DNA of 33,513 nucleotides. Origin: Alphaproteobacteria bacterium. GTDB lineage: Bacteria > Pseudomonadota > Alphaproteobacteria > DSM-16000 > Inquilinaceae. Under the pieces are notes generated by a model. It saw nothing but the letters and a program-made list of their open reading frames with translations. It was not told the origin of the DNA and did no database searches. The stretch is from positions 1 through 33,513 of the forward strand of contig JAAAOG010000158.1 of the NCBI GenBank assembly GCA_009909005.1, in the 5' to 3' direction. Shown one piece after another: positions 1-33,513 of this stretch. Numbering within the stretch: the stretch's first letter is position 1; every line of letters begins with the position of its first letter. Position numbers and translations under genes: made by a program.

Positions 1-1
1 G

Positions 2-529
2 GACTGCATTGTTGCCGATGGCGACCTTTTGGAAACATTGAGAGATTTCCGCTATACGCTGCATGACTTGCGGCAAATTGCCGATCATAGCCTGTCCTCC
101 GACGGCGCCTCGCGTGCCGGCCTGGCGGCGCTCAAATATGTGTTTGTCGCCGATGTCGAAGTTGAGACGCTTGCCAGGATCATTCGGGATCTCCCTGACG
201 AAGGGCTTTTTTTGCGCCAAGTGTTGGAATACCTTTTGGAGGCCTACGCTGTGCATACAGAAAAGTTGCGTGCCGCTGCTTTCCACGCAAAGTCCAGCGA
301 AGGGGAAAGTCTCATGCAGACCGTTGGCGAACAATTGCGGGCGGAAGGAAAGAAGGCGGGGGTCTTGCAGACTACTCTGCGACTTCTTGAACGACGCTTC
401 GGGGCCGTGCCATCGGATGTTGTAGGTCGTGCGGAGCAGATGTCTCTGGAGGATCTTGAAGCTTGTTTCGACCGGGCCTTGACGGCGGACAGGCTGGCCG
501 ACGTTTTCCAGGACCAGGGCCGGAATTGA
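2..529 (+). CDS. Rpn/YhgA-type nuclease (putative transposase), C-terminal part, cut by the left edge
   Basis: The frame is open from the first bases to a TGA at 527-529, giving 175 residues of a gene that begins outside the window. The start of the visible part (a DCI motif, then LRDFRY) matches the middle of the complete Rpn-like protein at 24630-25703 (FDCI, then LRDFRYIVRDL), and both continue with a conserved ALKY segment. The family (recombination-promoting nuclease, PF04754-like) carries a PD-(D/E)XK nuclease domain in its N-terminal half, which is not visible here. Unlike the right-hand paralogue, this copy has no EQG repeat tract. Codon use looks less GC-biased than in the neighbouring housekeeping genes, with many TTG, TTT and GTT codons, which suggests transfer. 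It ends 43 bp before prmC, where many alphaproteobacteria have prfA. The family assignment rests on similarity between the two copies plus recognition of the family. Confidence 0.75.
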   Translation, partial: DCIVADGDLLETLRDFRYTLHDLRQIADHSLSSDGASRAGLAALKYVFVADVEVETLARIIRDLPDEGLFLRQVLEYLLEAYAVHTEKLRAAAFHAKSSEGESLMQTVGEQLRAEGKKAGVLQTTLRLLERRFGAVPSDVVGRAEQMSLEDLEACFDRALTADRLADVFQDQGRN

Positions 530-572
530 ATGGGGTGAGCATGCCGGCCGCGCCTCCGCCCATCGCCGATGG

Positions 573-1502
573 ATGAGTGACAACCGGACCCGCGACACGC
601 TGGGCGCGGCCATGACCCGGGCGACGCGCCGGCTGACCGACGCCGGCATCCCCGACGCAGCGGCGGACACGCGCGTGCTGGCCGGTCATGTCCTGGGCCT
701 CGACCGTGGGCAGTTGCTGACGCAGCGCGATCGTCCGCTGAGCCCGGCCGAGCGCGACGCCTTCGCCGCCGCCATCGACCGGCGGCTGCAGCGCGAACCC
801 GTGTCGCGAATCGTCGGGACACGTGAGTTCTGGAGCCTCGACTTTGCCGTCACGCCGGCGACGCTCGACCCCCGGCCGGACAGCGAGACGGTAATCGCCG
901 CCGTTCTGGACCGCATGCCCGACCGCGGCCGGCCGCTGCGGCTGCTCGATCTCGGCACCGGAACCGGCTGCCTGCTGCTGGCCCTGCTGTCGGAGTTGCC
1001 GGCGGCCTGGGGTCTCGGCATCGACCGGAGTGCGGCGGCGGTGCACGTGGCCGGGGACAACGCCGCGCGGCTCGGTCTCGGCGGCCGGGCAAGCTTCGCC
1101 GTCGCAGACTGGACCGCGCCGCTCTCGGCCGATTTCGATGTTGTTGTCGGCAACCCGCCCTATATAGCGGATGGAGAGCGGCGCGCTCTCGAACCGGAGG
1201 TCAGGCTTTATGACCCCGCCGCGGCGCTCGATGGCGGGATCGATGGGCTGGAGGCCTATCGGGCGATCCTTGCGGCTTTGCCGCACTGTCTGGCGAAAGA
1301 CGGGATCGCTGCGCTGGAAATCGACTGCACCCAGGCAGAGGCGGTCGGGCGGCTGGCCCGAGGCTGCGGCTTGGCCTGCCTCGCCATTGTCCAGGATCTG
1401 TCGGGCCGGGATCGGGCCATTGTGCTCTGCCACAAAGGTTCCCTGATCCTGACAAAAAAAAGTTGGATTCTTTCCGATTTGCCGCTAGGCTTCCCCGCAT
1501 GA
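573..1502 (+). CDS. prmC: Peptide chain release factor N5-glutamine methyltransferase PrmC (HemK)
   Basis: PrmC methylates the glutamine of the GGQ motif in release factors RF1 and RF2, using S-adenosylmethionine, in the cytoplasm. The protein has 309 residues, slightly longer than the usual 280-290. It has an N-terminal helical substrate domain (about 5-85), the SAM-binding motif LDLGTGTGCL (about 125-134), an acidic residue closing the next strand (GID, about 149-151) and the diagnostic NPPY catalytic motif at 194-197. The ATG at 573 is chosen because the full N-terminal domain begins there; no strong ribosome binding site is visible. The last 20 residues after the usual C-terminal strand follow a run of eight A (about 1456-1463) and look non-conserved, so they may be a drifted tail. 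The DUF4167 gene follows, as is common in alphaproteobacteria, but prfA is not directly upstream. Confidence 0.93.
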   Translation: MSDNRTRDTLGAAMTRATRRLTDAGIPDAAADTRVLAGHVLGLDRGQLLTQRDRPLSPAERDAFAAAIDRRLQREPVSRIVGTREFWSLDFAVTPATLDPRPDSETVIAAVLDRMPDRGRPLRLLDLGTGTGCLLLALLSELPAAWGLGIDRSAAAVHVAGDNAARLGLGGRASFAVADWTAPLSADFDVVVGNPPYIADGERRALEPEVRLYDPAAALDGGIDGLEAYRAILAALPHCLAKDGIAALEIDCTQAEAVGRLARGCGLACLAIVQDLSGRDRAIVLCHKGSLILTKKSWILSDLPLGFPA

Positions 1503-1639
1503 TGACGCCGGGGATGAGGGCTTTACCCGGAACCCGGCGTGGCCTTCCCAAAGACGTCAGTGTGTTGGAAGCTGGTGGCGGTGGCGAACCCGCCTGAGCG
1601 AGGGCTGCAAGTTCCCCTGCGTTCAGTCTCCGGTCGATT

Positions 1640-1720
1640 GAATTCGACCGTTCCTCTGTGGGTTTCGACCTTCGGTCTTTGGGTTCGACCTCCGGTCTGT
1701 GGGTTTCGACCCCGGCTCTT
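1640..1720 (+). repeat. Tandem 19-21 bp repeat, about four copies, each with a small inverted repeat
   Basis: Four units lie at 1640-1660, 1661-1681, 1682-1701 and 1702-1720. The shared core is GGTTTCGACC, followed by a TTC/TCC/CC loop, GGTCT and a short G/T stretch. Several units contain a short palindrome such as GACCTTCGGTC. A partial fifth unit (CTCCGGTCGATT) precedes them. The array lies between prmC and the DUF4167 start at 1746, so it would be in the 5' leader of the DUF4167 message. Confidence 0.75.
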
Positions 1721-1745
1721 GCGAACGAGACGAAGCCAGGCATTG

Positions 1746-2636
1746 ATGAGACAGGCTCCCAATACCCGACGTACTCGCGGCCGGAGCAACGGCACCAATC
1801 GGCGCGCGAATCTTCCCAACCGGAATCAGACATTTGACAGCAACGGGCCGGAAGTCCGGATCCGTGGCAACGCCTATCAGGTGCACGAAAAGTATCTGAC
1901 CCTGGCGCGCGATGCCTCGGCTTCCGGCGACCGGATCATGAGTGAGAATTATTTGCAGCATGCCGAGCACTATTACCGCATCATCAATGCCATAAACGAA
2001 GCCTATCGCGAAGCCGAACGCCAGACCTACGAACAGCCGCGCGAATCCAGCGCCCGCGAGCAGGGGCAGCGCGACAATGGCGGCCGGGACGGGAAAGGCG
2101 GCGACGGCGGCAGCCGGGAGAGCGGCCTGTTCGACGGCAACACCTTCGACGGCGACCCTACCGATACCGGACCACGCGATAACGGCCACCGCGACCAGCG
2201 GGAGGCCGGCAGCGGCGAGACCGGCCGGCGGGAAGGCAAAGGCCGGGACAGCCGCGACAACGGTCAGCGCGAGGGTGCGGCCAAGGGCAATGGCCAGGCG
2301 CGCGACCATGGCTTCAGGAACAGCGACAGCGGCCAGCCGGATATCGAGGACCCGCGGGATTCGCGTGGGCTCGATTTCGGGGCAGACCCGCGGCACGGCG
2401 ACGACGAACCGGAGGGTGACGAGAGCGAGCAGGAGCGGTCCTTGCCGCGGCAGCGTCTTGTCGACCTGACCGGCACGCCCGAGGCGGGGGCCGGAGCCCA
2501 GGCCGCGGAAGGGGGCGAAGGCGGCGAGCCGCAGAAGGCGCCGCGACCGCGTCGCCGCGTGCAGCGCCCGCGCCGGACAAGCGTCAACGGCACCACGGAC
2601 ACCGCCGGCGGGTCCGACGGCGACGCGGAGGGCTGA
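1746..2636 (+). CDS. DUF4167 domain protein with a long disordered charged tail
   Basis: The N-terminal part (residues 1-95) starts MRQAPNTRRTRGRSN and contains the block VRIRGNAYQVHEKYLTLARD followed by SENYLQHAEHYYRI, characteristic of the alphaproteobacterial DUF4167 family, which usually lies beside prmC. The ATG at 1746 is chosen because the conserved basic N-terminus begins there; the frame is open further upstream but that part is the tandem repeat. The rest of the 296 residues is low-complexity: RDNGxRD-like repeats (about 100-205), an acidic stretch (about 220-245) and a basic Pro/Arg segment with RPRRRVQRPRR near residue 275. This suggests an intrinsically disordered, nucleic-acid-binding tail, but no function is established. 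A membrane or enzymatic role is not supported. Confidence 0.85.
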   Translation: MRQAPNTRRTRGRSNGTNRRANLPNRNQTFDSNGPEVRIRGNAYQVHEKYLTLARDASASGDRIMSENYLQHAEHYYRIINAINEAYREAERQTYEQPRESSAREQGQRDNGGRDGKGGDGGSRESGLFDGNTFDGDPTDTGPRDNGHRDQREAGSGETGRREGKGRDSRDNGQREGAAKGNGQARDHGFRNSDSGQPDIEDPRDSRGLDFGADPRHGDDEPEGDESEQERSLPRQRLVDLTGTPEAGAGAQAAEGGEGGEPQKAPRPRRRVQRPRRTSVNGTTDTAGGSDGDAEG

Positions 2637-2677
2637 GCCACCGGTTCCGCCCATCCGGATCCTCGTCGGCAGCCGTC

Positions 2678-4210
2678 ATGACGGACAATCGGCCGACCGC
2701 AGCCAGCGCCGCACCGCCCGGCGCCGCGGTCGCACCCTATGCTGACTTCGCTCTTCTCCTCGGCGGTGTGGCGGTCCTGACGCTGGTCCGCCTCGTCTAT
2801 CTGCACGCGGAAGTCTATCCGCTGCATGCCGACGAGGCGCAGTACTGGAGCTGGGCGCTCGACCCGGATTTCGGCTATTACTCGAAGCCGCCGATGCTTG
2901 CCTGGCTGATCTGGCTGACCACGGCGACGATCGGCGACGGCGAATTCGGCGTGCGGCTCGCCTCGCCACTGGTCCATGCCGTCACCGCCATCATGGTGTT
3001 CCTCAGCGGCCGGGCCTTGTTCGACGCGCGTATCGGCCTGTGGGCCGGCCTGACCTATGCCACCCTGCCTGCCGTCAGCTTGTCGTCCATCATCGCCTCG
3101 ACCGACGCGCCGCTGCTGATGTTCTGGTCGATCGCGCTGTTCGCCTTCATCAAGGCGCTGCAGCGCGGCGGGCTCGGCTGGTGGGGCCTGTGCGGCCTGG
3201 CGCTGGGCCTCGCCTTTCTCAGCAAATATGCCGCGATCGCCTTTGTCGGCTCGGCCGCCCTCTACCTTCTGCTGTCCGACCGGCACCGCCCGGCCCTCGC
3301 CACGCCCGGACCCTATCTGGCGCTTGCGATCGCGCTGGCGCTTCTGGCGCCCAACCTCGCCTGGAACGCCGCGCATGGCTGGCTGACGATCGGCCATGTC
3401 GGCGAAAATGCAGCGCTGGGCGGCCCGCTGTTCCACCCCGACAATCTCGCCGACTTCCTCGGCGCCCAGTTCGGCGTTTTCGGCCCGATCCTGTTCGCGG
3501 TCCTGCTGGTGATGCTGGCGCGCGCCGGCCGCCTGGTCCGCAGCGAGCCGCTGTTCCTGCTCCTCAGCTTCGTCGTGCCCATGCTGGCGGTGATTTCGGT
3601 GCAGGCGCTGTTGGTGCGGGCCCACGCCAATTGGGCGGCACCGGTCTATGTCGCGGCGACGCTGGCCGTCGTCGCCTGGCTTGAACAGTCCGGCCGGCAC
3701 AAGCTGGTGCTCGCCTCGCTGGCGCTGCATCTGGTGGCGGCGATGGTGATCTACGGCTTCGAGGCGGCGCGCCCGCTGACCGGCCTGGCCGACGACCGCG
3801 CCACCGACCCGGCCCGGCGGGTGCGCGGCTGGGACCAGGTCGGTCCGCCCCTGGCCGGCCTGCGGGCCCGTTATCCCGACACGCTGCTCCTGTCCGACGA
3901 ACGGCGCTATCTCGCCCACTATATCTACGAGGCGCGCGTGCCGCTGGCCGAGGCGTTCAAATGGGATCGCAATGGCCGCATCGACGACCATTACGAAATG
4001 ATCCACGACCTGAACGACCATGTCGGTCGCGACTTTCTTTTTGTCACCCGCTGGGGCCCGCGCGAGGTACCGGACCATTTCGACCGGGCCGAACGCCTGC
4101 CCGACATCGTCGTGCCCACCCACAGCGATTCAGAGATCGCCCTGCAAGTCTGGCTGCTGGAGGGCTTCCGGGGCTACGACCCGCCGCTCAGCGTCCCGCC
4201 GCGCGAATGA
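2678..4210 (+). CDS. GT39-family membrane glycosyltransferase (ArnT/PMT-like)
   Basis: A 510-residue polytopic membrane protein. The first transmembrane segment (about 24-43) is followed by HADEAQYW at 50-57, the acidic pair of the GT-C fold (D52, E53), and then by YYSKPPMLAWL, typical of ArnT-like and dolichyl-phosphate-mannose-type transferases. About ten more hydrophobic segments fill residues 80-365, and a soluble C-terminal domain of about 140 residues follows. Such enzymes move a sugar from a polyprenyl-phosphate donor to a lipid or protein on the periplasmic face; the donor and acceptor here cannot be told from sequence. The gene starts 41 bp after the DUF4167 gene and may be co-transcribed with it. 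It converges on the minus-strand CAP protein gene with a 23-bp gap. Confidence 0.85.
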   Translation: MTDNRPTAASAAPPGAAVAPYADFALLLGGVAVLTLVRLVYLHAEVYPLHADEAQYWSWALDPDFGYYSKPPMLAWLIWLTTATIGDGEFGVRLASPLVHAVTAIMVFLSGRALFDARIGLWAGLTYATLPAVSLSSIIASTDAPLLMFWSIALFAFIKALQRGGLGWWGLCGLALGLAFLSKYAAIAFVGSAALYLLLSDRHRPALATPGPYLALAIALALLAPNLAWNAAHGWLTIGHVGENAALGGPLFHPDNLADFLGAQFGVFGPILFAVLLVMLARAGRLVRSEPLFLLLSFVVPMLAVISVQALLVRAHANWAAPVYVAATLAVVAWLEQSGRHKLVLASLALHLVAAMVIYGFEAARPLTGLADDRATDPARRVRGWDQVGPPLAGLRARYPDTLLLSDERRYLAHYIYEARVPLAEAFKWDRNGRIDDHYEMIHDLNDHVGRDFLFVTRWGPREVPDHFDRAERLPDIVVPTHSDSEIALQVWLLEGFRGYDPPLSVPPRE

Positions 4211-4233
4211 ACGCGGCGGACACCCTTCGCCAA

Positions 4234-6261
4234 TCAGACCAGCAGAAGATCGCCGCTGTCGGGAATGGAAGGGTCGATCAGTTCACCCGCGCTCAACAGT
4301 TCGAAGACCGGGCTGACCGGCTCGGGGTTTTCGGTGACCGGCTGGCCGCCGATGAGGACCTGGTCGCCTTCAATCCGCACGTCCTGTGCCCCGTCCTGAA
4401 AGACGATCGTCTGCGGCGTCGTTCTGGCGGTAAAGGTGACAGTCTCGCCATTCGGCCCGGACAGGGTCACACTTGCGACATCCCGCGAGATTTCCACGTC
4501 ACCTGCGGTCGCCTGCAGGCTGATGGTATTGGCACCGGAACTGCCTTCGAGAGCAAGCGAGGCTCCCGCGCCCGTATGGAAAGTCTGCGCACCGGGCGCA
4601 TCGATTATGCGGGCGAAGGTACCGCCGGTGATCAGCTGCGCCGGCGTCTCTTCCACGACAATGCCAAAGAAGTTCGGCGTTCCGGGCGGGCTCGCCGGCT
4701 GGGCGGGCAACCCTGGCGCGCCGTCCGGCGACGCACCGAGGACGACCGGCACATCGATAACCGCCTGATCGCCGGCCATCACCGCGTCGCCCTCGATTCG
4801 GACATCAAGGGCCCCATTGTCGAAGACGAGCGTCTGCGCCGTCGTCCGCGCAACGAAAGACACCCCCTCGTCATTCGGTCCGGCAAGGGTAACGTCGGCG
4901 AAATCGCGCGAGATCGTGAAATCCCCGACATCGCCCGGCAGGACGATGATATTGGCGCCGACCGTCCCCTGCAGCGCCAGCGATGCGGACGGCTCGACGA
5001 TCAGCACCTGATCGCCGCTCGCATCGATGAACCGGGCGACCGTGCCGCTTGAGACGGTCTGGGCGGGAATCCCGGCGACCAGAATGCCGAAAAGGTTCGG
5101 CGAAAGCGGCGCAGGCTGGTCGTCGTTCTCTATGGTCCCGGTCGCCGACGCCGTTGTGATCACGGCCCCACCGGAAGGATTGGAGAGGGTGACGGTGAAG
5201 CTCTCGTCCGGTTCCTCATCCGTGTCGCCGGCAACCGCGATGGTCACCGTCGTCTCCGTGTCGTCCGGCGCCAGGGTCACCGTGCCGAAGGGACGGCTGC
5301 CGCCGGCGAAATCCTCCGGATCGGCGCCGGTCACCATGTAATCGACCGTCACCGTGCCGGACAGGTCGCCGGACCGCCCGACCGTGAAGGTGAAATCGGT
5401 CGCGCCGCTATCGCCTTCCGCATGCGCGGCATCGACCGCGGCGATGGTCAGCTTCGGCGCCGTCGTTTCCAGCGGCTGCGGATCGAGTTTCACGTTCTCG
5501 CCGCCGATCATCACCTGATAGGTGTCGAAGGTCAGGCCGCCGCCGGTCACCGTCACCGTGTAGCTGCCGAGTGGCAGGTCCATCCGGTAGCCCCCGGCCT
5601 GCATGGTCTGGGTCGACGTGACCATGCCGTCGAGCTGGCGAACGGCCTCGATCGTCAGGCCGCCCAGCCCTTCGCCTACCGTGTAAAAATCATTATCGTC
5701 CGTATCCTCATAGGCCACACCCGTCAGGAAAGGGTCGGAGTCCGGGAGGGTCGCGAAGTTCTGGGTCACCATGGAGGCGTTGTATGTCCGGCCGTCATCC
5801 GTGAAGAGACCCAGTTGCTGACCGATGCCGATCTCCTTGAACGAGTCCAGTAGGATGTTCTCGCGATGGCCTTCCGACCGGAACAGGCTGTCATGCTGCG
5901 AGGCAATGAATTCCGTGGCGTCGATCGAACCCGTGCTCCCGCGCCAGGAAATGTTTTCTCCCCAGCTGAAAGTCATCGGCATGGCATAGCCGGCCGCGGC
6001 CATGCGGTCGCCGGCGCTGCTGCCGCCCGCGCCGGTATGGGAGAAGATATCCGTGTCAAGCATCCAGGCGCTGTGCTCCCGGCCGGCATCGATCAGCGCC
6101 GGGTGGAAGGCCAGAGGCTGCTTCGGGTCGGGAGAGATGGTGCCGGGCGGCAGGTCCTTGTTCAGGGAGATGCCCAGGCGCACCGCTTCCGCTTCGGGAT
6201 CGGCGCGCGCTTCGTTGATCAGTTCCAGCATGAACTGTTCATTGGCAGTCGGTTCGGCCAT
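4234..6261 (-). CDS. CAP-domain protein with Calx-beta domain and two long C-terminal repeats, probably type I secreted
   Basis: A 675-residue acidic modular protein. Residues 5-172 form a CAP/SCP domain (FMLELINEARADP, FSWGENISW at about 98-106, GHRENIL at 131-137). Residues 178-262 resemble a Cna-B/SdrD-like beta domain with a GGY...LGSYTVTVTGGG segment. Residues 268-385 form a Calx-beta domain with an acidic DTDEEPDESFTVTLSNP motif. Two related repeats of about 115 residues follow (about 389-503 and 530-641), sharing FGI.V, PAQ, SLAL, SRD.A.VTL.GPN, ARTT.QT and DVRIEGD. There is no N-terminal signal peptide, and the protein ends in an aliphatic LLLV tail, which fits a C-terminal type I secretion signal; this is inference, and no ABC exporter is nearby. 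A purine-rich GGGGGAAG lies upstream of the ATG at 6261. The gene is divergent from the nif operon. Confidence 0.85.
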   Translation of the reverse strand: MAEPTANEQFMLELINEARADPEAEAVRLGISLNKDLPPGTISPDPKQPLAFHPALIDAGREHSAWMLDTDIFSHTGAGGSSAGDRMAAAGYAMPMTFSWGENISWRGSTGSIDATEFIASQHDSLFRSEGHRENILLDSFKEIGIGQQLGLFTDDGRTYNASMVTQNFATLPDSDPFLTGVAYEDTDDNDFYTVGEGLGGLTIEAVRQLDGMVTSTQTMQAGGYRMDLPLGSYTVTVTGGGLTFDTYQVMIGGENVKLDPQPLETTAPKLTIAAVDAAHAEGDSGATDFTFTVGRSGDLSGTVTVDYMVTGADPEDFAGGSRPFGTVTLAPDDTETTVTIAVAGDTDEEPDESFTVTLSNPSGGAVITTASATGTIENDDQPAPLSPNLFGILVAGIPAQTVSSGTVARFIDASGDQVLIVEPSASLALQGTVGANIIVLPGDVGDFTISRDFADVTLAGPNDEGVSFVARTTAQTLVFDNGALDVRIEGDAVMAGDQAVIDVPVVLGASPDGAPGLPAQPASPPGTPNFFGIVVEETPAQLITGGTFARIIDAPGAQTFHTGAGASLALEGSSGANTISLQATAGDVEISRDVASVTLSGPNGETVTFTARTTPQTIVFQDGAQDVRIEGDQVLIGGQPVTENPEPVSPVFELLSAGELIDPSIPDSGDLLLV

Positions 6262-6549
6262 CGTCTTCCCCCCCGGCCCTTTTCGTGTGCATGCGAACAG
6301 TCGTCTCCGTCCGATAAAATCTCATTAACCGTCCGGGTTCCGTGCGCCAATCGTCACCTCCGGCCCTGCCGCCCGGCCCCTCACGCACACGTCAAATCTC
6401 CCCGATGCTTGTCTGGGTATGGTGTCGGAAGTTTTGTCGGATATCGCCTCCGGTGCGTGTCGTGCCTGTAACCATGGAGTTGTTCTGGGTAGCGGCCATC
6501 AGCACCGCCATCCTGTCTCCTGCCGGCGGATCGCCCGCGCCTCGGGACC
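6262..6549. other. Intergenic region upstream of the CAP gene
   Basis: This is the left half of the 544-bp divergent region between the CAP gene and nifH. It holds the ribosome binding site of the CAP gene and an AT-richer patch near 6313-6333 (GATAAAATCTCATTAACC) that could contain its promoter, but no consensus could be assigned. No convincing gene was seen on either strand. Confidence 0.5.
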
Positions 6550-6565
6550 TGTCCCCTGTGTGACA
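6550..6565 (+). promoter_or_regulatory. NifA upstream activator site 1 (TGT-N10-ACA)
   Basis: TGTCCCCTGTGTGACA matches the NifA binding consensus TGT-N10-ACA exactly. It lies 140 bp upstream of the -24 element of the nifH promoter, within the usual distance for enhancer-type activation of sigma-54 promoters. Confidence 0.8.
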
Positions 6566-6580
6566 GGGGTGTCGGGGCTT

Positions 6581-6596
6581 TGTCGCGTTCCCAACA
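6581..6596 (+). promoter_or_regulatory. NifA upstream activator site 2 (TGT-N10-ACA)
   Basis: TGTCGCGTTCCCAACA is a second exact TGT-N10-ACA match. Its start is 31 bp after that of site 1, about three helical turns, so two NifA dimers could bind on the same face of the DNA. It lies 109 bp upstream of the -24 element. Confidence 0.8.
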
Positions 6597-6635
6597 GCCC
6601 CACCGGGGGCGTCTTCGCACCCGCAACAGAACCGT

Positions 6636-7726
<1,091 letters not shown>

Positions 7727-7776
7727 AGCGCGCCCGCCCGGCCCACCGGCCTCCCGCCCCCTGCCATTCCCCCCTC

Positions 7777-7846
7777 GGGCAGGGCTGCCGGGAGCGCCGG
7801 GCGGGGCCGGGCGACCCGCTCTGCCCCGATGGCCCCCGAAACGGGG
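7777..7846 (+). promoter_or_regulatory. Stem-loops in the nifH-nifD intergenic region
   Basis: GGGCAGGGC (7777-7785) can pair with GCTCTGCCC (7818-7826) through nine pairs including one G-U. A second small hairpin, CCCCG-AAA-CGGGG, lies at 7834-7846. Neither is followed by a T run. Such structures between nifH and nifD could stabilise the nifH transcript or attenuate read-through; this role is inferred. Confidence 0.5.
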
Positions 7847-7905
7847 TTGACCGCCCGGAACCCGGCCAGTGACGGCCCCGGGTCACCTCAAGGAGGACCT
7901 CTGTC

Positions 7906-9465
7906 ATGAGCCTCGACGACATGAACGCAAAGACCACGGAGAGCCAGGCGGCCGCGGAAAACGCGCCGGTCCGCCCTGAGGCCGCCGCGACCGCCGAAGA
8001 CGGCGCCGCCGTCGAAGGCTCCGACTACACGGTCGATGCCGAATTCCACCGCGCCCTGATCGCCGAAACGCTGGAAGCCTATCCCGAGAAGGCGGCCAAG
8101 CGGCGCGCCAAGCATCTCGCCGTCAACGACCTGACCAAAGCCGATTGCGGCGTTCGTTCCAACGTCAAGTCCGTGCCCGGCGTCATGACGCAGCGCGGCT
8201 GCGCCTATGCCGGCTCCAAGGGCGTGGTCTGGGGCCCGATCAAGGACCAGGTCGGCATTTCGCACGGCCCCGTCGGCTGCGGGCATTATTCCTGGGCCCA
8301 GCGCCGGAACTACGCCACCGGCCATACCGGCATCGACAATTTCGTTGCCATGCAGATCACGTCGGACTTCCAGGAACGCGACATCGTCTTCGGCGGCGAC
8401 AAGAAGCTCGCCATCATGATCGACGAGCTGGAGACGCTGTTCCCGCTGAACCACGGCGTGTCCATCCAGTCCGAGTGCCCGGTCGGCCTGATCGGCGACG
8501 ATATCGAAGGCGTGGCCCGCGCCAAGGCGAAAGACACCGGCAAGCCGGTGGTGCCGGTCCGGTGCGAAGGCTTCCGCGGCGTCTCGCAGTCGCTCGGCCA
8601 CCACATCGCCAACGACACCATCCGCGACTGGATCCTGCCGCGCGATGACCCGGATCCGGGCTTCGAGCCGACCCCCTACGACATCGCCGTGCTCGGCGAC
8701 TACAATATCGGCGGCGATGGCTGGTCCTCGCGCATCCTGCTGGAAGAGATGGGCCTCAGGGTCATCGCCCAGTGGACCGGCGACGGCACCATGGCGGAGC
8801 TGAAACGGGCACAGAAGGCCAATCTGATCCTCATCCACTGCTACCGCTCGATGAACTACATCGCCCGGTACATGGAGGACAATTTCGGCCTGCCCTGGAT
8901 GGAGTACAACTTCTTCGGCCCGACCAAGATCGCCGCCAGCCTGCGCGAGATCGCCGACAAGTTCGACGACACCATCCGCGAAAATTGCGAGAAGATGATC
9001 GCCAGGTACCAACCCGGCGCCGATGCGGTCGTCGAAAAGTACGGCCCGCGCCTTAAGGGCAAGAAGGTGGTGCTGTTCGTCGGCGGCCTGCGCCCCCGCC
9101 ACGTCGTCGGCGCCTATGAGGACCTCGGCATGGAGGTCACCGGCACCGGCTACGAATTCGCCCACAAGGACGACTACGAGCGGACGGCCAAGGAGGTCAA
9201 GGACGGCACCCTGATCTTCGACGACGCCTCCGGCTACGAACTCGACCAGTTCATCGAGAAGATGCGCCCCGATCTCGTCGGGTCCGGCATTAAAGAGAAG
9301 TACCCGACGCAGAAGATGGGCGTGCCGTTCCGCCAGATGCACTCCTGGGACTATTCCGGCCCCTATCACGGCTATGACGGCTTTGCCGTGTTCGCCCGCG
9401 ACATGGACGCCGCCATCAACAATCCGGCTTGGGAGCTGCTGTCCGCCCCCTGGCAGGCCGCCTGA
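7906..9465 (+). CDS. nifD: Nitrogenase MoFe protein alpha chain NifD
   Basis: NifD with NifK forms the alpha2beta2 MoFe protein that reduces N2. In the 519-residue product all key residues are present, offset by +37 from the Azotobacter vinelandii numbering: P-cluster ligands C99, C125 and C191; FeMo-cofactor ligands C312 ([11 protein letters not shown]) and H479 ([12 protein letters not shown]); and the active-site residues V107, R133, Q228 and H232. K463, near homocitrate, is also kept. The offset comes from an Ala/Glu-rich N-terminal extension of about 30-40 residues before the conserved [15 protein letters not shown] (58-72). The ATG at 7906 has a strong AAGGAGG just upstream. The set of ligands marks this as a molybdenum-type enzyme rather than VnfD or AnfD. 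It belongs to the nifHDK operon. Confidence 0.98.
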
Positions 9466-9495
9466 TCCCGCACCGTCGAGCCACAGGAGATCCCC

Positions 9496-11034
9496 ATGCC
9501 ACAAAACCTCGACCCGGTGAAGGACCATATCTCCCTGTTCCAGGAGCCGGAATACCAGAACCTGCTGAACAAGAAGCGGGAGCTGTTCGAAAATCGGCAC
9601 GACCCCGAAAAGGTCCAGGAGGTCCTGGAATGGACCAAGACCTGGGACTACCGGGAAAAGAACTTCTCGCGGGAAGTGGCCTGCATCAACCCGGCCAAGG
9701 CCTGCCAGCCGATCGGTGCAACGTTCGCCGCCGCCGGGTTCGAAGGCACCATGGCCTTCGTCCACGGCAGCCAGGGCTGTGCGGCCTATTTCCGCTCGCA
9801 CCTGACCCGCCACTTCAAGGAGCCGTCCACGCTGGTCAGCTCCTCGATGACCGAGGACGCGGCGGTCTTCGGCGGGCTCAACAACATGATCGACGGGCTC
9901 GCCAACTGCTACAAGCTTTACGAGCCGAAGATGATCGCGGTGTCCACGTCGTGCATCGCCGAGGTGATCGGTGACGACCTCAACTCCTTCATCCTCAATG
10001 CCAAGGAAAAGGGGTCGGTGCCGCAGGACTTCGATGTTCCCTACGCCCACACGCCGTCCTTCACCGGCAGCCACATCAATGGCTATGACGCCATGATGCA
10101 GGGCATCCTCCACCATTTCTGGGAGGACCGCGAGCGGACCGAGAACGACAGCATCAACATCATCCCCGGCTTCGACGGCTATTGCGTCGGCAATAACCGC
10201 GAGTTGAAGCGCATCCTCGACATGATGTGCGTCAACTACACGATCCTGTCCGACACCGCCGACGTCTACGACACCCCGACCGACGGCTCCTTCCGCATGT
10301 ACGATGGCGGCACGACGCTCGCCGGCGCCAAGGCGGCGCTGGAGGCCAAGGCCACCATCTCCATGCAGCAGGGCTGCACCAAAAAGACTCTGGCGTACTG
10401 CAAGGAGAAGGGCCAGGCGGTCGAGGCGTTCAACTATCCGCTCGGCGTCAAGGGCACCGACCAGTTCCTGATGAAGATCTCGGAACTGTCCGGCAAGCCG
10501 ATCCCGGAGCAGCTGCGGCTGGAACGCGGCCGGCTGCTCGATGCCATGATCGACAGCATGCACTGGCTGCACGGCAAGCGCATGGCGGTCTATGGCGACC
10601 CGGACTTCTGCCTCGGCATGGTCGGGTTCCTTCTGGAGTTGGGCGTCGAGCCGGTCCACGTCCTGTCGACCAACGGCAACAAGGCCTGGGCCAAGCAGAT
10701 GAAGGCGCTGCTCGCCGGCTCCCGCTTCGGTGCCCGCGCCCAGGTCTGGGAAGGCAAGGACCTGTGGCACATGCGCTCGCTGCTGTTTACCGAGCCGGCC
10801 GATTTCCTCATCGGCAACAGCCACGGGAAGTTCCTGGAGCGCGACTGCGGTATCCCGCTGATCCGTCTTACCTTCCCGATCTTTGACCGTCACCACCATC
10901 ACCGCTTCCCGACCTGGGGCTATCAGGGCGGCCTGCAGGTGCTGGTCCGGATCCTCGACAAGGTCTTCGACAAGGTCGACGAGGAGACCGGCGTGCTCGG
11001 CGTGACGGATATGAGCTACGACGTCACCCGCTAG
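9496..11034 (+). CDS. nifK: Nitrogenase MoFe protein beta chain NifK
   Basis: This is the beta subunit of the MoFe protein, sharing the P-cluster with NifD. The 512-residue product carries the P-cluster ligands C70 (PAKACQP), C95 ([12 protein letters not shown]) and C153 ([12 protein letters not shown]) and the serine S188 in the TPSFTGSH segment, all at the same numbers as in Azotobacter NifK. The C-terminal part has the conserved [17 protein letters not shown]. The start ATG follows an AGGAG 30 bp after nifD, so translation is probably coupled within one transcript. The length is that of the long N-terminal form of NifK. Nothing is missing. The next gene begins 197 bp later, after a hairpin and a palindromic repeat. 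Confidence 0.98.
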
Positions 11035-11045
11035 TCGGACTGTGC

Positions 11046-11070
11046 GGGTCGGGAGTTGCACTCCCGACCC
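11046..11070 (+). promoter_or_regulatory. Perfect 10-bp hairpin just after nifK
   Basis: GGGTCGGGAG (11046-11055), a five-base loop TTGCA and CTCCCGACCC (11061-11070) form a perfect 10-bp stem starting 11 bp after the nifK stop. No T run follows, so it looks more like an mRNA-stabilising or partial-attenuation structure than a full terminator. It could set a lower level of nifEN than of nifHDK. Confidence 0.6.
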
Positions 11071-11120
11071 GGCGGTTTCCGGCCCTGCCGCTGCGAAAAA
11101 AGGCCAGGCAAGAGGAAGTG

Positions 11121-11209
11121 GTCATTCCCGCGAAGCTTGCCCCCGCGAATGCGGGGGGCGGGAATCCAGCAACCGACCGGTCCTGGATGCCCGCTTCCGC
11201 GGGCATGAC
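11121..11209. repeat. REP-like palindromic intergenic repeat between nifK and nifEN
   Basis: The segment begins GTCATTCCCGCG and ends CCGCGGGCATGAC. It has GGGAATCCAG on the left half facing CTGGATGCCCGC on the right, and further internal GC-rich inverted repeats. This design (GTCATTCCCGC...AATCCAG...CTGGAT...ATGAC) is a common mobile or REP-type intergenic repeat in alphaproteobacteria. It occupies most of the nifK-nifEN gap and contains in-frame ATG and GTG codons upstream of the chosen nifEN start. No second copy was noticed in this window. Confidence 0.75.
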
Positions 11210-11231
11210 AGCACCCACGAGTGGTGGCCGC

Positions 11232-13967
11232 ATGATCCAGCAGAAAGTCCAGCACCTCTTCGACGAGCCCGGCTGCGCCACCAACCGCGACAAGTCCGGC
11301 AAGGAGCGGCGCAAGGGCTGTGCGGCTCAGCTGACGCCCGGTGCGGCGGCCGGCGGCTGCGCCTTCGACGGCGCCAAGATCGCCCTGCAGCCGATCGCCG
11401 ACGCCGCCCATCTCGTCCACGGGCCGCTGGCCTGCGAGGGCAATAGCTGGGACAGCCGCCATTCGGAGAGCTCCGGCCCCACACTTTACCGCACGGGCTT
11501 CACCACCGACCTCAGCGAGCTGGACATCATCCAGGGCGGCGAAAAAAAGCTGCTGGCGGCGATCGGCGAAATCGCCGAGCGCCATGCCCCACCCGCCATT
11601 TTCGTCTATGCCACCTGCGTCACGGCGCTGATCGGCGACGATCTCGACAAGGTGTGCGAGGTCGCCGGCCAGCGCTACGGCCTGCCTGTCGTCCCGGTGA
11701 TGGCGCCGGGCTTCGTCGGCTCCAAGAATTTCGGCAACCGCCTGGCCGGCGAGACGCTGCTGCAGCACGTCATCGGGTCCGTCGAGCCGGAGGATGCCGG
11801 CCCCACCGACATCAACATCATCGGCGATTTCAATCTGGCCGGCGAACTCTGGCAGATCACACCTCTCTTCGATCGGCTGGGCATCCGCCTGCGCGCCTCG
11901 ATCAGCGGGGACGGCCGCTACAACGCCATCGCCGGCGCGCACCGCGCCCGGGTCAACATGGTCGTCTGCTCGCAGGCGCTGATCACGCTGGCCCGCAAGA
12001 TGGAGGAGCGCTGGGGCATCCCCTATTTCGAGGGCTCCTTCTACGGCATCTCCGACACCTCGGAGGCATTGCGGACCATGGCGCGGCTGCTGGTGCAGCA
12101 GGGCGCCCCGGCCGACCTCGTCGACCGGACCGAGGCGCTGATCGCCGAGGAGGAGGGTAACGCCTGGACCGCCCTCGCCCCCTATCAGACACGCCTCACC
12201 GGCAAGCGGGTGCTGCTCTACACCGGCGGCGTCAAGTCGTGGTCGGTGGTCTCGGCCCTGCAGGAGGTCGGGCTGACGCTGGTCGGCACCTCGGTGCGCA
12301 AGTCGACCGAGGAGGACAAGGATCGCGTCCGCGCCCTGATGGGCGAGGACGCCAATATGGTCGGCCAGATCCCGGCGCGGGAGATGGACCGCATGTTCCG
12401 GGCGGGCGAGGTCGATGTCCTGCTGTCGGGCGGGCGGACCCAGTTTACCGCCCTGAAGGCCGGCCTGCCCTGGGTCGACATCAATCAGGAGCGCCACCAC
12501 GCTTTCGCCGGCTATGAGGGCATGGTCGAGCTGGTGCGCCGCATCGACCTTGCCCTTGCCAACCCGATCTGGCCGCAGGTCCGCGGCCCGGCGCCCGGGG
12601 ACGACGGTTTCACTGCCCTGCCGGTCGACGAGCGGCCGGAAACGCCGGTCGAGATCGTCAAGAAGGCCTGCGCGGTCAATCCGCTGAAGTCGAGTGCGCC
12701 GCTCGGCGGTGCTCTGGCCTTTCTCGGCGTCGACGGCACGCTGCCGCTGTTCCACGGCGCCCAGGGCTGCACCGCCTTTTCGCTGGTGCTGCTGGTCCGG
12801 CATTTCCGCGAGCCGATCCCGCTGCAGACCACGGCGATGAACGAGGTCTCGACAATCCTCGGCGGCGCGGAGTCGGTCGAGCAGGCGATCGAGAACATCC
12901 GCAGCCGCGCCAAGCCGCAGTTGATCGGCCTTTGCACCACGGCGCTGACCGAGACGCGCGGCGAGGACATGGACGGCGACCTGACGCTGATGCGCCGGCG
13001 CCGGGCGGAAGACTGGGCCGGCACGGAAGTGGTCCTCGCCCCCACCCCGGACTATGCCGGCAGCCTGCCGGAGGGCTGGGCCGCCGCGGTGACGGCGATG
13101 ATCGAGACGCTGACCGATCCGCAGCCCGGCCCGGTCATCCCGGACCAGGTGGCGGTACTGGCCGGCAGCCATCTGACGCCGGGCGATGTCGACGCATTGC
13201 GCGAAACGATCGAGGCCTTCGGCCTGACCCCGGTGATGCTGCCGGACCTGGCCGGCTCGCTCGACGGCCATGTGCCGGATGCCTACATCCCGACCTCCTT
13301 CGGCGGCACGCCGGTGGAGGCGATCCGCACCCTCGGCCGCTCCGCCCTGGCCCTGGCGGTGGGCGAGCACATGCGCGGCCCCGCCGAGGCCCTGGCGGCC
13401 AAGGCCGATGTCCCCTTCACCGTGCTGGACAGCGTCACCGGCCTTCGCGCCGTCGATGCCTTGACGCAGCGGCTGAGCGAGGCCAGCGGCCGACCGGTGC
13501 CGGCGGCGCTGCGGCGCCAGCGGGCGCGGCTTCTCGACGCCATGCTCGATGCGCATTTCTTTTTTGGAAACAAGCGGGTGGCGATCGCGGCCGAGCCCGA
13601 TGCGCTCCTGGCCCTCGGCCGTCTGGTCACGGATATGGGTGCGGAGATCGGCGCTGCGGTGACGACGTCGAAGACCCAAGCCGCCGCCCGGGTCCCGGCC
13701 GACCGGGTGCTGGTCGGCGATCTCGACGACCTCGAACAGGCGGCGCCGGGCTGCGACCTGCTGCTCACCCACAGCCATGGCCGCCAGGCGGCCGGGCGGC
13801 TGGGCATTCCGCATATCCGCATCGGCTTTCCGATCTTCGACCGGCTGGGAGCCGCCGACCGGGTTTCGGTCGGCTATCGCGGCACCCGCGATCTCATCGT
13901 CGAGATCGGCAATGTCCTGATGGCCGCCGAAACCGAGCACCACGACCACCACGCCGAAGGCGCATAA
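11232..13967 (+). CDS. nifEN: Fused FeMo-cofactor scaffold protein NifE-NifN (single polypeptide)
   Basis: One uninterrupted 911-residue frame holds a complete NifE followed by a complete NifN, which are separate subunits in the characterised Azotobacter and Klebsiella systems. NifE-like residues 1-456 include GAAAGGCAFDGAKIAL, GPLACEGNSWD and YTGGVKSWS. A linker of about 18 residues (457-474) leads into the NifN start, KKACAVNPLK (477-486), and NifN-like residues up to about 900. The probable [4Fe-4S] ligands C43, C68 and C129 (NifE part) and C513 (NifN part, GAQGCTAF) are all kept. C246 may match the NifE cysteine implicated in L-cluster binding. NifEN receives the NifB product and matures it with Mo and homocitrate. 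The tail ends in a short His-rich EHHDHHAEGA. ATG 11232 is chosen because conserved NifE sequence starts soon after; its ribosome binding site is weak, and in-frame ATG 11205 lies in the repeat. Confidence 0.95.
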   Translation: MIQQKVQHLFDEPGCATNRDKSGKERRKGCAAQLTPGAAAGGCAFDGAKIALQPIADAAHLVHGPLACEGNSWDSRHSESSGPTLYRTGFTTDLSELDIIQGGEKKLLAAIGEIAERHAPPAIFVYATCVTALIGDDLDKVCEVAGQRYGLPVVPVMAPGFVGSKNFGNRLAGETLLQHVIGSVEPEDAGPTDINIIGDFNLAGELWQITPLFDRLGIRLRASISGDGRYNAIAGAHRARVNMVVCSQALITLARKMEERWGIPYFEGSFYGISDTSEALRTMARLLVQQGAPADLVDRTEALIAEEEGNAWTALAPYQTRLTGKRVLLYTGGVKSWSVVSALQEVGLTLVGTSVRKSTEEDKDRVRALMGEDANMVGQIPAREMDRMFRAGEVDVLLSGGRTQFTALKAGLPWVDINQERHHAFAGYEGMVELVRRIDLALANPIWPQVRGPAPGDDGFTALPVDERPETPVEIVKKACAVNPLKSSAPLGGALAFLGVDGTLPLFHGAQGCTAFSLVLLVRHFREPIPLQTTAMNEVSTILGGAESVEQAIENIRSRAKPQLIGLCTTALTETRGEDMDGDLTLMRRRRAEDWAGTEVVLAPTPDYAGSLPEGWAAAVTAMIETLTDPQPGPVIPDQVAVLAGSHLTPGDVDALRETIEAFGLTPVMLPDLAGSLDGHVPDAYIPTSFGGTPVEAIRTLGRSALALAVGEHMRGPAEALAAKADVPFTVLDSVTGLRAVDALTQRLSEASGRPVPAALRRQRARLLDAMLDAHFFFGNKRVAIAAEPDALLALGRLVTDMGAEIGAAVTTSKTQAAARVPADRVLVGDLDDLEQAAPGCDLLLTHSHGRQAAGRLGIPHIRIGFPIFDRLGAADRVSVGYRGTRDLIVEIGNVLMAAETEHHDHHAEGA

Positions 13968-13978
13968 GGAGGACCGCC

Positions 13979-14503
13979 ATGACCAGCGGCCCGGCACGCC
14001 GGCTGCGGCTGATCGACAAGCCCGCCGAGGACTGGCCCGGCGACCGATCGAGCCCGGCCCCGGAAGGAGGACACATGAAGATCGCCTTTGCCACACAGGA
14101 CCTGAAGACCCTGGACGCCCATTTCGCCGGCGCCCGCAATTTCGCGATCTACGACGTCTCCGAGGCGGAGGCGCGGTTCGTCGAAGCGGTACAGTTCAAT
14201 GCGGCCAGCAAGGAAGACGGCGTCCATGCCGCCGAGGGCGAGGATCGCATCACCCACCGGGTCGAGGCACTGAAGGGCTGCACGCTGCTCTTCGTCCAGG
14301 CGATCGGCGGACCGGCCGCGGCCAAGGTCGTGAATGCCCGCATTCATCCGATCAAGGTGCCGCAGCCGGAGCCGATCACGGCGCTGCTCGATCGCGTCCA
14401 GACCATGCTGCGCGGCACCCCGCCGCCCTGGCTGCGCAAGGTGCTGCACCGCGAGGCGGCCGGCGACCTCGAGGCAACCCCGGCCGAGGAGGGCGTGGCA
14501 TGA
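13979..14503 (+). CDS. nifX: FeMo-cofactor trafficking protein NifX
   Basis: NifX is a small cytoplasmic carrier that binds the NifB-cofactor or VK-cluster between NifB, NifEN and apo-MoFe protein. The 174-residue product has the Dinase/NifX-type fold signature KIAFATQDL..LDAHFAGARNFAIYDV (about 34-60), then LKGCTLLFVQAIGGPAAAKV and HPIKVPQPEPI, followed by PPPWLRKVLHRE near the end. An AAGGAGG overlapping the nifEN stop precedes the ATG at 13979, and the first 32 residues match the usual short N-terminal extension of NifX only loosely. A second GGAGG at 14066-14070 precedes an in-frame ATG at 14075, where the conserved domain starts, so two forms are possible. The gene starts 11 bp after nifEN and overlaps the next gene by 4 bp. 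Confidence 0.93.
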   Translation: MTSGPARRLRLIDKPAEDWPGDRSSPAPEGGHMKIAFATQDLKTLDAHFAGARNFAIYDVSEAEARFVEAVQFNAASKEDGVHAAEGEDRITHRVEALKGCTLLFVQAIGGPAAAKVVNARIHPIKVPQPEPITALLDRVQTMLRGTPPPWLRKVLHREAAGDLEATPAEEGVA

Positions 14504-14997
14504 GCGCGGTCGAAAGCCTTGATATGCCGGCGCCGTCCACCACGCCGGCCGACGCCGCGGCGCTCGAAACCCCCTTCGGCCGCGCCCTGGCCAAGCTGAT
14601 GCGGGCGCATGACCAGTTCGGCGTCTGGGACAAATATGACGACGCCAAGGTGCTGGACGGCTTCGTCCTCACCAAGGAGAAGCGCAAGCAGCTGCCGGTC
14701 GACGGCATCCCGACGCCGGAGACCCGCTGGCGGATGGAGGTCTATTACGCCGCCATCTGCATGGCGATCGAGGGCCGCACAGGAACCCAGGTCGCTCCGG
14801 TCATGCAGCTGCACCGGGAAGGCTTCGGCCGGGTCGTGCTGGTGGCCGGCCGGCTGGTGGCAGTGAGCCGCACAATCCGCGACGCCCACCGCTTCGGTTT
14901 CCCGTCGCTGGCCGGGCTGGCCGAGGCCGGCGAGGCGTTAGTGGCGGAAGGGGTCGACATGGTGACCCGGTACCCGGAGCTCGCGGCGTCCGGATGA
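14500..14997 (+). CDS. NifX-associated nitrogen fixation protein (DUF269)
   Basis: A 165-residue protein of the DUF269 family that regularly follows nifX. Conserved blocks seen are TPFGRALAKLMRAHD (about 24-40, after a variable Ala/Pro-rich start), WDKYDDAKVL, FVLTKEKRK, IPVDG-like LPVDGIPTPETRWR and the segment ending in HREGFGRVVLVAGRLV. The ATG overlaps the nifX stop as ATGA, which points to translational coupling. The exact biochemical role is unknown; association with FeMo-cofactor assembly is inferred from constant linkage to nifX. In many alphaproteobacteria a small DUF683 (CCE_0567-type) gene comes next; here the ferredoxin gene follows directly. Confidence 0.92.
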   Translation: MSAVESLDMPAPSTTPADAAALETPFGRALAKLMRAHDQFGVWDKYDDAKVLDGFVLTKEKRKQLPVDGIPTPETRWRMEVYYAAICMAIEGRTGTQVAPVMQLHREGFGRVVLVAGRLVAVSRTIRDAHRFGFPSLAGLAEAGEALVAEGVDMVTRYPELAASG

Positions 14998-15046
14998 CCG
15001 GCGGTGCAGCTCCAAAAGCGCGCATATCACCCAAGGAGAGCGACAG

Positions 15047-15358
15047 ATGAGCGAATTCGTCCAGCCCCTGGCCCGTGACGGCAGCCCCTGGATGCCAATG
15101 TATCTGGAGGAAATCAGCGCCGAGGAATGCATCGGCTGCGGGCGCTGCTACAAGGTCTGCTACCATAACGTCTTGAAGATGATGGGCGTCAATGACGAGG
15201 GGGAACTCGTCGAGATCGACGATGACGACGACGCCGAGCGCATGATCATGGTCATCGCCAACAAGGGCAAATGCATCGGTTGCAAGGCCTGCGGCGCCGT
15301 CTGCGCCAAGAACGCCCAGAAGTACATCAGCGCCGAGGAGCTTGCCAAGGCTGCGTGA
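15047..15358 (+). CDS. fdxB: Nif-associated 2[4Fe-4S] ferredoxin (ferredoxin III type)
   Basis: A 103-residue bacterial-type ferredoxin likely to carry electrons for nitrogenase or for cofactor biosynthesis. It contains two cluster-binding motifs: C28, C31, C34 and C38 (ECIGCGRCYKVC) and C76, C79, C82 and C86 (KCIGCKACGAVC). A very acidic linker (about 52-63, EGELVEIDDDDD) lies between them. This arrangement, with an approximately 40-residue spacer, is that of the nif-specific ferredoxin III family. An AAGGAGAG lies before the ATG at 15047. It is the last recognised gene of the nif operon and is followed by a GC-rich inverted repeat. The symbol fdxB is used by family convention; naming differs between species. 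Confidence 0.9.
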   Translation: MSEFVQPLARDGSPWMPMYLEEISAEECIGCGRCYKVCYHNVLKMMGVNDEGELVEIDDDDDAERMIMVIANKGKCIGCKACGAVCAKNAQKYISAEELAKAA

Positions 15359-15370
15359 AACCCTGTGGAC

Positions 15371-15408
15371 CGGCCGGGGTCTCGCCCTTTCGGCAATCGC
15401 CCCGGCCG
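15371..15408 (+). terminator. Terminator-like hairpin after the nif operon
   Basis: CGGCCGGGG (15371-15379) is perfectly complementary to CCCCGGCCG (15400-15408) across a 20-base loop, starting 12 bp after the ferredoxin stop. The following sequence TCCTTACTGTTCCCC has only a poor T tract. Termination of the nif transcript here is likely but not certain. Confidence 0.55.
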
Positions 15409-15410
15409 TC

Positions 15411-15810
15411 CTTACTGTTCCCCGAATCCATGATTTTGTGATTTTCTGGTAAGAAGTTTACGATTGAGCCTCATGAACCCGAAATTCTTGCGTTTCAATG
15501 GATTATTAATTTTTTATTTATTTACATTTGTTTGTCCTGCGCGCATCTGGCAGGAGGAATGGAAAGACAACGGTCCGGCCACGAGCCGAGCCGAGGAACA
15601 GGCTGGCGGGTACCGATAGGAGTGGCCAAATACGGTTGTCCATCTCTTGGCGCGGCCGTTCGGGCCGGTCACCGATGACGTTCGGTCAAGGGGGAATGCA
15701 GCCGATGGCGATACGCTCGCCCTTTGGCCCGACCGGGCCCTCGACGCCGAGACCATCGACGCAGTCTCACAAAGAGGATGGACGCTGACCACCGCGCGTT
15801 CTGCATGGCC
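15411..15810. other. AT-rich intergenic region with no convincing gene
   Basis: From about 15420 to 15535 the DNA is strikingly AT-rich (for example ATTAATTTTTTATTTATTTA at 15504-15523) compared with the GC-rich flanks. The right part regains GC. A plus-strand frame at 15647-15830 encodes a phrase GDTLALWPDRALDAETID that looks protein-like, but it lacks a good start and runs into the antisense of the kinase gene. It may be a gene remnant; no family was recognised. Confidence 0.4.
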
Positions 15811-17700
15811 TCATGCGTCGACCGGCAGGATAATGGTGACGGTGGTGCCCCGGCCGGGCTGGCTCTCGATCGACAGGCGGCCACCATGCAAGCCGACGAG
15901 ATGGCGGGCGATGGGCAAGCCCAGGCCGGTCCCCTCCCGCGTCATGTCCGACGGGTCACGGACCTGTTCGAAGGGCTCGAAGACCAGCGCAATCTTGTCC
16001 TCGGGAATACCGATACCGGTATCGCTGACGGTCAGCCGGACCTGCTCCTCGCCTTCGGGCCGGATGCGGATGTCGATGCGGCCGCCGGGATCGGTGAACT
16101 TGATGGCATTGCCGATAATGTTCAGCAGCACCCGCTTGAGTGCGTCGGCGTCGGCCGTCAGGGTCACCGGCTCTCCGGGCCGCTCGAAGTCGACGACAAG
16201 CCCCTTCTCCTCGGCCAGGGGCGCCACGACCGTCAGCGAAGCCAGAACCAGCCGCTCCAGGGCGACCGGCTCCGTCACCAGTTCGTACCGTCCGGCTTCG
16301 ATCTTTGACAGGTCGAGCACCATGTTGATGGTCCGCAGCAGGTGCGAGGCGCTGCCGTAGATATCGTTGACATAGCCTTCATAGCGGTCGTGCTCGATCG
16401 CCCCGAAGAGCTTCATGCGCATGATGTCGGCAAGGCCGATAATGCCGTTGAGGGGGGTCCGCAGTTCGTGGCTCATCTGGGCCAGGAATTGCGATTTGGC
16501 GCGATTGGCGCGTTCTGCCTCCTCTTTGGCATCGAGGAGGCCGAGGCGTGCGGCATGGTCGCGCCGTTCCACCGCCTCTGCCATGCGGTTGTAGACGGCG
16601 GCGAGTTTGCCGAACTCGCCCTTGTCGTTGCCGGCCAGCGCCCGGGCTGCAAGGTCTCCCTTCTCCAACCGGCTGGCGGCGTCGGCCAGCGCATCGATCC
16701 GGCGATTGACCAGCCAGTGCGCCCCGCTCCAGGCGAGCAGCGAGCAGAGGCCCACAAGAAAAGCCAGCAGAATGACACGGCGCGCCACTTCGGCATTCAA
16801 GTCCGCCAGAGCCGCAGCCCGCGGCTGGGTCACGGCGATGAACATGCCACCGAGGACATCCGGGACCTGGGCGAAGCCGGCGATCAGGGGTTCGGCGCTC
16901 TCTAGATCGATGGTGCCGGGCTTCGCCTCGGACGCCTGAGCACCGGCGATCAGCGAGAGATTGGCCAGGGGCTGGCCGATCGCCGTGCTATTGCCCGGCC
17001 GCAGCGCCAGAATGGTGCCCTCGCCGGAGAAAACCCGCACCTCCGCACCGTCCGGCAGGACCAGAGTGTCGAGCCAGGCGGTCAGCCAGGTCATCTTGAG
17101 GCCATTGCCGAGGATGCCGGTCATGGAGCCCGTGTCATCGCGCACCGGCTGCATCAGCGTGATGATCGGTTCGCCGCTTGTCACGCCGGTACAAAGCGGA
17201 CCGAGAACGAAGGATTCGGTATCAAAGCTCTGCTGTACCGCCACCGACCAGCTGAGATCGATCGGCTGCGGCAGCGGGTCGGAGCTGCAGACGAGGTGCC
17301 CCGACCGATCGACCATCGAAAAGGCGGAGATGTGCGAATGCAGGGCGGCAACCCGGGCCATGGCTGTTGAGCACGCGGCATGGTCGCCGCCGCGCACGGC
17401 GTCCATGACTGCCAGCGAGGCCAGCACCTGACGACCCGCATCGATACGCGACTGCAATTCGTCGGCAATGGCCACAGCCGACTCCCCCAGGACCGCGGCC
17501 GCATCCTGACGCCGCTGCTCGAATCGATGGCCGATTTCCCAGGTGCTATAGGAAACGAGCGGCAAGAGGACTGCAAGCATGAGCAGAAACAGCCGAACCG
17601 CCATGGAACTGAAGATCGACGAGACGCGGCCGAAGACGGCCTTTCTCGACACGCTCGGGCGTTCTGCTTCGACGCTTTCGCAATCCGGCTGGTCTGGCAT
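15811..17700 (-). CDS. Membrane sensor histidine kinase (extracytoplasmic sensor, HAMP, HisKA, HATPase)
   Basis: A 629-residue sensor kinase. A first transmembrane segment (about 34-52) and a second (about 308-330) bracket a periplasmic sensor domain of about 255 residues resembling a dCache domain. A HAMP linker (about 330-382) and a short coiled coil lead to the HisKA domain, with the phospho-accepting H411 in [15 protein letters not shown]. The HATPase domain shows the N box around N531 (IIGNAIKF), G1 DTGIGIP (560-566) and G2 GTGLGLP (590-596). It has no receiver domain and no response regulator is adjacent, so the partner is unknown. The ligand is unknown. Its 3' end faces the nif operon; a link to nitrogen fixation is only positional. 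An imperfect palindrome lies 53 bp upstream of the start. Confidence 0.92.
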
Positions 17701-18022
17701 TGCTGGCCCTCGGCGTCATCCCGCCCCGGATCATCGGGACAAAGACATCATCGGAAAATAGAGAATAACAATCTCTAGTTTCCTGCACTCTTTCCGGATC
17801 CTATATGTGAACAGGATAGTTCGGACGACACGTCAACATTGCCCCGGATGGATTAATATTCGGTTATGCTTTTCTCGCGGCGTCGCTGGTAAAATTCACT
17901 TTATTTGCCCGTCTAACTTGAAGCCGGCCCGATGCCTGAGAGAGAAGAGCTGCTTATGGATTGACAGGCCGCCGTCTGCGCCTCACATCGCGATGAGCTT
18001 AGACCCAAGACAGGACCGGGAA
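17701..18022. other. Intergenic region between the kinase gene and the DUF1902 gene
   Basis: This 322-bp divergent region is AT-richer than its flanks (for example around 17750-17780 and 17850-17910). It must hold promoters for both neighbours, but no consensus could be assigned. The palindrome at 17753-17783 is its clearest structure. The DUF1902 reading frame extends upstream to 17807, but that extension has no family features. Confidence 0.45.
17753..17783. promoter_or_regulatory. AT-rich imperfect palindrome upstream of the histidine kinase gene
   Basis: GGAAAATAGAGA (17753-17764) pairs with TCTCTAGTTTCC (17772-17783) with one A/G mismatch, around a seven-base centre. It is 53 bp from the kinase start codon on the minus strand. 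It could be an operator or a leader hairpin; no regulator is known. Confidence 0.45.
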
Positions 18023-18256
18023 ATGCACGAAGGCCAGTACCGCGTCAACGCCGTGTATGACGAAGATGCCGAGCAGTGGACGGCGAAAAGTCCCCAGGTG
18101 CCGGGCTTCTCCTGTGAGGCTGAGACCCTGGAAGAGTTGCTGGATGCCCTGCGAAAGGAAATGCCGCCGGCGGCCGAGGCGGCACACGGCCCGCCGATCG
18201 GCGATTTCGACCGGGAAGTGCGCATCACGACCGCCTTCCCAGCCTGCGGGTGTTGA
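18023..18256 (+). CDS. Small DUF1902/HicB-like protein
   Basis: A 77-residue protein with the compact fold signature YRVNAVYDEDAEQWTAKSP (about 5-23), then VPGFSCEAETLEELLDALRK, typical of DUF1902 and related HicB-type antitoxin domains. These often pair with a HicA-type toxin, but no HicA-like frame was found on either side, so it appears to be an orphan. The start ATG 18023 is placed just before the domain; in-frame ATG 17993 is an alternative, and neither has a strong ribosome binding site. The C-terminal part ends TAFPACGC. A role as a toxin-antitoxin component is not supported by the context. Confidence 0.65.
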   Translation: MHEGQYRVNAVYDEDAEQWTAKSPQVPGFSCEAETLEELLDALRKEMPPAAEAAHGPPIGDFDREVRITTAFPACGC

Positions 18257-18352
18257 ACCGTGTGACCGGGACGGCATGTGCGCCGGGTGTGGGCGAACGT
18301 AAGCGAACCCTAGCATTCCCCGTCAGCGCATGGATGGCCAACGCGACTGCGG

Positions 18353-18391
18353 CTACACCGGCCAAGCCTCCAACCGGCAGGCCGAGTCGCG
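18353..18391 (-). pseudogene. Vestigial 3' end of a tenA paralogue
   Basis: Read on the minus strand, this segment encodes DSACRLEAWPV and a TAG stop, almost identical to the C-terminus of the intact TenA at 19076 (DSAYRLEAWPV). At DNA level 18358-18393 matches 19081-19116 at 31 of 36 bases. Several differences are synonymous. The similarity stops abruptly at the upstream side of the gene, so only the last dozen codons remain. The two copies form direct repeats flanking the cupin gene. Confidence 0.75.
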
Positions 18392-18555
18392 GATGACTAC
18401 AAGGCCCGCCTCAAAAAATGGCCCTTGTCTTTTTCCACGGCGGGACATATGAGCTCTTCCTCGATCCCGCGCGGAAGGTTGGCGAAGTCCTCGGGACAGT
18501 CGAACCGGCGCCGCGTCTTCGGGATTGCTCGTCAACACAAGGACAACAGGCCACT

Positions 18556-19041
18556 ATGCCCGCGCTGCTTCCTGTCGTGACCGATGCCGCCTCCGTACCG
18601 GCGCTGGAGGCTTTCGACTCGACAATACGAACGCTGATTTCCTCCGCCGACAGCAATGGCGCCATCTCGATTATGCAAATCATCGCCGAGCCGCAATCGG
18701 GCCCGCCGCTTCATGTCCATGCTCGCGAGGATGAGCTGTTCTTCGTCGAGGACGGCGATGTCGGCTTTTTCTGCGAAGGCAGGCTCTGGCGAGGCGCCCC
18801 CGGCACGCAGGTGTTCCTGCCCCGCGGCGTGCCGCATACCTGGTACAATTATGGCGCCACCCCTGCCCGTCTGCTGGTGACCTGCGTGCCCGGCGGCTTC
18901 GAAGGCTATTTCCCCGCGGTGCTTGCGAGGACGGCGGGCTTGACGGACGTGGCGGCGGGCCTCGCCGCCGCCGGTGCGGAGTTCGGCATCGAGCTTCTGG
19001 GACCCAATCCCCTTGCCGAACCCCTGAGCGAGCCGGTGTAG
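18556..19041 (+). CDS. Cupin-domain protein
   Basis: A 161-residue single-domain cupin. The metal-binding motif 1 is seen as PPLHVHAREDELFFVEDGDVGF (about 54-75; two histidines and a glutamate) and motif 2 as FLPRGVPHTWYNYG (about 91-104; one histidine), so a metal site is likely. The C-terminal helical part (FEGYF...LAEPL) resembles quercetinase-like or small stress-type cupins, but a substrate cannot be assigned. The ATG at 18556 follows an AGG and gives the usual length for the family; the frame is open further upstream without family features. It lies between the tenA remnant and tenA itself and converges on the thi operon with a 34-bp gap. Confidence 0.83.
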   Translation: MPALLPVVTDAASVPALEAFDSTIRTLISSADSNGAISIMQIIAEPQSGPPLHVHAREDELFFVEDGDVGFFCEGRLWRGAPGTQVFLPRGVPHTWYNYGATPARLLVTCVPGGFEGYFPAVLARTAGLTDVAAGLAAAGAEFGIELLGPNPLAEPLSEPV

Positions 19042-19075
19042 GCGACAGCGAGGGAGCGCGAGCGCAAAGGCCGGC

Positions 19076-19741
19076 TCAGACCGGCCAGGCCTCCAGCCGG
19101 TAGGCCGAGTCCCAGAACATCCACTCATATTGGGTGGAGCGGCGGAAGGCGTGATGCATTGCCGCCCGGACGGCCTCGGTGGTGCCGGCGGCGGCGCGGT
19201 CGGCGATCGCCTTGACCGCCTCGACCGCCTCGCCGAAGGCCGGGTCGGTATAGGTGTCGATCCACGCCTGGTAGGGATTGTCCGGCGCCGCCGATTTGGC
19301 GATCGCCATCCCGACATCCCAATAGACCCAGAAGCAGGGCAGGATCGCCGCAACAAGCACCTCATAGGGCTCGGTCTGGGCGGTGGCGACAAGGAAGTCG
19401 GTATAGGCCTGGCAGGCGGGCGAGCGGTCGGCCCGGGCCGCCTGGGCCGGGTCCAGCCCGAATTTCCGGAAAAACGTCTCGTGCAGCGCCCGCTCGACGA
19501 CCACCGCCTCCCGCGCCGCACCGGCAAAGGCGATCAGCGCGTCGGGGTCGGGCGCCTTGGCCGCGGCGATCGCCAGGGCCCGGCCATAGGCGACGAGATA
19601 GAGCGAGTCCTGGACCATATAGGCCTGGAAGCGCCCTTCGTTCAGCGTGCCGGCGGCGAGCTCCTGGTTGAACGGCAAATCGTGGATGGCCCGGCGCAGC
19701 GGCGCGACGGCGGTCCAGGCCTCTTCGGTGAAGGCGGTCAT
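19076..19741 (-). CDS. tenA: TenA family aminopyrimidine aminohydrolase (thiaminase II)
   Basis: TenA hydrolyses aminomethyl pyrimidine breakdown products of thiamine to HMP, or thiamine itself, for salvage. The 221-residue all-helical protein has D45 (YMVQDSLYL), the catalytic C136 in ILPCFWVYWDVG, and the ending YEWMFWDSAYRLEAWPV. The ATG at 19741 is chosen because a GTGAGG lies at the right distance; a GTG start 12 bp upstream would remove that spacing. It is the last gene of the thi operon, 35 bp after thiD. Its product would feed HMP to ThiD. A truncated copy of its 3' end lies about 720 bp further on. Confidence 0.93.
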   Translation of the reverse strand: MTAFTEEAWTAVAPLRRAIHDLPFNQELAAGTLNEGRFQAYMVQDSLYLVAYGRALAIAAAKAPDPDALIAFAGAAREAVVVERALHETFFRKFGLDPAQAARADRSPACQAYTDFLVATAQTEPYEVLVAAILPCFWVYWDVGMAIAKSAAPDNPYQAWIDTYTDPAFGEAVEAVKAIADRAAAGTTEAVRAAMHHAFRRSTQYEWMFWDSAYRLEAWPV

Positions 19742-19776
19742 GGCGAACCTCACAAGGGTCGGGGGCGGTTGGCTGA

Positions 19777-20592
19777 TCAGGCGGCCGGTGGAGCGGGCCA
19801 GAGCGCGTGGAAATGGTGCACCGGCCCGTGGCCATGGCCGACGCTCAGCCGGTCGGCGGCGGCGATGGCGGCGGTGACATAGGTCTTGGCCTCGGCCACC
19901 GCGACGGCCGGGTTGCCGTGCCGCGGCAGCAGTGCTGCGATGGCCGCCGACAGGGTGCAGCCGGTGCCGTGGGTGTTGCGGGTGGCGATGCGGCGGGCCG
20001 GCAGCTCGACATAGTCGTCGCCGTCATAGAGCAGGTCGAAACTCTCGGTGCCGGCCAGATGCCCGCCCTTCAGCAGCACCAGGCGCGGCCCCAGGGCGTG
20101 CAGCGCCCGCGCCGCCTCGCGCATCGCCTCGGGCGCCTCCGGCGCCGGCCGGTCGAGCAGCACCCCGGCCTCGGGCAGGTTCGGCGTGATGAGTTCGGCC
20201 AGCGGCACCAGGCGCTCGCGCACCGCCATTACGGCGTTCTCGTCGAGCAGCCGGTCGCCGCTCTTGGCGACCATGACGGGGTCGAGCACCACCCGCTTCG
20301 CCCGGTGCGCCGCCAGCCGCTCGGCGACCGCCGCGACCGCTTCGCTCACGCCGACCATGCCGATCTTCAGCGCATCGACCCGGACATCGGCGAAGATCGC
20401 ATCGATCTGGGCGGCGATGAAATCCGGCGGCACCGGATGAATGCCGGTGACCGCCCGGGTGTTCTGGGCGGTCAGGGCGGTCAGGGCGGCCATGCCATAG
20501 GCGCCCAGGGCGGAGAAGGCCTTGAGGTCGGCCTGGATGCCGGCGCCGCCCGACGGGTCGGACCCGGCGATGGTCAGAACATTGGGGATCAT
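19777..20592 (-). CDS. thiD: Hydroxymethylpyrimidine/phosphomethylpyrimidine kinase ThiD
   Basis: ThiD phosphorylates HMP and then HMP-P to HMP-PP in the pyrimidine branch of thiamine synthesis. The 271-residue ribokinase-fold protein shows TIAGSDPSGGAGIQADLKAF (7-26), DPVMVAKSGDRLL (104-116), ITPNLPEA (135-142) and the anion-hole motif HGTGCTLSAAI with C212. The length is typical. The start overlaps the thiE stop by 4 bp (ATGA), indicating translational coupling. The C-terminus ends with HGHGPVHHFHALW, a common ending in proteobacterial ThiD. It is regulated with thiM and thiE by the upstream TPP riboswitch. Confidence 0.96.
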   Translation of the reverse strand: MIPNVLTIAGSDPSGGAGIQADLKAFSALGAYGMAALTALTAQNTRAVTGIHPVPPDFIAAQIDAIFADVRVDALKIGMVGVSEAVAAVAERLAAHRAKRVVLDPVMVAKSGDRLLDENAVMAVRERLVPLAELITPNLPEAGVLLDRPAPEAPEAMREAARALHALGPRLVLLKGGHLAGTESFDLLYDGDDYVELPARRIATRNTHGTGCTLSAAIAALLPRHGNPAVAVAEAKTYVTAAIAAADRLSVGHGHGPVHHFHALWPAPPAA

Positions 20593-21257
20593 GGCTGTCT
20601 CTCCTGCGGGCGCGCAGCCTTTTCCGCCTCGACGGCGGACCGGAGCGCGCGGGCCGCGGCTTCGGGGTCGGCCGCGGCGCAGATCGCCGAGACCACGGCG
20701 ATGCCGTCGGCGCCGGCGGCCAGCGGCCGGGCCAGGGTGTCCAGGTTGAGCCCGCCGATCGCCACCACGGGCACGGAGAGGCGGCGGCAGAGATCGGCAA
20801 AGGCCGCGGGCGACAGGGCCTCGGCGTCGGCCTTGGTCGGCGTCGCCGCCACCGCTCCGACCCCGGCATAGTCGACGATGGCCGGGTCGAGCGCCGCCAG
20901 CTCCGCCTCGCAGCCGACCGACTGCCCGATAACCGCCTCCGGCCCGAGCATCTGCCGCGCCAGGGACGGCGGCATGTCCTCGGACCCGACATGCACCCCG
21001 TCGGCGCCGGCGGCCCAGGCGACGTCGACCCGGTCGTTGATCAGCAGCGGCACCCCGGCCGGCTGCAGCACCGCCTGCAGGGCGCGAGCCTGCTCGATCA
21101 GGGCACGGGTCGGCGCCGTCTTGTCGCGCAGCTGCACCAGGGTGACGCCGCCCCGGACGGCCGCGGCGACGATGTCGGCCAGCGGCCGGCCGCCGGTCAG
21201 CGCCGCGTCGGTGACCAGATAGAGCGACAGGTCGAAGGCGGGCCGGGCTCGGCTCAT
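20589..21257 (-). CDS. thiE: Thiamine phosphate synthase ThiE
   Basis: ThiE joins HMP-PP and HET-P (or carboxythiazole phosphate) to give thiamine monophosphate. The 222-residue TIM-barrel protein has the early strand LYLVTDAAL, the motif GGVTLVQLRDKTAPTRAL (about 35-52), LLINDRVDVAWAAGADGVHVGSEDMP (about 70-95, with the metal-binding aspartate), IGQSVG, PTKADAEAL and the phosphate-binding VVAIGGLN and AAGADGIAVVSAI near the end. The ATG at 21257 overlaps the thiM stop as ATGA. All catalytic blocks are present. Position between thiM and thiD makes a complete salvage module. Confidence 0.96.
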   Translation of the reverse strand: MSRARPAFDLSLYLVTDAALTGGRPLADIVAAAVRGGVTLVQLRDKTAPTRALIEQARALQAVLQPAGVPLLINDRVDVAWAAGADGVHVGSEDMPPSLARQMLGPEAVIGQSVGCEAELAALDPAIVDYAGVGAVAATPTKADAEALSPAAFADLCRRLSVPVVAIGGLNLDTLARPLAAGADGIAVVSAICAAADPEAAARALRSAVEAEKAARPQERQP

Positions 21258-22060
21258 CTCAGGCGCACCCGGTCGGCAATCCGCTGCCCGTCGAGATCGA
21301 AGAGCAGGTCGAGCAACCGCAACTGGAACGAGCCGGGGCCGTTGCAGCCTTCGGCCGCGATTTCGCCGGCGATCCCGAACACCGCCAGGGCATGGGCGAC
21401 GGCGGTCAGGGGATCCGGCTCGATCGCGAGGAAGGCGCCGGCAATGGCCGAGACGGCACAACCAGTGCCGGTCACCCGGGTCATCATCGGATCGCCGTTA
21501 TGGCATTCGACGATCCGCTCGCCATCGGTGATCAGGTCGACCGCACCGGTGATAGCCACCACCGCCCCGGTCGCCTCGGCGAGGCTGCGGGCGCCGGCCA
21601 GGGCATCGCGGCTGCCCGCCGTGCTGTCGACGCCGCGGCCCTTGCCGCCGGCGGTCCCGGCCAGGCTCATGATCTCCGAGGCATTGCCGCGGATCGCCGT
21701 CGGGCGGTGCCAGAGAAGCTCGCCGGCGACGCGGGTGCGATAGCCGAGCACGCCGACCGCCACCGGATCGAGCAGCCAGGGCAGGCCGGTCTCCTGCGCC
21801 TTGGCCGCAGCCAGCCGCATCGCCGCCGCACTGTCGCCGTTGATGGTGCCGAGATTGATGACCAGCGCCGAGGCGGCTGCGACCATCTCCTCCACCTCCT
21901 CGGTGGAATCGGTCATGACCGGCGAGGCACCGAGCGCCAACAAAATGTTGGCGGTGCTGTTGGTGACGACGGCGTTGGTGATGTTGTGGACCAGCGGCGC
22001 CGTGTCGCGCAGCCGGGACAGGCTCGCCCACACCGCGTCCGCTCTCAAGGAGTGCGCCAT
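21254..22060 (-). CDS. thiM: Hydroxyethylthiazole kinase ThiM
   Basis: ThiM phosphorylates 5-(2-hydroxyethyl)-4-methylthiazole for thiamine salvage. The 268-residue ribokinase-like protein has PLVHNITNAVVTNSTANILLALGASPVM (about 22-49), INLGTIN, LDPVAVGVLGYRT and the catalytic VTGTGCAVSAI. The ATG at 22060 follows an AAAGGA and gives the normal length; the frame is open further upstream, but that part is the riboswitch leader. It is the first gene after the TPP riboswitch, and the presence of ThiM rather than ThiG or ThiC marks this operon as salvage-oriented. Confidence 0.96.
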   Translation of the reverse strand: MAHSLRADAVWASLSRLRDTAPLVHNITNAVVTNSTANILLALGASPVMTDSTEEVEEMVAAASALVINLGTINGDSAAAMRLAAAKAQETGLPWLLDPVAVGVLGYRTRVAGELLWHRPTAIRGNASEIMSLAGTAGGKGRGVDSTAGSRDALAGARSLAEATGAVVAITGAVDLITDGERIVECHNGDPMMTRVTGTGCAVSAIAGAFLAIEPDPLTAVAHALAVFGIAGEIAAEGCNGPGSFQLRLLDLLFDLDGQRIADRVRLR

Positions 22061-22140
22061 TGGCTCGTCCTTTCCGTCGGGTCGTTCCGGAGAGGAGAGC
22101 CGGGACGCCGTGGCGGGATCGTGGAAGGCCGCCGGCGCCG

Positions 22141-22223
22141 CGTGACCGCTCCCTTCGCCGGCATGACCCGGATCAGGTTCGACGGGTATGATCTCAGCCC
22201 CGGATGGGGCACCCCGTGTCACG
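22141..22223 (-). promoter_or_regulatory. TPP riboswitch (THI box)
   Basis: On the minus strand the leader reads GGGGTGCC, GGGGCTGAGA, ACCCGTCGAACCTGATC and GCCGGCGAAGGGAG in the standard order of the thiamine pyrophosphate aptamer. The closing stem P1 is formed by 22218-22223 with 22141-22146 (GTCACG/CGTGAC on the plus strand). It lies 80 bp upstream of the thiM ATG, so TPP binding probably lowers expression of thiM-thiE-thiD-tenA. In GC-rich proteobacteria this is often by masking translation initiation. Confidence 0.96.
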
Positions 22224-22254
22224 AAACCTCAACGTAATGCCGGCGGACGCCCTG

Positions 22255-23484
22255 TCAAGCCACCCGGCGCGCCCGGGCCCGGCGCACCGCCGGCGGCACC
22301 AGGGCCGTAGCCAGGGCGATATAGACGATGAACAGCAGCAATATGGTCTCGATCCCGGTGCCGGCATCGAGCAGCCAGCCCATCAGCGCCGGGGCGGCGG
22401 CTGTCGACACCACCATCAGCGACAGGAACAGCGAGCGGATGGCGCCGAGATGCGCGGTGCCGTAGACCTCCGCCAGCAAGGCTCCGTGGCCTGTGTTGAA
22501 GGCGCCCATGGTCAGGCCGGCCAGGGCCATGTAGGCAAAGATGACCGGCGGCGCCTCAAGCGTGCTCAGCAGTGCCAGGCCCACCGCATGGGGCAGCAGC
22601 ACGAGCACGAACAGACGCAAAGCGCCCGTCCGGTCGACCAGCACCCCGGTGCCCAGCGCCCCGGCTATGGTGGCGAGGGCATAGACGGCGAAGCCGGCGG
22701 CGAACAGCGGCAGCGTCCAGCCCTTGGCCGCGACCAGCGTCGTCTGGTTGAAGAACACGCCGGTGTTGATGAAGGCCGGCGCCAGCATCGCCGGCAGCAG
22801 CAGAAAGAACACCGGGTCGCGCAGCATCTCGGCCCGCGACCAGTGGCGCACGCCCGCCTCCGGGGTCGCAGCGCCGCCGACATAGGCGGCATGGCGGGCC
22901 GCATGGCCGCGCAGCAGCCAGAGAACCAGCGGCACCAGCCCGACCGCCAGAACCAGCCCGATCGTGCCCCAGGCCTGGCGCCAGCCGAGCGCCGCGATCA
23001 GCCCGACCGCGATCGGCGGCATCACCGCCTCCGATCCGGCAAAGCCCAGAGAAGCGAGCGACAGGGCGCGCCCCCTCCCCTCTCTGAAATAGCGGGCCAT
23101 GGCCGTGGCCGAGACATGGCTCATCAGCCCCTGGCCGAAAAAGCGCAGCAGCAGAAAGGCCAGGAAGAGAAACACCACTGAAGCGACCGGCACCGCCGCC
23201 ATGAACAGACAGGCGCCCGCGACCCCGGCCGCCACCAGGCCGGCATAGAGGCGCAGGTCGAGCCGGTCGATCAGCGGTCCGACGGCCAGCATCAGCCCGG
23301 CAGAGCTCAGCGTCGCCAGGCCGTAGACCGTCCCCAGCCCGCCATGGCCGAGACCGAACAGCGCCCGCAAATCGGCATTGAACAGGGCGATGAAATAGGT
23401 CTGGCCGAAGGCGGAGAAGAACGCCATGGCAAAGCCGAAGGCGAGAAAGCGCCGGTTCGACAGGACGAAGCTGAGATAGCGCAC
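22255..23484 (-). CDS. Major facilitator superfamily transporter
   Basis: A 409-residue membrane protein with about twelve hydrophobic segments in two halves separated by a charged loop (about residues 190-215). The N-terminal half has FAMAFFSAFGQTYFIALF and the MFS motif-A-like GPLIDRLDLRL (about 70-80). The start codon is a GTG (23484); no strong ribosome binding site is visible. The substrate is unknown. The gene lies 32 bp upstream of the TPP riboswitch on the same strand, so it could read into the thi operon, but the aptamer would not control the transporter itself. A thiamine-precursor substrate is possible only by position. Confidence 0.86.
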   Translation of the reverse strand: MRYLSFVLSNRRFLAFGFAMAFFSAFGQTYFIALFNADLRALFGLGHGGLGTVYGLATLSSAGLMLAVGPLIDRLDLRLYAGLVAAGVAGACLFMAAVPVASVVFLFLAFLLLRFFGQGLMSHVSATAMARYFREGRGRALSLASLGFAGSEAVMPPIAVGLIAALGWRQAWGTIGLVLAVGLVPLVLWLLRGHAARHAAYVGGAATPEAGVRHWSRAEMLRDPVFFLLLPAMLAPAFINTGVFFNQTTLVAAKGWTLPLFAAGFAVYALATIAGALGTGVLVDRTGALRLFVLVLLPHAVGLALLSTLEAPPVIFAYMALAGLTMGAFNTGHGALLAEVYGTAHLGAIRSLFLSLMVVSTAAAPALMGWLLDAGTGIETILLLFIVYIALATALVPPAVRRARARRVA

Positions 23485-23893
23485 GGGCAGAGGACCGGAG
23501 CGAGCGATGGCGGAACGGCCGCCGGCAACCGCGCTACCATCCGCGCTTTCCCGGCCGCGGTAAATCTCGATCGGCAGGGCGCCCGCCGATCACAACCGGC
23601 CCGGTGTGTTCCGACCCGGCAATTCCGAAGACCCGGAGCGGCCTTCCCCAAGAGCGAGAACCTCGTAGACGGTCACCTCGTTCCTGAGGCCCATCCGCAC
23701 CGACCCGCATCGCGACAATGGGGCGAGGCGACCGACTGTCGGGGGCCTGTCCGGCCGCAAATGACCAATGAGAAAGGCCTCTAACGCCACATTTCTGTTA
23801 AATTTGTTTCATCTTGATTGTGATAATGGGGTTCGCGCATGATAGGCAGCGTGGCAAACTTCGGCGAAACCGGCAGGGTACCTGTGTCTCGAA
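23485..23893. other. Intergenic region between the MFS gene and the hypothetical gene
   Basis: A 409-bp divergent region. An AT-rich stretch at about 23796-23830 (AATTTGTTTCATCTTGATTG and a nearby GATAAT) is the most promoter-like part for the plus-strand gene that follows. Short open frames here show no recognisable protein features. Nothing else was seen. Confidence 0.45.
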
Positions 23894-24349
23894 ATGGAAA
23901 ATAACCCTTCCTCGACAGCCAAGAACCGGGTCGGGCTGGAGCCGGCCGTGGAGGCGGCTCACCAGCTGTTCATGGATAGAGTCGCGCAGTATCGGCGCGA
24001 GGTCTCGCCGAAGGCCGACGACAACTGTATTGCCAAGGCCCTCTCCGACGTGATCGAGGCCTGGCGATCGGTCTGTGCGGCAGAAAACGAACTGATCGAC
24101 ACGGCGGACGTGCCGAACGGGCGGGAGCACGTCCTCGAACATCTGTCCTTGACCGCATCGCTGTCGAACATTGCGTTCCAGTTCTCGCACGGCGAACGGA
24201 ACGGACGCCTGACCGACCTCCCGGTCTATGTCGAGGAATGGTTTGCCGAGCATCGCCGCCGTTACGACCGCTGGAGCATCCGGACGCGCGATACCCGGCT
24301 CGCAGCCGACGCCACGCCACCCCGCACCCTGCATCTCCACCGCACCTGA
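23894..24349 (+). CDS. Hypothetical protein
   Basis: A 151-residue predicted soluble protein with no family recognised. It is mainly helical in appearance: VEAAHQLFMDRVAQYRREV, then KALSDVIEAWRSVCAAENELID, then EHLSLTASLSNIAFQFSHGE. The C-terminal 25 residues are rich in Arg and Thr and look unstructured. There is no signal peptide or membrane segment. The start ATG has no clear ribosome binding site. Reasons for calling it are an AT-rich promoter-like segment upstream, codon use that fits the strand and no better overlapping frame. It could be a lineage-specific accessory gene, as it sits beside the Rpn-type nuclease gene. Confidence 0.5.
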   Translation: MENNPSSTAKNRVGLEPAVEAAHQLFMDRVAQYRREVSPKADDNCIAKALSDVIEAWRSVCAAENELIDTADVPNGREHVLEHLSLTASLSNIAFQFSHGERNGRLTDLPVYVEEWFAEHRRRYDRWSIRTRDTRLAADATPPRTLHLHRT

Positions 24350-24629
24350 GCGATCGGATGCTTGACGGTCGAGTACAAGCCTGCGCCTATATGGGCCATT
24401 GCTTATGCTTCCTAAGACCGACGGGCTCGGTCGACATTGCCCTCATGGGACGGGTATTTGACCTTTACCATCGTTTAACATTAGTCATCGCCAACTTTCT
24501 TTGGAAATACCCGCGCTTTTCCGCGCGACCGGCAGCAAGAGGCCGGCCGCCTGATTTGCTGCTGCTCGGATAGATCTCCTCAAGCACGGCGGATCGCGTA
24601 CCATGGCATGAGTCGCCGGAAGGTCGGTC
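24350..24629. other. Intergenic region upstream of the Rpn-type nuclease gene
   Basis: A 280-bp gap containing an AT-richer patch at about 24460-24500. No convincing gene, repeat or RNA was identified. An ATG at 24608 in another frame is probably not used; the GGAAGG at 24617-24622 serves the ATG at 24630. Confidence 0.4.
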
Positions 24630-25703
24630 ATGCCTGCACCGCAAAACCCGCACGATGCACTGTTCCGCTGTCTTCTGGACAACCCGGAGGATGCCGGCGC
24701 GTTGATCCGCGAGCAGCTGCCGCCGGACATCGCCGCAGATCTGTCCGATCGGCCGCCCATCCTCACCGATGCGACCTTCATCGATCCAAGCCTGAAGGAG
24801 ACCCGCGGCGACAGGCTCTACGAGGTAGAGTTGAGGGACGGGTCGCCGGCGCTGCTTTATGTCCTCTTCGAGCATAAGAGCACGCCGGACTCCGATACGC
24901 CGCTGCAGCTTCTCGGCTATATGGTCCGAATCTGGCAGCGCTATACCGCTGGCGGGCCTCGCCGGAAAGCCGCCCTTCCGGCAATCATTCCGCTCGTGAT
25001 CTATCACGGGCAGGTGCCGTGGCGCGTGCCGCTTTCGGTGTTCGACTGCATCTCCGGGGCCGGTCACTGGAAGGAACGGCTGCGCGATTTCCGCTACATC
25101 GTCCGCGATCTGGGCCGCATCGACAACGCGGTATTGTCCCGCACGCCAACCGTGCGGGCGGTGCTGCTGGCCCTGAAATATGCCGCGGCGAAGGAGGCGC
25201 CCCGCGAAATCCTGGCCGAGATCGTCGCTTCATTACCCGAAGGCTCGCAGCTGGAGATTCAAGGCCTCATCTATATGCTTCGCACGTTCAGTCGATTGGA
25301 CCGGGAAACCCTGGTAGATATTGTCAGCGAGGCGAGGCCCGACAGGAGAGACGAGATGGTATCGCTTGCGGCACAGGAATGGATCCAGGAAGGGCTGGAG
25401 AGAGGGTTAAGGCGGGGCCTTGAGCAGGGCCTTGAGCAGGGCCTTGAGCAGGGCCTTGAGCAAGGCCGCGAACAGGGCCGCGAACAGGGCCGCGAACAGG
25501 GTCTTGAGCAGGGCAAAACGATGGGGGAAGCCCATGGTCTTGCCGAGAGCATTGTCGAGATCCTGGCAATGCGGTTTGGGACGGTGGATCCAATGCTTGA
25601 CGCCCGACTCTCGGAGCTTTCGGCCGAGACACTGCGGCCGCTGGTCAGGCGGGCCCTCACGATCTCCTCCCCGGAAGCCCTGCTCGACGCAACATCGCCA
25701 TGA
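24630..25703 (+). CDS. Rpn family recombination-promoting nuclease / putative transposase (YhgA-like)
   Basis: A 357-residue protein of the Rpn/YhgA group, whose members are PD-(D/E)XK DNases that promote RecA-independent recombination. The N-terminal half shows HDALFRCLL (8-16), then a nuclease core with a conserved Asp in FIDPSL or GDRLYEVEL, and the E-x-K motif LFEHKST. The middle has PLVIYHGQVPW and LRDFRYIVRDL. From about residue 249 comes a glycine/glutamine/glutamate tract made of GLEQ and GREQ tetrapeptides, then a C-terminal helical region. A GGAAGG precedes the ATG at 24630. The gene is solitary and resembles the truncated copy at the left edge. Its tetrapeptide tract is encoded by an exact 12-bp tandem repeat that may vary in number. 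Confidence 0.85.
   Translation: MPAPQNPHDALFRCLLDNPEDAGALIREQLPPDIAADLSDRPPILTDATFIDPSLKETRGDRLYEVELRDGSPALLYVLFEHKSTPDSDTPLQLLGYMVRIWQRYTAGGPRRKAALPAIIPLVIYHGQVPWRVPLSVFDCISGAGHWKERLRDFRYIVRDLGRIDNAVLSRTPTVRAVLLALKYAAAKEAPREILAEIVASLPEGSQLEIQGLIYMLRTFSRLDRETLVDIVSEARPDRRDEMVSLAAQEWIQEGLERGLRRGLEQGLEQGLEQGLEQGREQGREQGREQGLEQGKTMGEAHGLAESIVEILAMRFGTVDPMLDARLSELSAETLRPLVRRALTISSPEALLDATSP
25416..25511 (+). repeat. 12-bp tandem repeat (8 copies) inside the Rpn-type gene
   Basis: Eight consecutive 12-bp units, GGCCTTGAGCAG four times (the fourth ending in A), GGCCGCGAACAG three times and GGTCTTGAGCAG once, encode the tetrapeptides GLEQ and GREQ. The unit length is a multiple of three, so copy-number change by slippage would keep the frame. 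The two unit types appear in blocks, which suggests local duplication. Confidence 0.9.
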
Positions 25704-25864
25704 CCGGGCTCCGGTCCGGATTTTTGCCTGCCGATTTCTGCGGCCTGCCGGTGCCTGCCCAAGCGGCCATAGTCCCACATCTGCCCGCGCGCGGATAAGG
25801 CCGCTTTGCGCGGGCGGGCAGCGGGCTTATGTTGACCTCGGGTCGGCGCAGGGGTGTCCGAGTG

Positions 25865-27313
25865 ATGAGGCGGGCTGTGCGTTCAAATGGGTTTCGGACA
25901 GCCGGCATGCTGGCGCTTTGTTTAACCGTGACTGCGCTCGGCGGGCCGACAAGGCCGGCTATGGCGCAGGAGCGGCTGGTGCCGGAAAGCCGCGAAGAGG
26001 TCCGCCTCAGCTTTGCACCGCTGGTGCGGGAGGCGGCGCCGGCCGTCGTCAATATTCACACCAGCCGGCTGGTGCGCAGCCGCGTCCGCTCGCCTCTCTA
26101 CAACGACCCGTTCTACCGCCGCTTCTTCGACCACGGCGCCCCGCGCGCGCCGGTGCAGGAGGAGGTGCAGAACTCGCTCGGCTCCGGCGTCATCATCCGC
26201 AGTGACGGCCTCGTCGTGACCAACCACCATGTCATCGAAGGCGCCGATGCCATCACCGTGGTGCTGATGGACCGGCGGGAATTCCAGGCCGATGTGCTGG
26301 TGTCCGACGACGAGACCGACCTGGCGGTGCTCAAGCTGGTCGATGTCGAGGACGCGCTGCCCGAGCTCGACCTCGCCGACAGCGACAGCCTGGAGGTCGG
26401 CGACCTGGTGCTGGCGATCGGCAATCCCTTCGGCGTCGGCCAGACGGTGACCAGCGGCATCGTCTCGGCGCTCGCACGGACGACCGTCGGCATCGCCGAT
26501 TACAGCTTCTTCATTCAGACCGACGCGGCGATCAATCCCGGCAATTCCGGCGGGGCTCTGGTCGATATCGACGGCCGCCTTGTCGGCATCAACACCGCCA
26601 TTTACAGCCGCTCCGGCGGCTCCATGGGCATCGGCTTCGCCATCCCGGCCAATATGGTGCGCTCGGTGGTCGAGGGGCTGGAGCGCGGCATGCCGCTGGT
26701 CCGGCCCTGGCTCGGGGTCGCCTTTCAGGACGTGACGTCGGACCTCGCCGAGGGCCTGGAGCTCGACCGGCCGGGCGGCGTGCTGGTGACCGCCGTCCAG
26801 CCGGACAGCCCGGCCGACGAGGCCGGGCTCGGCAATGGCGACGTCATCCTTGCGGTCAATGACCAGCCGGTGAATGACAGCCAGGCCCTGCGTTTCCGCA
26901 TCGCCACCCTGAGCATCGGCGACACCGCGCGGCTCGGCATCTGGCGCCGCGGCGAGCGGCAGCAGGTGCCCTTCGACGTCCGGCCGCCGCCGGAGGACCC
27001 GCCGCGTCGGGTGAGGCTGCTCGACGGCCGGCACCCTCTGGCCGGCGCGGTGGTCGCCAACCTCTCGCCCGCCCTGATCGCCGAGATCGATTTCGACGGC
27101 CGCCCGCGCCGGGGTGTGGTGGTCCTGGAGGTGCGCAGCCCCTCCCGCGCCGCCGGGCTCGGCCTGCAGCCGCTGGACGTCGTCACCCGCATCGACGGCC
27201 GCGACATGCAGGGGGTCGAGGCGCTGGAACGCTATCTGGCGCAGAGCCGCCCGCCCTGGCGGGTCGAGGTGATGCGCGGCAATGACCCCCTGCAGGCGAC
27301 GGTGAACCGCTGA
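25865..27313 (+). CDS. Periplasmic serine protease of the HtrA/DegP family
   Basis: A 482-residue trypsin-like protease with two PDZ domains that degrades or refolds misfolded envelope proteins. An N-terminal signal peptide (about 1-34, ending PAMA before QE) directs it to the periplasm. The catalytic triad is H122 (TNHHVIEG), D152 (DDETDLAVLK) and S228 (NPGNSGGAL). PDZ1 spans about 290-385 (PWLGVAFQDV...NGDVILAVNDQPV) and PDZ2 about 400-482 (GVVVLEVRSPSRAAGLGLQPLDVVTRIDG). ATG 25865 is chosen because it places the signal peptide correctly; an in-frame ATG at 25829 would add a non-signal-like extension. The stop codon directly abuts the GTG start of rarA, an arrangement seen in other alphaproteobacteria. 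Confidence 0.95.
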   Translation: MRRAVRSNGFRTAGMLALCLTVTALGGPTRPAMAQERLVPESREEVRLSFAPLVREAAPAVVNIHTSRLVRSRVRSPLYNDPFYRRFFDHGAPRAPVQEEVQNSLGSGVIIRSDGLVVTNHHVIEGADAITVVLMDRREFQADVLVSDDETDLAVLKLVDVEDALPELDLADSDSLEVGDLVLAIGNPFGVGQTVTSGIVSALARTTVGIADYSFFIQTDAAINPGNSGGALVDIDGRLVGINTAIYSRSGGSMGIGFAIPANMVRSVVEGLERGMPLVRPWLGVAFQDVTSDLAEGLELDRPGGVLVTAVQPDSPADEAGLGNGDVILAVNDQPVNDSQALRFRIATLSIGDTARLGIWRRGERQQVPFDVRPPPEDPPRRVRLLDGRHPLAGAVVANLSPALIAEIDFDGRPRRGVVVLEVRSPSRAAGLGLQPLDVVTRIDGRDMQGVEALERYLAQSRPPWRVEVMRGNDPLQATVNR

Positions 27314-28669
27314 GTGGCCCGCAGCAAGGCACCCAAGACCGGGCAACCGGAGAACGAAGTCGGCCTCTTCACGCCCCTGGCCGCCCGGCCGCTCGCCGAC
27401 CGGCTGCGCCCGGCCCGCCTCGAGGACGTCGTCGGCCAGGACCACCTCCTCGCCTCCGACGCCCCGATCGGCCGCATGGTGCGGGCCCGCCGGCTCGCCT
27501 CGATGGTCCTCTGGGGCCCGGCCGGCTGCGGCAAGACCACCGTGGCGCGGCTGCTGGCCGAAGCGAGCGACCTCGAGTTCGAGCCGCTGTCCGCCGTCTT
27601 CTCCGGCGTCGCCGATCTGCGCAAGGTCTTCGACCGGGCGCGCGAGCGCCGGCGGGCCGGCGGCGGCACCCTGCTGTTCGTCGACGAAATTCACCGCTTC
27701 AACCGGGCGCAGCAGGACGGCTTCCTGCCCGTGGTCGAGGACGGCACGGTGGTGCTGGTCGGCGCCACCACCGAGAACCCCTCCTTCGAGCTGAACGCGC
27801 CGCTGCTCTCGCGCTGCCAGGTCTTCGTCCTGCGCCGGCTCGACGATGCCGCGCTGGAGGCGCTGCTCGCCCGGGCCGAGGCGGAAGAAAGCCGGACCCT
27901 GCCGCTGACCGATGAGGCGCGGACGGCCCTGAAGGCGATGGCCGACGGCGACGGCCGTTTCCTCCTCAATCTCTGCGAGGCGTTGTTCGCGCTACCGGCC
28001 GGGGCGGCACCGCTCGATGCGGCCGGGCTGACGGCGACCGTGCAAAAGCGCGCGCCCGTCTACGACAAGGCGCAGGAGGGCCATTACAACCTCATCAGCG
28101 CCCTGCACAAGAGCCTGCGCGGCTCCGATACCGATGCCGCCCTTTACTGGCTGGCCCGCATGCTGGTCGCCGGCGAGGACCCGCGCTACATCGCCCGCCG
28201 TCTGGCGCGCTTCGCCGTGGAGGATATCGGGCTGGCCGACCCGCAGGCGCTGCCCCAGGCGCTGGCCGCCTGGGACGCCTATGAGCGGCTCGGCTCGCCG
28301 GAAGGGGAACTCGCCATCGTCCAGGCGGTCATCTATCTCGGCACGGCGCCGAAATCGAACGCCGCCTATGTCGCCCTCGGCGCGGCGCAGCGCGCCGCCA
28401 AGGAAACGGGCAGCCTGATGCCCCCGGCCCATATCCTCAATGCCCCGACCCGGCTGATGAAAGAGCTGGGCTATGGGCGGGGCTATGAATACGACCATGA
28501 CAGCCCCGAGGGCTTTTCCGGCCAGAACTATTTCCCCGAAGCCATGGACCGCGCCCGCTTCTATCACCCGAGCGCGCGCGGCTTCGAACGCGAGATCGGC
28601 AAGAGGCTGGCGTATTGGGAGCGGCTGCGGGCCGGCCGCGGCGATCCGCATGGCGATGGCTCTCGCTAA
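27314..28669 (+). CDS. rarA: Replication-associated recombination protein A (RarA/MgsA), AAA+ ATPase
   Basis: RarA is a cytoplasmic AAA+ ATPase related to clamp loaders and eukaryotic WRNIP1, acting at stalled replication forks. The 451-residue product has the N-terminal PLADRLRPARLEDVVGQDHLL (26-46), Walker A GPAGCGKTT (68-76), Walker B LLFVDEIHRFN (120-130), sensor 1 VGATTENPSFELN and the MgsA C-terminal domain with YDKAQEGHYNLISALHKSLRGSD and ARMLVAGEDPRYIARRLARFA. The start is a GTG immediately after the htrA TGA, so translation is probably coupled. The length is typical and nothing is missing. Confidence 0.96.
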   Translation: MARSKAPKTGQPENEVGLFTPLAARPLADRLRPARLEDVVGQDHLLASDAPIGRMVRARRLASMVLWGPAGCGKTTVARLLAEASDLEFEPLSAVFSGVADLRKVFDRARERRRAGGGTLLFVDEIHRFNRAQQDGFLPVVEDGTVVLVGATTENPSFELNAPLLSRCQVFVLRRLDDAALEALLARAEAEESRTLPLTDEARTALKAMADGDGRFLLNLCEALFALPAGAAPLDAAGLTATVQKRAPVYDKAQEGHYNLISALHKSLRGSDTDAALYWLARMLVAGEDPRYIARRLARFAVEDIGLADPQALPQALAAWDAYERLGSPEGELAIVQAVIYLGTAPKSNAAYVALGAAQRAAKETGSLMPPAHILNAPTRLMKELGYGRGYEYDHDSPEGFSGQNYFPEAMDRARFYHPSARGFEREIGKRLAYWERLRAGRGDPHGDGSR

Positions 28670-28738
28670 AGCCGTCCCGGATCCTATGTGAGTCGGCGTA
28701 GCTGTGATCACGCGCATTGACAGGGCGACAGGACCGGC

Positions 28739-29473
28739 ATGGCTCAGTCCAAGAAGGATTCCCTCCCCACGGCATCGGCCGGCCAAGCCGACGTCGACGC
28801 TTTTCTGAAGAAGATCGCCGCCACCCCGGCGCCGCGCACCGATGGCCGCCGCGGCCGGCTGGTCTTCGCCATGGATGCCACCGCCAGCCGCGAGCCGACC
28901 TGGGACCGCGCCTGCCACCTGCAGGGCGAAATGTTCGAGGCGACGACGGCGCTGGGCGGGCTCGACGTGCAGCTGGTCTTCTACCGCGGCTTTCGGGAGT
29001 GCAAGGCCAGCCCCTGGGTCTCCGACAGCCGTGCCCTGCTGCAGCGCATGACCGCGGTGCGCTGCCTCGGCGGCAAGACGCAGGTCGGGCGCATGCTGAA
29101 GCACGTGCTGAAGGAGAACGAGAAGCAGCGGGTCAATGCCCTGGTTTTCGTCGGCGACTGCTTCGAGGAGGATGTCGACGAGGTCTGCCACACCGCCGGC
29201 GAGCTGGGGCTGCGCGGCGTCCCGGCCTTCATTTTTCATGAGGGGCCGGACCCGGTGGCGCGCCAGGCCTTCCAGCAGATCGCCCGGCTGACCCGCGGCG
29301 CCTATTGCCCGTTCAATGCCGCCAGCGCCCGCCAGCTGAAGGAGCTGCTGGGCGCCGTCGCGGTCTATGCCGCCGGCGGCTACAAGGCGCTGAGCGATTA
29401 CGGCAAGGCCCGCGGGGGCGAGGAGGTTCGCCAACTGACCCACCAGATGGGCCCGGAGAAGGCGCGGCGATGA
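28739..29473 (+). CDS. VWA-domain protein
   Basis: A 244-residue protein whose core resembles a von Willebrand factor A domain. LVFAMDATASRE carries a MIDAS-like D46-x-T48-x-S50; further blocks are LVFYRGFRECKASPW, a conserved GGKTQVGRML supplying a MIDAS threonine, and NALVFVGDCFEEDVDEV. There is no signal peptide. The gene overlaps the downstream DnaJ-domain gene by 4 bp (ATGA), so both proteins are probably made together and may act together. The pair is recurrent in alphaproteobacteria to my recollection, but a function is not established. The start ATG 28739 fits the beginning of the conserved sequence. Confidence 0.83.
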   Translation: MAQSKKDSLPTASAGQADVDAFLKKIAATPAPRTDGRRGRLVFAMDATASREPTWDRACHLQGEMFEATTALGGLDVQLVFYRGFRECKASPWVSDSRALLQRMTAVRCLGGKTQVGRMLKHVLKENEKQRVNALVFVGDCFEEDVDEVCHTAGELGLRGVPAFIFHEGPDPVARQAFQQIARLTRGAYCPFNAASARQLKELLGAVAVYAAGGYKALSDYGKARGGEEVRQLTHQMGPEKARR

Positions 29474-30213
29474 TCCAGGGGCTGATCCTCGGCATCTGTC
29501 TGCTTGTCGGGGTCGTTCTGCTGCTCAACTGGTTTGCCAAGGCCGATCCGCGGGCCATGGCCCGGCTGGCGAAATATGGCGGCATGGCGCTGGGCATCGG
29601 GGTCATTCTGTTCCTCACCATCACCGGCCGGCTGCCGGCGCTCGTCGGCGCGCTGGGGGCCCTGCTGCCCTTCCTGTTGAACCTGCGGCGCGTCGCCGAC
29701 CGGCTGAAGAGCATGGCCGGGCCCTCGCCGGGGCAGAAATCGGGTCTGGATACCGCCTGGTTGCATGTCGAGCTCGACCACGACACCGGCCGGATGGGCG
29801 GCGCGGTGCGTCAGGGCAGCTTCGCCGGCCGAACCCTCGACGACCTGACCGTCGAGGAGCTGATCCGCCTCAGAGGCGAGTGCGCCGCCGACGACCCGCA
29901 GTCCGTCGCCATCGTCGAGGCCTTTCTCGACCGCACGCACGGCGCCGAGTGGCGCGAGGCGGCAGGCGAAGAGGCTGCCGAGGGCGGCCCGGGGGCCGGT
30001 ACCGGCGCCGGCGGCGGGACCGGCGGCCCTTCGGGCGGTCGGATGACCAAGGCAGAGGCCTATCGCGTGCTGGGGCTGGAGCCCGGCGCCGATACGGCAG
30101 CGATCAAGCAGGCGCATCGCCGGCTGATGAAAAAGTTTCATCCGGATCAGGGCGGCTCCGACTATTTCGCCGCCAAACTCAACGAGGCCAAGGACATTCT
30201 TCTCGGTTCCTGA
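29470..30213 (+). CDS. Membrane-anchored DnaJ-domain protein
   Basis: A 247-residue protein with one or two hydrophobic segments near the N-terminus (about 3-22 and 36-70), a middle soluble region, a Gly/Ala-rich linker (about 172-192) and a C-terminal J domain (about 193-247). The J domain contains AYRVLGLEPGADTAAIKQAHRRL and the essential HPD motif in KKFHPDQGGS. The ordering (membrane anchor first, J domain last) resembles type III J proteins such as TIM14/Pam18-like bacterial proteins, so it probably recruits DnaK to the inner membrane. The start ATG overlaps the stop of the VWA gene. The client is unknown. Confidence 0.9.
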   Translation: MIQGLILGICLLVGVVLLLNWFAKADPRAMARLAKYGGMALGIGVILFLTITGRLPALVGALGALLPFLLNLRRVADRLKSMAGPSPGQKSGLDTAWLHVELDHDTGRMGGAVRQGSFAGRTLDDLTVEELIRLRGECAADDPQSVAIVEAFLDRTHGAEWREAAGEEAAEGGPGAGTGAGGGTGGPSGGRMTKAEAYRVLGLEPGADTAAIKQAHRRLMKKFHPDQGGSDYFAAKLNEAKDILLGS

Positions 30214-30300
30214 CTCGAAGTGCGGCATGATGGTTTCTTATCGCTTTATCAACATTCGCCCGCTTAGCTTGTCAGGACCCGGGCGACATGGCACTGTCTC

Positions 30301-31281
30301 ATGACTGATCATCCTCAGCCGGCTGCGAATTCCGGCGCCGTAACCTGCGCGAAGCCGCTCATGATTAAACCCGTCCGCAAGGCCGTCCTGCCCGTCGCCG
30401 GGCTGGGCACCCGTTCTTTGCCCGCGACCAAGGTGATGCCGAAGGAAATGCTCACCGTGGTTGATAAACCCATCGTTCAGTTCGCCGTCGAGGAGGCGCA
30501 GGCCGCCGGGATCGAGGAGTTCATCTTCGTGACCAGCCGCGGCAAGAACGTGCTGGAAGACCATTTCGACTATCACGGCGAGCTCTACGACAATCTGCGC
30601 AAGCGCGGGAAATCGGGCGAGCTGGCCGCCGCCCGCACGGCGGAGCTGGCGACCGGCACCTTCTGTTCGGTGCGGCAGGCCGAACCGCTCGGTCTCGGCC
30701 ACGCCATCTGGTGCGCCCGCATGATCATCGGCCAGGAGCCGTTTGCGGTGATGCTGCCGGACGAGCTGTTCCTGTGCCGCACGCCGCTGCTCAAACAGAT
30801 GCTCGACGCCTATAAGCGCCTGGGCGGCAACCTTATCGCCGTACGCGAAGTGCCGCGGGAGATGTCGGCCCGCTACGGCATGGTCGACACCAACGGCGAT
30901 GACGGTGCCATTGCCTCGATCCGCGGTCTCGTCGAAAAGCCCTCGCCGGCCGAATCGCCCTCGACCCTGTCGATCGTCGGCCGCTACGTCCTGCAGCCGG
31001 AAGTCCTGCACGCGCTCGACCGCTGGGAGGCGGGGCGCGGCGGCGAAATCCAGCTGACCGACGCGGTGGCGAAGCTGGTCGGCAAGCAGCCGGTCCATGG
31101 CATGCGTTTCGAAGGCCGGCGCTTCGACTGCGGCATCAAGGCGGAATATGTCGCCGCCAATGTCGCCTATGCGCTGGCCCGCGACGAGCTGTCGGACGAT
31201 GTCCGCGCCCTGGTCACCGACCTCCTCGACACCGGCGAGGCGGTGACGCCGGCCCCCCTCGCCGCGGCCGTCGGGACGTGA
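30301..31281 (+). CDS. galU: UTP-glucose-1-phosphate uridylyltransferase GalU
   Basis: GalU makes UDP-glucose from UTP and glucose-1-phosphate for exopolysaccharide and lipopolysaccharide synthesis. The 326-residue nucleotidyltransferase has KAVLPVAGLGTRSLPATKVMPKEML (about 28-52), IEEFIFVTSRGK, EPLGLGHAIWCA, FAVMLPDELF and the C-terminal FDCGIKAEYVAANVAYA. The usual phenylalanine in GTRFLPATK is a serine here, an uncommon change in the nucleotide-binding loop. Two starts are possible: ATG 30301 as annotated, or ATG 30361, where the protein would begin MIKPVRKAV as in most homologues; neither has a strong ribosome binding site. It is followed by the hexose phosphate mutase that supplies glucose-1-phosphate. 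Confidence 0.94.
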   Translation: MTDHPQPAANSGAVTCAKPLMIKPVRKAVLPVAGLGTRSLPATKVMPKEMLTVVDKPIVQFAVEEAQAAGIEEFIFVTSRGKNVLEDHFDYHGELYDNLRKRGKSGELAAARTAELATGTFCSVRQAEPLGLGHAIWCARMIIGQEPFAVMLPDELFLCRTPLLKQMLDAYKRLGGNLIAVREVPREMSARYGMVDTNGDDGAIASIRGLVEKPSPAESPSTLSIVGRYVLQPEVLHALDRWEAGRGGEIQLTDAVAKLVGKQPVHGMRFEGRRFDCGIKAEYVAANVAYALARDELSDDVRALVTDLLDTGEAVTPAPLAAAVGT

Positions 31282-31368
31282 CTCGGCAAGGCATCGCCAG
31301 GCGGCAATGGCTGGACCGCACGCTTCGGGCGGCTTAAGGTTCGGCCCGGACCCAACGAGGCGGTGCCG

Positions 31369-32766
31369 ATGAGCGACTCCCACCAGTTCGACCCGACCAT
31401 TCTCCGGGAATACGATATGCGCGGCGTGGTCGGCAAGACCCTGACCTCGCGCGATGCCTGGGCGGTCGGCCGCGCCTTCGGCACCATTCTGGCCGAACGC
31501 CATGGGACCACCGTGGCCGTCGCCTATGACGGACGGCTGCACTCGCCGACGCTCGAATCCGCGCTGGTCGACGGGCTCGTCGCCACCGGGTTGACCGTCC
31601 ACCGCATCGGCCTGGGGCCGACGCCGATGCTCTATTACGCGGTCAAGAAGCTGGAAGCCGCCGGCGGGCTGATGATCACCGGCTCGCACAACCCGCCCGA
31701 ATATAACGGCATCAAGATGCTGACGGCGAAGGGGCCGGTCTATGGCGACCAGATTCAGGAGATCGGCCGCGTCGGCGCTGCCGGTACCTGGCGCAGCGGC
31801 GCCGGTACGGTGCACCAGACCGCCATGATCGAGGCTTACATCGACCGGCTGCTCGCCGATTTCGACGGCGATCGGCCGCTCAGCGTCGCCTGGGACGCCG
31901 GCAACGGCGCCACCGGCGAGTTGCTGCGCCTGCTGACCGACCGGCTGCCCGGCCGGCATTTCCTCCTTTACGACGATATCGACGGCCGCTTCCCGAACCA
32001 CCATCCCGATCCGACCATCCCGGCCAATCTGGTCGACCTGCAGCGCACCGTGGCCGAGCAGCGCTGCGATCTCGGCGTCGCCTTTGACGGCGACGGCGAC
32101 CGCATCGGTGCACTTGACGAAAAGGGCCGGATCATCTGGGGCGACCAGCTGGTGGCGATCTACGCCACGGAGGTGCTGAAGGACCGGCCCGGCGCCACCG
32201 TCATCGCCGACGTCAAGGCCAGCCAGACCCTGTTCGACGAGATCGCCCGGCTGGGCGGCGAGCCCTTGATGTGGAAGACCGGCCACTCGCTGCTCAAGGC
32301 CAAGATGGCCGAGACCGGGGCGCCGCTGGCCGGCGAGATGTCGGGCCATATCTTCTTCGCCGACAAGTATTACGGCTTCGACGACGCGCTCTATGCCGCG
32401 GTGCGGCTGATCGGCCTGGCCAGCCGCAGCGGCCGGCCGCTCTCGGCCCTGCGCGACACCCTGCCGGCGGTGCTCAACACCCCGGAAATCCGCTTCACCG
32501 TCGAGGAGGCGCGGAAATTCGCCATCATCGACGAAGTGCGGGCCCGCCTCGCCGCCGCCGGCGCGGACGTGGTCGGCATTGACGGGGTGCGGGTCACCAC
32601 CGCCGACGGCTGGTGGCTGCTGCGCGCCTCCAACACCCAGGACGTGCTGGTCGCCCGGGCCGAGAGCGGAACCGCCGACGGGCTGAAGCGGTTGAAGGAC
32701 CAGATCCACGACCAGCTTGCCGCCTCGGGACTCGATATGAGCGATTTCGGCGCGGCCGGTCATTGA
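31369..32766 (+). CDS. Phosphomannomutase/phosphoglucomutase
   Basis: This alpha-D-phosphohexomutase interconverts the 1- and 6-phosphates of mannose or glucose. In the 465-residue product the early EYDMRGVVG (about 14-22) is followed by the phosphoserine loop [11 protein letters not shown] with S106, the metal-binding loop DGDGDR (240-245), the sugar-binding GEMSGH and the phosphate-binding RASNTQ near the C-terminus. The ATG at 31369 has a GAGG ahead of it; a GTG two codons upstream is the alternative. Next to galU it would provide glucose-1-phosphate for UDP-glucose or mannose-1-phosphate for GDP-mannose; the sequence does not decide between them, so no symbol is given. Confidence 0.94.
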
Positions 32767-32829
32767 CGTCGGGCGCGGAGGCCGGAGCCGGCAGCGCCCC
32801 GACAGCGCCCGCACTGCGGAGGACACGCG

Positions 32830-33513
32830 ATGCTCGACCAACCCCTTGGCGTGACGCTGCAGCAGTCGATCGAGCACGAAATGCCGGTCGCACTCGCCGA
32901 TTTCGACCCGGCCGCCCAGCCGACCGGCCTGGTGATCGTCGACGAGGTGCATGGCTTCTGCACCGTCGGCGCCGGGCCGCTGGCCCCGCAGGCGCCGAAC
33001 GGCCAGGTCGACCGGATGGTGCAGAAGACCGATGCCCTGGCCCGGCGGTTCGAGGCCGAAGGCTGGCCGATGATGGCGTTCCTGGACACCCACGAGCCGG
33101 GCAAGCCGGAGCCGCCCTATCCGGCCCATTGCCAGCGCGGCACCGGCCAGGAAGAGCTGGTGCCGGAGCTGAAATGGCTGGAAAACGAGTCGAAACAGGC
33201 GACGCTGCTGCGCAAGGACTGCATTAACGGCTTTGTCGGCGGCATTCAGGGCAACCGCAACCTCGTCGTCGACTGGGTGAACGACAACCGGCTGCAGGCG
33301 ATCCTGGTGGTCGGCATCTGCACCGACATCTGCGTCATGGACTTCGTCCTGACCATGCTGTCGGCCCGCAATCACGATCTGATGCCGACCCTGAAGGACA
33401 TCGTCGTCGACGCCGGGGCCTGCGCCACCTATGACATGCCGCGCGAGGCGGCCGAGGCCCAGGGCCTGCCCGCCACGATGGCCCATCCCCAGGCTCTGGC
33501 GCACCATCTCGGC
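32830..33513 (+). CDS. Plant-type nicotinamidase / isochorismatase-family cysteine hydrolase, cut by the right edge
   Basis: The frame is open from ATG 32830 to the window end, 228 residues without a stop. It is an isochorismatase-fold hydrolase with the likely triad D38 (LVIVDEVHGFC), K129 (LLRKDCINGFVG) and C168 (VVGICTDICVMDF). The order of motifs, including HGFCTVGAGPLAPQAPN, FLDTHEPGKPEPPYPAHC, LVPELKWLENE, LSARNH and CATYDMP, is that of the nicotinamidases described from plants (Arabidopsis NIC1 type) rather than of the PncA group. It would convert nicotinamide to nicotinate in NAD salvage; this function is inferred from similarity recalled, not searched. Few residues are likely missing. 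The gene starts 63 bp after the mutase. Confidence 0.85.
   Translation, partial: MLDQPLGVTLQQSIEHEMPVALADFDPAAQPTGLVIVDEVHGFCTVGAGPLAPQAPNGQVDRMVQKTDALARRFEAEGWPMMAFLDTHEPGKPEPPYPAHCQRGTGQEELVPELKWLENESKQATLLRKDCINGFVGGIQGNRNLVVDWVNDNRLQAILVVGICTDICVMDFVLTMLSARNHDLMPTLKDIVVDAGACATYDMPREAAEAQGLPATMAHPQALAHHLG

Follow-up and report, generated by a model that had tools for sequence, protein, structure and literature searches.

Does the gene that follows nifK in an alphaproteobacterial nif cluster encode NifE and NifN as a single natural and functional polypeptide, and does it share its origin with the NifEN fusions of other lineages? The window analyzed here is the whole 33,513-nt stretch of contig JAAAOG010000158.1 (assembly GCA_009909005.1); its features are collected in Table 1. 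The evidence below leads to a joint reading, with a probability of about 0.85, in which the gene is a genuine and probably functional nifEN fusion whose product has an α2β2-like assembly and which originated separately within Alphaproteobacteria.

Reading Frame and Two-Half Architecture

In translation, nifEN comprises 911 codons, the sole stop codon being the terminal one. The NifE profile TIGR01283 matches residues 3–453 with 638.6 bits (cut-off 505.1) and the NifN profile TIGR01285 matches the second half with 605 bits (cut-off 326.8), and the cut-off of the fusion profile NF011047, 1229 bits, is also exceeded. These scores exclude a chance match for either half. A natural in-frame fusion of NifE and NifN with a linker of about 18 residues had been proposed in the sequence-only reading, and the open frame and the profiles confirm this architecture together with its coordinates. 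The linker itself is short and rich in proline and acidic residues. Upstream of the ATG at 11232 the frame stays open to a GTG at 11118, through a dispersed repeat; assignment of the start to ATG 11232 is in line with where NifE begins in relatives. The genome contains no other nifE or nifN, with matches at the NifEN and NifDK places only, and nifB is present on another contig.

Table 1. Features of the nif cluster in the window and the fused gene of a second alphaproteobacterial genome.
Feature	Position	Strand	Evidence
sigma-54 (−24/−12) promoter-like site TGGCACACCGGTTGCT	6690–6705	+	upstream of nifH; 1 mismatch to consensus
two NifA-type activator-like sites, TGT-N10-ACA	6550–6565 and 6581–6596	+	pattern match
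nifH	6806–7726	+	TIGR01287, 445 bits
nifD, separate gene	7906–9465	+	TIGR01282, 828 bits
nifK, separate gene	9496–11034	+	TIGR01286, 837 bits
nifEN, fused NifE-NifN gene	11232–13967	+	open frame; NF011047, 1293.7 bits over residues 5–906
NifE half, residues 1–456	11232–12599	+	TIGR01283; alignment to A. vinelandii NifE
linker, about residues 457–474, DDGFTALPVDERPETPVE	12600–12653	+	no stop codon, start codon (any frame), or Shine-Dalgarno-like stretch
NifN half, residues 475–911	12654–13967	+	TIGR01285, residues 477–898; phmmer to 3pdi_B
nifX	14075–14503	+	TIGR02663, 169 bits; PF02579
NifX-associated protein TIGR02935	14500–14997	+	167 bits
nif-specific ferredoxin III (TIGR02936)	15047–15358	+	125 bits
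G829 fused NifEN, 924 residues	L139 (G829:C1:3807000–3815500), 1323–4094	−	stop-free fused frame

The Junction

A fused frame could also arise from a sequencing or assembly error, if a missed stop or an indel joined what are two distinct genes in the organism. The gene is known from one draft assembly only (230 contigs, 3% contamination), and nifE and nifN are separate in all near relatives, as such an error would predict. However, a single error would leave the nifN start and its ribosome site in place, yet no ATG, GTG, or TTG occurs in any of the frames between 12557 and 12693, the junction contains no Shine-Dalgarno-like stretch, and neither junction nor linker holds an in-frame stop codon. 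Since the two halves have identical nearest relatives (L031–L033), no chimera is seen; the GC3 of the linker resembles that of its flanks, and a closed genome described below contains a similar fusion. An artefact is therefore highly unlikely.

In the window gene, the nifN start is lost along with the nifE stop. The sequence GAGATCGTC at the beginning of the NifN half matches the codons that stand behind ATG-GCC in relatives, e.g., ATG GCC GAG ATC GTT in L038, which suggests that the ancestral nifN start was replaced by CCG GTC.

Two ordinary chains might still result from the fused gene, either by processing after translation or by an additional internal start of nifN. Nothing positive speaks for such an outcome, although the linker could be exposed, being short and rich in proline and acidic residues. 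Past the linker, the frame offers no ATG, GTG, or TTG before the GTG codon of residue 519, which lies within NifN and beyond the cluster ligand C513, and the fused NifEN of Geobacter metallireducens (GmNifEN) has been solved as one chain; we regard production of two chains as quite improbable. We infer the expression of the window protein as a single chain, its assembly state, and its activity.

Split and Fused Genes among Relatives

Scanning a single genome for each species yielded 80 loci, to which loci from genome surveys were added. Adjacent nifE and nifN on the same strand were found in 118 loci (some of them overlapping) and were separate genes in all 118, the spacing in these split relatives typically ranging from −1 to +15 nt. 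The surveys covered 17 genomes from the order of the window, 385 from its class, 398 from its phylum, 82 from an Azospirillum-like order, and 397 from a rhizobial order, and included about 175 distinct nif-bearing genomes, as counted from listings. Among the latter, a stop-free full-length NifEN match was found only in the window genome and in G829, a closed 4.36-Mb alphaproteobacterial genome from a different order. The G829 linker has its own sequence, unlike that of the window, and is devoid of a start codon. The sole gene annotated as fused among the plasmid records listed was that of Pseudanabaena.

The NF011047 cut-off was considered as proof of fusion and dropped. Split pairs (G010, G494, G572, and others) pass it when read through the stop, with the G010 pair reaching 1294.2 bits after read-through of its TGA, and a passing score by itself thus does not establish a fusion.

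Six split relatives (L070, L120, L128, L140, L143, and L146) carry a C-terminal BFD-like [2Fe-2S] domain (PF04324) on NifE, which makes this terminus a recurrent graft site. In many NifE proteins of the rhizobial type (L045, L057, L077, and similar), the C-terminal tail is conserved; it contains an RKFA-like motif and ends in Cys, e.g., ...HAFRKFANSNADEMGEC.

Cluster Ligands and Structure Model

The NifE and NifN alignments, in which paired read-through rows were used, were read against the numbering of ligands and tunnel-mouth cysteines in Azotobacter vinelandii NifEN (PMC13031127). Residues C43, C68, and C129 correspond to the O-cluster ligands C37, C62, and C124 of A. vinelandii NifE, and C513 to C44 of NifN, in agreement with the earlier claim that these four ligands are kept. 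The L-cluster ligands are likewise retained (C246 for C250, and Q419 for Q419), as are the tunnel-mouth cysteines (C15 and C30 for C15 and C25), while the equivalent of Ser41 of NifN is Ala510. The window protein thus has what marks a NifE (TIGR01283 and the equivalents of C37/C62/C124, C250, and Q419) and what marks a NifN (TIGR01285 over cut-off and the C44 equivalent). Residue 456 (12597–12599) is Gly at the position where a near-invariant Trp otherwise follows the PAP motif near the end of NifE.

An AlphaFold2 model built with 12 alignment rows has medium confidence (pLDDT 69.5, pTM 0.65) and is poor around the cluster sites. Its top match among solved structures is holo-GmNifEN (9i0g; TM 0.74/0.76, 871 columns), and the model fits an arrangement of the two halves as in NifEN.

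Genomic Context and Putative Control

The cluster has the gene order nifH-nifD-nifK-nifEN-nifX-TIGR02935-fdx. The site TGGCACACCGGTTGCT is the only sigma-54 match of such quality in the window and may represent the promoter of the nif cluster. The number of TGT-N10-ACA sites is not above chance for the window, and it is solely their placement upstream of nifH that argues for the predicted NifA/sigma-54 control of the cluster.

Directly past the nifK stop is a perfect 12-bp inverted repeat (11045–11071), and the fold stability of the nifK-nifEN gap is above that of shuffles (z −4.6); the predicted structure could possibly act as an attenuator between nifDK and nifEN. The same gap contains a dispersed palindromic repeat (11121–11210) with about 41 matches in the genome. 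A sensor histidine kinase gene on the opposite strand (15811–17700, −) adjoins the nif cluster. Farther along (24630–25703, +) lies a gene for an Rpn-family nuclease/transposase-like protein.

Evolutionary Origin of the Fusion

Quick trees, computed without bootstraps, were built from concatenated NifE and NifN. The window nifEN clusters, at a support of 98–99, with split genes from two Rhodospirillales metagenome-assembled genomes and from its own family (G002, G004, and G012). The Pseudanabaena fusion lies beside a split cyanobacterial pair (L095), and the Geobacter fusion stands apart from the window gene on a long branch. The AU test rejected a single clade uniting the Pseudanabaena fusion with GmNifEN and the window fusion (p = 2.5e-84), and with it a shared ancestry of the three. 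NCBIfam does not include common descent with the cyanobacterial and Geobacter fusions in its definition of NF011047, and no such descent was found here; given this rejection, nifEN joins NF011047 by architecture and not by descent of the fusion. A clade of the window and G829 was rejected only marginally (p = 0.043), so the alphaproteobacterial fusions may reflect either one or two events.

Inheritance of the fusion with known lineages (cyanobacteria, Geobacter, Nitrospira, or that of G829), or its transfer from them, would account for the common order of the halves and the similar length, and the marginal p-value for the window and G829 leaves it some room. Such a history would nevertheless require repeated re-splitting; the window gene falls among split genes of its own family, the fusion linkers are dissimilar to each other, and the AU rejection of a common origin with GmNifEN and Pseudanabaena points the same way. 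We consider a shared origin rather unlikely, and the window fusion is probably of separate origin from the cyanobacterial and Geobacter ones. It would have formed within Alphaproteobacteria when a closely packed nifE-nifN pair lost the stop of its first gene and the start of its second, in an event independent of those that produced the other two.

On balance we lean toward NifE-NifN fusion being recurrent and convergent, with at least two to three origins (one or two in Alphaproteobacteria, besides those of cyanobacteria and Geobacter, whether joint or separate), each via loss of the stop and start between tightly packed nifE and nifN. If true, such recurrence would suggest that some lineages are under selection for cis-assembly or a fixed stoichiometry.

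Function and Assembly

NifEN would serve as a scaffold: the product of NifB (the Fe8S9C L-cluster, or NifB-co) would take up Mo and homocitrate there and so mature to FeMo-co, before transfer to NifDK. In the proposed arrangement, the NifE and NifN halves fold as two Oxidored_nitro units with a short linker between them, and two fused chains most likely pair to form the equivalent of the ordinary α2β2 tetramer. Each [4Fe-4S] O-cluster would be surrounded by the three NifE cysteines and C513 of NifN, while the precursor cluster would be held by C246 and Q419.

Alternatively, the fused gene might be a decaying pseudogene, and the exchange of the conserved Trp for Gly at residue 456 could be taken as a sign of decay. 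However, ligands and fold residues are kept, dN is lower than dS in both halves in comparisons with four relatives, a complete nif cluster surrounds the gene with nifB elsewhere in the genome, and this is the sole nifE/nifN copy, so that we give the pseudogene explanation scarcely any credence.

Fused NifEN from G. metallireducens and A. variabilis supports nitrogen fixation in A. vinelandii with low activity, in a test strain whose diazotrophic growth depends on added nifEN (PMC10865832). The suggestion that the window protein is functional with a forced 1:1 subunit ratio agrees with these fusions and with the cryo-EM structures of GmNifEN (9i0g and 9i0h), where the protein is a single chain. 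The fusion may also constrain the quaternary structure, as the sequence-only reading proposed. The geometry of the linker from NifE to NifN is evidently tolerated, as in GmNifEN, and the separate rise of the window fusion suggests that joining the NifE C-terminus to the NifN N-terminus is readily tolerated. Fused NifEN has practical appeal for nitrogenase transfer into plants, providing both halves in a fixed ratio from one gene, and the alphaproteobacterial fusion would add to the natural candidates one that has a short linker and is distant from the two tested fusions.

Comparison with Known NifEN Systems

Fused nifEN genes were previously described in A. variabilis nif2 and Chroococcidiopsis (PMC4284476), in 29 cyanobacterial and Nitrospira assemblies (PMC8399215), and in Thermodesulfovibrio TK110 (PMC12501866). 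The novelty of the fused architecture that the sequence-only reading implied does not hold, since this architecture has been published for years and has its own NCBIfam model, NF011047. A partial literature search found no report of a NifEN fusion in Alphaproteobacteria, and NCBIfam already names such proteins. What is probably new is the alphaproteobacterial fusion, likely of separate origin, the type of fusion itself being already known.

The window protein scores above the cut-off of the bifunctional NifEN model (NF011047/PRK14477) over its whole length, although this model fails to separate fused from split pairs. GmNifEN (9i0g and 9i0h; 919-residue chain) resembles the window protein in having NifE followed by NifN in about 900 residues with the same fold and ligands, and matches it over residues 28–899 with 861.7 bits; it differs in its linker, which is unlike and longer than that of the window, in sequence (46% identity), and in its distant place on the tree. 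The cyanobacterial fusions (Anabaena variabilis nif2, Chroococcidiopsis, and Pseudanabaena ABRG5-3, WP_126391312.1) share the architecture of the window protein and likewise have nifX next, whereas the Pseudanabaena protein is 52% identical and takes a separate place on the tree. A. vinelandii NifEN (3pdi, 9i0f, and 9onj) has homologous halves and the same ligand set but consists of two separate chains. The fused NifEN of G829 belongs to the same class as the window and is also a fusion without a start codon in the linker, yet it differs from the window protein in sequence (62% identity), linker, and branch.
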